Positions 1 through 64,000 of a DNA stretch of 64,000 nt are shown in pieces. The notes under the pieces are model-generated. The model was not told where the DNA came from. It saw only the letters and a list, made by a program, of their open reading frames with translations, and ran no database searches. The position numbers were made by a program, and so were the translations under genes. Numbering within the stretch: the first letter of the stretch is position 1; each line of letters begins with the position of its first letter. Source of the DNA: Gemmobacter aquatilis. GTDB lineage: Bacteria > Pseudomonadota > Alphaproteobacteria > Rhodobacterales > Rhodobacteraceae. The stretch covers positions 661,382 to 725,381 of the forward strand of contig NZ_FOCE01000001.1 in assembly GCF_900110025.1 (NCBI RefSeq), given 5' to 3'.

Positions 1-451
1 CCGTGCCACGGGACAGCGCGGCGGGGCGCGGGGCGCCCATGCGGCCGCCTTCAACGCTCAGGCTCACGCCGTCATGGCCTTCGGCGCGCGAGGTCAGCGT
101 CAGGCGGCCCACCGCGCCCAGCGAGGGGAGCGCCTCGCCGCGAAAGCCGAAGCTGCGGATGTTCAGCAGATCGGACCCGTCGATCTTCGATGTGGCATGG
201 CGTGATAGCGCCAGCGGCAGGTCTTCGGCGGTCATGCCGCAGCCGTCATCCGTCACCCGGATCAGCGTCTTGCCGCCATCGGCGTAATCGACGGTGATCC
301 GCCGCGCCCCGGCATCCAGCGCGTTTTCCACCAGTTCCTTCACGGCAGAGGCCGGACGTTCCACCACCTCGCCCGCAGCGATGCGGTTGATCGCCGCTTC
401 GTCCAACTGCCGGATGACAGGCCGCGCTATCTGGGGGGTATCGAGTTTCAT
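1..451 (-). CDS. mutL: DNA mismatch repair protein MutL, N-terminal part (gene runs off the window)
   Basis: This is the N-terminal 150 residues of MutL, the GHKL-family ATPase that links mismatch recognition by MutS to downstream repair. The translated end shows the family motifs in order: [11 protein letters not shown] (motif I, with the Mg/ATP-binding Glu and Asn), DDGCGM (motif II), RHATSKI, and FRGEALPSL (motif III). The start is the ATG at 451, preceded by a GGGGG Shine-Dalgarno-like run. It is the last visible gene of a long minus-strand series and follows the second M16 protease gene after about 55 bp. The C-terminal dimerisation domain lies outside the window. Confidence 0.95.
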
Positions 452-505
452 ACCCCCAGAGCTAGCATGAGGCGGCAGATTCGGCCACAGGAATAGCGGC
501 GCAGG

Positions 506-1807
506 TCACGGAGCCGGCAGCCCTTCGGGTTGGCCCACCACGACGATGCGCAGGTCATCGGGGCGGTAGATCCGCTTGGCCACCCGCGCCACATCGGCCA
601 GCGTCACCGCCTCGATCCGGGCATTGCGGGTTTTGGGATAGTCCTTGTCATAGCCGCTCATCTGCATCCCCACGAGGATATTGGCGATGGTGCCATTGCC
701 ATCGAAGCGGAGCGGATAGGCGCCGGTGAGGTAGGTCTTGGCGGCGGAAAGTTCGGCCTCGGTCACGCCTTGGGCGGCGCGCGCCCATTCCTGCCGCAGC
801 ACCTCCACCGCCTGCCCGGCGGTGCGGTTGTCGGTGGCGAATTCGCCCAGCACCAGATCGGCCTGATCGTAATCGGCCAGATAGCTGCCGACGCCATAGG
901 TGAGGCCGCGCTTTTCGCGCAACTCGATCATCAGGCGGGCGGTGAAACGGTCGCCACCGACGATTTCGTTCAGCACGAAAGCGGCGAAATAATCGGGATC
1001 GTCGCGGGGGATGCCGTCATGGCCAAACATCACCACGGCCTGTGGTGTCGGGAACGGTTGCACCATCACACCGCCGGTCAGGCCGACCTTGGCCGGGCCG
1101 GGCAGCGGGGCGCCGGTGGCGGGCAATTCGCCCAGCAGATGATCCAGCAGCGCGCCCAGTTCCTCGGGCGTGATGTCGCCCACCGCCGCCACATACAGCC
1201 GGTCGCGCGCCATGGCACCACGATGGGCGGCAAGGATGTCATCCCGGGTCAGCGCAGCCACGCTGGCCTGCGTGCCATCGCCCGAACTGCCATAGGGATG
1301 ATCGCCAAAGGCCATATGCGAGAACACATCGCCCGCAATCGTGCCCGGATCTTTCTCGCCCGCGCGGATATTGGTCAGCACCTGCCCGCGCACCCGTTCC
1401 ACCGCATCGGCATCAAAGCGCGGGTGGTTGATCGCCAGCCGCAGCAGCTCGGCCGCCCGTGCGCGGTTTTCGGTCAGCATCCGCGCCGAAACCGATACGG
1501 AATCGACCGAGGCGTTGAAGCGAAACTCGGCCGCCAGCGCATCGCGGCTTTCCGCGAATTTCTGCGCGTTCATCTCTGCCGCACCTTCTTCGATCAGCGC
1601 GGTCATCAGGTTCACCGCACCGCGCTTGCCCTCGGCATCCAGAGATGTGCCGCCGCGAAAGCGGATTTCCAGCGCGGTGAAGGGGATGCCATGTTCCTCG
1701 ACCAGCCAGGCCTTGATGCCGCCGGGCGAGGTGACTTCCTGAATATTCGTCTCGGCCTGCAGCGGCAGGGCGATCAGCGCGAACAATGCAACCAGACGCC
1801 AGATCAT
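506..1807 (-). CDS. M16 family peptidase-like protein lacking the zinc motif (partner subunit)
   Basis: A 433-residue periplasmic or secreted protein of the M16 (pitrilysin/processing-protease) family. It has a clear signal peptide (MIWRLVALFALIALPLQA) followed by the M16 N-terminal fold. The usual HxxEH zinc site is missing: the matching stretch reads NLMTALIEEGA. It is therefore the non-catalytic type of subunit and probably pairs with the catalytic M16 protein encoded just upstream, as in other two-subunit bacterial M16 proteases. The start is the ATG at 1807, which overlaps the upstream stop codon by 4 bp (ATGA), so translational coupling is likely. Substrate unknown. Confidence 0.9.
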   Translation of the reverse strand: MIWRLVALFALIALPLQAETNIQEVTSPGGIKAWLVEEHGIPFTALEIRFRGGTSLDAEGKRGAVNLMTALIEEGAAEMNAQKFAESRDALAAEFRFNASVDSVSVSARMLTENRARAAELLRLAINHPRFDADAVERVRGQVLTNIRAGEKDPGTIAGDVFSHMAFGDHPYGSSGDGTQASVAALTRDDILAAHRGAMARDRLYVAAVGDITPEELGALLDHLLGELPATGAPLPGPAKVGLTGGVMVQPFPTPQAVVMFGHDGIPRDDPDYFAAFVLNEIVGGDRFTARLMIELREKRGLTYGVGSYLADYDQADLVLGEFATDNRTAGQAVEVLRQEWARAAQGVTEAELSAAKTYLTGAYPLRFDGNGTIANILVGMQMSGYDKDYPKTRNARIEAVTLADVARVAKRIYRPDDLRIVVVGQPEGLPAP

Positions 1808-3138
1808 TGCGCGCCCCCCTCTGCCAGCAACCAGCCGGTCACGGCATTGCGCCGATCCAGCACCTTGCGCGCGGCGGCCATCACCTCTTCGGGTGTCACC
1901 TCTTGCAGCACCTTCGGCCAATCCTGCACATCGCGCACCGAAAGCCCGGTGGTCAGGGCTGCGCCATAGCGGCGGGCGATGCCATCCACATCATCCTGCG
2001 CATAGACCTCGGACGCGCGCAGTTGCGTGCGGATCCGTTCAAACGCCGCCATATCGGGGCCGGAGGCGAGGAAATCGGCAATCACCTTGTCCATCGCCGC
2101 CTCGGCATCCGCTGGTTTCACCCCCGGCAGCGGGATCAGGCCAAGGCCGAAACTGCCGCTGTCCAGCGCGGTGCCATCGTAATAGGCATAGGATTGCACG
2201 GCGACCGGCGCCTCGAATTGCAGCTTTTTCGCCAGCAGGCTGGTTGTGCCCGACCCGCCCAGCAATTCGGCCAGAAAGGTCAGCGCCGCCGCCTCTTTCT
2301 GGTCGCCGGGGCGGCGGTTGGGCGCCAGATAGCTGCGCATCAGATAGGGTTCCGACACCCGTTCATCCTGCATGGTCAGGCGACGTTCGGCCAGTTGCGG
2401 CGGTTCCTGCGGGCGCAGGCGCGGTGGCAGGTTTTCGGTGGGGGCAATTTGCCCATAGCGCGATTGCGCCAGTTTGCGCACGTCATCGGGGGCCACATCG
2501 CCCGCCACGACCAGCACCGCATTGTTGGGCGCGTAATAGGTCTTGTAAAACGCCTCGGCATCCGCACGATCCAGCGCCGCGATTTCGTGCCGCCAACCGA
2601 TCACCGGCACACCGTAGGGGTGGTTGAGGTATTGCGCCGCGCGCATCTGTTCCTGAAACAGGCTGCCCGGATCGCTGTCGGTGCGCTGGCTGCGTTCTTC
2701 AAGGATCACATTGCGCTCGGTGCCCACCACATCATCGGTCAGTTGCAGATGGCGCATCCGGTCTGCCTCCATCCCCATCATCAGATCAAGGCGATCTGCG
2801 GCAACCCGCTGAAAATAGGCGGTGTAATCCCAACTGGTAAAGGCATTGTCGCTGCCGCCCTGTGCTGCGACGGTGGCGGAAAACTCGCCCGCCTTCAAAC
2901 GATCTGTCGCCTTGAACATCAGGTGTTCGAAGAAATGCGCTATGCCGGAATGGCCGGCAGGTTCATCCGCCGCGCCGACCTTGTACCACAGCATCTGCAC
3001 CGCCACCGGCGTGCGGTGATCTTCGATCACCACCACCTGCAACCCGTTGTCGAGCGTGAAATCCGAAACCGTCCCGGCAAGGACGGTGGTGGGGCCTAGG
3101 GCGGCGATCATCGCGGCCACCCGGAACATCTTGCGCAT
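1804..3138 (-). CDS. Zinc-dependent M16 family protease (catalytic subunit)
   Basis: A 444-residue M16 metallopeptidase with a signal peptide ending near VLAG (residue 22), so it is probably periplasmic. The inverted zinc motif HxxEH is present as HFFEH (H68, E71, H72), with a downstream ILEERSQ segment that supplies the distal zinc-binding Glu. The start was set at the ATG at 3138 because the hydrophobic signal sequence begins there; the frame is open further upstream but without signal character. It is coupled by a 4-bp overlap to the HxxEH-less M16 gene downstream. The pair probably forms a heterodimer like mitochondrial processing peptidase. Substrate cannot be told from sequence. Confidence 0.92.
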   Translation of the reverse strand: MRKMFRVAAMIAALGPTTVLAGTVSDFTLDNGLQVVVIEDHRTPVAVQMLWYKVGAADEPAGHSGIAHFFEHLMFKATDRLKAGEFSATVAAQGGSDNAFTSWDYTAYFQRVAADRLDLMMGMEADRMRHLQLTDDVVGTERNVILEERSQRTDSDPGSLFQEQMRAAQYLNHPYGVPVIGWRHEIAALDRADAEAFYKTYYAPNNAVLVVAGDVAPDDVRKLAQSRYGQIAPTENLPPRLRPQEPPQLAERRLTMQDERVSEPYLMRSYLAPNRRPGDQKEAAALTFLAELLGGSGTTSLLAKKLQFEAPVAVQSYAYYDGTALDSGSFGLGLIPLPGVKPADAEAAMDKVIADFLASGPDMAAFERIRTQLRASEVYAQDDVDGIARRYGAALTTGLSVRDVQDWPKVLQEVTPEEVMAAARKVLDRRNAVTGWLLAEGGAQ

Positions 3139-3210
3139 CTGCACCCTCTCGCACTGTGGCCCAACACCTACGCCTCGAGGCGCGGCGGTCAAGCGGGGGT
3201 GACGCGGAGT

Positions 3211-3729
3211 TTACTCAGACACCTGCGGCGGAGCCGAAGGTGTCGCCGCGCCCAGCCGTCGCCAGCGCGCCAGTTCGGCATATTGATCGAGCGATTGTGG
3301 CGCATAGGCCTTGAAATAGACGTTGACGGCAAAGACCCGCTCCAGCAGGCGGCCATCATTGTTGCGGCGATATTCCAGATCCTCGGCGGCCAGCGTGCTG
3401 CGGATGCCCGAGGCGACGCCAAAGCGCGTGGCCTGCGCCACCAGCGCCGCATCGCTGCCCCCGGCGCCCGGTTTGCCCCCCAGTGCCGTGATCGCATCCG
3501 CCTCCGGGGTCGGGTCGGTCAGATTTATGCCGCCCGGGGTCGGCGGCGGCAGGGAGGCAAGCGATTCAGGCATCTGCAAGGGTTTGGGCGGCAGAATACC
3601 GAATTCATCAGGCCCGTTTGAGGATTTGCGGATATTCATCAGGTTCGGGTCATCATTCCGCCCGCAACCGGCAAGCAACAGGGACAGCGCCGCGGCGCCT
3701 GCCAGAGTGGCCCTCCATGCTGCCTTCAT
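3211..3729 (-). CDS. DUF3035 family lipoprotein
   Basis: A 172-residue protein with a type II signal peptide: a hydrophobic stretch ending in lipobox LLAGC, with Cys22 as the lipidated residue. The mature part is rich in Pro and Gly and matches my memory of the alphaproteobacterial DUF3035 family, often found beside lspA. The start at 3729 is chosen because the signal peptide begins there and a GGGAG ribosome site precedes it. The gene lies 53 bp downstream of lspA, whose product would cleave its signal peptide. Function unknown; probably anchored in the outer or inner membrane facing the periplasm. Confidence 0.85.
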   Translation of the reverse strand: MKAAWRATLAGAAALSLLLAGCGRNDDPNLMNIRKSSNGPDEFGILPPKPLQMPESLASLPPPTPGGINLTDPTPEADAITALGGKPGAGGSDAALVAQATRFGVASGIRSTLAAEDLEYRRNNDGRLLERVFAVNVYFKAYAPQSLDQYAELARWRRLGAATPSAPPQVSE

Positions 3730-3782
3730 AACTGACTCCCGCAACTCCGTCCCGTTGTCTTTAGCGCAAAGGATCGGGCGCG

Positions 3783-4289
3783 TCACGAGGTCTTTCCGCG
3801 CGATTTGCGGGGCTTGGCGGGGGGCCGCGCGTCCGATCCCGTAAACAGCACAAGCCCGGCCGCACCCGCGAAAATGGCAATGTCGGCCACGTTGAACGCA
3901 TAGGGGTTTTCATAACCGCAGCAGGACATGTTGAGAAAATCCGCCACCGCGCCATAGACCAACCGGTCCACCACATTGCCCAAGGCGCCGCCGATCAGCA
4001 CGCCCGCCGAGGCGCGGGCCCATGGGCCATGCGGCGCCCGCGCCGTCCAGCGCCAGACCCAGGCCACGATGACCAGCGACAGCAGGATCAGCACCCAGCG
4101 CATCACCCCGGCACTTGAGGCAAACAGGCCGAAATTCACCCCCTGATTCCACGCCATGCGGAAGTTCAGGAAGGGCGGGATCACGTCGATCTCGCCCCGC
4201 GATATCAGGTCGAGGCCTTGGACGACGCCGATCTTGGTGATCTGGTCGATCGCAAAGACCAGCGCCGCGATAAGGGCCACGCGCCGCAT
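3783..4289 (-). CDS. lspA: Lipoprotein signal peptidase (signal peptidase II)
   Basis: A 168-residue inner-membrane aspartyl protease that removes signal peptides from prolipoproteins after diacylglyceryl modification. Four hydrophobic segments are visible. The two catalytic Asp residues sit in GNVVDRL and FNVADIAI, with ADFLN between them. The start is the ATG at 4289, one base after the purH stop codon (TGAC-ATG), which makes an operon with purH very likely. A longer reading overlapping purH is possible but would add residues with no family match. The C-terminal tail is basic ([12 protein letters not shown]), which suits a cytoplasmic end. Confidence 0.95.
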
Positions 4290-4290
4290 G

Positions 4291-5904
4291 TCAGTGCCGG
4301 AAATGGCGCATGGAGGTGAAGACCATCGCCAGCCCACGCTCGTCCGCCGCCGCGATCACCTCGGCGTCGCGCATCGAGCCGCCGGGCTGGATGATCGCCG
4401 TGGCCCCCGCCTCTGCCGCCGTGATCAGGCCATCGGCGAAGGGGAAGAACGCATCGGAGGCGACGACCGAGCCCTGGGTCAGCGGTGCGGCAAGCCCCAG
4501 CGCCTCGGCCATGTCCTGCGATTTGCGGGCGGCGATTCGGGTGCTGTCCACCCGGCTCATCTGACCGGCGCCGACACCGACAGTCGCGCCGTCTTTCACA
4601 TAGATGATCGCGTTGGATTTGACGTGTTTTGCCACTGTCCAGGCGAACAGCAGGTCGCGCAGTTCGGCGTCAGAGGGCGCGCGCTTGGTCACCACCTTCA
4701 GATCGGCCAGCGCCAGCGCGCCATTGTCGCGGTCCTGCACAAGGAAGCCACCGGCGACCTGTTTCCACGCCAGCCCCTTGGCCTTCGGGTCGGGCAGGCG
4801 GTCGGTGGTCAGCAGGCGCAGGTTCTTCTTGGCGGCGAAGATCTGCCGCGCCTCGGGCGAGGCGCCGGGAGCGATGACGACTTCGGTGAAGATCTCGGTG
4901 ATCTTTTCCGCCGTCGCCGCATCCAGCGGCTGGTTCAGCGCGATGATGCCGCCGAAGGCCGAAGTGCGGTCGCAATCAAAGGCGCGCGCATAGGCCTCGG
5001 CCATGGTGGCGCCGGTCGCCACGCCGCAGGGATTGGCGTGTTTGATGATGGCGCAGGCCGGACCCTTGGCCGGATCGAATTCCGCCACCAGTTCAAAGGC
5101 GGCATCCGTATCGTTGATGTTGTTGTAAGACAGTTCCTTGCCCTGCGCCTGCATCGCGGTCGCCACACCGGGGCGCTGCGTGCCATCGGTGTAGAAGGCG
5201 GCCTTCTGGTGCGGGTTTTCGCCATAGCGCAGGGTCTGGGCCAGCGTGCCGGCAAAGGCGCGGCGGCGCGGCGCCTCTTCCTTGATCGCCCCGGCCATCC
5301 ATGCGGAAACGGCGGCATCATAGGCAGCGGTGCGCGAATAGGCGGTCAGCGCCAGTTTCTGGCGGAAGGCATAGGTGGTGGCACCGTCATGTGCTTTCAT
5401 CTCGGCCAGCAGGGCGGTGTAATCCTGCGGATCGGTGATGACATTGACGAATTTGTGGTTCTTCGACGCCGCACGGATCATCGCCGGGCCGCCGATGTCG
5501 ATATTCTCGATGCAGTCGGCATAAGAGGCGCCGCGCGCCACCGTCTGTTCGAACGGGTAAAGGTTCACCACCAGCAGGTCGATCGGCTCGATCCCATGGG
5601 CGGCCATGGCGACCAGATGTTCATCATCGTCGCGCAGCGCCAGAAGGCCGCCATGCACCATGGGATGCAGGGTTTTCACCCGCCCGTCCATCATTTCGGG
5701 AAAGCCGGTCACTTCGGCCACGTCGCGCACCTTCAGGCCTGCGGTGCGCAGCGTCTGCGCCGTGCCGCCGGTGGAGATCAGTTCGACCCCCTGCGCGGCC
5801 AGCGCGCGCGCGAGGTCCAGAAGCCCCGTCTTGTCGGACACCGACAGCAGCGCACGCCCGACGGGCACGAGGTTGACGGGTGCGGTATTGGCGGCGGTCA
5901 GCAT
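4291..5904 (-). CDS. purH: Bifunctional AICAR transformylase / IMP cyclohydrolase
   Basis: A 537-residue cytosolic enzyme catalysing the last two steps of de novo purine synthesis: formylation of AICAR with 10-formyl-THF, then cyclisation to IMP. The N-terminal MGS-like domain ([30 protein letters not shown]-type segment) carries the cyclohydrolase. The C-terminal domain has the transformylase motif KHANPCG. Length is normal for the family. The start is the ATG at 5904, preceded by a strong GGAGGG site. It lies 17 bp downstream of the heparinase-like gene and directly before lspA. purU, which produces formate from 10-formyl-THF, is encoded elsewhere in this window. Confidence 0.97.
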
Positions 5905-5921
5905 TGGGGTTTCCCTCCAGA

Positions 5922-7658
5922 TCAGGGGCGGGATGGGGGCTCATCCCGGTCAAGGTCGCGGATGGCGAGCGGAGTATCCTGTGCCTTCGCCAAGGTCCAG
6001 CCGATCCGGGCCTGAAAATCCTGCAAATGCGCGCTGAGGAGGATCTGTTTTGCGGCGCGCGGCATCAACCGGCCCTTTTCCAGATAGACCGAGGGTTCCA
6101 ACGTCAGTTTTGCCTGCCCGTCATGGCGGAACACCCAGATCTCGCCCGAGCGTAGCGCGATGGAAACCGCCGCCCCGCCCATGTCGATTTCCGAATCCGC
6201 ATCGGGGTGCAGATGGAAGCGGATGGCGAAATGCAGATCGCCCTTGTTGCGTTTGAGCATGGCCTGCAGGCGCGCCTTGTCCTCGGCGGTTTCGGCGGCC
6301 AGCATGTCCACCCCCAACAGGTGCCGCCCGTCGGGGCTGAGCGTCAGGTCGCGGAAATGCACCAGCCCATGCGTGCCGCGCCAGCCCGCATGGCCCAGCA
6401 ACAGATGCTCGCCCTCGTCCGAATGGCCCTGCCGCAGCAGCACGACGCGGGCACGGTCTTCCAGCACCTCGCGCGCGTCATGGGCGAAACGGGACGAGGA
6501 ATAGCCATCGATCGCCAGTGTCGAATGGCTTTGCGTCGCCCGGCTGGCGCGGTGCCAATCTGCCCCGAAGGGCGCGCCGCTGCCGCAATTCACGATCATC
6601 GGGCGCCGCCCCGAAGTCAGCTCGAACGCGAGGGTGGAGGCATGGGCAGAAGCTCCCGCCCGCCCCGCTGGCGGATCGGCGGCATCGACGATGACTGAGC
6701 TGCGCCCGCCCTGCAGCCGGGCAAAGCCCATGGCCAGCCCCGGATGCGGCACGGGTTTCACGCCGGAACTGGCCAGCGCATGATCCAGCCGCCCCTCCAG
6801 CCCGCGCCCACCGCCGTGAAACCGCGCCAGCCCGCCATCGGCATGGCGCAGGGTGCGCAGGGTCGGGGCGATGCGTTCGATCGCGGCCAGATGGGCATGG
6901 GGCACGATGCGCCCGGCATCGGCCAGCGCCTGCGCGGCCCAGGTGAGCAGGGTGAACACCTCCAGCAATTCCTCGGGGTTGCGGGTGGGGATGCCGCCTT
7001 GGGCATCCACCTCGCGCTCGCATTCCTTCGCCAGCGCGGCGGCGGCGGAATCGACGTGATGCTCCATCCCCAGCAGCGCCAGCCCGGCATAGATCAGCCC
7101 GGTCAGCGCCTCGAATCGCGGCAGGCCGGGCGAGGCCACCTGCCAGCGCGCGGCCAGAAACACCGTCTGATGCGACAGCGCGTGGTAATAGGCCAATGCC
7201 GCGTCACGGTCGCGCCCGCCCAGCAGCAGGATCGCGTGGTTGATCCAGCGGATCAGCCGCCGCCCGGTCAGGTCGGGCGACCAGCCGGGGCCACGCCCGC
7301 GCCCGAAGCGGTCGATCCAGCCAAAGGTCCAGTCCTGCGCGCGCTGCCGGGCCGCCGGATCGCCCACCGCCGCCAGATCATCCAGCCAGGCATAGCCGTG
7401 CAGATCGGCCTCGAAGGCCGGGCTGGGGCAAGGAATATCCCAGATCGGCGTGCCCGGCGCCTCGATCAGGTGGCCGGCGAACAGGAAATTGCCCGCCACA
7501 AGCTGCTTGCCCCGGGCATACAGGCCGATGGTGCGCGGTTCGGGCTGCGACACGAACCCGGCGGCAGGCGCCGCCTTGGCGGCACGCCGGGCGGCGCGGC
7601 GGTTCATCGCCTGCACCCAAACCTCTGCCCACCAAGCGTGTTGCGTCCCGCCCGCCAT
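5922..7658 (-). CDS. Heparinase II/III family protein
   Basis: A 578-residue protein with the alpha/alpha toroid N-terminal region and the beta-sandwich C-terminal heparinase II/III-like domain (about residues 320-560). Members can be polysaccharide lyases, but the alphaproteobacterial versions beside purH are uncharacterised as far as I know. No signal peptide is obvious; the N-terminus is Arg/Ala rich ([13 protein letters not shown]). The start is taken at the ATG at 7658; an internal ATG at 7607 is possible. It is the first gene of the minus-strand series leading into purH. The substrate, perhaps a cell-surface polysaccharide, is not shown by the sequence. Confidence 0.85.
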
Positions 7659-7809
7659 GCCTCGCTCACCTGTCCTGCACTGCCTGTCGCCCGGTTGCGG
7701 GTCTATGCTGCACCATAGCGTCCGGGGGGGCGACTGTCACCGCAAAACCCCGTTCGGATCTGGACCGGCGCCCGCCCGCGCGGCATGGTCGCCTCGACAG
7801 GAGCGCAAC

Positions 7810-8466
7810 ATGACCCATTCCGTGATCTTCGACCTTGACGGCACGCTGATCGACAGTGCCGCTGACATCCACGCCACCGCGAACAGTGTGCTGGGCACAC
7901 ATGGGCTGGCGCCCTTCACCCGGACCGAGGTGCAGGGCTTCGTCGGCCGCGGCGCGCCGGTGCTGGTGGCGCGGATGCTGGAGGCACGGGCGCAACCGAC
8001 CGAAGGGCCCAGCTTCGACGCCTTTCTGGCCGCGTTTCTGGCGCTTTATGAGGGCGCCTGCACGCTGACCACGGTTTACCCCAATGCCGTTGCCGCGCTG
8101 GAAGCCTTGGCCGCCCGTGGCACGCGGCTTGGCCTGTGCACCAACAAGCCGCTGGCGCCCACCCATGCGGTGCTGCGCCATTTCGGGCTGGACCGCTTCT
8201 TTCCGGTGGTGATCGGCGGCGACAGTCTTGGCGTAAAGAAGCCGGACCCGGCGCCGCTGCTGGCCGCGCAGCAACAGCTTGGCGGCGGGCCGTTGCTGTT
8301 CGTGGGCGACAGCGAGGTGGATGCCGAAACTGCAACCCGCGCGGCGGCGCCGTTCCTGCTTTATACCGAAGGCTACCGTAAATCTCCCATCGCAGATCTG
8401 CCCCATGCCGCCAGTTTCAGCGATTTTTCAGACCTGCCGGGGCTGGTGGCCCGCCTCAGCGCGTGA
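7810..8466 (+). CDS. gph: HAD-family phosphatase, probable phosphoglycolate phosphatase
   Basis: A 218-residue haloacid-dehalogenase phosphatase. HAD motif I is FDLDGTLIDS (nucleophile Asp8, acid/base Asp10), motif II LCTNKP, motif III Lys in GVKKPDP, and motif IV FVGDSEVDAETA. The cap domain and size fit phosphoglycolate phosphatase, which recycles 2-phosphoglycolate from Rubisco oxygenation or DNA repair. The start at 7810 is supported by an ACAGGAG site 6 bp upstream. The gene is divergent from the heparinase-like gene and its 3' end overlaps the convergent rsmB by 11 bp. Other HAD substrates are possible. Confidence 0.88.
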   Translation: MTHSVIFDLDGTLIDSAADIHATANSVLGTHGLAPFTRTEVQGFVGRGAPVLVARMLEARAQPTEGPSFDAFLAAFLALYEGACTLTTVYPNAVAALEALAARGTRLGLCTNKPLAPTHAVLRHFGLDRFFPVVIGGDSLGVKKPDPAPLLAAQQQLGGGPLLFVGDSEVDAETATRAAAPFLLYTEGYRKSPIADLPHAASFSDFSDLPGLVARLSA

Positions 8467-9688
8467 GGCAGACCATGAAGAACCCGTCCATGCCGCCCTG
8501 CGCGGCCCAGTAATCGGGCCGCAGCCGCAGCGCGCCGGCGGGCGTGATCCATTCAGGCGCCACGCCTTCGGGCTGCACCCGCTGCACCGCCAGCCCCGGA
8601 TGGCGGGCCAGGGCCGCCTCCAGTTGCGCCTCGCCCTCCTCCGGCAGCAAGGAGCAGGTGCAATAAACCAGCCGCCCGCCGGGTTTCAGCCAACCCAGCG
8701 CCCGATCCAGCAGTGCCGCCTGCAAGGGCAGCAGATCGGCCAGTTCCGAGCCGTCTTTGACAAAAGGCAGATCGGGGTGGCGGCGGATGGTGCCGGTGGC
8801 CGAACAAGGCGCATCCAGCAGAATCGCGTCGAACGGCGCCTCGGGCTGCCAGTGCAGCGCATCGGCGGCGATCACCTCGGCCTGCAAGCCGGTGCGGGCG
8901 AGGTTTTCGGCCAGCCGTGCCAGACGCGGGCCGCTGATGTCCAGTGCCGTGACCTGCGCCCCGGCGGCGGCCAGTTGCAGCGTCTTGCCGCCCGGCGCGG
9001 CGCACAAGTCCAGCACCCGCGCGCCCGGCTGCACCTGCAACAGCGGCACCGCCAATGCGGCGGCGGCATCCTGCACCCACCATGCGCCATCGTCATAGCC
9101 CGGCAGCGCCGAGATCTGCACGCCCGCAGGCAAGCGCCAACTGCCGGTGGGCAAGGCCGCGCCCGGCAGATCGCCGGTCCAGCCGGGTTTCAGCGTCAGA
9201 TCGACCGGCGCGGGGCGGGCCTGCACCGCCTCCATCGCGCTGACCGCCTCGCGGCCCCAGGCATCGACCAGCGGCTTGCGCAGCCAATAGGGCAGCCGCT
9301 GCGGCGGCAGTTTGGCGAAGGGCGCTTCCAGCGCCGCGACCTTGCGCAGCACCGCATTGACCAGCCCCGACAGCGCGCCATTGTGGCGGTCGTTGCGCAC
9401 AAGGCTCACCGCCTCGTTCACCACGCCATGCGCGGCCTCGCCCAAGGCCAGCTCCACCGTGCCCAGCCGCAAGATGTTCAGCACGGTCAGCACGGGCGGT
9501 TTGCGCAAAAAGGGCTTGAGCACGCGATCCGCCTGTTCCAGATGCCGCAGCACCTGCATCGCCAGCCGCTGCGCGCGGGCACGATCCCCCGGCGCCAGCC
9601 CCACCAGCCCGCCCTCGGCCTGCGAGAGCAGCAGCCCTTCGTCCAGCACCGCATCCAGCATCCGCACTGCTGCGGCCCGCGCCGTCAT
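8456..9688 (-). CDS. rsmB: 16S rRNA (cytosine-967-C5)-methyltransferase RsmB
   Basis: A 410-residue RNA methyltransferase of the NOL1/NOP2/Sun family. An N-terminal NusB-like RNA-binding domain covers about residues 1-130. The SAM-binding domain has LDLCAAPGGKT, and the two active-site Cys occur in DAPCSATGTIRR and YCTCSLLPEEGE. The start is uncertain: ATG at 9688 has a GGAAG site 6 bp upstream, while ATG at 9694 lies directly on that site. A GTG/ATG further upstream at 9745 seems too long. The gene overlaps gph at its 3' end and is divergent from the small SDHAF4-like gene. Confidence 0.93.
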   Translation of the reverse strand: MTARAAAVRMLDAVLDEGLLLSQAEGGLVGLAPGDRARAQRLAMQVLRHLEQADRVLKPFLRKPPVLTVLNILRLGTVELALGEAAHGVVNEAVSLVRNDRHNGALSGLVNAVLRKVAALEAPFAKLPPQRLPYWLRKPLVDAWGREAVSAMEAVQARPAPVDLTLKPGWTGDLPGAALPTGSWRLPAGVQISALPGYDDGAWWVQDAAAALAVPLLQVQPGARVLDLCAAPGGKTLQLAAAGAQVTALDISGPRLARLAENLARTGLQAEVIAADALHWQPEAPFDAILLDAPCSATGTIRRHPDLPFVKDGSELADLLPLQAALLDRALGWLKPGGRLVYCTCSLLPEEGEAQLEAALARHPGLAVQRVQPEGVAPEWITPAGALRLRPDYWAAQGGMDGFFMVCLTR

Positions 9689-9766
9689 CGCCATCTTCCG
9701 CCCAAACCTTGTTACCTGCCCTGCGGCCCGTATATCATGGGTCATCCCCTCGCAAGGAATGAGCCG

Positions 9767-9958
9767 ATGCGCGACGAAAAACCCGATCTTCCCGCCCCCG
9801 ATCTTCCCCCCGAAGCGCTGCGCGCCCTTGCCGAGGCTGAAGAGCGCCGCAAAGCTGCCAAGGCGCTGGAACTGGCCCCCGAACTGGGCGGGCGCGACGG
9901 GCCAGAGCCGGTGCGTTATGGCGATTGGGAGAAGAAGGGGCTGGCGATCGACTTCTGA
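9767..9958 (+). CDS. DUF1674 protein, SDHAF4-like succinate dehydrogenase assembly factor
   Basis: A 63-residue soluble protein ending in PEPVRYGDWEKKGLAIDF, the diagnostic C-terminal motif of the DUF1674/SDHAF4 family. In eukaryotes SDHAF4 binds flavinylated SdhA and promotes its assembly into succinate dehydrogenase; bacterial homologues are thought to act similarly. The N-terminal half is charged and low in complexity (Pro, Glu, Lys). The ATG at 9767 has an AAGGAAT site upstream. The gene lies alone between divergent rsmB and a convergent small secreted-protein gene. Confidence 0.88.
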   Translation: MRDEKPDLPAPDLPPEALRALAEAEERRKAAKALELAPELGGRDGPEPVRYGDWEKKGLAIDF

Positions 9959-9980
9959 AGTCGTCGCCCCCTCACCCCGG

Positions 9981-10003
9981 CCCTCTCCCCCGGGGGGAGA
10001 GGG
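9981..10003. terminator. Perfect GC palindrome between convergent genes
   Basis: An 11-bp perfect inverted repeat (CCCTCTCCCCC at 9981-9991 and its complement at 9993-10003) with a single-base loop. It sits between the converging SDHAF4-like gene and the small minus-strand gene. It could act as a two-way terminator, although there is no U-run on either side. The flanking CCCCTCACCCCGGCC resembles short interspersed palindromes common in proteobacterial genomes, so it may be a repeat copy instead. Confidence 0.55.
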
Positions 10004-10015
10004 AGACGCCCAGCG

Positions 10016-10372
10016 TCAGCGCAGGCGAAAGGCCGCCGAATCGCCTGCGCCGCGATCCACCGTGAAGCGGATCTGATCGCCCTGCGCCTCGACCAACTGG
10101 CAGTTATAGGGGATGGGCTTGCCGCTCCAATCCATCTCGCGGCAGAAATAGCCATCTTTCCACTGCCAGCGCCCGGTCACACCCCAGCCCAGGGCCGAAC
10201 CTTCGATGCGGCCATCTGGCAAAATGGTCAGGCCGATCCTGAACAGGCCCAGCCGCAATTCGCGCCCCGCCACCAGTTGCAGGAACTGATCGCGATCACG
10301 GACTGGCGTGAAGGCCTGTGCGGCGGCAGGCAAAACCAACAGAAGGCAAAGCGGGATCAGGCGCAGCAGCAT
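10016..10372 (-). CDS. Small secreted protein of unknown function
   Basis: A 118-residue protein with a clear signal peptide (MLLRLIPLCLLLVLPAAAQA, cleavage after about residue 20), so it is periplasmic or exported. The mature part of about 98 residues holds two Cys (in YFCREMDW and PYNCQLV) that could form a disulfide, and many aromatic residues. I do not recognise a named domain. It lies 77 bp downstream of dapB on the same strand, and homologues may carry a misleading dihydrodipicolinate-reductase label because of that neighbour. It has no NAD-binding motif. Confidence 0.75.
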   Translation of the reverse strand: MLLRLIPLCLLLVLPAAAQAFTPVRDRDQFLQLVAGRELRLGLFRIGLTILPDGRIEGSALGWGVTGRWQWKDGYFCREMDWSGKPIPYNCQLVEAQGDQIRFTVDRGAGDSAAFRLR

Positions 10373-10449
10373 GGCAAACCTCCGGGTCTGGACTATGCGG
10401 ATACGCGCGAGGCGGGCGAAAGGTTCACGCCCGCCGGAATTTTTTCGCC

Positions 10450-11259
10450 TTACAGGCCCAAGACATCCAGCATGTCATAGGCGCCGGGCGCCTTGTCCTG
10501 CCCCCAAAGTGCGGCTTTCAGCGCGCCGCGCGCGAAAATGGCCCGGTCGGTCGCCACATGGCGCAGCACGATCCGCTCGCCGGGGCTGGCGAACAGCACG
10601 TCATGTTCGCCCACGATATCGCCGCCGCGGATCGCGCTGAACCCGATATCGCCGCGTTGCCGCGCGCCGGTGATACCGTCGCGCCCCGAATCGCGCACAT
10701 CGGCCAGCGCCACGCCCCGCCCTTCGGCGGCGGCCTCGCCCAGCATCAGCGCGGTGCCCGACGGCGCATCGACCTTGCGGTTGTGATGCGCCTCGATGAT
10801 TTCGATGTCCCAATCGGCATCCAGCGCCTGCGCCACTTTCTGCGTCAGCTTGACCAGCAGGTTGACGCCAAGGCTCATGTTGCCCGCGCGCACGATCACC
10901 GCATGATGCGCGGCGGCGGCGATCTTCGCCAGATGTTCGGCTTCCAGCCCGGTGGTGCCGATCACATGCACCGCCCGCGCCTGCGCGGCCAGCGCGGCGA
11001 ATTCCACAGTTGCGGCGGGTGCGGTGAAATCAATCACCGCCTGCGCCTTGGCAAACGCCTCCAGCGGGTCATCGGTGCAGATCACCCCCAGCGCCGCACC
11101 GCCCATCGCCTCGCCCACATCCCGCCCCACCCAGGGGCTGCCCGCGCGTTCCACCGCGCCGACCAGCTTTGCCTTGCCGGACTCCAGCACCGTGCGGATC
11201 AGCATCTGCCCCATACGCCCCGAAGCGCCCGTGATCACGATCCCCGGCAAGTCGCCCAT
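10450..11259 (-). CDS. dapB: 4-hydroxy-tetrahydrodipicolinate reductase
   Basis: A 269-residue cytosolic enzyme reducing hydroxy-tetrahydrodipicolinate with NAD(P)H in the lysine/diaminopimelate pathway. The N-terminal Rossmann motif is [10 protein letters not shown], and the substrate-binding signature [14 protein letters not shown] is intact ([10 protein letters not shown] context). Length is typical. The ATG at 11259 has a strong AAGGAGA site. The gene is divergent from rbfA across a gap of 97 bp that probably holds both promoters. Confidence 0.96.
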
Positions 11260-11356
11260 CTTCCGTCTCCTTCTGGCTTGTGCCCCAATACCGCAGCCAA
11301 ACCCGCACGAAAACCCTGCCGTTGCGGGCGGGCGGCAAAAGGCTTAGAGGAAGGGC

Positions 11357-11794
11357 ATGTCGAAAAACCGTTCCTCCTCGGGCGATGGCCCAACACAGCG
11401 TCAGCTTCGCGTCGGCGAACTGATCCGCCGCACCCTGTCTGACGTGCTGAACCGGGCCGAAATCCACGACCCGGATCTGAACCGCATGTCGATCACTGTG
11501 GGCGAGGTGCGCTGCTCCAACGACCTCAAGGTGGCGACGGTTTACGTCATGCCGCTGATGGGGTCTGTGCCGGTCGAAGAGGCGATTGCCGCGCTGGCCC
11601 GCAACAAGTTTGAACTGCGCCGCCATGTCAGCGCGCAACTGACGCTGAAATATGCGCCCGATCTGCGCTTCCGCCCCGACGCGACCTTTGATCAGCTGGA
11701 CGAGACGCGCCGCCTGTTTTCAGATGAAAAGGTGCGCCGCGATCTGGCGACGCCGGGCGACGATGCTGCCGCCGATGATGGGGACGATGCGTAA
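11357..11794 (+). CDS. rbfA: 30S ribosome-binding factor RbfA
   Basis: A 145-residue KH-fold protein needed for late 30S subunit maturation and 16S rRNA 5'-end processing. The core shows [16 protein letters not shown] at the N-terminus and the conserved [11 protein letters not shown] strand and [13 protein letters not shown] region. The C-terminal tail is acidic. The ATG at 11357 is preceded by GAGGAAGG. Its 3' end overlaps the next gene by 8 bp, and truB follows, which fits the usual alphaproteobacterial rbfA-truB neighbourhood with one gene inserted. Confidence 0.95.
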
Positions 11795-12515
11795 GCTTCT
11801 GGCAGCGCTGGCCTTTCTGGCCAGCCCCACCTTTGCCGCGCCCTGCAGCCTGACCGAATTTGAAGGCGCCGAATTTACCTTGTGCGAAGTGCGCGCGGGC
11901 GAAGACCTGCGCCTGTTCCACAGCGATGCGCAGGGCGGATTGCTGGGCAGCTTCGGCGCGGTGAACGATCTGCTGGCGGCAGAGGGCAAGACGCTGGCCT
12001 TCGCCATGAATGCCGGGATGTATCATCCCGACCGCCGCCCCGTCGGCCTGTATGTCGAAAATGGGGTGGAGCGGGCGGGGATCGTCACCGCCGCCTCTGA
12101 TGGCAATTTCGGGCTGCTGCCGAATGGCGTGTTCTGCATCGGCGATGCCGGTTTCGCCGTGATCGAATCGCGCGCCTTCGCGGCGGCGCCCCCGGCCTGC
12201 CGCCATGCCACGCAATCCGGCCCGATGCTGGTGATTGGTGGCAAGCTGCATCCGCGTTTCATTCCGGGGGGCGACAGCCGCTATATCCGCAACGGGGTGG
12301 GGGTTTCGGCGGACGGGCAACGCGCGGTCTTTGCGATTTCGGACGATTCGGTGAATTTCGACACGTTCGGGCGGCTTTACCGCGATGTGCTGCAGTTGCC
12401 GAATGCGCTGTATCTCGACGGCAAGATCTCGCGGCTTTTTGCGCCCGACCTGCATCGCAGCGATCTGGGGCTGCCGATGGGGCCGATCATCGGGCTTGCA
12501 GTGCCCAGACCTTGA
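11787..12515 (+). CDS. Phosphodiester-glycosidase (NAGPA/DUF2233)-like exported protein
   Basis: A 242-residue protein with an N-terminal signal peptide ([19 protein letters not shown]), so probably periplasmic. The body matches the phosphodiester glycosidase family, with [21 protein letters not shown] near residue 70, [15 protein letters not shown], and [20 protein letters not shown]. Relatives include the uncovering enzyme that removes GlcNAc from phosphodiesters and YigE-type bacterial proteins; the bacterial substrate is unknown. The start at 11787 overlaps the rbfA end by 8 bp, so it is probably cotranscribed. The last codons run into an 18-bp tandem repeat. It sits between rbfA and truB. 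Confidence 0.8.
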
Positions 12516-12562
12516 CCTTGCCCCTCACCTTGACCTTGCCCCTCACCTTGACCTTGGCCCTC
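12509..12562. repeat. Three tandem copies of an 18-bp unit
   Basis: Units start at 12509, 12527 and 12545. The unit is ACCTTGACCTTGCCCCTC, and the third copy has one change (C to G). Each unit itself contains ACCTTG twice. The first unit overlaps the stop codon of the phosphodiester-glycosidase-like gene (TGA at 12513-12515); the array ends about 40 bp before the truB start. Confidence 0.9.
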
Positions 12563-12602
12563 GCCGGGTCTAGCAGGCGGGCTTCTTGAACGGGAGACGG
12601 GC

Positions 12603-13508
12603 ATGGCGCGCAGCAAAAAAGGCCGGGCGATTTCGGGTTGGGTCGTGATCGACAAACCCGCAGGCATCACCTCCACCGCCGTGGTGAACAAGGTGAAATG
12701 GGCCTTTGATGCGCAGAAGGCGGGCCATGCCGGCACGCTCGATCCGGCAGCGACCGGGGTTCTGGCGGTGGCCTTGGGCGAGGCGACGAAGACCGTGCCC
12801 TATATCACCGACGCCCTGAAATGCTATCGCTTCGTCGTGCGGCTGGGGCAGGCCACCACGACCGACGATGCCGAGGGCGCGGTGGTCGAAAGTTCCGACC
12901 TGCGCCCCGACGATGCGGCGATCGAGGCGGCTCTGGTGGCGTTTCGCGGCGACATCGAACAGATCCCGCCGCAGTTTTCCGCCGTGAAGGTCGATGGCGA
13001 ACGCGCCTATGATCTGGCCCGCGAGGGGGTGGAGATGGATCTGGTGGCCCGCCCGCTCTGGGTGGAAAGCCTCGATCTGATCGCGCGCCCGGATGCCGAT
13101 CATGTGGAGCTGGAAATGGTCTGCGGCAAGGGCGGCTATGTCCGCTCCATCGCGCGCGATCTGGGGCGGGCGCTGGGGTGCCTTGGCCATGTGCTCTGGC
13201 TGCGCCGGGTCTGGTCCGGTCCGTTCGAGGCGGACAAGGGGATCAGCCTTGAGGTGGTCGAGGCCGGGGCCAAGACCGATGCGCTGGATGTCCATATCCT
13301 GCCGCTGGAACTGGGTCTGGCCGATCTGCCGGAACTGCCCGCCACGCCGGAAGGGGCTGCCCGACTGAAGAACGGCAATCCCGGCATGGTGATCGCATCG
13401 AGCGTCGAATATGGCGAGGAGGCTTGGGCCTCGTATCAGGGCAAGCCGGTTGCGGTCGGCATCTACAAGGCGGGCGAGTTGCATCCGAGCCGGGTGTTCA
13501 ACATCTGA
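12603..13508 (+). CDS. truB: tRNA pseudouridine-55 synthase
   Basis: A 301-residue enzyme that isomerises U55 in the T-loop of tRNAs. The catalytic Asp lies in [13 protein letters not shown], with the [14 protein letters not shown] segment and the [12 protein letters not shown] motif typical of TruB downstream. The start at 12603 ([13 protein letters not shown]) has a GGGAGA site. The C-terminal region after residue 240 corresponds to the TruB C-terminal RNA-binding extension. rpsO, which often follows truB, is not present here; a repeat element and a convergent glycosyltransferase gene follow instead. Confidence 0.96.
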
Positions 13509-13510
13509 TC

Positions 13511-13577
13511 GGGGATGGGGGCGCTGCCCCCGCCGCGCTGCGCGCGCCTCCCCCGGAGTATTTTGGCCAGGATGAAA
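13511..13577 (-). repeat. Intergenic GC-hairpin repeat, copy A
   Basis: First of three copies in this window (others at 17901-17966 and 48691-48762). Read on the minus strand it runs TTTCATCCTGGCCAAAATA, then CTCCGGGGG, a short GC hairpin and a larger GGGGGC-loop-GCCCCC hairpin. This copy lies 73 bp downstream of the stop codon of the minus-strand GT2 gene and directly after the truB stop on the other strand. Confidence 0.75.
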
Positions 13578-13649
13578 GGGGCAGTTGGTTGCTCTTTACC
13601 TTGGCTTAAATATCCATGCGCGTTCTGCCAAAGGCGCCGCGCCTGAGCC

Positions 13650-14474
13650 TTAGCGCCCACGCGTCCAGCCACTGCTGCCGCGTTTCAGGCGGACGGCCAG
13701 TGACACAGCCGCGTAAACCGCAAAGCCGCAAGGGTCAGCCAGCGCCAGCCGGGCAATCCCGGACAGCCCCAGCCGCGCCTTGCCTTCGCGCGCCGTCAGC
13801 CCCGGCCAGTGCTGCTCGATTTCAGCCACGCCGTGATCCTGTCTGCGCCGCACGCGGACCAGCGCTGCAAACCCCTCGATCATCGGCCAGAGATAGGTCG
13901 GGGCGACCTGCCGCCGCTCGGACGGCAAGAATTGCAGCCGCACGAAGGTATCGTCGGAGATGATCGCCGGGAAGGCGCCCCAGCGCGCGCGCCCTGCGGC
14001 ATTGACCGCGAACAGCCCATAACCCGGCGCCACGCTTTGCGCGAAAGGCAGGCGCTGCCAGAAGCGGGCATAGGCCCGGGTCACACGGCTGCGCGGTGGC
14101 GGAATGACCGGCGTGCCGCCTGCGTAAAGCGGGGTGTCCGGGGCCAAGGCCGCGACCAGCGCGGCCATCAGCGGCGGGCTGACCACCACATCGGCATCCA
14201 GATAAGCGCGCCGGTCCCCTTGCACCACCGCATCGCCGGCGTTCAGCGCACCCGGCTTGCCGCCCTGCGCCAGATCCAGCACCTGCAGGCGCCAGCCCGC
14301 CGCCGCCGCCTGCGCCGCAAAACCGCGTGCCACCGCAGCCGTGGCATCGCGGCAGCCATTGGCCACCACCACCGCCTCGGCCCCGCCCGGAACAGGGTCC
14401 GAGGCGAAAAGGGCGGTCAGGCAGGCGCCGATATAGCCCGCCTCGTTCGATGCCGGGATGATGACGCTCAGCAC
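13650..14474 (-). CDS. Family 2 glycosyltransferase
   Basis: A 274-residue GT2 (GT-A fold) glycosyltransferase. The N-terminal strand is MLSVIIPASNEAGYIGACL; the nucleotide-sugar site includes VVANGCRDAT and the metal-binding LDADVVV; the acceptor/catalytic region includes ISDDTFVRLQF. A C-terminal hydrophobic, basic end may touch the membrane. The start codon is a GTG at 14474 that overlaps the upstream stop by 7 bp, so it is translationally coupled to the SGNH/glycoside-hydrolase fusion gene. Donor and acceptor are unknown; the context suggests assembly of an exported glycan. Confidence 0.88.
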   Translation of the reverse strand: MLSVIIPASNEAGYIGACLTALFASDPVPGGAEAVVVANGCRDATAAVARGFAAQAAAAGWRLQVLDLAQGGKPGALNAGDAVVQGDRRAYLDADVVVSPPLMAALVAALAPDTPLYAGGTPVIPPPRSRVTRAYARFWQRLPFAQSVAPGYGLFAVNAAGRARWGAFPAIISDDTFVRLQFLPSERRQVAPTYLWPMIEGFAALVRVRRRQDHGVAEIEQHWPGLTAREGKARLGLSGIARLALADPCGFAVYAAVSLAVRLKRGSSGWTRGR

Positions 14475-16993
14475 CCGGTGCAGCCTTTGGCCAGCACTGC
14501 CCAGCGGGGGGTGTCGTCATCCAGATGCCGCAACGCGCCCCAACTGCCCCATTTCGAGGGCGAGGCGACATCGCCGAACGAGTTGAACGGCGCATCGCTC
14601 AGCTTGGCCCAGCCTTGCAGCAACTGTTCATAAAGCGCCCCCATTTCCGGCGAGGCGTTCAGCCGGGCATAAAATTCGGTCGCCTGCGCATCATCCACCA
14701 CAGGCCCATAGCCCACCACATGCGAACCGCCCTCATACATCACCAGTTGCAATCCAGCCTTGCGCGCCACCTCGGCCTGATAGGGCAGCACGCGGGTCAG
14801 CAGATCCTGCAGCGTGTCTTCGGCAATGCCGGAATGGCGGCCATCGGCCAGCTCTTCCGCCGCCAGCCGCAGCGCGTAATCCCAAGGGTTCGTGGGGTCG
14901 GCCTCGGCCCCTTCGGCCAGCCAGCCCTTGATCATCGGCAGCTTCGCCTCGTCCCCCAGCAGACCTGCGAAATAGCCGGTCACCGCATAGGCATCGAAGA
15001 CGGTTTTCGGGGCGGGGAGGCCCTCCTTCACCACCAGCGGCGCATTCAGGATCTGATCCTCCAGCCCCAACCAGCCGGTTTGTGTGGCGATCACCCGGAC
15101 CAGCCGATCCTTGCCCTCGGCGCCAAAGACATCGGCCCAGATACCCGCCACCTCGGCGGCGCGAAGGGCGTAGAACTGCACCCATGTCGCCTCTTGCCCC
15201 CAGCGCGCCTGGCCTTGTGCTTCAGCCCAATGCGCCTGTTCAAACTGCCAGTTCCACACCTCGTTGGAATACTCGACATAGGCTTTCAGCCCGGGTTCCA
15301 GCAGATCGGCCACGGTTTCCGCGTAAAAGCGCACCAGCGCGTCATCGGCCAGATGCGGCATGTTGAACCAGGCGTCGGCGTCCAGCTCATTGGCCAGCGT
15401 CACCATGACCTCGATCGGTACACCGCTGCGGGCCCATGTGTAATCATCCAGCTTCGGGCTGTCTTCAATATGCGTAAGGGTCGCGCCGTTGGTCGCCATC
15501 CAGTCCATGAAGCGCAATTGCTTCGCACCGCGGATGCGCGACAGCCAGTCAGGGTTGAAGATCGCGCCTGCATCATGGGCGGCGAGCCTGTCTTGCCGGA
15601 TCACCTCGATCTTGCGCAGCGGGTCTTGCGGGTCAACGCCGGTGATGGTCAGCACCACGGCCCCTTCTCCCGGCGTGTAATCGAAGGTCAGACCCCCTTC
15701 GATCCGGGTGATGTTCCGGGCCCGCCCATCAAGGGCAAGATCGCCTTTTCCCTGCCAGCGGACGACATAGCGCCCGGCAACACCGCCCGCCCCTTCGGCC
15801 AGATCGGTCAGAAACAGGGTGGAGATGCCGGTGATGTCGGGCGGAAAAGCCTTCAGCCAACCATCGTCATCCAGCCAGCCGCCCGCCGCCAGCGCCGCGT
15901 GATCCATCCCGCCCCATTGCCCCGGCAGATGCCCGACCCAGGGCCGGGCGGTTTTCATCACATCGAGAAAAGGTTGGGCGACCGACCAATCCACAACCGA
16001 AGACAGGCCGAGGGCGAGATTGCGGTTGGTAATCCTGTCATGCGGGCGAAGTGTGGCGAACACCGGCGACGTACCGGGTGACGGGGGGGCCGTGGCCTCG
16101 GGCGGTGTTTCAACTGTCTGCGCAGGCGGGGCAGGCACGGGGTTTGCGGGTGGGGCGGAGCTTGGGGATGGCACAGGACGGGCAGCCTCGCGGCTGCGCT
16201 GCGCCTCGACCGCCTGCCAGGCGATGCGCTGCAGAGCCAGCGCCAGTTCGTCTGAAATCACCGCATCACGGCTTTGCCAGCGCCGGGTCAGCAGGGCGGG
16301 CAAGCCTTCGGGGTTTTCGCCGCTCAGGGCCGCAATATGCACCATGGCAACGAGGTATAGCCCCTTGCCGTTGGGGTGGATGTCATCGCGGAACAGAGCG
16401 CGGATATCGGGCACGCCGGGCAGATCGCCTGCGGCTGCGGCACGGGCAGCCAGCGCCATCGCCTGCCCTGCCGGGATCAGCCGGACCGGCGCCGTACCTT
16501 CGGGGCGCATGGCATCGGCCTGTGCGGCAAGACTTTCCCAGACCGGCAGGTCCGCCGCGATCCGCGCCGCCCACGGCACAGTGGCGCCTGCGTCATCGGC
16601 GATCACGGCCCCCGGGGCTGATCGCAGATCATGCCAGGTTTCATACACAAACACCTGGGTCTGCGGGTTTGCCTTCCAGGCCAGCCCGGCCCATTGCGCC
16701 ACCTGACCGGCGCTGTCGCTCCATTCGACATGATTGGCCAGCGGCAGCGCCTCGGTCAGCACCAGGGCTTCCACCGTTCCCGAGGCAAGGCGGGCCTTGC
16801 CGTCCACCCCCTCTGCCTCGGCAGAGTGTTCCCAGTTCCAGCGCAGCGGCGCGCCGTTGATGACCTGCGCTTCGACCACCGCGTCGTCATGGCCCATGAT
16901 GCGCAGCCCCGTCTCGACCAGCGGGGCGAGATCAGGGCCGACAAGGCTGTGCCCGACCAGCAGAACCTTGGCCACAAGTGCCACAAGCGACAT
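14468..16993 (-). CDS. Two-domain SGNH hydrolase-like / glycoside hydrolase-like fusion protein
   Basis: An unusual 841-residue protein. Residues 1-260 resemble an SGNH hydrolase and the free-standing paralogue upstream: block I is GHSLVG (Ser16) and block V is DDIHP (Asp203, His206). Residues 265-312 are a Pro/Ala/Ser linker. Residues 315-841 look like a clan-A-type glycoside hydrolase: EYSNEVWNW (574-582; Glu578 as candidate acid/base) and MYEGGSH (Glu754 as candidate nucleophile). No signal peptide is clear, since the GHS motif starts at residue 14, so the N-terminus may be shortened. It overlaps the GT2 gene by 7 bp. Activity is inferred from motifs only; an acyl/acetyl esterase plus glycosidase is the simplest reading. 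Confidence 0.7.
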   Translation of the reverse strand: MSLVALVAKVLLVGHSLVGPDLAPLVETGLRIMGHDDAVVEAQVINGAPLRWNWEHSAEAEGVDGKARLASGTVEALVLTEALPLANHVEWSDSAGQVAQWAGLAWKANPQTQVFVYETWHDLRSAPGAVIADDAGATVPWAARIAADLPVWESLAAQADAMRPEGTAPVRLIPAGQAMALAARAAAAGDLPGVPDIRALFRDDIHPNGKGLYLVAMVHIAALSGENPEGLPALLTRRWQSRDAVISDELALALQRIAWQAVEAQRSREAARPVPSPSSAPPANPVPAPPAQTVETPPEATAPPSPGTSPVFATLRPHDRITNRNLALGLSSVVDWSVAQPFLDVMKTARPWVGHLPGQWGGMDHAALAAGGWLDDDGWLKAFPPDITGISTLFLTDLAEGAGGVAGRYVVRWQGKGDLALDGRARNITRIEGGLTFDYTPGEGAVVLTITGVDPQDPLRKIEVIRQDRLAAHDAGAIFNPDWLSRIRGAKQLRFMDWMATNGATLTHIEDSPKLDDYTWARSGVPIEVMVTLANELDADAWFNMPHLADDALVRFYAETVADLLEPGLKAYVEYSNEVWNWQFEQAHWAEAQGQARWGQEATWVQFYALRAAEVAGIWADVFGAEGKDRLVRVIATQTGWLGLEDQILNAPLVVKEGLPAPKTVFDAYAVTGYFAGLLGDEAKLPMIKGWLAEGAEADPTNPWDYALRLAAEELADGRHSGIAEDTLQDLLTRVLPYQAEVARKAGLQLVMYEGGSHVVGYGPVVDDAQATEFYARLNASPEMGALYEQLLQGWAKLSDAPFNSFGDVASPSKWGSWGALRHLDDDTPRWAVLAKGCTGC

Positions 16994-17005
16994 GCAGGAA
17001 CCCTT

Positions 17006-17875
17006 TCAACCGCCCATATCGGGGGAAGCATAGCCGCTGACCACCTGCCAGACCACCTCTTGCATCACACGCGCGGCGCGCGGATCGGGGGGCGTGGCCG
17101 GGCTGCCATCGGCGCGCAGCAGCACATGGGGCAGGCCTTCCGGGCTGCGCCCGGTCAGCGCCGCGTAATGCACCAGCGCCAGCAGGTAATTGCCCAGATC
17201 TCCCGGATGGATCTGATCGGGCGTGCCATCCGGGTTGATCCGGAACAGATCGGCGCGCGCGGTCAGGCCCGGCAGATCCCCCGCCTCGATCCGCGCGACC
17301 ACCGCCGCCATCACCTGCCCCGCCGGGATCACCTGCATCGCCCCGGCGCCATACCGGGTTTGCGCCGCCTGCAGCAGCGCGCCTTCCCACAGCGAGGACA
17401 GATCGCGGGCAATCCGGGTCTCCCACCCCTCGGGGTCGTCCAGCGGGTGCCAGGTCTCGTAAAGGTAGATCCGCACATCGGGACGGGCGGCGCGGGCACG
17501 GCGGGCCCAGTCGGCCAGGGCGCGCGGGCTGTCATGGTGGCGGATCGCGTCGCGCAACTCGACCATCTCGGTCAGGATCACCGCGTCATAAGCGCCGGAA
17601 TCCAGCGCTTCGCCCGCCGGGCGGAAGGCGGGGGTGCCATTTTCCTCGGCAAAGCCCGGCACATCGCCGCGCCAGTGCTGATCGAGCGAGGCGCCCCAGC
17701 CGAGTTGCAGGTTGTAGCGATAACCCGGCCCCATCAGCTGCGCCAGCATGGCCGGCATATCGCGGCCCACAAGGCTGTGGCCGAGGTGATAGACCTGCAT
17801 CGGCGCGTGGGTTTGCGCCTGCGCGGCGGTGGTGAGACTGAGGGCAATCAGCAGGATCAGGGCGAAATGGCGCAT
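17006..17875 (-). CDS. SGNH hydrolase-like exported protein
   Basis: A 289-residue protein with a signal peptide (MRHFALILLIALSLTTAAQA). The SGNH block I is GHSLVG (Ser34) after the strand QVYHL, and the block V-like DQIHP supplies candidate Asp and His. Other shared segments with the N-terminal domain of the downstream fusion protein are YETWH, VIPAGQVMA and GLPHVLLR, so the two genes arose by duplication. The start at 17875 has an AGAGGA site. It is 12 bp upstream of the fusion gene. A periplasmic esterase/deacetylase acting on a carbohydrate is plausible but unproven. Confidence 0.75.
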   Translation of the reverse strand: MRHFALILLIALSLTTAAQAQTHAPMQVYHLGHSLVGRDMPAMLAQLMGPGYRYNLQLGWGASLDQHWRGDVPGFAEENGTPAFRPAGEALDSGAYDAVILTEMVELRDAIRHHDSPRALADWARRARAARPDVRIYLYETWHPLDDPEGWETRIARDLSSLWEGALLQAAQTRYGAGAMQVIPAGQVMAAVVARIEAGDLPGLTARADLFRINPDGTPDQIHPGDLGNYLLALVHYAALTGRSPEGLPHVLLRADGSPATPPDPRAARVMQEVVWQVVSGYASPDMGG

Positions 17876-17900
17876 CGGTCCTCTGCTTGGCGGTTGGTGG

Positions 17901-17966
17901 ACGGGGGGCTGTCTGCCCCCCGGGGCCTGCGGCCCTCCCCCCGAGGATATTTGGGCCAAGATGAAG
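17901..17966 (-). repeat. Intergenic GC-hairpin repeat, copy B
   Basis: Second copy of the repeat. On the minus strand it begins immediately after the stop codon of the SDR gene (TGA at 17969-17967) and runs CTTCATCTTGGCCCAAATAT, CCTCGGGGGG, a GGCC-hairpin, then a 7-bp hairpin GGGGGGC/GCCCCCC with a 5-nt loop. It separates the singlet-oxygen operon from the SGNH/GT2 genes, so it may end or weaken readthrough between them. Confidence 0.8.
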
Positions 17967-18713
17967 TCAGTTTGGGGCAAAGAGCCGATAATACAAGGCG
18001 TCCGGCAGGAAATTCGCGGCGCGGAACAGCCATTGGAAGGGAGTGGGGAAGCTGTGCGAAAAGCGGTTGCTGGCCATCAGGCGCAGAATATGGGCGGCGG
18101 CGGCCTCCGGCTCCATGATCTGCGGCATCCTGAAGGTATTCTTGCCGGTCAGCCGTGTGCGGATGAAGCCGGGATTGGCCAGTTGCACGCGAATGCCACT
18201 GCCGCGCAGATCGGCCTGCAACGATTCCGCCAGCGCCATCACCCCGGCCTTCGACGCGCCATAGCCGATCGCCCCCGGCAGGCCACGGAAGCCGGACAGC
18301 GAACCGGTCAGCACCACATGCCCCGACCCGCGCGCCACCATGCCGGGCAGCACAGCGCCCAGCACCCGGGCGCAGCCGGTGAAGTTGATGTCGCACATCG
18401 CCTCTACCTGTTCTGCGTTCCAGTCCTGCGCCCGCATCGGCCAGTAGACGCCCGCCAGCCAGACCAGCCCGTCCACCGCCCCCACCTGCGCCGCCGCCGC
18501 GCGAACCGCGCCGGCATCGGCCACATCCATCGGCATGGCCTGCGCCCGCCCCGGCAGGCTGCTCACCGCCGCCGCCAACCGATCTGCGTTGCGGGCCGAC
18601 AGCACCAGATCAGCGCCCGCCGCGCTCATCCCCTGTGCCAGCGCGAGGCCCAGCCCTTCGGACGCACCGACCAGCCAATAGCGCTTGCCCGCCAGATCAT
18701 GCCGCGCGCCCAT
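17967..18713 (-). CDS. Short-chain dehydrogenase/reductase
   Basis: A 248-residue SDR with the NAD(P)-binding motif VGASEGLG, the NNAG-equivalent WLAGVY, catalytic Ser in TGSLSG and the YGASK Tyr/Lys pair. The C-terminal half is aromatic (PTPFQWLFRAANF). The ATG at 18713 shares a base with the upstream stop (TGATG); a GTG at 18716 is the alternative. It is the last gene of the five-gene operon that faces rpoE-chrR, matching the order recalled for R. sphaeroides (RSP_1087 position). Its substrate is not known; a role in modified fatty acid or ketone metabolism is inferred from context. Confidence 0.85.
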   Translation of the reverse strand: MGARHDLAGKRYWLVGASEGLGLALAQGMSAAGADLVLSARNADRLAAAVSSLPGRAQAMPMDVADAGAVRAAAAQVGAVDGLVWLAGVYWPMRAQDWNAEQVEAMCDINFTGCARVLGAVLPGMVARGSGHVVLTGSLSGFRGLPGAIGYGASKAGVMALAESLQADLRGSGIRVQLANPGFIRTRLTGKNTFRMPQIMEPEAAAAHILRLMASNRFSHSFPTPFQWLFRAANFLPDALYYRLFAPN

Positions 18714-19270
18714 CACGCGACCTTCGGGCGCATGGTCGCCACAAGTTCGGCAACCTTGATGCCGAATTTGCGGAACTGGCTGCGGTTCAGAATCGTGCCG
18801 TTTTCCATCAGATACATCCAGTCCACCACATCAAGCACATGGCCCCCGGCCTCAGGCGTCAGCCGGATGCGGTAGCGCAGCATCACCGCCGAACCGCTGG
18901 CCTGCCCGCGGCCTTGCCCGATCAGATCCGCCGCCGTGGCACGGATTGCGCCGTCATTGCCAAGGCTCAGCCGCCATTCCCGCGCCTGCCGCGCCCCGCT
19001 GTCATAGCGGAACGATTCCGTCAGCACGCCCTGATTGCCCTGCCAGCGCCCCTCCATATCCGCGACAAAGCGCGAGACCACGCGGCCCGTCGGCCCATAG
19101 ATCACACCTTCGCACAGCAGCGGCCCGTTCAGGTGCTGGCGCGGATCGATCTGTGGGCCATCGGCATAATCGCCGGGGCGCTGCGCCGGGAAGGCGAAGA
19201 AGCGCTGATGCAGCAGCAGCGCGGCAAGCGCCAGCAGCAGGCCAAGGAACAGGAAGGCAAGTTCAGTCAT
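18713..19270 (-). CDS. DUF3833 family protein
   Basis: A 185-residue protein with an N-terminal hydrophobic segment (about residues 4-22) and a beta-rich remainder, matching the DUF3833 family. Conserved-looking stretches are LNGPLLCEGVIYGPTGRVV and DWMYLMENGTILNRSQFRKFG. It is probably anchored in the membrane with its domain in the periplasm. It overlaps the MFS gene upstream by 8 bp and shares a base with the SDR gene downstream. The DUF1365-MFS-DUF3833-SDR order beside rpoE-chrR supports a function in the singlet-oxygen response, but the molecular role is unknown. Confidence 0.82.
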   Translation of the reverse strand: MTELAFLFLGLLLALAALLLHQRFFAFPAQRPGDYADGPQIDPRQHLNGPLLCEGVIYGPTGRVVSRFVADMEGRWQGNQGVLTESFRYDSGARQAREWRLSLGNDGAIRATAADLIGQGRGQASGSAVMLRYRIRLTPEAGGHVLDVVDWMYLMENGTILNRSQFRKFGIKVAELVATMRPKVA

Positions 19271-20507
19271 CGGTCAGCTCCGGCAGATCAAGGCGCAGCA
19301 ACAGCGCGATGGCGGTGAGTTTCAGCAGGCAGGGCAGCCCGGCATAGGCAAGGGTCAGTGCGGCCAGCGCCTCGGGTGGGTTGGTGGCGCCCGAGGTGAA
19401 GCCCCGCGCCTGCAACAGTGGCAACAGCAGGGCGGCGGCAAGGGCCAGCGACAGCTTGCTGACAAAGGACCAGAGCGCAAAGCCCGCCGCTTCACCCTGC
19501 CCTTGCCGCTGCATTTCGCGCGCGAACAGGGCGGGCAGCAGCACCAGATCGGCGCCCATCGCCGCCCCCGAGGCCGCACAGATCAGCGCGAAGGCCGCGA
19601 CATCCCCCGCCCCGAGGCCAAGCGCCCCGACGAAAGCGGCAATCGCCAGACCCATGCCGCACAGAAGCGCGCGTTTGACGCCGATGCGCGTGGCAAGGCG
19701 GCTCCACACCGGGGCGGAGCAGGCGGCGCTGAGGAAGAACAGCACCAGCAGCGGGCCTGCGACCTCCGGCGCGGCGAGGCGGCTTTCGACAAAGAACAGG
19801 AACAGGGTGGAGGTCACCGCCACGGGGGCGGCATTGACCAGCGCCAGACCCAGCAGGCGCCGGACGGGGGCAGCGCGCAGTAACGGGCCGAAAGCGGCGG
19901 GGGTGGCGGCAGTGCCCTGCCATTCGTGGCGCATCAGCACGGTTGCCAGCAGCGCCAGACCGGCAAAGCCACAGGCGAAGGCGGCAAAGGGCGTGGCAAC
20001 CACCCCACCCAGTGCCAGCGGCGCCACGGCGGCGATGCAGACGCCCAGCAGTGCCCCGGCCTCGCGCCAGCCTGCAAGGCGCAGATGCCCCAGCGGCCCC
20101 AGACGCGCGGCGCGGCCCACGCCTTCGGCATAGAACACGATGGTCAGGAAGGACCAGCCGCTGAACAGTGCGGCCAGCATCAGCGCGAACCACGCAAGCG
20201 GCGCCACAGGCGGGGCAACGGCAAACAGCCCCAGCATCGCCCCCACCATCAGCGCCACCGCCCCCGCCACCATCGCACCACGCCGGGCACGCGTGCGTTC
20301 GGCCAGCCAACCCAGCGCCGGGTCTTGCAGGACATCCACCAGCCGCAACCCGGCCAGCGTGGCCCCCAGCGCCGCAAGGCTCAGCCCATGCGCATCGGCA
20401 TAGACCTTGGGCGCGTGCAGATAGATCGGCAGCCCTGCCGCCGCCAGCATCGCGGCGAACAGCGAGCAGCGGGCGAGACCCGCGCCGGGGGTGGCAACGG
20501 CGATCAC
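19263..20507 (-). CDS. MFS transporter of the GPH/MFS_2 type
   Basis: A 414-residue membrane protein with about twelve hydrophobic segments and a cytoplasmic loop WLAERTRARRG (motif A region) after the second helix. It resembles the glycoside-pentoside-hexuronide cation symporter branch; the matching R. sphaeroides gene in this operon carries the same label. Substrate unknown. The start overlaps the DUF1365 stop by 4 bp (20504-20507). Being within the RpoE-controlled operon, it may move a lipid-linked or oxidised compound instead of a sugar. Confidence 0.85.
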   Translation of the reverse strand: MIAVATPGAGLARCSLFAAMLAAAGLPIYLHAPKVYADAHGLSLAALGATLAGLRLVDVLQDPALGWLAERTRARRGAMVAGAVALMVGAMLGLFAVAPPVAPLAWFALMLAALFSGWSFLTIVFYAEGVGRAARLGPLGHLRLAGWREAGALLGVCIAAVAPLALGGVVATPFAAFACGFAGLALLATVLMRHEWQGTAATPAAFGPLLRAAPVRRLLGLALVNAAPVAVTSTLFLFFVESRLAAPEVAGPLLVLFFLSAACSAPVWSRLATRIGVKRALLCGMGLAIAAFVGALGLGAGDVAAFALICAASGAAMGADLVLLPALFAREMQRQGQGEAAGFALWSFVSKLSLALAAALLLPLLQARGFTSGATNPPEALAALTLAYAGLPCLLKLTAIALLLRLDLPELTDD

Positions 20508-21253
20508 CGCGACACCTCGTCCGCCGGGGGCGCCGGACGGGTGCGGAAGCCTGCCCCTTTCACGAACAGCTTCAGCGCCTGCCAGTGGATCAGCGCCAGC
20601 ACCCGGCGCGAACCGAAGGGGCGGCGCAGGCAGGCGCGCAGGATGCCTGCATTGGTCAGCGCACGGCGTTTGCCGGTCAGGTTGGTATAGATCCCGCCGC
20701 TTGCGTTGGAATGATCAATCCAGATACCGATGCGATCCGCCGTGATGTCGAAGCGGAAGCGATACTCCCCCTCCACCGGCTGAAAGGGCGAGACATGAAA
20801 GATCTTGCGCGCCACCACCGTATCGGCGCGGGTCAGGGGCGCCAGATCATCGCGGTGGCACAGATAGCAATGACGGTCGCCATAGGTATTGGTGACCTCG
20901 GCCACCACCACCTGCAAACCGTCCGCGCCATGGCACAGCCAGAAGCTGACCGGGTTGAACACATGGCCCAGCACGCGCGGTTGCGCCAGCAACTCCACCC
21001 GTTGCGGCGCGGGCAGGCCATGGGCGGCCAGCACCTCAGCCAGCCAGAGCGCACCACGCCCCTGCCCCGGCGCGCCGCCGTGATCGGCATCCCACAGCGA
21101 CAACAGGTTGCGGCGGTTGCGCGAAAACAGGCCCGGCGCCTCGGCGCGATCCATATCCACCAGCACATAATCCACGCCATAGCGAAAGCTGTTCACCACA
21201 GCCCCCTTGCGCCCGTGGAAGGTTTGCCCGGCGATATGTTCGACCCGGCTCAT
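20504..21253 (-). CDS. DUF1365 protein of the singlet-oxygen/furan fatty acid operon
   Basis: A 249-residue DUF1365 protein. The start (ATG at 21253, MSRVEHIAGQTFHGR) overlaps the oxidase stop codon by 4 bp. Family segments include HGRKGAVVNSFRYGVDYVLVD, RVLGHVFNPVSFWLCH, and ARKIFHVSPFQPVEGEYRF. In R. sphaeroides the homologue (RSP_1090, from memory) together with the adjacent flavin amine-oxidase-like protein is needed for a full RpoE response to singlet oxygen and takes part in furan fatty acid production. The chemistry of DUF1365 itself is unsettled. It is probably cytosolic and membrane-associated. Confidence 0.87.
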   Translation of the reverse strand: MSRVEHIAGQTFHGRKGAVVNSFRYGVDYVLVDMDRAEAPGLFSRNRRNLLSLWDADHGGAPGQGRGALWLAEVLAAHGLPAPQRVELLAQPRVLGHVFNPVSFWLCHGADGLQVVVAEVTNTYGDRHCYLCHRDDLAPLTRADTVVARKIFHVSPFQPVEGEYRFRFDITADRIGIWIDHSNASGGIYTNLTGKRRALTNAGILRACLRRPFGSRRVLALIHWQALKLFVKGAGFRTRPAPPADEVSR

Positions 21254-22545
21254 TGCGCCGTGATGCGCTGGGTGTCGCGCGCGGCCATTGCCTCGGCCAC
21301 GTCCACGGCGCTGGCGAAGCCATCTTCGTGGAACCCGTTGCGCATCCATGCGCCGCAGAACCATGTGGACCGCGCGCCGTTCATCGTCCGCACCGCCTGT
21401 TGCGCCTGCAGCGCCGCCATGTCGTAAACCGGGTGGCGGAAGGTCGCGCTGTCATAGATGCACTCTTCGCGGATCGGCTGCGTCGCGTTCAGCGTCACGA
21501 ACATCGGGTCATCCTGCGGGATCGGCTGCAACGAGTTCATCCAGTAGCTGAGCGCGATACGATCCGGCTTCGGCCCCTTCGGTTCGCAATAGACCCAGCT
21601 TGACCAGACCTTGCGCCGCTGCGGCATCAGGCTTTCATCGCAATGCAGCACCATCTCGTTCGGTTGATAGCGCACCGCCGCCAGTGCCGCGCGTTCTTCG
21701 GGCGAAGGGTCGGCCAGCAGATGCAGCGCATCATCGGAATGGGTGGCAAAAACCACCTCGTCAAACCGCTCCCACACGCCGCCCACGGCGCGCACCTCTG
21801 GCGCCGCGCCCCGCCGCACGGCGGCCACCGGGCAGCCCAACCGCAGATGCACGCCCTGCGCTTCCAGCAAGCCCTGCAAGCGGCGCACATATTCGACCGA
21901 GCCGCCCTGCACGGTATACCACTGATGCTGTCCTTCCAGACTCATCAGCGCATGATTGCGGAAGAAGGTCACAAGGGCATGGGCCGGAAACTCCAGCACG
22001 CCTTCGCAGGGGGTGGACCAGATCGCGCCGGAAAACGGCAGCAGGTAATGGTCGCGGAACCACGGGCCGGTGCCCAACTCGCGCAGAAACTCGCCAATGG
22101 TCATGCCCGGATGTTTCAGTGCCGCTTCGGCATTGGCGTTGAAATGCAGGATGTCGCGGATCATCCGCAGGAACCGCGGGTCCGCCGCCCGCCATTTCTG
22201 CGCGAACAGCGTGTCCAGACTGGCCAGCGCATATTCCAGCGACCCACCGCCGAACGAGGCGCCAAAGCTCATGGCGCTTTTGACATAAGGCACCTCCAGC
22301 CGGTCGAACAGACCGGTCAGATGCGGGTAATTCACCTTGTTGAACACGATGAAGCCGGTATCGACCGGCTGATCGCCGCGCTTGCCCGCCAGCACCGTGC
22401 GCGCATGGCCCCCCAGACGCGGCGCCGCCTCGAACAGCGTGACCTCGGCCCCCTCGGCCAGCAGATGGGCTGCGGCCATGCCGGAAATGCCGCCGCCGAT
22501 CACGGCAATGTGGCGGCGGGGGGCGGGGGGCATTTCGAACGGCAT
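21250..22545 (-). CDS. FAD-dependent amine-oxidase-like protein (fatty-acid desaturation, RSP_1091-like)
   Basis: A 431-residue flavoprotein with the dinucleotide-binding motif IAVIGGGISGMAAAHLL, the second motif LGGHARTV, and the C-terminal WFCGAWMRNGFHEDGFASAVDVA that binds FAD. It belongs to the family often labelled cyclopropane-fatty-acyl-associated amine oxidase. The R. sphaeroides homologue acts on methylated unsaturated phospholipid acyl chains on the way to furan fatty acids, as I recall. It is the first gene of the operon; the start at 22545 has an AAAGGAT site and lies about 27 bp downstream of a sigma-E-type -10 element. Confidence 0.88.
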   Translation of the reverse strand: MPFEMPPAPRRHIAVIGGGISGMAAAHLLAEGAEVTLFEAAPRLGGHARTVLAGKRGDQPVDTGFIVFNKVNYPHLTGLFDRLEVPYVKSAMSFGASFGGGSLEYALASLDTLFAQKWRAADPRFLRMIRDILHFNANAEAALKHPGMTIGEFLRELGTGPWFRDHYLLPFSGAIWSTPCEGVLEFPAHALVTFFRNHALMSLEGQHQWYTVQGGSVEYVRRLQGLLEAQGVHLRLGCPVAAVRRGAAPEVRAVGGVWERFDEVVFATHSDDALHLLADPSPEERAALAAVRYQPNEMVLHCDESLMPQRRKVWSSWVYCEPKGPKPDRIALSYWMNSLQPIPQDDPMFVTLNATQPIREECIYDSATFRHPVYDMAALQAQQAVRTMNGARSTWFCGAWMRNGFHEDGFASAVDVAEAMAARDTQRITAQ

Positions 22546-22571
22546 CCGGTCATCCTTTTGGTATTTGTAAG

Positions 22572-22600
22572 CTCTACGCCGGGGGCGACGATACGGATCA
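22572..22600 (-). promoter_or_regulatory. Sigma-E (RpoE)-type promoter for the oxidase-DUF1365-MFS operon
   Basis: On the minus strand TGATCC (22600-22595), 18 bp, then TAGAG (22576-22572). This closely matches the R. sphaeroides RpoE promoter consensus (TGATCC-N18-TAAGA as recalled). The oxidase start codon follows 27 bp downstream. It mirrors a second site facing rpoE. Confidence 0.75.
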
Positions 22601-22642
22601 CCCCGGCCGCGAGATAGCAGCAGAGATTTTAGACAGCCCCGG

Positions 22643-22671
22643 TGATCCGCCCTGCCCCGCGCCGCGTAGAA
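22643..22671 (+). promoter_or_regulatory. Sigma-E (RpoE)-type autoregulatory promoter of rpoE-chrR
   Basis: TGATCC at 22643-22648, an 18-bp spacer, then TAGAA at 22667-22671. It has the same hexamer and spacing as the divergent site 43 bp away. The rpoE start at 22770 would leave a leader of about 90 nt. Autoregulation of rpoE is established for R. sphaeroides. Confidence 0.75.
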
Positions 22672-22769
22672 GCTGCATGATGATCAGTCTTGCCCGCGCT
22701 CAAATACCGGATGCACGCCCCGCGCGTGCCCCTTATGCTGCGCTGCAAAGCAGGCAATATCGGGCAGTG

Positions 22770-23318
22770 ATGGAACGTCAGGCGGATACGGACGAGGATT
22801 GGACGGCATTGTTGCTTGCCGTGCGCGACAGTCAGGATCGGGCGGCCTTTGCCGCGCTGTTCCGGCATTTCGCACCACGGGTGAAGGGCTTCCTGATGAA
22901 ATCCGGCGCTTCGGCCACGCTGGCCGAAGAATGTGCGCAGGATGTGATGGCCACGCTCTGGCACAAGGCGCATCTGTTCGACCCGGCCCGCGCCAGTGTG
23001 GCGACCTGGGTGTTCACCATCGCCCGCAACCGCCGCATCGACGCGCTGCGCCGCGCCCGGCGCGCCGAACCCGAAGACCTGCCCTGGGGCCCGGAACCCG
23101 AGCCCGACCAGCAGGAGGCGCTGGAAATGGCGCAGGAAACCGAACGGCTGGGCGAGGCCATCGCCCGCCTGCCCGAGAAACAGCGCGCATTGATCGAACG
23201 CGCCTATTTCGGCGAGCTTTCGCACAGCGAAATCGCCGCCGAAACCGGCCTGCCGCTGGGCACGATCAAATCGCGTATCCGTCTGGCGCTGGACCGCCTG
23301 CGCCAGCATCTGAGTTGA
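22770..23318 (+). CDS. rpoE: ECF sigma factor RpoE (singlet-oxygen response, ECF11-type)
   Basis: A 182-residue group IV sigma factor. Region 2 covers FAALFRHFAPRVKGFLM to RARASVATWVFTIARNRRIDALRR-type helices (-10 binding and core contact), and region 4 has SHSEIAAETGLPLGTIKSRIRLALDRL (-35 binding helix-turn-helix). The pairing with ChrR, encoded 11 bp downstream, defines it as the singlet-oxygen sigma factor. The start is set at ATG 22770 by homology to the RpoE N-terminus; an ATG at 22677 gives a longer form with no family match. Two matching promoters lie in the upstream gap. Confidence 0.93.
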   Translation: MERQADTDEDWTALLLAVRDSQDRAAFAALFRHFAPRVKGFLMKSGASATLAEECAQDVMATLWHKAHLFDPARASVATWVFTIARNRRIDALRRARRAEPEDLPWGPEPEPDQQEALEMAQETERLGEAIARLPEKQRALIERAYFGELSHSEIAAETGLPLGTIKSRIRLALDRLRQHLS

Positions 23319-23329
23319 AGGCCAAGACC

Positions 23330-23971
23330 ATGACCCTGATCCGCCACCATGTTTCTGACGCGCTGCTGATGGCCTATTCCGCTGGCCAACTGCCCGAGGC
23401 TTTCAGTCTGGTTCTTGCGACTCATCTGTCGCTGTGTGACGACTGCCGCGCCCGCTTGGGCGCCTTCGATGCCGTGGGCGGCACGATGCTGGGTGATTGC
23501 CGGGCCGATCTGGCCGAAGACAGCCTTGCCGCCTGCATGGCCCGCATCGACGCGCAGGCGCCGGAGCGCAAGCGTCCCGCCCCGCGGCGCGGGCTGTTTC
23601 CGCAGCCGTTGCAGGATTACATCGGCGGCGATCTGGCGGCGGTGAAATGGCGCCCGCTGGGCATGGGGGTGCGGCAGGCCATCCTGCCCACCGGGCGCGA
23701 CGCGACGGCGCGGCTGCTGTATATCCCCGCCGGGCAGGCGGTGCCCGACCATGGGCACCGGGGCACCGAACTGACGCTGGTGCTGCAAGGTGCGTTCAGC
23801 GACGCGACGGATCGCTTCGGCCCCGGCGATCTGGAAATTGCAGGCGAAGAGCTGGAACATACGCCGGTGGCCGAGCCGGGGGCGGATTGCATCTGTCTGG
23901 CCGCGACCGACGCGCCTTTGCGCTTCAACAGTCTGATCCCGCGCCTGTTGCAGCCGATCTTCAGGATCTGA
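23330..23971 (+). CDS. chrR: Zinc anti-sigma factor ChrR
   Basis: A 213-residue cytosolic anti-sigma factor with a zinc-binding N-terminal ASD domain and a C-terminal cupin domain. The ASD zinc ligands are visible as His7, His32, Cys36 and Cys39 (THLSLCDDC gives the HxxxCxxC core). The cupin domain (from about residue 110) carries metal-ligand candidates in DHGHRGTELTLVLQG and the ELEHTP segment. In R. sphaeroides ChrR holds RpoE inactive until singlet oxygen triggers its proteolysis, which needs the cupin domain. It is cotranscribed with rpoE. Confidence 0.93.
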   Translation: MTLIRHHVSDALLMAYSAGQLPEAFSLVLATHLSLCDDCRARLGAFDAVGGTMLGDCRADLAEDSLAACMARIDAQAPERKRPAPRRGLFPQPLQDYIGGDLAAVKWRPLGMGVRQAILPTGRDATARLLYIPAGQAVPDHGHRGTELTLVLQGAFSDATDRFGPGDLEIAGEELEHTPVAEPGADCICLAATDAPLRFNSLIPRLLQPIFRI

Positions 23972-24076
23972 CAGGCCGAAGATGCGCCTTTGGATCGACG
24001 TTGCAAGTGGGGTATTTAGGCAAAGAAGAAGGCAGGGACTCTGGCGGATTTCGGGCCGGCCCTTATGGTAGGGGCA

Positions 24077-25117
24077 ATGCAGACCGATCTCGCCCCCCAA
24101 CTTCTGGACTGGTACGACCGCAACCACCGCTCGATGCCCTGGCGCGTTCCGCCCGGCGCACGCGCGGCAGGAGAACGGCCTGATCCCTATCGGGTCTGGC
24201 TGTCCGAGGTGATGCTGCAACAAACGACGGTTGCGGCAGTGCGCGAGTATTTCCAACGCTTCACGGCGCGCTGGCCAACGGTGGCCGATCTGGCGGCGGC
24301 CGAGGATGCGGCGGTGATGGCCGAATGGGCAGGGCTTGGCTACTACGCACGGGCACGCAATCTGCTGAAATGCGCGCGGGCGGTGGCTGTGGATCATGGC
24401 GGGCAGTTTCCGGCCTCGGGCGCGGCATTGCTGGCCTTGCCCGGCATCGGCCCCTATACCGCCGCCGCCGTGGCCTCGATTGCCTTCGACGAACCGGCGG
24501 TGGTGGTGGATGGCAATGTGGAACGCGTGATGTCCCGGCTGCATCTGGTGGAAACGCCGCTGCCGCGCGCAAAACCCGAACTGACCGCGCTTGCCGCCGC
24601 ACTGACCCCGCAACAGCGGCCCGGCGATTATGCGCAGGCGGTGATGGATCTGGGCGCCACGATCTGCACCCCGCGCAGCCCGGCTTGCGGCATCTGCCCG
24701 TGGATGGACCCCTGCGCCGCCCGCGCCGCAGGGGTGCAAGCCAGCCTGCCGCGCAAAGAGGCGAAGGCCGCAAAGCCCGTGCGCACGGGGCTTGTGTGGC
24801 TCGTCACCCGTCCGGATGGGGCGGTATTGCTGGAGGAACGGCCAGCCAAGGGCCTGTTGGGCGGCATGGCGGGCTTTCCGACCACCGGCTGGGACGGATC
24901 GACCCTGCCAGCCCCCTTGCAGGCCGATTGGCAGGAGGTGGGCGAGGTGCGCCATACTTTCACGCATTTTCACCTTGTGCTGACCGTGTTGCGCGGCATC
25001 AGTGCGGGCAATCCCACGCGCGGCACCTTTACTCCCCGCGCCGCCTTTTCGCCTGCCGCCCTGCCCACCGTCATGCGCAAGGCCTGGGATCTGGCCGCGA
25101 CACCGCGCCCCGCTTGA
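24077..25117 (+). CDS. mutY: A/G-specific adenine glycosylase
   Basis: A 346-residue base-excision repair enzyme that removes adenine mispaired with 8-oxoguanine. It has the catalytic Glu in LSEVMLQQTTV, the helix-hairpin-helix LPGIGPYTAAAVASIAF followed by the catalytic Asp in VVVDGNV, and the iron-sulfur Cys set C-x6-C-x2-C-x5-C (CTPRSPACGICPWMDPC). The C-terminal NUDIX-like domain (residues 225 on) recognises 8-oxoG, with HTFTHFHL near the end. The start at 24077 follows a GGGG site. Its position after rpoE-chrR is suggestive of oxidative stress but no sigma-E site was found before it. Confidence 0.95.
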   Translation: MQTDLAPQLLDWYDRNHRSMPWRVPPGARAAGERPDPYRVWLSEVMLQQTTVAAVREYFQRFTARWPTVADLAAAEDAAVMAEWAGLGYYARARNLLKCARAVAVDHGGQFPASGAALLALPGIGPYTAAAVASIAFDEPAVVVDGNVERVMSRLHLVETPLPRAKPELTALAAALTPQQRPGDYAQAVMDLGATICTPRSPACGICPWMDPCAARAAGVQASLPRKEAKAAKPVRTGLVWLVTRPDGAVLLEERPAKGLLGGMAGFPTTGWDGSTLPAPLQADWQEVGEVRHTFTHFHLVLTVLRGISAGNPTRGTFTPRAAFSPAALPTVMRKAWDLAATPRPA

Positions 25118-25163
25118 GCCGCCGCGCGCCGCGCCCTAAGCTGCGCCCGAACCGGAGGCCCCG

Positions 25164-26258
25164 ATGCCCAAGACCCGCCTGCGCGATGCCCTGCCCTTCT
25201 GGCTGTCTCTCGGCCTGTTGCCGCTGACCTTCCTTGCCGCCACGCGCGGCGGGTGGAGCGTGCTGCTGGTGCCCGCCTATGCCTGGACGCTGATCACGCT
25301 GCTGGACCTGCTGCTGGGGCTGAACACCGAAAACCCTGCCACCGATACCGAAGACGACGATCTCTTCTGGTATCGCGCCATCACGCTGATCTGGCTGCCG
25401 CTGCAGGCGCTGACCATCTACGGCACGATCTGGTGGGTGACCCATACAGACCATCTGTCGATCCTTGAAATTCTCGGCCTGATGTTCGGACTGGGGGTGG
25501 TGTCGGGCACGATCGGCATCGTCTACGCCCATGAACTGCTGCACCAGCGCAATGATGCCGAGCGGTGGCTGGGCGATCTGCTGCTGGCGACCGTGCTGTA
25601 CAGCCATTTCCGCACCGAACATCTGCTGGTGCATCACCGCCATGTCGGCACCCCGCGCGATGCGGTGACCGCGCGTTATAACGAGGGGTTCCATCGCTTC
25701 TTCCTGCGCGTGCTGCGCGAATGCCCGGCCTCGGCCTGGGCAGCGGAACGCGAGAAACTGGCCAAGGTGGGCCGCCCGGTCTGGCACAAGTCGAACCCGT
25801 TCTGGCGCTATGCCGGGCTGCAACTGCTGGCCGTGGCGCTGGCCTATGCGGTGGGCGGCGGCTGGGGCATCGTGCTGTTCGCGTTGCAGGCGTTCTGGGC
25901 GATCTGGCAGCTGGAACTGACCAATTACATCGAGCATTACGGGCTGGTGCGCCGCAAGCTTGAGGGGGGCAAATACGAACCCGTCCGCCCGCATCATTCG
26001 TGGAATGCGCCGCACCGGGCCTCAAACTGGCTGTTGATCAACCTGCAGCGCCATTCCGATCACCACTACAAACCCGACCGCCGCTTCCCCCTGCTGCAAA
26101 CCTATCCCGAGGACGCGGCGCCCATGCTGCCGATGGGCTATCCGGCGATGGGGGTGCTGGCGATGATCCCGCCGCTGTGGCGGCGACGGATGAACCCGCG
26201 CGTGCGGGCGTGGCGGCGGAAATATTACCCGGATGTGACCGACTGGTCGGCGGCCTGA
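25164..26258 (+). CDS. AlkB-like membrane di-iron alkane hydroxylase
   Basis: A 364-residue integral membrane protein of the fatty-acid-desaturase/alkane-hydroxylase superfamily. The histidine boxes are present as HELLHQ, EHLLVHHRHV and LQRHSDHH, plus the NYIEHYGL motif diagnostic for AlkB-like enzymes. Six hydrophobic helices are visible. AlkB uses rubredoxin and O2 to form 1-alkanols; no rubredoxin gene is adjacent. Boxes 1 and 2 (HELLHQ and EHLLVHH in place of the usual HELGHK and EHNRGHH) differ from classic AlkB, so another hydrophobic substrate is possible. An AACCGGAGG site precedes the start. Confidence 0.85.
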   Translation: MPKTRLRDALPFWLSLGLLPLTFLAATRGGWSVLLVPAYAWTLITLLDLLLGLNTENPATDTEDDDLFWYRAITLIWLPLQALTIYGTIWWVTHTDHLSILEILGLMFGLGVVSGTIGIVYAHELLHQRNDAERWLGDLLLATVLYSHFRTEHLLVHHRHVGTPRDAVTARYNEGFHRFFLRVLRECPASAWAAEREKLAKVGRPVWHKSNPFWRYAGLQLLAVALAYAVGGGWGIVLFALQAFWAIWQLELTNYIEHYGLVRRKLEGGKYEPVRPHHSWNAPHRASNWLLINLQRHSDHHYKPDRRFPLLQTYPEDAAPMLPMGYPAMGVLAMIPPLWRRRMNPRVRAWRRKYYPDVTDWSAA

Positions 26259-26267
26259 GCCGCAGCC

Positions 26268-26903
26268 TTACCAGCGCAGCAGCCGCGCCCCGAGCAACGC
26301 CCCGGCCAGCGTGACGCCAAGGATGGCCGCGCCATACCAGGTGATGAAGAACAACGGGTTATCCTCGGTGCAATGCAGCGCATAGGCGGTCGCGGCCCCA
26401 GCGCTGGAGGCCAGACCAAGCATGGCCCCGGACAGTGCGGGCCGGGTGCTGGCCCCCCGGCGCAGCAAAGCAAGCCCCGCCGCCAGTGGCAGGATCGAGA
26501 ATAGCACGATAGAGATCAGGCACTTGGCCTGTGTCGAGCCACGGATCGCCGCACCCATCTGATCGGCGGGCGTCTGTGCCCAGGCCCAGCCCAGCAAGGC
26601 AAGCGCCGCCCCCGTGGCCAGCCAGAGCGGGGCAAGGCGCAGCCCTGCACGCGCCTCGGGCCGGGCAAGGTTCAGCGCCAACGCGAGGGACGCCACCGAC
26701 AGCGTGGCCGGGATCAACGATTTCAGCAGCGTCACCGGCGCCAGGAGCGCCGGGCCCAGATCGGGGCGCATCCCCATGCTCCACAGGAACCACAGCACCG
26801 GCGGCGCCAGCACCGCCAGAAGCACCGCCACCACCCGCGCCGGCCGGATCGGCGCAGGCGGAGCTTGGGTGGCCAGTCGGGTGATCAGGTCTTCGGTTCT
26901 CAT
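26268..26903 (-). CDS. nrsF: NrsF-type (DUF1109) anti-sigma factor
   Basis: A 211-residue inner-membrane protein with six predicted helices and a short cytosolic N-terminus ([13 protein letters not shown]), matching DUF1109/NrsF. It has two Cys, Cys128 (TQAKCLIS) and Cys178 (ALHCTED), 50 residues apart. The Caulobacter NrsF senses metal/oxidative stress through a Cys pair I recall at 131 and 181, with the same spacing. It overlaps the ECF sigma gene by 4 bp, so the pair is coupled. It should hold the sigma factor at the membrane until copper or another thiol-reactive signal releases it. Confidence 0.88.
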
Positions 26904-27445
26904 CGCTCCGGCCTCTGGCCCAGGGCGGCCAGCCTTTTCATCGCACGGTGGAAGGCCACGCGCACCGCACCTTCCGACATCGACAGCCGGGCGCCCACGG
27001 CCCCGGCCTCCTCTCCTTCCAGACTGACCGCGCGCACGATCTCGGCCGAGCGCGCGTCGATCTGCGCCAGCATCCGTTCGGCATCACGCGCCGCCAGCGG
27101 CTCCGGCCCGGCCACCGCTTCGAGGATTTCGGTGAAATCCTCGATCGGCAGATGCACCGCAGCGCCCCGGCGACGGAAGGCATCAATCACCTTGTGCCGC
27201 GCCACCGCGAACAGCCAGGGGCGCAGAGGGCTGTCGTCGCGCCAGGTGTGGCGCTTTTCATGGATCGCCAGCAGCACCTCTTGCACGATGTCCTCGTGCC
27301 GGTCGGGCGGCAGCGCCCGTCCCCGGGCCCGCACGATACCGCGCAACACCGGCGTGATGGCATGCAGAAGGCGGGCGTAAGCACGCCCGTCCCCGGCATT
27401 GGCCGCCCGCATCAGCGCCGCCCAGTCTCGTTCGGTATCGGTCAT
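26900..27445 (-). CDS. sigF: ECF sigma factor of the SigF/ECF16 type
   Basis: A 181-residue ECF sigma factor. Region 2 includes [17 protein letters not shown] and [20 protein letters not shown]; region 4 includes [28 protein letters not shown]. The NrsF-type anti-sigma gene directly downstream defines the subgroup. The start is set at ATG 27445; an ATG at 27457 would overlap a candidate -10 element. It is divergent from the bufferin operon. By analogy with Caulobacter SigF-NrsF it is expected to switch that operon on under copper stress. Confidence 0.88.
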
Positions 27446-27455
27446 TCTGCCCTGC

Positions 27456-27483
27456 ATTACGCCGCCCGCGCCGGATTGTTACA
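27456..27483 (-). promoter_or_regulatory. Possible ECF promoter facing the sigma gene
   Basis: On the minus strand TGTAAC (27483-27478), 16 bp, then CGTAAT (27461-27456). It resembles the plus-strand site at 27539-27566 and would give autoregulation with almost no leader before the ATG at 27445. The very short leader makes this less certain than the plus-strand site. Confidence 0.4.
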
Positions 27484-27538
27484 GGCCGCCCGAAATTTTC
27501 TTATGCACGATCACGCCCAAACACCAAAGCGTGAAGGC

Positions 27539-27566
27539 GGTAACGCCAGCCCCTTTCCCTGCGAAT
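27539..27566 (+). promoter_or_regulatory. Candidate SigF-type promoter of the bufferin operon
   Basis: GGTAAC at 27539-27544, a 17-bp spacer and CGAAT at 27562-27566. The AAC-containing -35 and CGAAT -10 fit ECF promoters, and what I recall of the Caulobacter SigF consensus. Transcription would start near 27573 and give a leader of about 43 nt with an AGGA site before the precursor gene. Confidence 0.55.
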
Positions 27567-27616
27567 GGCATTCCCGAGAGCCGGTTGGGCTCTTGTTCAA
27601 CACAGGAATGATCGCG

Positions 27617-27892
27617 ATGACCATGATGACCAAAACCCTTTCGCTGACCGCCACGCTGGCCACTGCCCTGACGCTGGCCGCCGCCGCGGCCCATGCCGAG
27701 GGCGAGATGGAAAAGTGCTATGGGGTGGCGATGGCCGGCCAGAACGATTGCGCCGCCGGCCCCGGCACCACCTGCGCTGGCACGGCGAAGATGGATTATC
27801 AGGGCAATGCCTGGAAGCTGGTCCCCGCAGGCACCTGCACCACGATGCAGACGCCGCACGGCATGGGCTCGCTGGAACCGATCAAGATGTGA
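27617..27892 (+). CDS. bufA: Bufferin-type RiPP precursor (DUF2282), BufA
   Basis: A 91-residue precursor. Residues 1-27 form a Sec signal peptide ending AHA, so the mature peptide of about 64 residues is periplasmic. The DUF2282 core has four Cys: Cys34 ([10 protein letters not shown]), Cys45 (QNDCAAG), Cys53 (TTCAG) and Cys74 (PAGTC). In characterised bufferins, Cys residues of this core are converted by the MNIO enzyme to thio-oxazole-type heterocycles that bind copper. The start at 27617 is chosen from four close ATGs because AGGA lies 9 bp upstream. A SigF-like promoter precedes it, and a stem-loop separates it from the enzyme gene. Confidence 0.88.
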
Positions 27893-27900
27893 TGCGCCTT

Positions 27901-27928
27901 CGGGATGCGCGCTTGCCTGCGCATCCCG
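27901..27928 (+). promoter_or_regulatory. Stem-loop between precursor and modifying enzyme genes
   Basis: A perfect 10-bp inverted repeat (CGGGATGCGC at 27901-27910, GCGCATCCCG at 27919-27928) with an 8-nt loop, 8 bp after the bufA stop. It has no long U-run (ATCTTTCCCC follows), so partial termination or 3'-end protection of the bufA message is more likely than full termination. This would give more precursor than enzyme. AAGGA before bufB lies just downstream. Confidence 0.65.
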
Positions 27929-27951
27929 ATCTTTCCCCAAGGATCATACCC

Positions 27952-28806
27952 ATGCGCCCCAGCCTGCCCCCCGCCCCCGGCCTTGGCTTCAAGCCAGAGC
28001 ATTTCGAGACGATCCGCGACCTGCGACCCGATCTTGGGTTCTTCGAGGTCCACGCAGAAAACTACATGGGCGCGGGCGGCCCGGCGCATCGCCAATTGGC
28101 CGCGCTGCGCGCCGATTATGCGCTGTCGCTGCATGGGGTGGGCCTGTCGATCGGCGGGGCACGGCTGGACCGCGATCACCTGGCCCGGCTGCGCGCCCTG
28201 ATCGACCGCTATCACCCCGAAAGCTTTTCCGAACACCTTGCCTGGTCCAGCCATGGCACCGATTACCTGAACGACCTGCTGCCGCTGCCCTATACGCCCG
28301 AAACCCTGACCCTCGTCTGCGATCATGTGGACGAGGCGCAAGAGGCGCTGGGGTGCCGGTTGCTGCTGGAAAACCCCTCGACCTACGTTCTGTTCGCCCA
28401 ATCGACGATCCCCGAGCCGGAGTTTCTGGCCGAAATCGCCCGGCGCACCGGCTGCGGCCTGTTGCTGGATGTGAACAACGTCTTTGTATCCTGCACCAAT
28501 CACCGGATGGACCCGCGCGCCTATCTGGCCGCCTTTCCGCTGGCGGTGGTGGGCGAGATTCATCTGGGCGGCCATGCCGAAGAGGCGCTGCCCTCCGGCC
28601 CGCTGCTGATCGACGCGCATGGCAGCCCGGTCGCCGATCCGGTCTGGGCGCTGTTTGCCGAGGTGATCGCCCGCACCGGCCCGCTGCCCAGCCTGATCGA
28701 ATGGGACAATGACGTGCCGCCTTTCCGCGATCTGCTGGCCGAGGCCCGGCGCGCCGCCGCCGTCTTGCGGCAAGACCGTGAGGTGCGCCTTGCTTGCGCA
28801 TCCTGA
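27952..28806 (+). CDS. bufB: DUF692/MNIO multinuclear iron oxidase, BufB
   Basis: A 284-residue TIM-barrel enzyme of the DUF692/MNIO family that uses two or three iron ions and O2 to oxidise Cys residues of RiPP precursors. Candidate metal ligands are at the usual positions: HAEN (34-37), LHG (His61), SEH (94-95), ENPS (Glu140, Asn141), DVNN (Asp173, Asn175), EIHLGGH (His204, His208), DAHG (Asp221, His223) and EWD (Glu250, Asp252). The ATG at 27952 has an AAGGATCAT site. It follows the DUF2282 precursor gene and overlaps the DUF2063 partner gene by 29 bp, the standard bufferin order. Confidence 0.92.
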
Positions 28807-29560
28807 TTTCATCACGGCCTTCCGGCAGGGCCTGTTCAACGGCACCCTGCCCCCGGGGCTGACCGTCCCCGCGCCGGACGAGGCGGAACGCCGCTTTGCC
28901 GTCTATCGCAACAACGTGGCCCATTCGCTGGGCCGCGCACTGGCGGCCCGCTTTCCAGTGATCGAGCGGTTGGTCGGCCCGGAATTTTTCGCCGCCATGG
29001 CCCGGGTATATCTGGGGGGCGATCTGCCTGCCTCACCCCTGCTGTTCCAATGGGGCGACGGGTTTGCAGGGTTCCTGCAGGGCTTCCCGCCCGTTGCGGG
29101 CCTGCCCTATCTGCCCGATGTCGCCCGGCTGGAATTTGCCCGTGGCCGGGCCTGGCACGCCGCCGACCATCCGCCCGCCCCGCCCGAAGCTCTGGCCGCG
29201 GCTGCCGCGCAGGCCGATACCGCGCGGCTGGCCCTGCACCCATCGGTGGCGCTGCTGGCATCGGATTTCGCAGTGGTGTCGATCTGGCAGGCGAACCAGC
29301 CCGACGCCTTACCTGCGCCCATAGATGCCACCCAAACAGAAACAGCGCTGATCCTGCGCGACCGGCGCGATGCAGTCCGCGTGCTGGCGCTTCCGCCCGG
29401 CGATGCCGCCTTTGCCCGCGCGCTGCAGTCAGGCGCCCCGCTGCTGATCGCGGCGGAAAGCGCCGCGCACGCCGCGCCGCGCCATGACCCAGCCCGCCTG
29501 CTGCTGTGCCTGATGCAGGCCGGCGCCCTGATCACCCCGGATACCGGAGAGCCAAGATGA
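28778..29560 (+). CDS. bufC: DUF2063 family partner protein, BufC
   Basis: A 260-residue DUF2063 protein: an N-terminal putative DNA-binding-like domain ([26 protein letters not shown]) and a C-terminal domain. In bufferin and related systems this protein binds the precursor leader or core and presents it to the MNIO enzyme. No ATG fits. A GTG at 28778 is used here; a TTG at 28790 has the better ribosome site (GAGGTG) and would shorten the protein by four residues. Either start overlaps bufB, so translation is coupled. The stop overlaps the DoxX gene by 4 bp. Confidence 0.85.
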
Positions 29561-29988
29561 CCCCGCTTGCCCTGCTGCGCCTGAGCGACACCCTGCTGTC
29601 CCGCCTGCCCTGGGATGTGGCGGCGCTGGCGTTGCGCCTGTTCCCCGCGCTGGTCTTTCTCGCATCCGGCCAGACGAAGGTGGACGGTTTCGCCATCGCC
29701 GACAGCACCTGGTATCTGTTCGAGCATGACTATGCCCTGCCGCTGATCCCCCCGGCCTGGGCTGCCGTGGCCGCCACCCTTGCCGAGCATGTCTTTCCGG
29801 TGCTGCTGATCCTTGGCCTTGCCACCCGCGCCTCGGCGCTGGCGCTGCTGGGGATGACGCTGACCATCCAGATCTTCGTCTATCCCGATGCCTGGGCGAC
29901 ACATGGCCTTTGGGCGGCCTGTTTCCTTGGCCTGATCGCAGGCGGGCCGGGGCGGCTGTCGCTGGACCGGCAACTGCTGCGGCCATGA
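29557..29988 (+). CDS. DoxX-type membrane protein of the bufferin operon
   Basis: A 143-residue integral membrane protein with four hydrophobic segments, matching the DoxX family ([17 protein letters not shown] and [24 protein letters not shown]). DoxX proteins are often the fourth gene of bufferin operons. They may supply electrons from the quinone pool or help with membrane redox steps, but no mechanism is settled. The ATGA overlap with bufC indicates coupled translation. It is the last gene of the operon and faces purU across a terminator. Confidence 0.87.
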
Positions 29989-29991
29989 AAA

Positions 29992-30022
29992 AGGCCCGGC
30001 GGGCGGCGCGCCTGCCGGGCCT
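29992..30022 (-). terminator. Rho-independent-like terminator of purU
   Basis: A 9-bp stem (AGGCCCGGC at 29992-30000 with its complement at 30014-30022) and 13-nt loop. On the minus strand it is followed by TTTTT (29987-29991 region), so it should end transcription from purU. The A-run on the plus side does not suit the DoxX gene, which it follows directly. Confidence 0.7.
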
Positions 30023-30043
30023 GAAACCTGCGCTCTGGGCCGA

Positions 30044-30928
30044 TCAGCCCATACGCTCGGACGCGTAGGAACCGGGCGAGGCCGGGAAGACCACCGTCTT
30101 GTTGCCGTTCTGGAACACGCGGTGATGGATATGCGCGTGGATGGCGCGGCTCAGCACCTGTGCCTCCACATCGCGGCCAAGGCTCACATAGTCATCCGGG
30201 CTTTGCGCATGGGTGATGCGCACGGTGTCCTGTTCGATGATCGGGCCTTCGTCCAGATCGGCGGTGACATAATGCGCCGTTGCCCCGATCAGCTTCACGC
30301 CCCGCTCGTAAGCCTGCTTGTAGGGGTTGGCGCCCTTGAACGACGGCAGGAACGAGTGGTGGATGTTGATGATCCGCCCCGACATCTTTTCGCAGAACGC
30401 ATCCGACAGAACCTGCATGTAGCGCGCCAGCACCACCAGTTCCGCACCGCTGTCCTCGACAAGGTTCAGCAGGCGCTTTTCGGCTTCGGGCTTGTTTTCC
30501 TTCGTCACCTTGATGTGGTGGAAGGGCAGGTCGTGGTTCACCACGACTTTCTGATAGGTCATGTGGTTCGACACCACGCCGACGATCTCGATCGGCAGGC
30601 CGCCGATGCGCCAGCGATACAGCAGGTCGTTCAGGCAATGGCCGAAGTTCGACACCATCAGCAACACCTTCATACGGTGCGCACCGTCATGGATCGCCCA
30701 TTCCATCCCGAAGGGTTCGGCCACCGCCGCAAAACCTGCGCGCAGCTTTTCCAGCGGGGTGCCGGTTTCCGCGCGGAACGAGATCCGGGTGAAGAACTTG
30801 CCGGTCAGGTCGTCGTCGAATTGCGAGGCATCCGTGATATTGCATCCTTCCGCCGCCAGATAGGTGGAGATCGCGGCGACGATGCCGCGACGGGAGGTGC
30901 ATTGCACGGTCAGGACATATGCGTTCAT
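30044..30928 (-). CDS. purU: Formyltetrahydrofolate deformylase
   Basis: A 294-residue cytosolic enzyme that hydrolyses 10-formyl-THF to THF and formate, balancing one-carbon pools. The N-terminal ACT domain is AYVLTVQCTSRRGIVAAIS; the C-terminal formyltransferase-fold domain has IHHSFLPSFKGANPY and the catalytic Asp in TADLDEGPIIEQD. The ATG at 30928 has a weak CGGAA site. A terminator follows. The 300-bp upstream region holds a palindrome cluster described separately. Confidence 0.96.
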   Translation of the reverse strand: MNAYVLTVQCTSRRGIVAAISTYLAAEGCNITDASQFDDDLTGKFFTRISFRAETGTPLEKLRAGFAAVAEPFGMEWAIHDGAHRMKVLLMVSNFGHCLNDLLYRWRIGGLPIEIVGVVSNHMTYQKVVVNHDLPFHHIKVTKENKPEAEKRLLNLVEDSGAELVVLARYMQVLSDAFCEKMSGRIINIHHSFLPSFKGANPYKQAYERGVKLIGATAHYVTADLDEGPIIEQDTVRITHAQSPDDYVSLGRDVEAQVLSRAIHAHIHHRVFQNGNKTVVFPASPGSYASERMG

Positions 30929-31122
30929 GGTCGGGTTCCGATGTGTCAGCGTGAGGAGAAGAAGGCCTAGTGCTGCATCGAACTGCTAGACATGTCGGGG
31001 CTGCACGGCAATCGCCGTTCCGGCACACCAGTGTCGATTTCCGACTCCGGCTCACCGATTGCGACAGATTTCACACAGTCAGAACCGCCGAAAAACCCCT
31101 AATCTTTCAATGATATACGCGG

Positions 31123-31151
31123 CCTATCGCGCGATAGGAAAATCGTATCGC
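31123..31151. promoter_or_regulatory. 16-bp palindrome with a third half-site upstream of purU
   Basis: A perfect palindrome CCTATCGC-GCGATAGG (31123-31138) followed by another TATCGC at 31146-31151. The half-sites TATCGC/GCGATA therefore occur three times in 27 bp. The cluster lies about 200 bp before purU and about 80 bp after the flavin monooxygenase stop. It may be an operator for a dimeric regulator or form alternative stem-loops. The rest of the 301-bp gap (30929-31229) shows nothing else I recognise apart from the hairpin at 31178-31202. Confidence 0.45.
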
Positions 31152-31177
31152 CGCACCCCATGGCCTGAAACCGACAA

Positions 31178-31202
31178 GCCGCACCCCCAAAGGGGATGCG
31201 GC
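31178..31202 (-). terminator. Hairpin after the flavin monooxygenase gene
   Basis: GCCGCA-C-CCCC, loop AAA, GGGG-A-TGCGGC: 10 paired bases with one internal mismatch, starting 28 bp downstream of the monooxygenase stop. On the minus strand the following bases are TTGTCGGTTT, a weak U-rich tail. Confidence 0.5.
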
Positions 31203-31229
31203 AGCCACCTTTCCGGGCTTCAGGGGTCG

Positions 31230-33029
31230 TCAGCCCAGATGGTAGGTGTCCGGGATGCCATAAACCGGGGTGGCGATCCCCTCCATCCGCGCCTTCAGTT
31301 GCAGCGACAGGTATTGGGAATAGTGGCGCGACTGGTGCAGGTTGCCGCCATGGAACCACAGCGCCTCTTGCTGCGTCGGCTTCCACATGTTGCGCTGCTC
31401 GCCCACCCAGGGGCCGGGGTCTTTCGGCGTGTCGGAACCAAGGCCCCAGCATTTGCCCACCTTGTCGGCCACATCCTTGCCGATCAGATCCGCCGCCCAG
31501 CCGTTCATCGAGCCGAAGCCCGTGGCATAGACGATCAGATCCGCCTCCAGCTTGGTGCCGTCGCTCAGGATCACGCCGTCTTCCACCACTTCGGCCACAT
31601 CGCCATGCGCCAGCTTGATCTTGCCGTCGATGATCAACTGGCAGGCGCCCACGTCGATGTAATAGCCCGAGCCGCGACGCAGGTATTTCATGAACAGCCC
31701 CGATCCGTCAGAGCCCCAGTCCAGCCAGAACCCGGCCTTTTCCAGCCCGTCGTAGAAATCCTTGTCCTTCTCGCGCATCTGGTCATAGAGCGGAATCTGG
31801 AATTCGTGCATGATCTTGTAGGGCAGCGAGGCGAAGATCAGGTCGGCCTTGTGTGTGGTCATGCCGCCGCGCACCGCCTTTTCGGAATACAGCCCGCCCA
31901 GCCCGATATCCATCAGCGTATCCGACTTGACGATATGGGTCGAAGACCGCTGCACCATCGTCACATCGACATCGTTTTCCCACAGGGCGGCGCAGATGTC
32001 ATGGGCCGAGTTGTTGGCCCCGATCACCACCGCCTTCTTGCCGCGCCACTGATCCGGGCCGGGATGCTGGCTGGAATGGTGCTGATCACCCTTGAACCGC
32101 TCCATCCCCTTGAAGGTCGGCACATTGGCCTTGCCCGACATGCCGGTTGCCAGAACCAGTTGCTTGGGCCGCAGCGTGACCTCTTCGCCGTCACGGTCCA
32201 CCACCACCGTCCATTCCTGCGTCGCCTCATCGTAATGCGCGGATTTGCAGGTGGTGCTGCCCCAGAAGTTCAGCTCCATGATCTTGGCATACATTTCCAG
32301 CCAGTCGCCGATCTTGTCCTTGGGGGCAAAGACCGGCCAGTTCGGCGGGAAGGGCAGGTAGGGCAGATGGTCATACCAGACCGGGTCATGCAGGCAGAGC
32401 GACTTGTAACGGTTGCGCCAGCTATCGCCGGGGCGGGGGTTCTTTTCGATGATGATCGTGGGCACGCCCAACTGCCGCAGCCGCGCGCCCAGCGCAAGGC
32501 CCCCCTGCCCGCCGCCGATGATGACGGTATAGGGCTGCACCGTGTAGCCCAACTCGCGCGCTTCCTGCTCGCGTTCCTCCAGCCAGCTTTGCTTGTTCTT
32601 GCCTGCGCCATGTTTCGCGCCCAGCGGGCGGTTGAAGCCAAGGGGCTCCTCGTGCCCCTTCAGCTCGGTCATGGTGGTCAGCAGCGTCCAGATCAGATCG
32701 CCCTTCAGGCGGATCAAGCCAAAGCCGCGCGCCACATCGGTTTCAAAGCTGATCCAGGCGGTGGTGACGCCGCCGTCTTCGGTCGCCACTTCGCCGTCTG
32801 CGATGCGCCAGTTGCGCGGCTTGGTGGTGGCCAGTTGATGGGCCAGCATATCGGCGACCTGATCCTTCCCCTCCATCGTCTTGAGGTTCCAGGTAAAGGC
32901 GATCAGGTCGCGCCAATAGCAATCGTCCTGAAACAGCGCCGTGGCGCGGGCAATATCACCCGCCTCCAGTGCCGCGCCGAGTTCGGACAGAACGGCGGTG
33001 ACCGCTTCGTTGGCGGTGGTATCGAGCAT
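31230..33029 (-). CDS. FAD-dependent flavin monooxygenase with N-terminal SnoaL-like region
   Basis: A 599-residue NAD(P)H-dependent flavoprotein. Residues 1-125 look like a SnoaL/NTF2-like domain (LEAGDIARATALFQDDCYWRD). The FAD motif IIGGGQGG is at 171-177, the FMO-type signature FKGDQHHSSQ near 312, and the NADP motif VVIGANNSAHD at 335-344. Related proteins are group B monooxygenases acting on soft nucleophiles or ketones. The ATG at 33029 has a strong GGGAGGAA site. A regulatory gene lies directly upstream on the same strand, with dyad sites between them. Substrate unknown. Confidence 0.88.
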   Translation of the reverse strand: MLDTTANEAVTAVLSELGAALEAGDIARATALFQDDCYWRDLIAFTWNLKTMEGKDQVADMLAHQLATTKPRNWRIADGEVATEDGGVTTAWISFETDVARGFGLIRLKGDLIWTLLTTMTELKGHEEPLGFNRPLGAKHGAGKNKQSWLEEREQEARELGYTVQPYTVIIGGGQGGLALGARLRQLGVPTIIIEKNPRPGDSWRNRYKSLCLHDPVWYDHLPYLPFPPNWPVFAPKDKIGDWLEMYAKIMELNFWGSTTCKSAHYDEATQEWTVVVDRDGEEVTLRPKQLVLATGMSGKANVPTFKGMERFKGDQHHSSQHPGPDQWRGKKAVVIGANNSAHDICAALWENDVDVTMVQRSSTHIVKSDTLMDIGLGGLYSEKAVRGGMTTHKADLIFASLPYKIMHEFQIPLYDQMREKDKDFYDGLEKAGFWLDWGSDGSGLFMKYLRRGSGYYIDVGACQLIIDGKIKLAHGDVAEVVEDGVILSDGTKLEADLIVYATGFGSMNGWAADLIGKDVADKVGKCWGLGSDTPKDPGPWVGEQRNMWKPTQQEALWFHGGNLHQSRHYSQYLSLQLKARMEGIATPVYGIPDTYHLG

Positions 33030-33141
33030 GGTTTCCTCCCTGAAAATCGCTCTCCTCTGCGGACAGATTGGCAGCAAGGGCGCCGGAGTCACCTGCTATG
33101 CGGGCCGGTTGGCACGCAGCGTGCAGAAAGGCGGGGGCGGC

Positions 33142-33165
33142 GTTGCAGGCGCAACGGCATGCAAC
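33142..33165. promoter_or_regulatory. GTTGCA/TGCAAC dyad upstream of the monooxygenase gene
   Basis: GTTGCA at 33142-33147 and its complement TGCAAC at 33160-33165, with a third half-site GCAAC at 33151-33155. It lies 7 bp after the activator stop codon and 113 bp before the monooxygenase start, a suitable place for the activator to bind. Activity is inferred. Confidence 0.5.
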
Positions 33166-33171
33166 ACGCTG

Positions 33172-34959
33172 CTAGGGCGCAAGCCCCAGCCGGCGCATCC
33201 GCCGCAGGATGGTGGAGCGATCCACCCCCATGCGCCGCGCCGCCTGCGCCATGTTGCCGTTGCAGGCAGCCAGAATGGCGGGCAGGTCGTCCTCGGGCTC
33301 CGCCGGGGCAGAGAGCGCGGGGGTGGGCAGATCCGGCAGGTCGATCACCGGCTGGTCGGCCAAGGCCACCGCCACATCCAGCACATTGCCCAATTCGCGG
33401 ATATTGCCGGGCCACGGTCGCGCCTGCAATTCGGCCCGGGCAGCGGGCGACAGGCGATAGCTTTCCGCTCGCCCATGGGTGCGCTGGCGCAGCAGCCGGT
33501 CCAGCACCCAGTCGAAATCCTGCCGCAGCCGCAGCGGCGGCACGGTCAGCGTGGCCACAGCCAGCCGGAAGAACAGATCCTGCCGGAACCGCCCCTCGCG
33601 CACCGCCTGCGCCAGATCCGCAGGGCTGGCCGAAATCACCCGCAGCTTGATCCGTCCCGCCCCCTGCGTTTCCGCCTCGATCAACAGCTGCAACAGGCGC
33701 CCCTGCAACGGCATCGGCAGATCGGCGAGATTGTCCAGAAACAGCGTCCCGCCTTCGGCCACCGCCAGTTGCGAGCCGGGCAGCAGCGTCTCGTCCAACT
33801 GCCGATCCGACAGCGCGGCGCAGTTGAGCGTGACAAAGGGCCGCCGCGCCGGATCGCAGATGTGGATCGCGCGGGCCAGCCGTTCCTTGCCGCTGCCGGT
33901 TTCACCCCGGATCAGCAACGGGATCGCGGTTGGGGCCAGCCGGGCGGCATCGGCCAGCAGGCGGCGGATCGCAGGGTCAGCGCCGCCAAAGCTCTGCAGT
34001 GCGGCAGGCAAGGTCGATGCCGGGCCGGGGCGCGGCATCGGCCCGCGCTGCGGCGCAATGGCATGGCCGAACAGCGCCCGCCCGTCGGCCAGTTGGACCA
34101 GCCGTTCCTCGGTCGGGCGGCCGCGCATCAACTCGGGCAGATCGTCAATCGACAGGTTGAAGAACCGATCCAGCGGCTGCCCGATCACCGGCCCGCCCTG
34201 GGGCGCCAGCGTGGTTTCGGCGCCATGCGTCATGCCGATGATCCGCCCTGATCCGTCCAGCGCGATTGCCGCCTCGGGGTCCACATCCAGAAATTCGGGC
34301 AGGGTGGAAAAGCGCAGCACCCAGTCGCCCCGCGTCATCGCCATCAGGTTCGCCATCTCGATCCGCCGGGCCGAGGCTTTCACTAGGCTCAGCGCCATGC
34401 TCTGGCTGATCTTCGGTTGGGGGGATCGCAGCAACGAGATGTCCAGCACCGCCGCCAGCACGCCCGAAGCATCGAAGATCGGCGCGGCGGTGCAGGACAG
34501 CGGCGTATGCGTCAGGTCGAAATGGTCGGTCTGGTGGATGGTCATCGGCTGTTTCGTCACGATGCACGAACCCACGCCACAGGTGCCCGCCAGACTTTCC
34601 GACCAGTCGGAGCCGAGGTAAAGCCCGGCACGGCGCAGGTCATCCTCAAAGCGCGGGTCACCGAAGAAATCCACCGTCACGCCTTTGGCATCGGCCACCA
34701 GCAGCACATAGTTCTGCCCCGCAATCTGGCGGAACAGCGATTCCAGCCCGCTGCGGGCAATGGCGATCAACCGTTCGGATTGTTCGCGGTGTTCGCGCAG
34801 CCTTGTGTCGGTGACGATATGCGCCGGGCTGGGGCGCGCCGGGTCCAGCCCGTATTGTTCGACGCAGCGCCGCCACGATTGCGCAACGATACTGTCGCGG
34901 CTGCTTTCGCGCCCCGTCAGAACCAGATCAATCTCGCGCACATGTTCCCGGTCCCGCAT
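33172..34959 (-). CDS. AcoR-like AAA+ activator lacking the GAFTGA loop
   Basis: A 595-residue regulator. Residues 60-200 form a GAF-type sensor, about 215-300 a PAS-like part, 320-530 an AAA+ domain, and the C-terminus a Fis-type helix-turn-helix (GNMAQAARRMGVDRSTILRRMRRL). Walker A is GETGSGKE (352-359) and the Walker B-like strand is GTLFLDN. The GAFTGA sigma-54 contact loop, expected between residues 380 and 404, is absent, and the second Walker B acid is Asn. It therefore probably activates or represses without sigma-54. It precedes the flavin monooxygenase gene in the same direction and is the likely regulator of it. Confidence 0.85.
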   Translation of the reverse strand: MRDREHVREIDLVLTGRESSRDSIVAQSWRRCVEQYGLDPARPSPAHIVTDTRLREHREQSERLIAIARSGLESLFRQIAGQNYVLLVADAKGVTVDFFGDPRFEDDLRRAGLYLGSDWSESLAGTCGVGSCIVTKQPMTIHQTDHFDLTHTPLSCTAAPIFDASGVLAAVLDISLLRSPQPKISQSMALSLVKASARRIEMANLMAMTRGDWVLRFSTLPEFLDVDPEAAIALDGSGRIIGMTHGAETTLAPQGGPVIGQPLDRFFNLSIDDLPELMRGRPTEERLVQLADGRALFGHAIAPQRGPMPRPGPASTLPAALQSFGGADPAIRRLLADAARLAPTAIPLLIRGETGSGKERLARAIHICDPARRPFVTLNCAALSDRQLDETLLPGSQLAVAEGGTLFLDNLADLPMPLQGRLLQLLIEAETQGAGRIKLRVISASPADLAQAVREGRFRQDLFFRLAVATLTVPPLRLRQDFDWVLDRLLRQRTHGRAESYRLSPAARAELQARPWPGNIRELGNVLDVAVALADQPVIDLPDLPTPALSAPAEPEDDLPAILAACNGNMAQAARRMGVDRSTILRRMRRLGLAP

Positions 34960-35019
34960 GGCAGGCTCCTCCCCGGCTGGGGCAAGGATGCCAGCGCGGG
35001 CAGCGCGGGGGAATGCGAC

Positions 35020-35787
35020 CTAGGTCGCGGAAAACCGGCGCCGCAACCGGGCGCCCAAGGCCCGCAGATCCGCCATCAGCGCCGCGCGGGTGAAGCTTTG
35101 CCGCGCCTGCGCCACCCCGCACAGCCGGTAAAACCCCAGCGCCACCAGCGCCGAAATCGCCACCGAAGTCAGCGCATCGCTGGCGAAATGCCGGCCCAGC
35201 CCGATGCGCAGCCCCAGCGTCACCCCGATCAGCCCAGCCCCCGTCAGCAGCCCCACCAGCCGCCCCCGCCAGCCCAGATGCGGCCAAAGCAGCACCAGAA
35301 CCGCGAAGGCCACGGCAGAAGACAGCGCCGTCTCGCCCGAGGAAAACGAACAGTTGCTGGCGCATTGATCGGTAAATTGCAGCACCGGGGTAAACAGCTT
35401 TTCGCCCCCGAACTCGATCACATTGGCCGGGCGCGCGCGGCCCGAATGTTCCTTCAGGATCAGGTTGACGATCAGCCCCGGCCCGACAAGAAACACCCCC
35501 GACAGGAACAGCCAGTTGCGCAGCCCCGACTGCGGGCGCCGCCGCAGGATCACCATGACCAGCGTTGCCAGCACGACGCCATAGGCCAACAGCTCCAACA
35601 CCTTTTTCAGCGCGGCGTTGAACGCACCCGGCGCCGGGGTGAGCGTCAGCCAGAACCGCCCCTCGGCATCGGTAAACGCGCGCGAGATCGCCAGATCAAG
35701 CGATGGCGCTGCGGCGAACAGCGCAAAGACGCCCAGCAGCAGCACAAGCGCCACGATCAGCAGCCGGGTATAAAGCGGGTCTTTCAT
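35020..35787 (-). CDS. PAP2-family membrane phosphatase
   Basis: A 255-residue integral membrane phosphatase with about six helices. The PAP2 motifs are KEHSGRARP (motif 1), SSGE in place of PSGH (motif 2), and GLGRHFASD with catalytic His and Asp (motif 3). Such enzymes remove phosphate from lipid A, undecaprenyl pyrophosphate or phosphatidylglycerol phosphate on the periplasmic side. The start at 35787 overlaps the upstream GT39 stop by 4 bp. The operon context (sugar transfer to a lipid carrier and lipid-A-related domain) favours a lipid A or undecaprenyl phosphatase. Confidence 0.87.
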   Translation of the reverse strand: MKDPLYTRLLIVALVLLLGVFALFAAAPSLDLAISRAFTDAEGRFWLTLTPAPGAFNAALKKVLELLAYGVVLATLVMVILRRRPQSGLRNWLFLSGVFLVGPGLIVNLILKEHSGRARPANVIEFGGEKLFTPVLQFTDQCASNCSFSSGETALSSAVAFAVLVLLWPHLGWRGRLVGLLTGAGLIGVTLGLRIGLGRHFASDALTSVAISALVALGFYRLCGVAQARQSFTRAALMADLRALGARLRRRFSAT

Positions 35788-37241
35788 GGGGCAGGCACCA
35801 GACAATCGGCGGGAAGCAGGCTCAGGGTGAAGGCGCGGCCTTCGGCGAAGCCCGGCCCGGCGGTCCAGTGATCGACCAGCAGCGGCGCGGTGCCGGGGCG
35901 GCAGGTCGGCGGCTGGTCCCCCTTGGCCAACAGCACCACCGGCGCCGTGCCGCCCGGGTAAGGGCGCGTCAGATCCCAGTGATGGCGCGGCGCCCCGTCA
36001 AAGGGCGCGGCAAAGACCTCCGGGCCACCGGCGCGCACCTGCCAGCTCAGATCCGCCAGCAATTCGCGGTCGGCGGACAGGATCACACCTGCACCGTTTT
36101 GCTGCGCCAAGGCGATGGCGCGCTGCGACACCTCGGCGCGGCCCAGATAGCGATCCAGCATCAGTTGGCCGTTGGGCAGGCGCAGCGTGGTGCCTTCGAT
36201 CTTCAGGATCGGCAGGGCAAGGCTCAGCGCCAGCCCCAGCGCAAGTGACAGCGCGCGCAGCAGCGGCGCCCGTTCCAGCCGCGCGGCGGCGACCAGACAG
36301 CCTGCGATCACAAAGCCCACGCCCCAATTGGCCAGCGCCCGGCTGGTCACCGCCTGCACGACCACAATGCCCAGCACCAGCGCCGAGGCCGCCAGCAGCC
36401 CGCGCAGCGCGCCAGACCCCCGCCCCGGCGTCACCAGCGCCAGCAACCAGGCGCCGAACAGCACCGGCCCCATGACGGCAAACTGCTCGGCCATGAATTT
36501 CAGCCCACGCAGCGCGTCCAGCTTTGGCCCCGCCCATTCGGCATCGGCAGCCAGATGTTTCGCCGTCACGAAGCCATGCGCCGCCACCCACCACAGGTTC
36601 GGCGCAATGGTGGCAGCAAAGACCAGCGCCGCAATCCCCAGATCGGCGCGGCGGATGCGCCAATCGCGGCTGACCAACGCGGCGGCAACCATCCCCGCCA
36701 TGGCATAGACCATCGCATATTTCGCCAGAAAGCCGAGCCCCAGCACCAGCCCGAGCGTGACCGCCAGAAGCGGCGCCCCCTGCCCGCGCAGCGCGCGCGC
36801 CGCCAGCACATGCTGCATCAGCAGCCCCGCCGCGATACAGGCCAGCAAAGGCGTATCAGTGGACACCAGCGCCGACCCCAGCGCCACGGCAGGCAGCGTG
36901 GCATAGGACAGCGCCGCAAAGCCCGCCACCCGGTCCGACGCGATACGCAACCCCAGCGCCAGCACCAGAAGGGCCGTGATCCCGTGCAGCAGCGGCGCCA
37001 CCAGACGCACCGCAAATTCGGTCTGCCCGAACAACTCGGTCATCGCGCGGATCAGCCAGCCGATCAGCGGCGGCTTGGAAAAGGCACCAAAGGCCAGATC
37101 CTGCCCCCAGAACCAGTATTGCGCCTCGTCGGTGTAAAGCTCTGTCCGGTCGAACCACAGGGTGATGACGCGAAACGCGGTCAGCAACAGGATCGCCGCA
37201 ATCGCCAGCCTGCGGCCCGGTGCCCCCGCCTCAGGACGCAC
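35784..37241 (-). CDS. GT39/ArnT-like membrane glycosyltransferase
   Basis: A 485-residue polytopic membrane protein of the PMT/ArnT class, with about 11 helices. The first periplasmic loop has the catalytic-type motif LYTDEAQYWFWGQ followed by FSKPPLIGWLI. ArnT-like enzymes transfer a sugar from undecaprenyl phosphate to lipid A or another acceptor in the periplasm. The start is a GTG at 37241 that overlaps the LAB_N gene by 11 bp. The last 100 residues form a soluble, periplasmic tail with two Cys. Donor sugar unknown. Confidence 0.88.
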   Translation of the reverse strand: MRPEAGAPGRRLAIAAILLLTAFRVITLWFDRTELYTDEAQYWFWGQDLAFGAFSKPPLIGWLIRAMTELFGQTEFAVRLVAPLLHGITALLVLALGLRIASDRVAGFAALSYATLPAVALGSALVSTDTPLLACIAAGLLMQHVLAARALRGQGAPLLAVTLGLVLGLGFLAKYAMVYAMAGMVAAALVSRDWRIRRADLGIAALVFAATIAPNLWWVAAHGFVTAKHLAADAEWAGPKLDALRGLKFMAEQFAVMGPVLFGAWLLALVTPGRGSGALRGLLAASALVLGIVVVQAVTSRALANWGVGFVIAGCLVAAARLERAPLLRALSLALGLALSLALPILKIEGTTLRLPNGQLMLDRYLGRAEVSQRAIALAQQNGAGVILSADRELLADLSWQVRAGGPEVFAAPFDGAPRHHWDLTRPYPGGTAPVVLLAKGDQPPTCRPGTAPLLVDHWTAGPGFAEGRAFTLSLLPADCLVPAP

Positions 37242-37551
37242 GGCTCATCTTCTGCTTTTCGGCATGGATCAGCCACAGATTGCGGATGTAGATCACAAGG
37301 CCCGTCGATTGCCCCAGCACGAACACCGGGTCGCGCCGCCACAGCGCATAGGTGAACAGCACGATCCCCCCCGCCAGCGAGAAATACCAGAAGGCCACCG
37401 GGATCACCGATTTCTTCTGCCGCTCTGACGTGATCCACTGCACGATGAAGCGCATGGTGAACATCAACTGCCCGGCAAAACCGACCATGACCCAGGTGAA
37501 CTCGGTCCAGTTTTCCACATGCAGGGCCGACCAGACGGCTTCAAGGCTCAT
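37231..37551 (-). CDS. Lipid A biosynthesis N-terminal domain (LAB_N) membrane protein
   Basis: A 106-residue membrane protein with three hydrophobic segments matching the LAB_N domain found before LpxB in some proteins (FAGQLMFTMRFIVQWITSERQKKSVIP). As a free protein it is regularly encoded with DPM1-type and ArnT-type transferases. Its function is unproven; flipping or scaffolding of the lipid-linked sugar is a reasonable guess. It overlaps both neighbours, by 4 bp with the GT2 gene and by 11 bp with the GT39 gene. Confidence 0.87.
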   Translation of the reverse strand: MSLEAVWSALHVENWTEFTWVMVGFAGQLMFTMRFIVQWITSERQKKSVIPVAFWYFSLAGGIVLFTYALWRRDPVFVLGQSTGLVIYIRNLWLIHAEKQKMSRAS

Positions 37552-38357
37552 TGCGCGCGCTCCATCGGGGTTAGTTCGCCGGGCCGCGCCAGCTTGCGAC
37601 GACGGATCAGCCAGGCCACGCCCATCAGATCGGTGATCCCGACAATGGCCCGCCCGAAATTGGTGTATTTGGACCGGCCTGCCTCACGCGGGGCATGGGT
37701 CACATCGACATGCGCCACGGTCCAGCCATCGCGGGTGAACAGCGCGGGCAGATAGCGGTGCTGGTGGTTGAAGAACGGCAGCGCCAGATAGGCGGCCCGG
37801 TCAAACGCCTTGAGCCCGCAGCCGGTATCGCGCGTGCCATCGTTCAGCACCCAGGACCGCAACCCGTTGGCAAAGCGCGAGGCCAGCTTTTTCGACAGCG
37901 TATCCTGCCGCCCGACGCGCTGCCCCGCCACCAGCGCCAGACGCGGATCGCGGCCCGGCGCCATCAGCGGCGCAATCAGCGCGGGCAGGTTTTCGGGCGG
38001 GTTCTGGCCATCGCCATCCAGCGTGGCAATGACCGGCGCCCGCGCCGCGATCACGCCGGAATTGACCGCCGCCGATTGCCCGCCCGCCCGGTCATGCGCG
38101 ATCACCCGCAGCGGTGGCAGCCCGGCGGCCTGCGCCTCGGTCGCAAGGCGCAGCGCAATCGCCCGCGTCTCGTCGCGCGATCCGTCATCGACCAGCACGA
38201 TTTCATAGCGCAACCCCTGCGGCAGCGCCGCGCGGATCGCAGCGACCAGCGGCCCGATATTGGGCGCCTCGTCCTGCATCGGCACCACGACCGACAGGTC
38301 CGGCGCCCCTTCGGCACGCCGGTCCGTGCGCTCGGCAGCGGGAGAGAAGGTATTCAT
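37548..38357 (-). CDS. DPM1/ArnC-like family 2 glycosyltransferase
   Basis: A 269-residue cytosolic GT2 that should load a sugar onto undecaprenyl (polyprenyl) phosphate. Motifs are LSVVVPMQDEAPNI, VDDGSRDET and the metal-binding TLDGDGQNPP. Unlike ArnC it lacks two C-terminal membrane helices, as dolichyl-phosphate mannose synthase type enzymes do. The ATG at 38357 is used; a TTG at 38372 would add five residues. It is the first gene of the operon GT2, LAB_N, GT39, PAP2, all overlapping. Confidence 0.88.
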   Translation of the reverse strand: MNTFSPAAERTDRRAEGAPDLSVVVPMQDEAPNIGPLVAAIRAALPQGLRYEIVLVDDGSRDETRAIALRLATEAQAAGLPPLRVIAHDRAGGQSAAVNSGVIAARAPVIATLDGDGQNPPENLPALIAPLMAPGRDPRLALVAGQRVGRQDTLSKKLASRFANGLRSWVLNDGTRDTGCGLKAFDRAAYLALPFFNHQHRYLPALFTRDGWTVAHVDVTHAPREAGRSKYTNFGRAIVGITDLMGVAWLIRRRKLARPGELTPMERAQ

Positions 38358-38844
38358 ACTGTCGTTTTCCAACCGGCGGTTCGCGGGTTCTATAGCACAG
38401 CCACGAAACGGCCAAAAGACAGCAGGTCTTCAAGTCAGCGGCACGGGCGGAAAACCTGCCTGTGGCCCGACGGCACAGCGCGGCCTCATGGCTTCACCTG
38501 CGATTCGCGTGGGGCCCAGCAGATCCTGACGACACTGCTTTGATACTGCAGGTGCCCCTTGGCTGCACGGCTTGGCCTTGGTCTGTTTGCTGTCCCCATG
38601 ATGAAAGGCATCTTCAGCCCGGAAATTCGCGCAAAGCCCCTTGGCCCAGGTGATTCGCATGATCCGTTCCTGTGCAGCCCAGAACCATGGCGTAACGGCG
38701 GCGCAGCAGGCATTCCGCAGCCGATGGTCACGGATATGGGCCAGGTTCCGCCCGCCCGGCGCCAGAAGTTGCGTCATGTCAACAAAGGGTCGCGCCGAAC
38801 GTGCTAAACTGAAGGCGTCAGAGATCAGAGGAGGAGAAACACTC
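38358..38844. other. 487-bp gap between divergent lipid-glycosylation and PHA genes
   Basis: I see no convincing gene here. Short open frames on both strands have no family character. The region must hold the promoters of the minus-strand GT2 operon and of the phasin-PHA synthase pair, since the latter starts after a strong AGAGGAGGAG ribosome site. A TGC-rich stretch near 38540-38575 could bind a PHA regulator, but no clear dyad was found. Confidence 0.5.
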
Positions 38845-39222
38845 ATGGCTGCGAAATCCCAGAAGACCCCGATGGATGCGATGGCGGCGTTGATGCCCGG
38901 CGCATCGACCGCTGCCGTGTCCGCGCTCATTCGTCCGCAGGCGAAAATGATGGAAGCCCTGCTGAAGCAGAATATCGAAGTGCTGGCCTTCATGCGGGCC
39001 CGGTATGAACGCGATCTGGGCCTTGTGTCACGGATGGCCGATGCCACCGAATCCGGCGAGGTGATGTCGCTCTGGTCCGAGTTCTGGCAACGCACCTTGG
39101 CCGATTACGGGACCGAGACCAACAAACTGGCTGCCTCGGTGTCGGAAATCGCGCAGCAGGCGGTGCGCAGCGCCACGGAAGAGGCCGCGGCTGTCGGCGC
39201 GACCATCAAGCCCAAGAGCTGA
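38845..39222 (+). CDS. Phasin family protein
   Basis: A 125-residue, mostly helical, amphipathic protein rich in Ala, Met and Glu, typical of phasins that coat polyhydroxyalkanoate granules. It has segments such as RPQAKMMEALLKQNIEVLAFMRARYERDLGLVSRMADA and SVSEIAQQAVRSATEEAAAV. The ATG at 38845 has a strong AGGAGGAG site. Only 3 bp separate it from phaC, so the two are cotranscribed. A role in limiting granule size or activating the synthase is expected. Confidence 0.85.
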   Translation: MAAKSQKTPMDAMAALMPGASTAAVSALIRPQAKMMEALLKQNIEVLAFMRARYERDLGLVSRMADATESGEVMSLWSEFWQRTLADYGTETNKLAASVSEIAQQAVRSATEEAAAVGATIKPKS

Positions 39223-39225
39223 GAC

Positions 39226-41115
39226 ATGCAGGACGTGACGCAGCGGCGCAAGGCGCGGCAACGCAAGGCGCAAGGCGAAGCCGCACCCCGGGCTTTCGGG
39301 GATGTGACACCCACCGCCCCGGCTGTCCCTGCCGCTGCGCATCTTCCCGCCCTGCGGCCCGAAGAACCGGGCAGGCAGGCGGCAGAAGACGCGTTCCTCA
39401 ATCTCGACCGGCTGATCCATGCCCGGATCGGGCAGGCGGCGGGTGGGCTGTCGCCCATCGCGCTGCACGCCGCATGGGCCGATTGGGCCCAGCATCTGGC
39501 GGTATCGCCCGGCAAGCAGCTCGAACTCGCTTGGAAGGCCGCGCGCAAATGGCAACGGCTGATGGGGGTGCTCACCTGCCAGATGACGGATGCCGCCCGC
39601 AAGGACGATGCCCCCGCCGCCTGCATCACGCCCCTGCCGCAAGACCGCCGCTTCGCCGGGCCGGAATGGCAGCGCTATCCGTTCAACCTGTGGTCCCAGA
39701 GCTTTCTGCTGACACAGCAATGGTGGCACAATGCCACGACCCACATCCATGGCGTCGATGACCGGCACGAACAGATCGTGGAATTCTATGGCCGCCAGTT
39801 GCTCGACATGCTGGCGCCGTCCAACTTCCCCACCACCAACCCCGAGGTGATCGAGCGCACGATGCGGGAAGGCGGGCAGAACCTGTTGCGCGGCGCGGCC
39901 TTTCTGGCCGAAGACGCGAAACGCATGATGGCGGGCACGGCGGATGGCACCGACGCCGCATTCAAACCGGGTAAAACCGTTGCCGCCACCCCGGGCCGGG
40001 TGGTGCTGCGCAACCGCCTGATCGAACTGATCCAGTATGCCCCCACCACCGGCACGGTGCATCCGGTGCCGCTGCTGATCGTGCCCGCATGGATCATGAA
40101 ATATTACATCCTTGACCTGACGGCGGCCCATTCGCTGATCCGCTGGCTGGTGGCACAGGGTTTCACCGTCTTCTGCATCAGCTGGAAGAACCCCGATGCG
40201 GGCGACCGCGATCTGGGGTTTGACGATTACCGCGAACTCGGCGTGATGGCCGCGCTGGAGGCCGTCACCCGCATCACCGGCGCGCACAAGGTTCATGCGC
40301 TGGGCTATTGCCTTGGCGGCACGCTGCTGTCGGTTGCGGCGGCGGCGATGGCGCGCGATGGCGATGACCGTCTCGCCTCGCTGACCATGCTGGCCGCACA
40401 GGTGGATTTCACCGAAGCGGGCGAGCTGTCGCTGTTCACCTCGGAAGCGCAGCTTGCGCTGCTGGAAGACATGATGTGGGAGGATGGCTACCTAGACAAA
40501 TCCGCGATGGCGGGCACCTTCAGCATGTTGAAATCACAGGATCTGATCTGGTCGCATATGGTGCGCGAATATCTGATGGGCGAACGCGAGGCCGCCAGCG
40601 AGTTGGGTGCGTGGAGCAAGGATGCCACGCGGATGCCCTACCGGATGCATTCGGAATACCTGCGCCGGATGTTCCTGCAAAACGACTTGGCCGAAGGGCG
40701 GATGGAGGCGGGCGGGCGCCGCGTCTATCTGCAAGACATCGGCGTGCCGGTCTTTGCCGTGGCGACGGAACATGACCATATCGCGCCGTGGAATTCGGTC
40801 TTCAAGCTGACCTATCTTCTGCCGGGCGAGGTGACCTTCGCGCTGGTCTCGGGTGGGCACAATACCGGCATCGTGGCGCCACCGGATTCGACGCGGGCGC
40901 GTTACAGGCTTCTGGGCCATCACGCGGGCGAGACGCATCCGGCGCCAGAGGATTGGGCCGCTTCGGTGCCGCAAGTGGCGGGCACCTGGTGGGCCCCTTG
41001 GGCCGACTGGCTGCACCGCACCGGCGGGCCGGAAAGCGTGGCGCCCCCGCCGATGGGCGACGCCGACGCCCCGCATCACGGCCCCGCACCGGGCCGCTAC
41101 GTGATGCAGGGCTAA
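39226..41115 (+). CDS. phaC: Polyhydroxyalkanoate synthase (class I-like)
   Basis: A 629-residue PHA synthase that polymerises 3-hydroxyacyl-CoA into storage polyester. The alpha/beta-hydrolase fold carries the lipase-like box GYCLGG with nucleophile Cys362, Asp517 (ATEHDHIAPW) and His545 (SGGHNTGIV). The class I signature WIMKYYILDLTAAHSLIRWLV and ISWKNPDAGDRDLGFDDY are present. The N-terminus (about 70 residues, charged then Ala/Pro rich) is longer and unlike that of Cupriavidus PhaC. Phasin is encoded just upstream; no phaR or phaZ is adjacent. Confidence 0.93.
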   Translation: MQDVTQRRKARQRKAQGEAAPRAFGDVTPTAPAVPAAAHLPALRPEEPGRQAAEDAFLNLDRLIHARIGQAAGGLSPIALHAAWADWAQHLAVSPGKQLELAWKAARKWQRLMGVLTCQMTDAARKDDAPAACITPLPQDRRFAGPEWQRYPFNLWSQSFLLTQQWWHNATTHIHGVDDRHEQIVEFYGRQLLDMLAPSNFPTTNPEVIERTMREGGQNLLRGAAFLAEDAKRMMAGTADGTDAAFKPGKTVAATPGRVVLRNRLIELIQYAPTTGTVHPVPLLIVPAWIMKYYILDLTAAHSLIRWLVAQGFTVFCISWKNPDAGDRDLGFDDYRELGVMAALEAVTRITGAHKVHALGYCLGGTLLSVAAAAMARDGDDRLASLTMLAAQVDFTEAGELSLFTSEAQLALLEDMMWEDGYLDKSAMAGTFSMLKSQDLIWSHMVREYLMGEREAASELGAWSKDATRMPYRMHSEYLRRMFLQNDLAEGRMEAGGRRVYLQDIGVPVFAVATEHDHIAPWNSVFKLTYLLPGEVTFALVSGGHNTGIVAPPDSTRARYRLLGHHAGETHPAPEDWAASVPQVAGTWWAPWADWLHRTGGPESVAPPPMGDADAPHHGPAPGRYVMQG

Positions 41116-41118
41116 GGC

Positions 41119-42072
41119 TCAGCGCATCCAGGGCAGATCGGGGCCAAGCGGCACGATGCGCGACGGGTTCAGCGCGGCAATCGAGTAATAGCCGCGTTTG
41201 ATATGGTCGATGCTCACCGTGTCGCGCACCCCCGGCAGGGCCAGCACCCGCTCCATGAAAGCCTGCAGATGCGGGTAATCGGCCACGCGCCGCAGGTTGC
41301 ATTTGAACAGCCCGTGATAGGCCGCGTCAAAGCGCACCAGCGTGACAAAGGCGCGGATGTCGGTTTCCGTCAGCGCGGCGCCATGCAGGAAGGCGCGCCC
41401 GTCGGACAGCCGCACCTCCAGCGCGTCCAGCGCGGCGAACACATCGGCAAAGGCCTCGTCATAGGCGATCTGCGTGGTGGCGAACCCGGCGCGATACACA
41501 CCGTTGTTCAGCCTTGGATAGATGAAGTCGTTCAGCGCGTCGATCTCTGCCACCAGACCGGCGGGGCGCAGATCGGGGCCAGAGGCCAGCGCACCAAAGC
41601 CGCTGTTGAACATGCGCAGGATATCGGCGGATTCGTTCGATACGATGGTGCCGCGCTGCTTGTCCCACAGCACCGGCACCGTGGCGCGGCCCGAAAACAC
41701 CGGGTCGGCGCTTGTATAGATCTCGTGCATGTAGGTGGCGCCGTTCAGCGTATCGCGGTCTGCCCCCGGGTAATCCCCGAAGCGCCAGCCCTGTTCGGTC
41801 AGCGCCGGTTCCACGACAGAGACCGAGATCACCGCCTCCAGCCCCTTCAGCTTGCGGGCGATCAGCGTGCGGCTGGCCCAAGGGCAGATCAGTGCGACGT
41901 AAAGGTGATAGCGCCCGGCCTCGGCCTTGAAGCCGCCGTCGCCGGTCGGCCCCGCCGCACCATCCGGCGTGACCCAGTTGCGAAAGCTGGACACCTGCCG
42001 CACGAAGCCGCCCTTTGCGTCCTTCGCCTGCACGGGTTGCCAGTTTTCAACCCATTTGCCGTTGACCAGCAT
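41119..42072 (-). CDS. Glutathionyl-hydroquinone reductase
   Basis: A 317-residue Xi-class glutathione transferase (YqjG/ECM4-like). The active-site Cys lies in ALICPWASR (CPWA, as in this family), followed by the EPALTEQGWRFGDYPGADRD segment and a helical C-terminal GST domain (FIYPRLNNGVYRAGFATTQ). These enzymes reduce glutathionyl-hydroquinones and help detoxify quinones. The ATG at 42072 sits one base after the VOC gene stop, with a GGAAAGGGG site, so the two are cotranscribed. Confidence 0.9.
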   Translation of the reverse strand: MLVNGKWVENWQPVQAKDAKGGFVRQVSSFRNWVTPDGAAGPTGDGGFKAEAGRYHLYVALICPWASRTLIARKLKGLEAVISVSVVEPALTEQGWRFGDYPGADRDTLNGATYMHEIYTSADPVFSGRATVPVLWDKQRGTIVSNESADILRMFNSGFGALASGPDLRPAGLVAEIDALNDFIYPRLNNGVYRAGFATTQIAYDEAFADVFAALDALEVRLSDGRAFLHGAALTETDIRAFVTLVRFDAAYHGLFKCNLRRVADYPHLQAFMERVLALPGVRDTVSIDHIKRGYYSIAALNPSRIVPLGPDLPWMR

Positions 42073-42073
42073 C

Positions 42074-42886
42074 TCAGGCCCCTTTCCGTTCAACAAGGAT
42101 CGGGGTGCCCCACGGGTCGGTCAGATCGGCACTGCCTGCGCGGGCGACAATCGCCGCATGGTCCGCCGCATCGGCGCGCAACGTGACACTGGCCAGCCCG
42201 GTGGCCGGAAAGCTGCGCGGGCCCGCATTGCGGCTGTTCCAGATATTGCCCGCGATATGGTGGTGATAGCCACCCGAGCCGAAGAAGGCCGCGCCGGGGT
42301 AATGCGCCATGATCGGCATCCCCACCGTATCGCGCCAGAATGCCTCGGCCTGCGGCACCGCGCCGACCTGCAGGTGAACATGGCCCACCACGGCATCTTC
42401 GGGCGCGCCAGTCCAGCGGCCATCGGCGGCTTGGGCGAGCGCGTTCAGATCCAGCGCATCCGTCGCCATCTTCACCTGCCCCGCAGCATCATACCAGGCG
42501 CTGCGCGGGCGATCGACATAGACCTCGATCCCGTTGCCCTCGGGATCGGCCAGATAGATCGCCTCGCTGACCAGATGGTCCGAGGCGCCTTGCAGCGGCA
42601 CCCGGCTTTCAGCGGCATGGATCAGCCAGCGCGCCAATGCCGCCCGTGACGGCATCAGGAAGGCTGTGTGAAACAACCCGGCCTCGCGCGGGGTAGACCG
42701 GCGGGCGTGGCGATCCCCGCGCAGTTCCACCAGAACATTCCCGCCTGCGCCCAGCCGGACGGTTTCACCCTCCGACGACAGGCGCGCAAGGCCAAGCGCG
42801 GTTTCATAGAAGGCGGCAACTTTTGGCAGATCATGCACCGTCAGGGTGACATGGCCGATCTCAATGGGGGCGGATGCAGTGGACAT
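42074..42886 (-). CDS. VOC-superfamily protein, CatE-like (catechol 2,3-dioxygenase type)
   Basis: A 270-residue protein made of two vicinal-oxygen-chelate modules. The first begins IGHVTLTVHDLPKVAAFYETALGL and ends EAIYLADPEGNGIEVYVDRP; the second has VGHVHLQVGAVPQAEAFWRD and GGYHHHIAGNIWNS. Metal-ligand candidates are His in GHVTL/GHVHL and Glu in GIEVY. It resembles CatE of Bacillus, which works with the DoxX protein CatD against catechols and quinones. It sits between a DoxX gene and the GS-hydroquinone reductase gene. Confidence 0.85.
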   Translation of the reverse strand: MSTASAPIEIGHVTLTVHDLPKVAAFYETALGLARLSSEGETVRLGAGGNVLVELRGDRHARRSTPREAGLFHTAFLMPSRAALARWLIHAAESRVPLQGASDHLVSEAIYLADPEGNGIEVYVDRPRSAWYDAAGQVKMATDALDLNALAQAADGRWTGAPEDAVVGHVHLQVGAVPQAEAFWRDTVGMPIMAHYPGAAFFGSGGYHHHIAGNIWNSRNAGPRSFPATGLASVTLRADAADHAAIVARAGSADLTDPWGTPILVERKGA

Positions 42887-42942
42887 GGCAGTCTCCGGTT
42901 CAGGCGAAAGGGGAAGCCCCGGCGCAGCGCCGGGGCCAGCAG

Positions 42943-43362
42943 TCAGATACGGCGGTCAACGGCATAGGCGCCGCTGCCCAGCAGCGATTGCGCGATCAGC
43001 ACGATTGCCCAGAAGGCCGGATATTCCCAGCCGCCATTGGGGTTCGAGAAGAAGAAACCCGCCGGCACATGCACGAACCACGCCGCCCCCAGCAGCACCG
43101 GCACCAGTGCCAGCGACACGATGCGGGTGCGGAACCCGGCAATCAACGCCAGCCCGCCCAGCACTTCGACAAGGATGGTGATGTAAGCCAGAAAGCCCGG
43201 CAGCCCGATGGACTGGAAAAAGCCGACAGTGCCCGCCGGGGTGAAGACAAAGATCTTCAGCGCCGCATGGGCAAGGAACAACCCGCCCGTGGTGACACGC
43301 AGCAGCGTGGCGGCCAGATCGGCAGAGCGGGTTTCGGTATGGATCGTGGTGGTCATGGTCAT
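42943..43362 (-). CDS. DoxX family membrane protein (CatD-like)
   Basis: A 139-residue membrane protein with four helices, matching DoxX (LLRVTTGGLFLAHAALKIFVF, VEVLGGLALIAGFRTRIVSLALVPVLLGAAW). Context with a CatE-like VOC protein and a GS-hydroquinone reductase points to quinone detoxification. The start may be ATG 43362 or ATG 43356; the former is used. It is separate from the bufferin DoxX gene and only distantly similar. Confidence 0.88.
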   Translation of the reverse strand: MTMTTTIHTETRSADLAATLLRVTTGGLFLAHAALKIFVFTPAGTVGFFQSIGLPGFLAYITILVEVLGGLALIAGFRTRIVSLALVPVLLGAAWFVHVPAGFFFSNPNGGWEYPAFWAIVLIAQSLLGSGAYAVDRRI

Positions 43363-43448
43363 CTCCTGATGTCTGGGGCTTGGCCCGATGAGAAGAAGAT
43401 GCGCCGATTCCCCTCAAACAACAATTCAGGAAGATAGAAGATGATTGC

Positions 43449-43461
43449 TTCCGAAATGGAA
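43449..43461. promoter_or_regulatory. LysR-type T-N11-A dyad before the detoxification genes
   Basis: TTCC-N5-GGAA (43449-43461), a 4-bp dyad within the T-N11-A layout of LysR boxes. It lies just past the LysR gene stop and about 90 bp before the DoxX start. It is a candidate site for the adjacent LysR protein; the short arms keep confidence low. Confidence 0.4.
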
Positions 43462-43465
43462 TGTA

Positions 43466-44338
43466 TCAGCGCAGCGCCTTGGTCAGAAAATCCACCAGAA
43501 CCCGCACCTTGGCGGGCAAATGCCGCCCCCCGGGATAGAGCGCATGGATGCCCAGCGGGGGCGGCTCGAACGCGGCCAGCACCTGTTGCACCCGTCCGGC
43601 GGCCAGACTGTCCGCCGCCACGAAATCCGGCAGACAGGCGATGCCCAGCCCGGCCTCTGCCGCGCAAAGGCAGGCCGAGGCGTTGGAAAAGGCCAACCGC
43701 CCGGCCACCGCCACCTTTTGCCCCTGCGCGAAAGGCCAGTGATGCGGATCGCGGAAATTGGTGTCGATGATGCAGGCATGGGCCGCCAGTGCCGCAGGCT
43801 CCGCTGGCGCAGGCAGACGCGCCAGATAGCCGGGCGCCGCCACGCAGAGCATCCGCGCCACGCCCAGTTTGCGCCCGATCAGCGTGCCATCGCCCGGATT
43901 TCCGACCCGGATCGCCGCATCGAAGCCTTCATCGACAAGGTTCACGATCCGGTCGGCAAACTGCACATCCAGCGCGATGTCGGGAAATTCAGCGGCAAAG
44001 CGCACCAGCACCGGCGCCAGCCGGAGCGTGCCGAAGCTGAGCGGTGCCGTCAGGCGCAGCCGCCCGCGCGGGGCGACGGCGGCATTGCGCGTCTCGGTTT
44101 CCAGATCGTCGAACGCCTCGATCAGTCCGCGCAACCGCTCGGCATAGGCCTGCCCGGCCTCGGTCAGGAACAGCGCGCGGGTGGTGCGGTTCAGCAGCTT
44201 CACGCCCAGTTCCGCCTCCAGCCGCGCCACCAGCTTGGACGCCTGACCCGAGCTTGTGCCCAGCCGTTGCGCCGCCGCCGCGAAGCTGCCGGTTTCCACC
44301 ACCTTCACGAACATCCGTTCGGCGTTCAGCCTGTCCAT
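43466..44338 (-). CDS. LysR family transcriptional regulator
   Basis: A 290-residue LysR regulator. The N-terminal winged helix-turn-helix is FVKVVETGSFAAAAQRLGTSSGQASKLVARLEAELGVKLLNRTTR; the effector domain follows from about residue 90. The start at 44338 fits the usual LysR N-terminus (MDRLNAERMF). It lies directly upstream of, and on the same strand as, the DoxX-VOC-GST genes, an unusual co-directional layout for LysR but suitable for control of them. The inducer may be a quinone or catechol. Confidence 0.9.
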   Translation of the reverse strand: MDRLNAERMFVKVVETGSFAAAAQRLGTSSGQASKLVARLEAELGVKLLNRTTRALFLTEAGQAYAERLRGLIEAFDDLETETRNAAVAPRGRLRLTAPLSFGTLRLAPVLVRFAAEFPDIALDVQFADRIVNLVDEGFDAAIRVGNPGDGTLIGRKLGVARMLCVAAPGYLARLPAPAEPAALAAHACIIDTNFRDPHHWPFAQGQKVAVAGRLAFSNASACLCAAEAGLGIACLPDFVAADSLAAGRVQQVLAAFEPPPLGIHALYPGGRHLPAKVRVLVDFLTKALR

Positions 44339-44392
44339 CGCCGCCCTTTCCTGCCCCGCCCGCCGCAGCATAGCCGGGGCAGCGGGCGCAGG

Positions 44393-45574
44393 CTACGGGG
44401 TGTCAGGGCCCGTTCCGAAGGCCCAGCGCCCCTGCCCCAACAGCGGCGAGGCGCCGTCCAGCGCCAGCGGGCTGCGCGAAAAGCGGATCGGGGTGCGCAG
44501 ACCAGGGATGCCTTCGGGCGCCACCCGCAGCCCGCGCGCGGCGATCTGCGGATGCTCCAAGGCCTCGGCCACCGTGTTGATCGGCCCGCCCGGCACGCCC
44601 GCCCCTTCCAGCGCCGCGATCAGATCGGCCTTCACCCAAAGCGCCGTGCGCGCGGCCAGCAGCGGCGCCAAGACCGCGCGATTGGCCACGCGGGCCGGGT
44701 TGGTGGCATAGGCCGGGTCTTGCGCCAGTTCCGCCACGCCCAGCACGCCGCACAGCGCCACAAACTGCCGGTCATTGCCGCAAGCGATGATCAGATGCCC
44801 GTCGGCCGAGGGGAACACCTGATAGGGCACGATGTTCGGATGGGCATTGCCCAATCGTTTCGGGCTGTTGCCCGACACAAGATAGTTCATCGCCTGATTG
44901 GCCAGCACCGCCACACCGCAATCCAGCAGCGCCAGATCGACATGCTGCCCAAGGCCCGACCGCGCGCGTTCTGCCAGCGCCGCCTGCACGCCGATCACGC
45001 CATAAAGCCCGGTGAAGATGTCGATCCAGGCCACACCCACCTTCTGCGGCTCGCCCGCAGGTTCGCCCGTCAGATCCATGATGCCGCACATGCCCTGAAT
45101 CAGGAAATCATAGCCCGGCTGCGCCGCCATCGGCCCGGTCTGGCCAAAGCCAGTGACGGAAACATAAACCGCGCGCGGGTTCAGTGCGGCAACGCCCGGA
45201 TAATCCAGCCCGAACTTCTTCAGACCGCCCACCTTGAAATTCTCGATCACCACATCGGCCTCGGCCACCAGCGCCTTGACGCGGGCCAGATCGGCCGGAT
45301 CGGCGAAATCGCAGGTGACCGAGCGCTTGCCCCGGTTCGCCGCATGGAAATAGGCCGCCACCTTTTCCGTCCCGCCCTCGGGCAAATCGCGTTCCAGAAA
45401 GGGCGGGCCCCAGCTGCGGGTATCATCGCCCTGCGGGCTTTCGACCTTGATGACCTCGGCGCCCAGATCGGCCAGCGTCTGGCCGATCCACGGCCCGGCC
45501 AGAATGCGCGCCAGTTCCACCACTTTCAGCCCGGCCAGCGGCGCCTGACCGCCCGGCACTACATTCTCCGCCAT
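44393..45574 (-). CDS. CaiB/BaiF family CoA-transferase
   Basis: A 393-residue family III CoA-transferase. It starts LAGLKVVELARILAGPWIGQTLADLGAEVIKVE, with the active-site Asp region in GYDFLIQG and the SVTGFGQTGP motif. These enzymes move CoA between carboxylates such as formyl-CoA, carnitinyl-CoA, mesaconyl- or benzylsuccinyl-CoA. The substrate cannot be told. The ATG at 45574 has an AAGGAGA site. It is preceded on the same strand by an AraC regulator, with a strong dyad between them, and is divergent (across the regulator) from the hydantoinase genes. Confidence 0.9.
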   Translation of the reverse strand: MAENVVPGGQAPLAGLKVVELARILAGPWIGQTLADLGAEVIKVESPQGDDTRSWGPPFLERDLPEGGTEKVAAYFHAANRGKRSVTCDFADPADLARVKALVAEADVVIENFKVGGLKKFGLDYPGVAALNPRAVYVSVTGFGQTGPMAAQPGYDFLIQGMCGIMDLTGEPAGEPQKVGVAWIDIFTGLYGVIGVQAALAERARSGLGQHVDLALLDCGVAVLANQAMNYLVSGNSPKRLGNAHPNIVPYQVFPSADGHLIIACGNDRQFVALCGVLGVAELAQDPAYATNPARVANRAVLAPLLAARTALWVKADLIAALEGAGVPGGPINTVAEALEHPQIAARGLRVAPEGIPGLRTPIRFSRSPLALDGASPLLGQGRWAFGTGPDTP

Positions 45575-45652
45575 CCGGCTGTCTCCTTGATCTGCGTTGC
45601 AGCCCAGCGATAGCGGATCGCGCCCCGTGGCGCCAACGCTGGCTGGCCAACT

Positions 45653-45675
45653 ATCTATGCGCAAAACGCATAGAT
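45653..45675. promoter_or_regulatory. 9-bp perfect dyad upstream of the CoA-transferase gene
   Basis: ATCTATGCG at 45653-45661 and CGCATAGAT at 45667-45675, spacer CAAAA. It abuts the AraC gene stop and is 79 bp upstream of the CoA-transferase start. It could be an operator or a stem-loop that separates the two genes; there is no U-run. Confidence 0.6.
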
Positions 45676-46625
45676 CACCCCACCCGCTGCCCCGCGCGAT
45701 AGCCTGATGGCGTCAGCCCGAACATCGCCTTGAACAGCCGCGAAAACTGCGCCTGATCGCTGAACCCGAACTTGTAGGCGATCTCGGCCATCGCCGGGCC
45801 TTGCGCCGTCTGCAGCGCATCGCGCGCCGCATAAAGCCGCTGCTCGCGGATGAACTGCGACACGGTGGAGTTTGCGTCGCTGAACAGCTCGTGCAGATAG
45901 CGCTTCGAGATGCCGCAGGCATCGGCCACCATTTCGGGCGACAGCGCGGGGTCAGACAGGTTGCGGCGGATCACCTGTTCCGCCCGGCGCAGATGCGCGG
46001 CGCGCACGGCACTGCGCACGCCGCCCTCCGGCTCCACCTGCCGGTCCAGCGCCAGCGCCAGAAGCTCGATCAACTGCCGCCCCAGCACCTCGGCGACATG
46101 TGGTTCTGTTGCGGGCAGATCCTGCAACTGGCGCAGCGTCGATGTGAACAGCCCCGCCACCCCTTCGCGCCCGTCGATCACCGCCGCACAGAACCTGTCG
46201 GGGTCGCGCAGGCGTTCGGCCAGCACCGGCTTGGCCACTTTCAACACGCACAGCTCGTTCGGCGCCCCGTAGGAAAAGCGATAGGGCTCGTCGCCCCGCT
46301 CCAGAATGAACCCGCCCGGATCGCAGCGCACCTCGCGGCCCAACTGGCGAAACTCCACCGGGCTGCGGCGCGGGATGGTGATCAGGTATTCTTCGTCGGC
46401 CGCCCCCGAAATGTGGTTGGGCCGCCGTTCATATTGCATCGGCTCGGTCGCCAGCCGCGACAGCGCCGCGACCCCCAACTGCCGCCGCTCCAGCCGCCCG
46501 CTGAAGGTGGCAGCGTCGCGGAAGCTCAGTTGCAGCGGAAAATAGGCCTCGGCGATCACGCGATTCCAATGCCCCGCGCGTTGCGCCGGTGCGATGCCAT
46601 CCGTGGTTTGCGCCGATAGCCCCAT
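45675..46625 (-). CDS. AraC family transcriptional regulator
   Basis: A 316-residue regulator with an AraC-binding-like N-terminal domain (RVIAEAYFPLQLSF, EEYLITIPRRSPVEFRQLGR) and a C-terminal double helix-turn-helix. The latter runs from SPEMVADACGISKRYLHELF to MAEIAYKFGFSDQAQFSRLFKAMFGLTPSGYR. The start is ATG 46625, favoured by a GGAAG site; ATG 46640 is the alternative. It sits between the CoA-transferase gene (same strand) and the hydantoinase operon (divergent) and may control either. Effector unknown. Confidence 0.9.
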   Translation of the reverse strand: MGLSAQTTDGIAPAQRAGHWNRVIAEAYFPLQLSFRDAATFSGRLERRQLGVAALSRLATEPMQYERRPNHISGAADEEYLITIPRRSPVEFRQLGREVRCDPGGFILERGDEPYRFSYGAPNELCVLKVAKPVLAERLRDPDRFCAAVIDGREGVAGLFTSTLRQLQDLPATEPHVAEVLGRQLIELLALALDRQVEPEGGVRSAVRAAHLRRAEQVIRRNLSDPALSPEMVADACGISKRYLHELFSDANSTVSQFIREQRLYAARDALQTAQGPAMAEIAYKFGFSDQAQFSRLFKAMFGLTPSGYRAGQRVG

Positions 46626-46939
46626 CCGCAGCTTCCCCATCCGCCTGCAAGAATCGGTAATGATCGCGCCGAGTCCAATCAAGAAAATTTCGTGACACTT
46701 CGCCCTCACCGCACCCTGCGGCAAAAGCTTGTGCGCGGACAGACAAATCCGCGGCCCGGCTGCACGGAAACACAAATCATTGCGCGCCCGGCTGCAAGAT
46801 CGCCCCGCCGATTCGCGTCAGTCTTTCCCTCAGAACCATGAGGCCGGACAGCGGCACGGAGAACAGGGAGACGACCAGACACCGCTTCGGCGGCCCTGTC
46901 CTTTGTTGCCGCACGCCTCCCCAGCGAAGGAAAACAGGG
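46626..46939. promoter_or_regulatory. Divergent control region with direct repeats (AraC / hyuB)
   Basis: A 314-bp gap between the AraC gene and hyuB. It has an 11-bp direct repeat, GCCCGGCTGCA at 46754-46764 and 46786-46796, start to start 32 bp or three helical turns. Direct repeats on one face of the helix are typical of AraC-type activator sites. The AT-richer part (46680-46700, AAGAAAATTT) may hold a promoter. No gene was seen here. Confidence 0.45.
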
Positions 46940-48688
46940 ATGACACGACGCAAGGTAGATCCGATCACGCTTTCAGTGGTGCGGGGCGTGCTGGAAACGA
47001 CGCAGCGCGAAATGACGCTGACACTGGAACAGACGGCGCGCAGTTCGGTGTTCAATCTGGCGCATGACTATTCGACAGCGCTGTTCAACCACACGCCGGA
47101 AATGATCCTGCAAGGGCAGGACATCCCGATCCACCTCGGTTCGCTGATCCCTGCCATGAAATCGGTGGCGAAGTTCTTCGAGGGCGAGATCCACGAGGGC
47201 GACCTGATCCTGCACAATGATCCGGCCTATGGCGGCAGCCATATCATCGACACCTGCATGTATTACCCGGTGTTCTACGAAGGCGAACTGGTGTTCTGGA
47301 CGGTCTGCAAGGGCCACCTGACCGATATCGGCGGCCCGGTGCCCGCAGGCTATAACCCCAACGCGACCGAAATCTATGCCGAGGGCCTGCGCATCCCGCC
47401 GGTCAAGCTGTGGGACAAGGGCAAGCCGCGCCATGACGTGATGAACCTGCTGCTCACCAACATGCGCGCCCGCCGCGATCAGGAGGGTGACTTCAACGCG
47501 CTGATCGGTGCCTGTCAGGTGGGGGCGCGCAATCTCATCAACCTGATGAAGAAATACGGCAAGGAGATGGTGCAGGACTGCATCGCCGAACTGCTGGATA
47601 TGGCCGAGGCGCATATGCGCAAGCTGATCGCCGAAGTGCCCGACGGCACCTATTCCGGCACGGCCATTCTCGAAGACGCGGGCCATGGCTTCGGGGATTT
47701 TGAAATCACCGCCACGGTGACGATCAAGGGCGACGGCTGCCATATCGAAATCGCCTCGCCGCCGCAGATCCCCTATTTCATCAACAGCTACGAAGGGAAC
47801 AGCCATTCCGGCGTCTATCTCGGGCTGATGATGTTCGCCCAACTGCCGCCGCCCTATAACGAGGGCCTTTACCGCTGCGTCACCACCGACATGGGCCCCA
47901 AGGGCACACTGTGCAACGCCAAGTCGCCAGCGCCGCACATGAACTGCACCACCACGCCGATGGAAACCCTGACCGATGCGGTGCGGCTGGCCTTTGAACA
48001 GGCCGCGCCCGCCAAGGTTTCGGCCAGCTGGGGCCATGCCAATGGCTGCAACATCGCGGGCTGGGACAAGCGGCATGACGAAGAATATGTGACCATGGTG
48101 CTGGCCTCGATCATCTCGGGCGCGGGTGCCACCGCCAGCCAGGATGGCTGGCACGCCTGTGGCCCGGAATGCTGCTTTGGCGCCCTCACCTCGGGCGACA
48201 TTGAAATGCTGGAACACAGCTACCCGATCATCATCCACCGCTACGGGTTGATGGAGGATTCGGGCGGTGCGGGCCGCAATCGTGGCGGATCGGGCACCTG
48301 CTGGGAGGTCGAACCGCTCGATAGCCCGATGACCCTCATCACCTTCGGCGAAGGCCGCCGCATCCCCGCCATGGGGGCGGCAGGCGCCAAATCCGCCCTC
48401 ATCCCGCCCAAGGTCGGCCGGTTGGAGGTCACCCGCAACGGCGCCACCCAGATCATCACCGACAACGTGATCGAAACCATCCAGCCCGGCGAGCGCGCGG
48501 CCAACCGCAACCCCGGCGGCGGCGGCTTCGGCAACCCGTTCGAGCGGGACGTGCAGAAGGTGGTCGAAGACGTGCGCAACGGCCTCGTCAGCCTCGATGG
48601 CGCCCGCCTGGATTACGGCGTGGTCATCACCGACCGCGACAGCCTGACGGTGGATCACGCCGCCACGGCAAAGCTGCGCGCCGCCTGA
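46940..48688 (+). CDS. Hydantoinase/oxoprolinase subunit B
   Basis: A 582-residue HyuB-type protein. Family features include HLGSLIPAMKSVAKFF, HNDPAYGGSHIIDTCMYYPVF, and the C-terminal GGSGTCWEVEPLD and NPGGGGFGNPF. With HyuA it forms ATP-dependent N-methylhydantoinase, 5-oxoprolinase or, in related complexes, acetone-type carboxylase. The start at 46940 has an AAGGAAAA site. hyuA follows after 101 bp containing a repeat element. The substrate is unknown; coupling to an amide/branched-chain-type transporter suggests an imported cyclic amide or hydantoin. Confidence 0.9.
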   Translation: MTRRKVDPITLSVVRGVLETTQREMTLTLEQTARSSVFNLAHDYSTALFNHTPEMILQGQDIPIHLGSLIPAMKSVAKFFEGEIHEGDLILHNDPAYGGSHIIDTCMYYPVFYEGELVFWTVCKGHLTDIGGPVPAGYNPNATEIYAEGLRIPPVKLWDKGKPRHDVMNLLLTNMRARRDQEGDFNALIGACQVGARNLINLMKKYGKEMVQDCIAELLDMAEAHMRKLIAEVPDGTYSGTAILEDAGHGFGDFEITATVTIKGDGCHIEIASPPQIPYFINSYEGNSHSGVYLGLMMFAQLPPPYNEGLYRCVTTDMGPKGTLCNAKSPAPHMNCTTTPMETLTDAVRLAFEQAAPAKVSASWGHANGCNIAGWDKRHDEEYVTMVLASIISGAGATASQDGWHACGPECCFGALTSGDIEMLEHSYPIIIHRYGLMEDSGGAGRNRGGSGTCWEVEPLDSPMTLITFGEGRRIPAMGAAGAKSALIPPKVGRLEVTRNGATQIITDNVIETIQPGERAANRNPGGGGFGNPFERDVQKVVEDVRNGLVSLDGARLDYGVVITDRDSLTVDHAATAKLRAA

Positions 48689-48690
48689 TC

Positions 48691-48762
48691 TTCATTTTCT
48701 GTTCAAAAATATCCTCGGGGGGAAGGCCGAAGGCCGTGGGGGGCAGACAGCCCCCCATCCCC
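48691..48762 (+). repeat. Intergenic GC-hairpin repeat, copy C
   Basis: Third copy, between hyuB and hyuA. It starts 2 bp after the hyuB stop and runs TCATTTTCTGTTCAAAAATA, TCCTCGGGGGG, a GGCC hairpin, then GGGGGGC/GCCCCCC with a 5-nt loop. It has the same position relative to the upstream stop codon as copy B. Confidence 0.8.
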
Positions 48763-48789
48763 GCCCCACATCCCAAAGGAACCCGTCCC

Positions 48790-50922
48790 ATGCAGAACCA
48801 ATATCGCCTTGGCATCGACGCCGGCGGCACCTTCACCGACTTCATCCTCGCTGACCGCAAGGGCGAGGTGCGCATCTTCAAGGCACTGTCCACCCCGAAC
48901 GATCCCACCGCGGCCATCCGCAACGGGCTGAAACTGATCGAAGAGGAAACCGGCCTCACGCCGCAGACCATCGTCGCCAATTCCGATCTTTGCATCAACG
49001 GCACCACGGTCGGGCTCAATGCGCTGATCACCCATAACGGCGCGAAAACCGGGTTGATCGCCACCGCCGGGCACGAAGACAGCATCGAGATCCGGCTGGG
49101 CCACAAGGAAGACGGCTATCGTTACGACCCGGAATATCCGCCCGCCACCATGCTGGTGCCGCGCTACCTGCGCCGTGGTATCGCCGAACGGGTGCTGTCC
49201 ACCGGCGCCGTCCACACGCCCCTGAACGAAGAGGATGTGCGCGCCGCCTGCCGCCACTTCCTGCGCGAAGAGGTGGAATCCGTTGCCATCAGCTTCGTCT
49301 GGTCGGTGCTGCATCCCGAACACGAACAGCGCGCCGCCGAAATCGTGCGCGAGATGATGCCGCATGTCCGCCTGACCGTGGGCAGCCAGCTTTATCCGCA
49401 GGTGCGCGAATATACCCGCACCTCCACCGCCATCGTGAACGCCTATCTCGCCCCGATCCTGCAACGCTATGTCGAGGCGGTGGACGGTTACTTCCAGTCG
49501 CTCGGCGCGCGCCATCCGGTGCGTTACTTCCAGTCGAATGGCGGGCTGGCGCTGGGGCGGATCGTGTCGGACCAGTCGGTCTATGCCATCAACTCCGGCC
49601 CCGCCTCGGCGCCGCAGGCCGCGCTCTATCTGGGCGAGCCCTGGGGGATGCAGGACATCATCACCGTCGATATGGGCGGCACCTCGTTCGACATCACGCT
49701 GACCCGCGACGGTCGGGCGAATGTGTCGAAAAACATCGACTTCCTGCGCTACCGCATCGGCATCCCGATGATTCAGGTGGAAACGCTTGGCGCGGGCGGC
49801 GGCTCGATCGGCTGGATCGACAGCATGGGTCTGATGCAGATGGGCCCGCAATCGGCAGGGTCGGAACCCGGCCCGGCCTGCTATGACCAAGGCGGCACAA
49901 AGCCCACGACCACCGATGCCAACCTGATCCTCGGCTACCTCAATCCCGATGGTCTGGTGGGCGGGCGCCTGCCGCTGAACGTGGAAAAGGCCCGCACCGC
50001 CATCAAGACCCATCTGGCCGATCCGCTGGGCATCAGCGTGGAACGCGCCGCCTATGGCATGTTCACCATCGTCAACAACAACATGGTGAACGCCATCCGC
50101 CGGGTTTCAGTCGAACGCGGCTATGACCCCCGCGATTTCGTGCTGAACTGCGCGGGCGGGGCCACCGGCGCGCATATCACCGCGCTGGCCCGCGAAATGG
50201 GCATCCGCAAGGTGATGATCTCGAAACTCGCCTCGGGGCTCTGCGCTTTCGGGCAGATCCTGTCGGATGTGAAATACAACTACATGGCCCCCGCCCCGAT
50301 CCGTCTGGAAGGCGCCGAGGCTGCCGCCCGCCTGAACACCCTGTTCACCGATCTGGAAACGCGCGGCACCGCCGATCTGAAGGCCGACAGCTTCACCGAT
50401 GACCAGATCGCCATCCGCCGGTCGCTGGACATGCGCTATGTCGGGCAGGTGCATGAATGCACCGTGGACGTGGACCCGTTCGAGGTGACCGAAGCCGCGC
50501 TGGAACGGCTGAAAGCCGCCTTCCACGCCCGGCATGAAGAGCTTTACACCTATTCCGAACCGCAAAGCGCGGTGGAGGTGGTGAACGTCGAAAGCGCCAT
50601 CACCGGCGGGGTGGACAAGCCCGCGCGCATGACCGTGGCCCAAGGCAAAGGCGCCCATGCCGCGCTGAAGGGCACGCGCGAGATGATCTTCACCGCCTCG
50701 GGTCTGGCCCATGAAACGCCGGTCTATGACGGTGCGCTGCTGGGGGCGGGCGACCGCATCACCGGGCCTGCCGTCATTCAAGAGGTCACCACGACCATCG
50801 TGATCGAGCCGGGCTGGGTGGCCGAACTGGATGCAACCGGGGTCTATCTCGTGACGCTGGGCGATGCCCCGGCCCTTGCGGACAGCGCCGCCCGCGCCGA
50901 AGCCCTGACCGAGGACGCCTGA
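48790..50922 (+). CDS. Hydantoinase/oxoprolinase subunit A
   Basis: A 710-residue HyuA-type ATPase-fold subunit. It begins YRLGIDAGGTFTDFILAD (phosphate-binding motif of the ASKHA fold) and has ITVDMGGTSFDITL, AGSEPGPACYDQGG and NCAGGATGAHITALAREMGI. It hydrolyses ATP to activate the cyclic amide substrate with HyuB. The ATG at 48790 has an AAAGGA site. The livG-type gene starts one base after its stop, tying hydrolase and transporter into one operon. Confidence 0.92.
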   Translation: MQNQYRLGIDAGGTFTDFILADRKGEVRIFKALSTPNDPTAAIRNGLKLIEEETGLTPQTIVANSDLCINGTTVGLNALITHNGAKTGLIATAGHEDSIEIRLGHKEDGYRYDPEYPPATMLVPRYLRRGIAERVLSTGAVHTPLNEEDVRAACRHFLREEVESVAISFVWSVLHPEHEQRAAEIVREMMPHVRLTVGSQLYPQVREYTRTSTAIVNAYLAPILQRYVEAVDGYFQSLGARHPVRYFQSNGGLALGRIVSDQSVYAINSGPASAPQAALYLGEPWGMQDIITVDMGGTSFDITLTRDGRANVSKNIDFLRYRIGIPMIQVETLGAGGGSIGWIDSMGLMQMGPQSAGSEPGPACYDQGGTKPTTTDANLILGYLNPDGLVGGRLPLNVEKARTAIKTHLADPLGISVERAAYGMFTIVNNNMVNAIRRVSVERGYDPRDFVLNCAGGATGAHITALAREMGIRKVMISKLASGLCAFGQILSDVKYNYMAPAPIRLEGAEAAARLNTLFTDLETRGTADLKADSFTDDQIAIRRSLDMRYVGQVHECTVDVDPFEVTEAALERLKAAFHARHEELYTYSEPQSAVEVVNVESAITGGVDKPARMTVAQGKGAHAALKGTREMIFTASGLAHETPVYDGALLGAGDRITGPAVIQEVTTTIVIEPGWVAELDATGVYLVTLGDAPALADSAARAEALTEDA

Positions 50923-50923
50923 C

Positions 50924-51649
50924 ATGCCCTTGGCACTGGACCAGGCAGGGGTCGCCTTCGGCGGCTTCCGGGCGCTCAGCGATGTGACGCTTGCGGTAGA
51001 GCCGGGGCAGGTGATCGGGCTGATCGGCCCGAATGGCGCAGGCAAGACAACCTGCGTCAACACCCTCACCGGGTTCCAGCGCCCCACATCGGGGCGGGTA
51101 ACACTGGGGGGGCGCGATGTCTCGCGCCTCTCCGCCCATGCCTTTCGCCGCGCGGGCGTGGCGCGCACCTTTCAGGCCGGGCGGCTGTTCACCGGCCTCG
51201 ATGTGCTGGACAATCTGGCCTGCACCGGCGTCGGCCTTGGCCAGCGCCGCGCCGCCGCCGAACACGAGGCGGAAGACCTGCTGCGCTGGATGGGCATTGC
51301 CGATCTGCAAAGCCGCCCCGCCGCGGGCCTGCCCTATACCGATGAACGCCGCGTCGCCATTGCCCGCGCGCTGATGGGCCGCCCCGCCTTCCTGCTGCTC
51401 GATGAACCCGCCGCTGGCATGTCGGAAAAGGAGGCCGCCGATCTGGCCGCCCTGATCCGGCGCATCGCGGTGGAACGGGGCACCGGCTGCCTGCTGATCG
51501 AACACAATGTCGGGCTGGTGCTGTCGGTCTGTTCGCATGTCGTGGTGCTGGATGGGGGCCGCGTCATCGAACAGGGCAACCGTGCCGCGATCCTGGGCAG
51601 CCGCGCCGTGCGCGAAGCCTATCTTGGCGCCAATGTGGAGGAAGCCTGA
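50924..51649 (+). CDS. Branched-chain-type ABC transporter ATPase (LivG-like)
   Basis: A 241-residue ABC ATPase. Walker A is GPNGAGKTT, Walker B LLLDEPAAGM, and the H-loop is LLIEHN. The signature position reads LPYTDERRVAIARAL, where LivG normally has LSYGQQRR, so the ABC signature is unusual. It pairs with the LivF-like protein encoded next, sharing one base of the stop/start. With LivH, LivM and the binding protein it imports amino acids, amides or urea-like compounds. Cytosolic face of the membrane. Confidence 0.92.
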   Translation: MPLALDQAGVAFGGFRALSDVTLAVEPGQVIGLIGPNGAGKTTCVNTLTGFQRPTSGRVTLGGRDVSRLSAHAFRRAGVARTFQAGRLFTGLDVLDNLACTGVGLGQRRAAAEHEAEDLLRWMGIADLQSRPAAGLPYTDERRVAIARALMGRPAFLLLDEPAAGMSEKEAADLAALIRRIAVERGTGCLLIEHNVGLVLSVCSHVVVLDGGRVIEQGNRAAILGSRAVREAYLGANVEEA

Positions 51650-52368
51650 TGTCCAAGCTGGGTGTCCACGATCTTTCCGTTCGCTATGGCAAACTGACCG
51701 CGCTGTCGGACGTGTCCTTCACCGTGGCCGAAGGCGAGCGGCTGTTCATCTCTGGCCCCAATGGTGCGGGCAAATCCTCGCTTCTGGGCGCGATTTCCGG
51801 GGCCGTGCGCGCGGCGCATGGCCGGGTGGAGATGGATGGCGACATCCTGTCGGGCCATTCGCCCGAAGGCATCGCCCGGCGCGGGCTGTCGATGGTGCCC
51901 GAAGGGCGGCGCATCTTCCGCGCGCTGAGCGTGCAGGAAAACCTGATGGTCGGCACCGGGCTGCGCCGTGACCGCGCTGCCGTGGCCGATGATCTGGCGA
52001 CGGTCTATGCCGCCTTCCCGATCCTGCACGACCGCCGCCACGCCAATGCCGGGGCGCTTTCGGGCGGCCAACAGCAGATGCTGGCGATTTCGCGTGCGCT
52101 GATGACCAACCCCAAGCTGATGCTGGTCGATGAACCCTCGCTCGGCCTCGCGCCCAAGGTGGTGGACGAGGTCTATGACCGGCTGGTGGCCCTGCAGGCC
52201 CAGCGCGGCCTGACGCTGGTGATCGTCGAACAATCCTCGGCCCGCGCCGCGCGGGTGGGGGGGCGGATGCTGCTGATGCGCGGCGGGCGGGTGGTCGCCG
52301 ATGGCGATGCCGCCAGCTTTGCCGCCCATGACCTGCTGTCAGAGGCCTATTTCGGAGACCCCGCATGA
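51649..52368 (+). CDS. Branched-chain-type ABC transporter ATPase (LivF-like)
   Basis: A 239-residue ABC ATPase of the LivF group. Walker A is GPNGAGKSS, the signature LSGGQQQMLAISRAL is intact, Walker B is LMLVDEPSLGL, and H-loop residues are in LVIVEQSS (Gln at the usual His position, as in many LivF proteins). It forms a heterodimer with the LivG-like ATPase. It overlaps livG by one base (TGATG) and livH by 4 bp. Confidence 0.93.
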   Translation: MSKLGVHDLSVRYGKLTALSDVSFTVAEGERLFISGPNGAGKSSLLGAISGAVRAAHGRVEMDGDILSGHSPEGIARRGLSMVPEGRRIFRALSVQENLMVGTGLRRDRAAVADDLATVYAAFPILHDRRHANAGALSGGQQQMLAISRALMTNPKLMLVDEPSLGLAPKVVDEVYDRLVALQAQRGLTLVIVEQSSARAARVGGRMLLMRGGRVVADGDAASFAAHDLLSEAYFGDPA

Positions 52369-53273
52369 GCCTGCAAATCCTGTTCGACGCCCTGTCGCTG
52401 GGCGGCATCTACGCCATTGCCGCGCTGGGGATCGCGCTGATCTTCGGCGTGATGAAACTGGTGAACTTCGCCCATGGCCAGTTCATCGCCTGTTCGGTCT
52501 TCGCGCTGATCCTGCCCTCGGCGGATGCGGTGGCGGTGCTGGGTCTGGGCGCGCTGCCCGCCGGGCTGCTGATCCCGGCCATTCTGCTGTTCGGCGCCGG
52601 GCTGGCGGTTCTGGCCGAAGCCTTCGTCTTCCGCCCGCTGCGCAATGCCAGCCCGGTCGCGCTGATGGTGGCCAGCTTCGCGCTTGGCATCCTGTTGCAG
52701 AACCTGCTGCTGGTCACCTATGGCGGGCGCCCCAAGGCGATCAGCCTCTGGCCTGAACTGGGCCAGCCGGTGCGCCTGCTGTCCGCCGAAATCCCGCTGC
52801 TGCAACTGTTCGTCATCGGCGCGGTGGGGGTGATTTTGGCCGGTCTGGCGCTGATGCTGAAACGTACGCGTATCGGCTTGGAAATGCGCGCCGCAGCCGA
52901 GGATTTCGGCATGGCGCGGTTGCTCGGGGTGCGGGCCAACCGGGTGATCTCGGGCGCCTTCGCGCTGTCCGGCGCGCTGGCTGCCGTGGTGGCGCTGGTG
53001 CTGGTGGCGCAAACCGGCGTGGCCGATGTGCGGATGGGCGGGCAGATCATGCTGGTTGCCTTCATCGCCACCGTGATGGGCGGCATGGGCAGCCTGCCCG
53101 GCGCCGTCGCCGCGGGCCTTGCGCTTGGTGCCGTCTCGGCCCTGCTGCAAGCCTTCCTGCCGCCCGAGGCCCGGCCCTTCCGCGACGCCTTTCTCTACGG
53201 GCTCGTCATCCTTGTCCTGCTCTTCCGCCCGCAAGGCCTTTTCGCCTCTGCCAGCGCCAAACCGAGGGTTTGA
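52365..53273 (+). CDS. Branched-chain-type ABC transporter permease (LivH-like)
   Basis: A 302-residue inner-membrane permease with about eight helices. The LivH signature IAALGIALIFGVMKLVNFAHGQFI opens the protein, and GLEMRAAAEDFGMARLLGVRANRV is the coupling region. It forms the translocation path with the LivM-like protein. The start overlaps livF by 4 bp. Confidence 0.94.
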   Translation: MSLQILFDALSLGGIYAIAALGIALIFGVMKLVNFAHGQFIACSVFALILPSADAVAVLGLGALPAGLLIPAILLFGAGLAVLAEAFVFRPLRNASPVALMVASFALGILLQNLLLVTYGGRPKAISLWPELGQPVRLLSAEIPLLQLFVIGAVGVILAGLALMLKRTRIGLEMRAAAEDFGMARLLGVRANRVISGAFALSGALAAVVALVLVAQTGVADVRMGGQIMLVAFIATVMGGMGSLPGAVAAGLALGAVSALLQAFLPPEARPFRDAFLYGLVILVLLFRPQGLFASASAKPRV

Positions 53274-53276
53274 GCC

Positions 53277-54341
53277 ATGTCCCCCCAACCCACCACCCCC
53301 CACCAGATCCGCCGCCGCATGGCCGCCACAACGCCGGTTCTGCTGGCCCTGCTGCTGCTGGCCTTCGTTCTGGCCGCAACCCTGCTGGGAGATCGGGCCA
53401 CGGCGCGCATGGCAGCGGAAACCCTGATCCGCGTCACGCTGGTCGTGGGCTTCTGGATCTTCGCCGGCAATTCCGGGGTGATCAGCTTCGGCCATGCCGC
53501 CTTTGCCTGCCTTGGCGCCTACACCTCCGCCTGGCTGACACTGCAACCGGCGATGAAGACGCTGCTGCTGCCCGGCCTGCCCGGCTTTCTGGCGCAGGCG
53601 CATTGGCCGGTGCTGCCTGCCGCGCTTGCGGCGGGGCTGCTGGCGGCGGCACTGGCGCTGATCAGCGGCGCGGCCATCCTGCGGCTGTCGGGCATCGCCG
53701 CCTCGATTGCCACCTTTGCCTTCCTCGCCATGGTCAACACCATCTGGGCCAACTGGACCCCGGTCACCGGCGGCACCTCGTCGGTGGTGGGGCTGGCGCG
53801 CTATGTCTCGCCCTGGGTTGCCCTCGGCTGGGCCGTGGCCGCCATCCTCGCCGCCGCCCTTCATGCCGCGTCCGCCTCGGGCCTTGCCCTGCGCGCCTCA
53901 CGCGAAGATGAGGTGGCCGCCGCCGCCTCGGGCATCGACCGGTATCGTCACCGCCTGCTGGCCTATACCGTTTCCGCCTTTTTCTGCGGGGTGGGCGGCG
54001 CGCTGATGGGCCATTTCATCGGCGTCATCAACCCCGACAGCTTCTACCTCAGCCTCACTTTCCTGATGCTCGCCATGCTGGTGATGGGCGGTATCGGCAG
54101 CCTGTCCGGCGCGGTGGTCGGCGTGTTGGCCGTCTCCCTCGCCGTCGAGGCGCTGGTGCGGCTGGAAAAGGGCGTGACGCTGGGCACCACCACCTTCGCG
54201 CTGCCCCCCGGCAGTCAGGAGATCCTCATCGCGCTGGCGATGATCCTTGTTCTGGTCTTCCGCCCCGCAGGCCTTCTGGCCGGGCGCGAGATCATGCTGC
54301 CCGCCCGCTGGGTCACCGGACGCGGCACATCCAATCAATGA
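53277..54341 (+). CDS. Branched-chain-type ABC transporter permease (LivM-like)
   Basis: A 354-residue inner-membrane permease with about ten helices, including NSGVISFGHAAFACLGAYTSAWL typical of LivM. The coupling loop is GLALRASREDEVAAAASGIDRYRHRLLAYTV. The N-terminus (about 30 residues, rich in Pro, Thr and Arg) is cytosolic. It starts 3 bp after livH. Confidence 0.94.
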   Translation: MSPQPTTPHQIRRRMAATTPVLLALLLLAFVLAATLLGDRATARMAAETLIRVTLVVGFWIFAGNSGVISFGHAAFACLGAYTSAWLTLQPAMKTLLLPGLPGFLAQAHWPVLPAALAAGLLAAALALISGAAILRLSGIAASIATFAFLAMVNTIWANWTPVTGGTSSVVGLARYVSPWVALGWAVAAILAAALHAASASGLALRASREDEVAAAASGIDRYRHRLLAYTVSAFFCGVGGALMGHFIGVINPDSFYLSLTFLMLAMLVMGGIGSLSGAVVGVLAVSLAVEALVRLEKGVTLGTTTFALPPGSQEILIALAMILVLVFRPAGLLAGREIMLPARWVTGRGTSNQ

Positions 54342-54363
54342 CCCTTCCCGACAGGAGTTTCCC

Positions 54364-55536
54364 ATGAAATACACCACATCCCTGCTTGCCTTGCTGGCGC
54401 TTGCCGCCCCTGTGCAGGCCGAAGACATCACCATCGGCTTCGCCATCGCCAAATCCGGCTGGATGGAGGCTTACGATACCCCCGCCGCCACCGCTGCCAA
54501 GATCCGCATCGACGAGATCAACGCCGCAGGGGGCCTGCTGGGCCAGCAGATCAAGGTGGTCGAGGCAGACACCCGCACCGACCGCGCCGAAAGCGCCAAG
54601 GCCGGGCTGGACGTGCTGGATCAGGGCGCGCAGATGATGGTCGTCTCCTGCGATTACGATTTCGGCGCGCCCGCCGCCCTTGTGGCCGAGGGCGAAGGGA
54701 TGAACAGCTTCTTCCTCTGCGCCGAGGACGTGAAGGCAGGTATTCAGGGCGTGGGGCCGAACAGCTTCTCGTCCTCGGTTCTGGCGCCGGTGCAGGGGGC
54801 CACCATGGCCGAATGGGCCCATGCCAAGCGCAACGCCCGCACCGCCTATGTGCTGGAAGATACCTTCATCGAATACAACAAGGGCATCTGCACCGGCTTT
54901 GACTGGATGTTCCCGACGCTGGAAGGCGCCTCGATCGTCGGCTCCGATACGTTCAAGAACGACGACGCCTCGATCGCCTCGCAGATCACCCGCATCAAGG
55001 CGCTGGGGGCGGAACCCGATGTCATCATGCTCTGCTCGGTCATGCCGGGGGCTGCCGCTGCCGTGCGCCAGATCCGCGCGGCGGGCATCAACTCGCTGAT
55101 CCTGAACGGTTCGGCTGTGGATGGATCTTACTGGCTGGATGCGACGCCGGGCCTGTCAGGCTTCGTGCTGCCGGTGCAAGGCTCGATCCATGGCGACGAT
55201 CCGCGCCCCGAGGTGGAAACCTTCAACGCCGCCTATGAGGCCAAGACCGGCGCCCGCCCGGCCAGCCAATACGCCTATCCCGGCTATGTGCTGATCGACC
55301 TCTGGGCCAAGGCGGTGGAGCGTGCAGGCAGCGTGGATGGCGCCGCCGTCACGGCAGAACTGGAAAAGATGCAGGATGAACCCACCGCCTTCGGCCCGCG
55401 CAGCTTCAGCGCCGAGTTGCACCACCAGAACACCGCGCTGATGCAGATCGTCGAAATCACCGATGGCAAACCTGCCCGTGTCGATGAATGGCGCATCTCG
55501 CAGCCCGTGCCGATGGATGTGCTGCTGGGCAAATGA
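54364..55536 (+). CDS. Branched-chain-type ABC transporter substrate-binding protein
   Basis: A 390-residue periplasmic-binding protein of the LivK/amide-binding group. The signal peptide is MKYTTSLLALLALAAPVQA. The mature part starts EDITIGFAIAKSGWMEAYDTPAATAAKIRIDEINAAGGLLGQQ, the usual type I fold entry. It is the last gene of the hyuBA-transporter operon and is followed by a strong hairpin. Ligand unknown; the hydantoinase genes make a hydantoin, lactam or amide likely. Confidence 0.92.
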   Translation: MKYTTSLLALLALAAPVQAEDITIGFAIAKSGWMEAYDTPAATAAKIRIDEINAAGGLLGQQIKVVEADTRTDRAESAKAGLDVLDQGAQMMVVSCDYDFGAPAALVAEGEGMNSFFLCAEDVKAGIQGVGPNSFSSSVLAPVQGATMAEWAHAKRNARTAYVLEDTFIEYNKGICTGFDWMFPTLEGASIVGSDTFKNDDASIASQITRIKALGAEPDVIMLCSVMPGAAAAVRQIRAAGINSLILNGSAVDGSYWLDATPGLSGFVLPVQGSIHGDDPRPEVETFNAAYEAKTGARPASQYAYPGYVLIDLWAKAVERAGSVDGAAVTAELEKMQDEPTAFGPRSFSAELHHQNTALMQIVEITDGKPARVDEWRISQPVPMDVLLGK

Positions 55537-55542
55537 CCGGCC

Positions 55543-55565
55543 GCGCCCCCGCGCGGCGGGGGCGC
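55543..55565. terminator. Strong hairpin between the binding protein and XRE genes
   Basis: A perfect 10-bp stem (GCGCCCCCGC at 55543-55552, complement at 55556-55565) with a 3-nt loop, in the 30-bp gap between two converging genes. It probably ends transcription from both sides, though no U-run follows. Confidence 0.7.
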
Positions 55566-55566
55566 C

Positions 55567-56145
55567 TTACAGGTAAGGCGGCGTGCAGGCGGAGACCACC
55601 ACCGCCTCACGATCCCCGATATTGCGAAAGCGGTGCGGCAGGTTGCTGTCGAACAGATAGCTGTCGCCCGCCTTCAGCACCGCGCAATGATCGCCCACCG
55701 TGATCTCGATCTCGCCCGCGATCACGATGCCGCCTTCATGCGACACATGTTCCAGCATCGCCTCGCCGGTATCCGCGCCCGGTTCATAGCGTTCATACAG
55801 CACCTGCAGGTTATGCGCCCGCGCATCGCCCACCTGTTGCAGCGTGATCTTGCCGCGCGGATCGTCCAGCGTGGAATACAGCTTGGTCGTCAGGTCGCGC
55901 AGCTCTTGCGGCTTGAAGAACACCGCCTGCGTCGTCGGCGTGTCGGGTTCAAAGAATTCCGACATGGTGATGCCCAGTCCGCCCAGAATCTTGCGCAACG
56001 AGGCTACCGATGGGCTGGAGCGGTTGGTTTCGATCATCGAAATCTGGCCATGCGGCACGCCAGACGCCTCGGCCAACTGCCGCTGCGACAGCCCGGCCAC
56101 CAGCCGCATCTCTTTCAGCCGCGTGCCAACGTCGAATTCCTGCAT
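55567..56145 (-). CDS. XRE-family regulator with C-terminal cupin domain (PuuR-like)
   Basis: A 192-residue regulator: an N-terminal helix-turn-helix (LKEMRLVAGLSQRQLAEASGVPHGQISMIETNRSSPSVASLRKILGGLG in outline) and a cupin sensor domain from about residue 110 (SHEGGIVIAGEIEITVG and SNLPHRFRN). The architecture is that of PuuR, the repressor of putrescine catabolism. It is divergent from the aminotransferase gene, with repeated AATAT elements in the gap, so it probably represses the aminotransferase-aldehyde dehydrogenase genes. The inducer is perhaps a polyamine or related amine. Confidence 0.9.
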   Translation of the reverse strand: MQEFDVGTRLKEMRLVAGLSQRQLAEASGVPHGQISMIETNRSSPSVASLRKILGGLGITMSEFFEPDTPTTQAVFFKPQELRDLTTKLYSTLDDPRGKITLQQVGDARAHNLQVLYERYEPGADTGEAMLEHVSHEGGIVIAGEIEITVGDHCAVLKAGDSYLFDSNLPHRFRNIGDREAVVVSACTPPYL

Positions 56146-56218
56146 GATCGCGCTCCTTCTCTGCCACGACCCTAGGCCAGATACGCCCGATGCGCAACTT
56201 CACCCGATAAACCGCCTG

Positions 56219-56245
56219 ATATTTGCAGAATATGTTGCTCAATAT
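56219..56245. promoter_or_regulatory. ATATT/AATAT operator-like cluster
   Basis: ATATT (56219-56223), TGCAG, AATAT (56229-56233), then a third AATAT at 56241-56245. It is the only AT-rich stretch in the 146-bp gap between the XRE-cupin gene and the aminotransferase gene and is likely the regulator site or the promoter core. Confidence 0.5.
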
Positions 56246-56291
56246 CCTGCGCAATGCTACATCGAATCCCAGAACAAAGCTGGAGCCTCAA

Positions 56292-57584
56292 ATGACCGCG
56301 ACCACCGCCCTCTCCGCCCGCAAATCCGCCGCCGTCGCCCGCGGCGTCTCCACCCGCGGCATCTATGCCATTCGCGCTGAAAACGCCGAACTCTGGGATG
56401 CCGAAGGCAAGCGCTACATCGACTTCGCGGCGGGCATCGCCGTCAACAACACCGGCCACCGCCACCCCAAGGTGATGGCCGCCGTCGCCGATCAGGCGCA
56501 GGCCTTCACCCATACCTGCTTTCACGTTGCCCCCTACGAATCCTACATCGCGCTTGCGGAACGCCTGAACGCCGCAACCCCCGGGGATTTCGAGAAAAAG
56601 ACCATGCTCGTCACCACCGGCGCCGAGGCGGTGGAGAACGCGATCAAGATGGCCCGCGCCTTCACCGGACGGTCGGGCGTCATCTCTTTCTCGGGCGGCT
56701 TCCATGGCCGCACGCTGCTGGGCATGGCGCTGACCGGCAAGGTTGCGCCCTACAAGAAGGGCTTCGGCGCCATGCCGCCCGAAATCATCCACGCCCCCTT
56801 CCCGAATGCCTTCCACGGTGTTTCCGAAGCCGAGGCACTGGCCCAGCTGGACCGCATCTTCGCCTCGTCGGTGGACCCGGAGCGGATTGCCGCGATCATC
56901 ATCGAACCCGTGCAGGGCGAAGGTGGCTTCACCATCGCGCCGTTCAGTTTCCTGCGCGCCCTGCGCAAGATCTGCGATCAACATGGCATCGTTTTCATCG
57001 CCGATGAGGTGCAGGCCGGCATGGCGCGCACCGGGCGGATGTTTGGCGTCAACCATGCCGATGTCGCCCCCGACCTGATCACCATGGCCAAGGGTCTGGC
57101 TGGCGGCTTCCCGCTGTCTGCCGTGACGGGCCGCGCCGATATCGTCGATGCGCCCAATCCGGGCGGGGTGGGCGGCACCTATGCGGGCAACCCGCTGGCC
57201 ATTGCCGCCAGCCATGCCGTGCTGGATGTGATCGACGAGGAAAACCTCTGCGCCCGTGCCGCCGAGATCGGCGAGGTGATCCGCGCCCGGCTGACCGCCA
57301 TGGCTGCCCGTCAGGGCATGGAATGTATCGGCGACGTGCGCGGCCTTGGCGCGATGAACGCCTTCGAACTGGTGAAAGACCGCGCCACCAATGCGCCCGA
57401 TGCGCCGCTGACCACTGCCATCGTGGCCGAGGCCGAGGCGCGCGGGCTGATCCTGCTGTCTTGCGGCACGCGCTACAACGTCATCCGCCTGCTGCCGCCG
57501 CTGACCATCCCGATGGATCAACTGCACGAGGCGCTGGACATCATCGAAGCCTCGGTCGAGGCTGCGGTGCAGAAAACCGCCTGA
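56292..57584 (+). CDS. Class III aminotransferase, 4-aminobutyrate transaminase-like
   Basis: A 430-residue PLP enzyme. Key motifs are TTGAEAVENAIKMAR, SGGFHGRT, IEPVQGEGGF, the cofactor Asp in DEVQAGMARTGRMF, and the Schiff-base Lys in MAKGLAGGFPLSAV. It best fits GabT/PuuE, which transfers the amino group of 4-aminobutyrate to 2-oxoglutarate. Other omega-amino acids or diamines are possible. The ATG at 56292 has a CTGGAG site. It lies upstream of an aldehyde dehydrogenase gene, and the pair could convert an amine through a semialdehyde to an acid. Confidence 0.88.
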   Translation: MTATTALSARKSAAVARGVSTRGIYAIRAENAELWDAEGKRYIDFAAGIAVNNTGHRHPKVMAAVADQAQAFTHTCFHVAPYESYIALAERLNAATPGDFEKKTMLVTTGAEAVENAIKMARAFTGRSGVISFSGGFHGRTLLGMALTGKVAPYKKGFGAMPPEIIHAPFPNAFHGVSEAEALAQLDRIFASSVDPERIAAIIIEPVQGEGGFTIAPFSFLRALRKICDQHGIVFIADEVQAGMARTGRMFGVNHADVAPDLITMAKGLAGGFPLSAVTGRADIVDAPNPGGVGGTYAGNPLAIAASHAVLDVIDEENLCARAAEIGEVIRARLTAMAARQGMECIGDVRGLGAMNAFELVKDRATNAPDAPLTTAIVAEAEARGLILLSCGTRYNVIRLLPPLTIPMDQLHEALDIIEASVEAAVQKTA

Positions 57585-57613
57585 TCCACCCCTCTTCGCC
57601 CCCTGACTGGCCC

Positions 57614-57634
57614 CGCCTTGCCCCCGGCAAGGCG
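57614..57634 (+). terminator. Hairpin between aminotransferase and aldehyde dehydrogenase genes
   Basis: A 9-bp perfect stem (CGCCTTGCC at 57614-57622, complement at 57626-57634) with a 3-nt loop, with TTTT at 57643-57646. It may attenuate readthrough into the aldehyde dehydrogenase gene, which has only 25 bp after it. Confidence 0.6.
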
Positions 57635-57658
57635 CGGGCCGACTTTTGCCGAGGCCCC

Positions 57659-59119
57659 ATGACCGACACGCATCTGAACCTCATCGCCGGCCAATGGGTG
57701 CCGGGCGACCACGCGAGCGAAAACCGCAACCCCTCCGATATTGCCGATGTGATCGGCCATTACGCCAGCGCCACCGAAGACGACGTGGCCCGCGCCACGG
57801 CCGCCGCCGCCGAGGCCCAGCGCGCCTGGTTCAGCGGCGGCCCCCAGCCCCGCGCCGATCTGCTGGATCGCGTGGCCGGGCTGATCGAGGCGCGCGCCAC
57901 CGAAATCGGCACCATGCTGGCGCGGGAAGAGGGCAAGATCCTGCCCGAAGCCATCGCCGAAACCCGCCGCGCCGCGCAGATCTTCCGCTTTTACGCGGGC
58001 GAGGCGCTGCGCATCCCCGGCGAGGCGCTCGCCTCCACCCGCCCCGGCGTGGATGTCGAGGTGCTGCGCGAACCGATGGGCGTTGTGGGCCTGATCACGC
58101 CCTGGAACTTCCCGATCGCCATTCCCGCCTGGAAGATCGCCCCGGCGCTGGCCTATGGCAATGCGGTGGTGTTCAAACCCGCCGAAATCACCCCCGGCAC
58201 CGCGCATCTGCTGGCACAGATCCTGCACGAGGCGGGCGTGCCGCCGGGCGTGTTCAACCTTGTGATGGGCGCAGGCAGCCGGGTGGGCGCCGCGATGGTC
58301 GCCCAGCCCGAGATCGCCGCCCTGACTTTCACCGGATCGGCCCGCACCGGCCGCGCCATTGCCCGCCGCGCCGCCGAAACGATGAAGAAGGTGCAGCTGG
58401 AAATGGGCGGCAAGAACCCGATGGTGGTTCTGAACGATGCCGATGTGCCGCTGGCCGTGGCCGCCTGCCTGAACGGCGCCTTCTTCTCCACCGGGCAGCG
58501 CTGCACCGCCTCGTCGCGGCTGATCGTGGAAAGCGGCATCCATGACGCTTTCGTGGCCGAACTGTCGCGCCAGATGCAGGCGCTGCGCGTCGGCCCGGCC
58601 TTGGCCGCCGACAGCCAGATCGGCCCGGTCGTCTCGGCGCCGCAACTGGATGGCAATCTGGGCTATGTCCGGCTTGCGGCGGAAGAAGGTTGCACCGTGC
58701 TGGGCGGCGACTGTCTGAACGGCCCGACCGAGGGCTATTTCCAGCGCCCCGCCCTGTTCCTGAACGCACACAACGACATGCGCGTGGCGCGCGAGGAAAT
58801 CTTCGGTCCCTGCGCCACAGTGATCCGCGCCGACAGCTATGACCATGCGCTTGCCCTCGCCAATGCCACCGAGTTTGGCCTGTCCGCCGGGATCTGCACC
58901 CGCTCGCTCGCCAAGGCGCGGCATTTCCGCCATCACGCGCGGGCAGGCATGGTGATGGTGAACCTGCCCACCGCAGGGGTGGATTACCATGTGCCCTTCG
59001 GCGGCACGCGCGGCAGCTCGCACGGGTCGCGCGAACAGGGGCGCCATGCGGTGGAATTCTACACCACCGTCAAGACCAGCTACAGCTTTGCGGGCGATCC
59101 GCTGACCGAAACCGCCTGA
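57659..59119 (+). CDS. NAD(P)-dependent aldehyde dehydrogenase
   Basis: A 486-residue aldehyde dehydrogenase. The NAD-binding and catalytic motifs are TPWNFPIAIPAWKIAPALAYGN, FTGSARTGRAI, the general base Glu in LEMGGKNPMVVL and the nucleophile Cys in TGQRCTASSR. The closest groups are semialdehyde dehydrogenases (succinate or 2-oxoglutarate semialdehyde type). It would oxidise the product of the upstream aminotransferase. The ATG at 57659 lies at the end of a GCCGAGGCCCC stretch with a weak ribosome site. A strong terminator follows. Confidence 0.9.
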   Translation: MTDTHLNLIAGQWVPGDHASENRNPSDIADVIGHYASATEDDVARATAAAAEAQRAWFSGGPQPRADLLDRVAGLIEARATEIGTMLAREEGKILPEAIAETRRAAQIFRFYAGEALRIPGEALASTRPGVDVEVLREPMGVVGLITPWNFPIAIPAWKIAPALAYGNAVVFKPAEITPGTAHLLAQILHEAGVPPGVFNLVMGAGSRVGAAMVAQPEIAALTFTGSARTGRAIARRAAETMKKVQLEMGGKNPMVVLNDADVPLAVAACLNGAFFSTGQRCTASSRLIVESGIHDAFVAELSRQMQALRVGPALAADSQIGPVVSAPQLDGNLGYVRLAAEEGCTVLGGDCLNGPTEGYFQRPALFLNAHNDMRVAREEIFGPCATVIRADSYDHALALANATEFGLSAGICTRSLAKARHFRHHARAGMVMVNLPTAGVDYHVPFGGTRGSSHGSREQGRHAVEFYTTVKTSYSFAGDPLTETA

Positions 59120-59134
59120 TCTTCCCACCGCCCC

Positions 59135-59175
59135 GAACGCCCCGGACAGGCCGCGAACGCCCGTCCGGGGCGTTC
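59135..59175 (+). terminator. Terminator after the aldehyde dehydrogenase gene
   Basis: A 13-bp perfect stem (GAACGCCCCGGAC at 59135-59147, complement at 59163-59175) with a 15-nt loop, 15 bp after the stop codon. TCATAT follows. It isolates the P450 gene cluster as its own transcript. Confidence 0.75.
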
Positions 59176-59186
59176 TCATATGCCGA

Positions 59187-59208
59187 TGCAGCAAAACCGG
59201 CTGCTGCA
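59187..59208. promoter_or_regulatory. TGCAGCA-N8-TGCTGCA dyad upstream of the P450 gene
   Basis: A perfect 7-bp dyad with 8-bp spacer, about 200 bp before the P450 start. The AT-rich segment at 59301-59335 (TTTTTCTTTCCCTTAATAAT) between them is the probable promoter. The dyad is a candidate operator. Confidence 0.5.
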
Positions 59209-59410
59209 AATCCACAGCACCCAACGCAAAACCACATCACCCCGCGACAAGAGGCACGCGATCCCCGGCGCCACATCCCGCCAAAAACTCCCGGAATGTT
59301 TTTCTTTCCCTTAATAATCAGTCAACTAGACAAAATCCACGCCCCGCCCCGCAAAACTGGCCCCAAACCTGCATCTCCCCAATCGAACGCGCTGATTGCC
59401 GGAGCTTGCC

Positions 59411-60622
59411 ATGACCGAGACTGCCGCCCCCCTCGCCGATGCCCCCTATCTTGACGTTGCCGACCCTGCCTTCTCGATCCGCTCGCAGGCGGTAAAAGAT
59501 GCGCGGGCGCAAAGCTGGTATGCCCGCACCCCCTATGGCATCGCCGTGCTGCGCTATGACGAGGTGCAAAAGCTGCTGCGCCACCCGAAGCTGCGGCAGG
59601 GCAGCCATCTGTGGCCGCAGCACAATGGCGTCACCACCGGCAAATTTGCCACCTGGTGGTGCAACATGCTGCTGTGTCAGGAAGGCGAAACCCATGGCCG
59701 CCTGCGCCGCATGGCCAACCCCGCCTTCTCGCCCAAGCTGATCGCGGATCTGCAGCCGAAATTCCAGGCACTGGCCAACCGCCTGATCGACCAGTTCGCG
59801 GCCAAGGGCGAATGTGATTTCATCGCCGATTTCACCGAACCCTATGCCACCGGCGTGATCTGCGATCTGCTGGGCCTGCCGTTCGAGAAATGGCGCGAAC
59901 TGGCCGACATCGCCGCCGATATGGGCCTCGCCCTGGGTGTGACCTTCAAGCAGGATCTGCCGAAGATCGAGGCCGCCATCGCCCGGCTGTTCGCCTATGC
60001 CGAAGAGCTGGTGGCCGACCGCCGCGCCCATCCCTCCGCCGATTTCGTGGGGATGCTGGTCAAGGCCAATACCGAAAACAAGGATCAGCTTTCCGATCAG
60101 GAACTGCTCGACATGATCGTGCTGGCGATCTTTGGCGGCATCGACACGACGCGCAACCAGATCGGGCTGGCGATGGATATGTTCGTGCAGAACCCCGACC
60201 AATGGGCGCTGCTGGCCGAACGCCCCGATCTGGCCAAAGCCGCCGTCGAAGAGGTGATGCGCACCCGCCCCACCGTGACCTGGGTCACCCGTGCCGCAAC
60301 CGAAACCTTCACCTTCAACGGGCTGGAGATTGCCGAGGGCACCACCCTGCACCTGTACGGCCAGACCGCCGCCACCGACCCGGCGGTGATGCCCGATGCC
60401 GAACGCTTTGACATCACCGCCGAACGCAAGCCGCATTTCGGCTTTGGCGGCGGCGCGCATCACTGCCTTGGCCATTTCATCGCCCGTGGCGACATGACCG
60501 AGGCGCTGAAACTGCTGGCCAGCCGCCTGAAGAACCCGCGCTTCGCCGCGCCGGTCGAATGGCTGCCCGACAGCGGCAATACCGGCGCGATCCGCATGCC
60601 GCTGGCCTTTGATCCGGCCTGA
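59411..60622 (+). CDS. Cytochrome P450
   Basis: A 403-residue soluble class I P450. The heme-binding loop is FGGGAHHCLG with the Cys thiolate; the I-helix is AIFGGIDTTRNQ with the O2-activating acid-Thr pair; EEVMRTRP carries the ExxR motif. The ATG at 59411 has a GGAG site. A [3Fe-4S]-type ferredoxin and a ferredoxin reductase are encoded directly downstream, forming a complete electron chain. Glutamine-synthetase-like genes follow, so the substrate may be an amine or its gamma-glutamyl form, for example N-dealkylation or hydroxylation. That link is inferred. Confidence 0.93.
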   Translation: MTETAAPLADAPYLDVADPAFSIRSQAVKDARAQSWYARTPYGIAVLRYDEVQKLLRHPKLRQGSHLWPQHNGVTTGKFATWWCNMLLCQEGETHGRLRRMANPAFSPKLIADLQPKFQALANRLIDQFAAKGECDFIADFTEPYATGVICDLLGLPFEKWRELADIAADMGLALGVTFKQDLPKIEAAIARLFAYAEELVADRRAHPSADFVGMLVKANTENKDQLSDQELLDMIVLAIFGGIDTTRNQIGLAMDMFVQNPDQWALLAERPDLAKAAVEEVMRTRPTVTWVTRAATETFTFNGLEIAEGTTLHLYGQTAATDPAVMPDAERFDITAERKPHFGFGGGAHHCLGHFIARGDMTEALKLLASRLKNPRFAAPVEWLPDSGNTGAIRMPLAFDPA

Positions 60623-60662
60623 GACGCCGGACATCCCACAAGAAACCAACAGGAAGTGACTC

Positions 60663-60851
60663 ATGAAAGTTCATGTCGATATGTCGATCTGCCTCTTGCA
60701 CGGCCAATGCGTGATCGCCGCGCCCGAGGTGTTTTCCTTTGACGATGACGGCGGTCTCGTCTGGGTGAAAGAGATCGGCGAAGACCTGCGCGCCGATACC
60801 GAAGCCGCCGCCGATGCCTGCCCCGAGCAGGCCATCGTGCTGGAAGGCTAA
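60663..60851 (+). CDS. P450-type ferredoxin with an HxxC cluster motif
   Basis: A 62-residue ferredoxin. The cluster motif is C-x2-H-x2-C (Cys10, His13, Cys16) with a distal CP near the end (ACPEQAI), where His replaces the second Cys of the classic CxxCxxC set. Such ferredoxins carry [3Fe-4S] or [4Fe-4S] clusters and reduce P450s. It lies 40 bp after the P450 gene and 4 bp before the reductase gene. Acidic surface residues fit docking to a P450. Confidence 0.92.
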   Translation: MKVHVDMSICLLHGQCVIAAPEVFSFDDDGGLVWVKEIGEDLRADTEAAADACPEQAIVLEG

Positions 60852-60855
60852 GGCC

Positions 60856-62088
60856 GTGGCGCCGCGCGTCACCATCGTCGGGGCCTCGCTGGCCGGGCTG
60901 CGCAGCGCCGAAGCGGTGCGCGCCCTGCTGCCCGACGCCCGCATCACCCTGATCGGCGACGAACCGCACGCCCCCTACAACCGCCCGCCGCTGTCGAAAG
61001 ACGTGGCAGAGCAACTGGCCGGGGCCGATGCAGAAACGCAGCAGGCGGCGCTGGCGAAACTGACCTTCAAGCACCGCCTGCCCGATGCCGGGCTGGACTG
61101 GCGGCTGGGGGTCAAGGCGACCGGCTTTGACGCCGACGCCCGCAGCGTGCGTCTGTCGGATGGCGGGCGCATCGCCCATGACTGGCTGATTGCCGCCAGC
61201 GGGCTGCGGCCCCGCCGCCTGCCCTTCGCAGGGGCCGAAGCCCGCCGCCATGTGCTGCGCAGCTTTGACGATGCGGCCCGGCTGGGCGCGCAACTCGTGC
61301 CCGGCGCACGGATGCTGGTGGTGGGGGCAGGTTTCATCGGCTGCGAAATCGCCGCAACGGCGGCGCATCTGGGCCTGTCGGTGACGGTGATCGAACCGCA
61401 GGCGGCGCCGATGCTGGCGGCCCTTGGCCCCGATGTGGCGCAGGCCATGGCCAGCTTTCACCGCGCCCGGGGCATCGACCTGCGCTGTGGTCTGACGGTC
61501 ACCGGCCTGTCGGATGCAAACGGGGTAACCCTGACACTGTCTGACGGCAGCACCGTCACCGGCGATCTGCTGGTCGAGGCGGTGGGCTCACTGCCCAATA
61601 CCGAATGGCTGACCGACCCGGCGCTGGATCTGTCGAATGGCGTGCTGACCGATGCCACCCTGACGGCCCCGGGCAACCCGCGCCTGCTGGCCGTGGGCGA
61701 TCTGGCGCGCTTTCCCAACCCGCTGTTCGGCCCCGCGCCGCGCCGGGTGGAACATTGGTGCGTGCCCGGCCAGACCGCGAAACGCGCCGCCGAAACCATC
61801 GCCGCCCGCGCGGCGGGCCACGACCCCGCCCCCACCTTCGCCCCGATGCCCAGTTTCTGGAGCGATCAGCACGGGATGCGCCTGCAAAGCTTCGGCGCGC
61901 CCGCGCTGGCCGATGCGATCCGCATCGCCGAAGGGCGGCTGGACCGGCTGGGGCAAGAGCCCTGCCTTGTCGAGTATCTGCAGGGCGGGCGGCTGATCGG
62001 CCTTCTGGGCCTTGGCCTGTCGCCCGCACACCTGACCCGCCACCGGCCCCGGCTGGATGCGGCACTGAACGAAACCGTGGCCGCATAA
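60856..62088 (+). CDS. FAD-dependent ferredoxin reductase
   Basis: A 410-residue flavoprotein of the rhodocoxin/putidaredoxin reductase type. The FAD motif is VTIVGASLAGLRSAEAVR, the NAD motif VVGAGFIGCEIAATAAHLG, and the second FAD segment NPRLLAVGDLARFPN. APYNRPPLSK is also typical. The start is a GTG at 60856, 4 bp after the ferredoxin stop. It passes electrons from NAD(P)H to the adjacent ferredoxin and so to the P450. Confidence 0.92.
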   Translation: MAPRVTIVGASLAGLRSAEAVRALLPDARITLIGDEPHAPYNRPPLSKDVAEQLAGADAETQQAALAKLTFKHRLPDAGLDWRLGVKATGFDADARSVRLSDGGRIAHDWLIAASGLRPRRLPFAGAEARRHVLRSFDDAARLGAQLVPGARMLVVGAGFIGCEIAATAAHLGLSVTVIEPQAAPMLAALGPDVAQAMASFHRARGIDLRCGLTVTGLSDANGVTLTLSDGSTVTGDLLVEAVGSLPNTEWLTDPALDLSNGVLTDATLTAPGNPRLLAVGDLARFPNPLFGPAPRRVEHWCVPGQTAKRAAETIAARAAGHDPAPTFAPMPSFWSDQHGMRLQSFGAPALADAIRIAEGRLDRLGQEPCLVEYLQGGRLIGLLGLGLSPAHLTRHRPRLDAALNETVAA

Positions 62089-62111
62089 GAGCCGCGAACA
62101 GGGAGAACAGA

Positions 62112-63425
62112 ATGTCCACGCTCACCGACGCCCTCGCGCCGTTCGACGCCGAGGTCGTGCATGTCGGCCAGTTCGATCTGGCCTCGGTCTTTCGCGAACG
62201 CCGCCTGCGCCGCGCGCAATTCCTGCAATGGGCCGAAGATCCGCGCTTTGCCAATGTGATCGCGCATTGGGATACCGCCGACAGCCTGTTCGGCGGCACG
62301 CGCTACTACACCGAAACCGTCGAAATCGACGCCAGCTCGATCCGCCGCAATCCGTCGGAACCCAATGCCGTGTCGGTCATCGCCGAACTGTCAGGCGATG
62401 CGAAAGAGCTGATGCCGCGTCAGGTGCTGCGCCGCCAGATCGAACGTGCGGCGGCCATGGGCTTCAAGGTCGATGCCGCCTTTGAATTCGAAGTGATCCT
62501 GCTGGACGAAGACGCAACCACGGTGCGCAGCAAGGGCTTTGCCGGGCTGGAGAAATTCGCGCCCGACAACAAATGCTGGTCCGGCACCACCGCCAATACC
62601 CATGCCGGTTTCATCGCCGCGCTGGAGGCGGAGATTCTGGGCCATGACATCGCGCTGCACGGGCTGGGCGTCGAACTCGGGCCGGGCTGTCTGGAGGGCA
62701 CCCTTGCCGCGACCGAAGGTCTGCGCGCCGCCGATGATGCCGCCTTCTTCCGGCTGGCAACCCGCGCCTTTGCCCGCAAACACGGCAAGACCGCCAGCTT
62801 CATGCCTTACCTTGGCGCCGAATATCCCGGCATCGGCGGGCATATCTGCCTGTCGCTGAAAGATGCCACCACCGGCGCCAACCTGTTCTCCTCGCCCGAC
62901 GGCCATACCAACGCGCTGGCCGGGCAATTCATCGCCGGGATGATGGACATCGTGCCCGAGGCCTTTGCCATGTGCACCGGCACCGTCAACGCCTATCGCC
63001 GTCTGGCACCGGGAAGCTGGGCGCCGAAATCGCTGACCTGGGCCGAACATCCCTTCACCGTCGCCGTCCGCTCTGCCCCCCATGCCGGGCCGCTGGCGCG
63101 GCTGGAATTCCGCGTGCCGCCCGCCGATTGCAACCCCTATCTGACCATGGCGATGATGCTGGGCGCGGGGCTGGATGGTATCGCACGCGGCCTGCCCGCC
63201 CCTGCCGCCACCGCCTCGGCCGGGCCTGATTTCGTGCCCGAAGGTGCCCAGCGCTTCCCGCGCGATCTGGCCGAAGCCGCCGACCGGCTGGATCGTTCGG
63301 CCGCCGTGCGCCGCATCTGGGGCGACGCCTTCACCGACAATTACGCGGCAGCCTGCCGCGCCGAATACGCAAGCCTAGCAAAAGCTGTCAGCGCGGAAGA
63401 GCGCGCCCGTTATCTGGAGGGATGA
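62112..63425 (+). CDS. Glutamine-synthetase-like ligase (gamma-glutamylamide type)
   Basis: A 437-residue glutamine-synthetase-family protein. The C-terminal catalytic domain has FEFEVIL (metal-binding Glu), ELGPGCLEGTLAATEGLRAADDAAFFR, the GIGGHICLSL strand (substrate His), and LEFRVPPADCNPYLTMAMMLGAGLDGI. The N-terminal beta-grasp part is divergent. It is more like PuuA/GlnA-type gamma-glutamylamide synthetases than true glutamine synthetase. It lies 23 bp after the ferredoxin reductase gene and 4 bp before a second ligase gene. It probably joins glutamate to an amine; identity of the amine is unknown. Confidence 0.82.
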   Translation: MSTLTDALAPFDAEVVHVGQFDLASVFRERRLRRAQFLQWAEDPRFANVIAHWDTADSLFGGTRYYTETVEIDASSIRRNPSEPNAVSVIAELSGDAKELMPRQVLRRQIERAAAMGFKVDAAFEFEVILLDEDATTVRSKGFAGLEKFAPDNKCWSGTTANTHAGFIAALEAEILGHDIALHGLGVELGPGCLEGTLAATEGLRAADDAAFFRLATRAFARKHGKTASFMPYLGAEYPGIGGHICLSLKDATTGANLFSSPDGHTNALAGQFIAGMMDIVPEAFAMCTGTVNAYRRLAPGSWAPKSLTWAEHPFTVAVRSAPHAGPLARLEFRVPPADCNPYLTMAMMLGAGLDGIARGLPAPAATASAGPDFVPEGAQRFPRDLAEAADRLDRSAAVRRIWGDAFTDNYAAACRAEYASLAKAVSAEERARYLEG

Positions 63426-63429
63426 GAGA

Positions 63430-64000
63430 ATGAACAAGATGGTTACCGGCACCCAAGCGCGCACCGATACCGACTATCACCGCGACATCGAAGCCCCCGG
63501 CCGCGCCGCGCTCGTGAAACGCGTCCGCGACAAGATCAACGCCCTGGGCGTAGAATATATCTATTATCAATATATCTCGATCACCGGCCGGGTGATGGGC
63601 AAGGCCGCCCCGGCGCGGCATTGGGAAACCCAGGCCCGCAAAGGCGTGCAGACCTGGATGGGCGGCGTGGCCAACGTCACCCCCGATTTCAAGGGCAACC
63701 TGATCGGCTTCGACAGCAATGCGATGGAATGTATCGCCCTGCCCGACCCCGACACCTTCTGCCAGCTGCCCTGGGACAAGCGCGTCGCCCGCGTGTTCTG
63801 CACGCTGTATTACAGCCTCGAGGATTACACCTCGCCCGGCATGTATTACGAACATGACACCCGCGGGAACCTGAAGCGCTTCGACGCCGAATTCCGCACC
63901 AAACACAACGGCCTGCACCTGCGCGTCGGGCTGGAGCCGGAAATGCTCTGGCTCAAACCCAAGGCGGGCGAAGTGCGCCCCTATGAAGGCATCACCGAGG
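63430..64000 (+). CDS. Second glutamine-synthetase-like ligase, N-terminal part (runs off the window)
   Basis: The first 190 residues of a second glutamine-synthetase-family protein. The beta-grasp domain runs INALGVEYIYYQYISITGR and KAAPARHWETQARKGVQTWMGG, with FDSNAMECIALPDPDTF and the start of the catalytic domain (VGLEPEMLWLKP) near the window end. It is only distantly related to its neighbour. Two adjacent ligase paralogues suggest either two substrates or a heteromeric enzyme. The start is the ATG at 63430, 4 bp after the upstream stop. C-terminal motifs cannot be judged. Confidence 0.85.
   Translation, partial: MNKMVTGTQARTDTDYHRDIEAPGRAALVKRVRDKINALGVEYIYYQYISITGRVMGKAAPARHWETQARKGVQTWMGGVANVTPDFKGNLIGFDSNAMECIALPDPDTFCQLPWDKRVARVFCTLYYSLEDYTSPGMYYEHDTRGNLKRFDAEFRTKHNGLHLRVGLEPEMLWLKPKAGEVRPYEGITE

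Follow-up and report, generated by a model that had tools for sequence, protein, structure and literature searches.

A predicted single-copy Buf1-type bufferin operon with a divergent SigF-NrsF pair in Gemmobacter aquatilis

The locus described here lies in a 64,000-nucleotide stretch of the Gemmobacter aquatilis genome (contig NZ_FOCE01000001.1), which we call the window and to which all coordinates refer. Six genes are arranged in the divergent order nrsF-sigF <- -> bufA-bufB-bufC-doxX, with two promoter-like sites between the divergent genes and a hairpin between bufA and bufB:

26268-26903, minus strand: nrsF, membrane anti-sigma factor, 211 aa (Pfam NrsF, 153.7 bits)
26900-27457, minus strand: sigF, ECF sigma factor, 185 aa as listed (Pfam Sigma70_r2, 40.5; NCBIfam PRK12512, 208.8)
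27458-27482, minus strand: predicted sigma-F-type promoter of sigF-nrsF, GTAACA-N15-CGTA
27540-27565, plus strand: predicted sigma-F-type promoter of bufA, GTAACG-N16-CGAA
27617-27892, plus strand: bufA, Buf1 (DUF2282) precursor, 91 aa (Pfam DUF2282, 93.3 bits)
27900-27929, plus strand: perfect hairpin of 11 bp with a loop of 8, between bufA and bufB
27952-28806, plus strand: bufB, MNIO enzyme, 284 aa (Pfam MbnB_TglH_ChrH, 343.4; NCBIfam MNIO_BufB, 375.3 bits)
28790-29560, plus strand: bufC, DUF2063 partner protein, 256 aa, TTG start assumed (Pfam DUF2063, 75 bits)
29557-29988, plus strand: doxX, DoxX-family membrane protein, 143 aa (Pfam DoxX, 64.2 bits)

All six genes lie where the original prediction had placed them, and each passes a family test. 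Besides DUF2282 (cut-off 22.4), which bears out the family proposed for the precursor, the Pfam cut-offs are exceeded for MbnB_TglH_ChrH, DUF2063 (27.2), DoxX, NrsF and Sigma70_r2, with the two Pfam models of sigma region 4 falling just below theirs (24.6 against 25.7, and 23.1 against 24.1). The sigma factor also exceeds the cut-off of NCBIfam PRK12512 (198), and BufB that of the NCBIfam bufferin-maturase model MNIO_BufB (310 bits). Three NCBIfam models were matched below their cut-offs, namely HvfC by BufC (54.4 against 142), the NrsF equivalog by NrsF (83.8 bits against 300), and HvfX. The tight, overlapping gene order that had been anticipated holds from bufB onward, where bufB overlaps bufC and bufC overlaps doxX, and does not extend to bufA and bufB, which are 59 nt apart. 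In the genome, a single match each was found for DUF2282, MNIO and NrsF. The sequence evidence supports the identification of the locus as a Buf1-type bufferin operon accompanied by a divergent SigF-NrsF pair. As such it is an ordinary locus, a typical copy of a known gene set with close relatives already described, and clusters of Buf1 (DUF2282) genes with sigma and NrsF genes have been published (PMC12452194).

The precursor has 91 residues with cysteines at positions 34, 45, 53 and 74, as had been claimed, and its N-terminus resembles a Sec signal peptide when judged by eye. The four cysteines are kept in all 130 aligned precursors, and C34, G36, N43, C45, A47, C53, G55, V69, G72 and C74 are invariant in the 59 aligned precursors (the window's included) for which invariance was scored. 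The C-terminal tail, whose letters had been given correctly, follows a P...G-x-L pattern that is kept at 119, 129 and 121 of the 130 aligned precursors, and it recurs in the precursor of Gemmobacter lutimaris (locus L041). This conservation rules out a distinct tail and runs counter to the proposal of an undescribed member with a core and tail of its own. The notion of the tail as a separate follower peptide is also unsupported: in the AlphaFold2 model the pLDDT of block 81-90 is 77, close to that of the core, which is only a hint since the model is weak (mean 67.3, with the other four models at 42-44). BufA returned no solved-structure match at E 0.001, and against the NCBIfam BufA2 model it scores 20.3 bits (cut-off 60), with four cysteines where Buf2 precursors usually have six. 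In Buf1 bufferins modification is directed at the central cysteines, and the outer two are joined in a disulphide (PMC12452194); Cys45 and Cys53 are the expected targets here. The mass shift should also be revised from the predicted -4 Da per converted cysteine pair, since the available parts of the HvfA literature give -4 Da per cysteine for the thiooxazole. On the enzyme side, BufB keeps E32, H34, H61, H95, E140, D173, N176, H204, D221, H223, E250 and D252, all of them present throughout the 110 sequences aligned and some of them putative iron ligands, and has a solved relative in 3bww (E 7.5e-40); BufC gave no solved-structure match at E 0.001.

The window contains only two sigma-F-type sites, one per strand, and both fall inside the 159-nt gap between sigF and bufA. 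In 20000 shuffles of this gap, either site arose in 32 and both in none. The sigF-side site deviates from the consensus GTAACC-N16-CGAA given in the available part of PMC3511200, with CGTA at -10 and a spacer of 15. Its -10 element ends at 27458, so that translation of sigF may begin at Met5 (27445) rather than at the listed start. The presence of predicted sigma-F-type promoters on both divergent transcripts supports SigF control and, with it, the self-contained SigF-NrsF regulation that had been proposed. Across 110 loci (the window, 29 further loci and 80 named ones), at least one such site was found within 350 nt upstream of bufA in 70 of the 72 that have SigF or NrsF within the fetched stretch, as opposed to 5 of the 38 that do not; SigF and/or NrsF accompany bufA in 65 of the 80 named loci. 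NrsF in turn has exactly two cysteines, Cys128 and Cys178, confirming its description as a two-Cys protein, and these are kept in every ungapped sequence (68/68 and 67/67) of an NrsF alignment that includes the window's protein. They are likely the counterparts of Caulobacter C131 and C181, as matched by pattern rather than by alignment with the Caulobacter protein. Genome-wide, the strict promoter pattern shows no enrichment (8 sites counting that of the window, compared with 18 when the pattern is reversed), and hence nothing in these counts points to, or lends support to, a SigF regulon beyond the locus. No match was found in the genome with NF003767, which we take to be the MsrP model. This would set G. 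aquatilis apart from Caulobacter, where MsrP is a SigF target according to the accessible portion of PMC8224329.

The closest parallel in the literature is the CC3252-CC3257 cluster of Caulobacter crescentus, which, in the excerpts available of PMC3511200 and PMC8224329, comprises the same six families in the same divergent order, with near-consensus sigma-F promoters and the two conserved NrsF cysteines. That cluster depends on SigF (PMC3511200) and is induced by copper, on which a sigF::Tn5 mutant grows poorly (PMC8224329). In the same partial account, Caulobacter sigF is not strongly autoregulated (PMC3511200), and the effect of the sigF-side site in G. aquatilis may therefore be weak. The second Caulobacter cluster, CC2905-CC2907, has no counterpart in this genome, which has one DUF2282 match. 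A further comparison is offered by the gigPABT operon of Cupriavidus metallidurans, in which gigT presumably encodes a DoxX-type protein. Excerpts of PMC10304878 likewise describe a DUF2282 precursor (94 aa, 4 Cys) and a DUF692 gene in this operon, which diverges from the ECF sigma/anti-sigma pair rpoQ-rsqA and is copper-induced, although rpoQ-rsqA is said to be RpoD-dependent and sigF here has a sigma-F-type site of its own. More distantly, Buf2 bufferins, HvfA/oxazolin and fontiphorin (the "captophorins") also rely on an MNIO enzyme with a DUF2063 partner to form 5-thiooxazoles, from precursors that belong to families other than that of BufA (PMC13097082).

We consider it very probable that the locus encodes a single-copy Buf1-type bufferin system controlled by SigF-NrsF, and the course of events that we infer for it is the following. 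Envelope metal stress, most likely from copper and also from other thiol-reactive metals, would act on the two cysteines of NrsF and release SigF, and the free sigma factor would then drive transcription from both divergent promoters, that of bufABC-doxX and that of sigF-nrsF. BufB and its partner BufC would turn Cys45 and Cys53 of BufA into 5-thiooxazoles by oxidation, the signal peptide, doubling as leader, would carry the peptide through Sec, and mature BufA, with a Cys34-Cys74 disulphide, would sequester periplasmic copper. A rather unlikely variant leaves operon and chemistry unchanged and makes another thiophilic metal or an oxidant (chromate, cadmium, gold, silver) the main signal or ligand, with copper secondary. 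Dichromate and cadmium do induce the Caulobacter SigF regulon (PMC3511200, in part), the gig genes respond to gold and silver as well as copper (PMC8224329 and PMC10304878, in part), and for some bufferins the fusion to MerC suggests metals other than copper (PMC12452194); the available text of PMC8224329 reports, moreover, that a sigF mutant is impaired under stationary-phase oxidative stress. The same text, on the other hand, states that sigF inactivation severely affects growth on copper and that sensitivity to chromate and cadmium had earlier been found unchanged, and copper sequestration is what has been reported for bufferins (PMC12452194). A point against the favoured reading is that in the Cupriavidus parent the deletion of gig by itself produced no copper effect, and that Gig ranked as the least important of five systems (PMC10304878, in part). 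A further reading, in which most BufA would escape modification and would serve simply as a periplasmic protein with a disulphide bond, seems highly improbable: a sizeable share of bufferin precursor genes elsewhere is not associated with an MNIO gene (PMC12452194), whereas the adjoining BufB exceeds the maturase cut-off with its twelve residues intact and the central BufA cysteines are conserved throughout the precursors aligned.

The hairpin between bufA and bufB deserves separate consideration. The segment 27893-27960 folds with a z of -4.06, and in 61 of the 110 loci the last bufA stop is followed within 60 nt by a stem of at least 8 bp. These stems have 56 different sequences, and the threshold was chosen after a first look in which 69/110 had a best stem of at least 7 bp in 90 nt. 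Gaps between tandem bufA copies have such a stem in 0 of 20 cases, and it recurs in 23 of the 36 same-family genomes examined. A later sample of 29 loci (five of which, one other-class and four same-class, have no downstream MNIO motif by a loose regular expression) gave 6/6 for the same family, 3/15 for the same class and 0/8 for other classes, while the control stretch contained an 8-bp stem in 1/29 and shuffles gave 94 of 5800; the stem and tail of one of its same-family loci (L124) are identical to those of L043, possibly a near copy, and its genomes may overlap the named loci elsewhere. Hairpins follow 7 of 51 crudely called genes of the window, a set that lacks bufA because the gene caller extended the bufB frame far upstream, across bufA, and 3 of 15 when a same-strand gene follows at 30 nt or more; intercistronic hairpins are thus not rare and the enrichment is moderate. 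A phylum-wide feature is unsupported by the other-class loci, and so is a plain Rho-independent terminator, for a T-run (at least four T in the next 8 nt) is present in only 17 of the 61. We tentatively suggest, at somewhat less than even chances, that a dedicated hairpin after bufA in bufferin operons of the same family may keep the bufA transcript above those of the BufBC enzymes, through 3'-end protection or partial termination. Among the papers listed in a literature search for bufferin hairpins or attenuation, which was blurred by the word "buffering", none dealt with bufferins, and the main texts of five papers made no relevant mention of hairpins; the hairpin may nonetheless have been described before.

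Among relatives, G. lutimaris L041 has gene order and both promoter sites in common with the window (BufB 81% and BufA 87% identical) and shows no difference of substance; its best stem within 90 nt downstream of bufA has 9 bp, a different sequence and a later position. A search of 100 same-family genomes found DUF2282 in 70 and NrsF in 12 of those 70, so that SigF wiring looks like a minority arrangement among the bufferin genomes searched and many same-family operons are probably controlled in some other way. Our search of the literature on bufferins in Rhodobacteraceae found nothing, and the present locus adds a single-copy case of the Buf1/SigF system from this family. Since the genome yielded no further DUF2282 gene behind which a phenotype might be hidden, it would make a useful test system, and its bufA-bufB hairpin provides a testable idea on how the ratio of precursor to enzyme might be set.

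All six genes of the locus, the nrsF-sigF pair on the minus strand and the divergent bufA-bufB-bufC-doxX operon on the plus strand, lie where the original prediction had placed them, and each matches its family, with two sigma region-4 models for SigF scoring slightly below their cut-offs. BufB exceeds the NCBIfam bufferin-maturase cut-off and retains in alignment the invariant acidic, His and Asn positions of its family; its top solved-structure relative is 3bww, reported to be an MNIO enzyme with a diiron cluster (PMC13419390), and its closest named relative is that of Gemmobacter lutimaris (81% identity), which makes Rhodobacteraceae the most likely family of the host. The gene order equals that of Caulobacter CC3252-CC3257, which comprises the operon of SigF and the main cluster it targets (PMC3511200); this cluster is induced by copper, and inactivation of sigF impairs growth on copper (PMC8224329). 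Buf1 bufferins are described as DUF2282 precursors, and their clusters can contain sigma and NrsF genes (PMC12452194). The locus, in a 3.96 Mb genome, is a further Buf1 bufferin operon of an already known type: the proposed identity and likely control stand, the claim of distinctness does not, and the accompanying mass figure needs correction. None of the flanking genes (coding for a MutY-like glycosylase, a fatty-acid-desaturase-family protein, PurU and an FMO-like protein) suggests a link to copper.

Comparisons were made over 110 loci: the window, 29 loci of the same family, drawn one each from 29 of 69 other matched genomes, and the best 80 of 572 BufB relatives, picked by BufB similarity. 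Tandem precursor genes, already on record for bufferins (PMC12452194), sit between sigF and bufB in L073, L078, L081 and other Rhizobium loci of this sample. BufA has 17 residues after its last cysteine. Its C-terminal tail had been considered probably distinctive, but of all 130 precursors of these loci, window and tandem copies counted, 119 retain P80, 129 G84 and 121 L86, and TPxGMGSLEP is present in 10 tails. The Pfam match on BufA ends at residue 84, and a weak AlphaFold2 model gives the tail a confidence close to that of the core. Judging from these sequences, the tail is a regular feature of the family's precursors.

In Buf1 bufferins the central cysteines are reported to be modified and the outer two joined as a disulphide (PMC12452194). 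Thiooxazole formation costs 4 Da per cysteine, a figure given for HvfA, and not per cysteine pair as originally stated; the shift calculated for BufA would be about -8 Da, or -10 Da with the disulphide. Since HvfA is reported to be poorly modified without its signal sequence, a behaviour likened to that of bufferin, the signal peptide of BufA probably doubles as its leader.

sigF and bufA are 159 nt apart, and this gap holds two sigma-F-type sites:

27540-27565, plus strand, site toward bufA, GTAACG-N16-CGAA
27482-27458, minus strand, site toward sigF, GTAACA-N15-CGTA

The published consensus is GTAACC-N16-CGAA (PMC3511200). With a looser pattern (sixth base free, spacer of 15-16, CGAA or CGTA), these are the sole matches in the 64-kb window, and 20000 shuffles of the gap gave a site on either strand in 32 cases and on both in 0. 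Genome-wide, the strict pattern shows no enrichment (8 sites vs 18 for the reversed control). Across the sample (spacer of 15-17, 350 nt upstream of bufA), at least one site precedes bufA in 70/72 loci with SigF and/or NrsF, as opposed to 5/38 of the others, and a site on each strand in 45/72, counts that relatedness inflates. The sigF-side site denotes potential rather than strength, because the authors of the Caulobacter study did not find strong autoregulation of sigF (PMC3511200). Its -10 element adjoins the listed ATG (27457; span 27445-27461), and hence translation of SigF may instead begin at Met5 (27445), which would leave hardly any leader. The two cysteines of NrsF are kept in all aligned sequences (Cys128 in 68/68, Cys178 in 67/67) and, judged by pattern, probably correspond to the conserved Caulobacter pair C131 and C181, whose replacement there raises SigF-dependent expression (PMC3511200).

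SigF and/or NrsF were detected in the fetched stretch of 72/110 loci, a count that misses sigma genes farther off in the 29 same-family loci, where flanks are at most 1.5 kb and L022 is nearly without upstream sequence. DUF2282 occurs in 70 of the 100 family genomes searched, and 12 of these 70 also carry NrsF; from these sequences, many bufferin operons of the family seem to be without the SigF switch.

A further element separates the precursor from its maturase:

27900-27929, perfect stem of 11 bp between bufA and bufB

The fold of 27893-27960 has a z of -4.06. A perfect stem of at least 8 bp, at most 60 nt past the last bufA, is found in 61/110 loci, window included, vs 219/11000 shuffles. 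At the same threshold, controls gave 0/110 inside bufB, 0/109 after bufB, 1/108 immediately upstream of bufA and 4/107 farther upstream; the gaps between tandem bufA copies gave 0/20, and stems follow bufC in 1/79, doxX in 6/76 and nrsF in 6/57 cases. There are 56 different stem sequences among the 61, and therefore it is the structure that recurs. Besides the window (1/1), the stem is present in 16/29 same-family loci and, among BufB relatives, in 22/30 of L041-L070 and 22/50 of the largely Rhizobiales L071-L120; hence it is not limited to the family. A later sample at an unchanged threshold yielded 6/6 in the same family, 3/15 in the class and 0/8 outside it, bringing the window and same-family loci to 23/36. 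A crude background for the window shows stems in 7/51 genes and 3/15 operon-like gaps, and we read the hairpin as an ordinary type of intercistronic element. In the predicted fold, another small stem (region 27928-27945) takes up the AAGGA ahead of bufB (27939-27943), a pairing that could lower bufB translation. The putative function of the hairpin, plausibly, is to keep the precursor transcript in excess.
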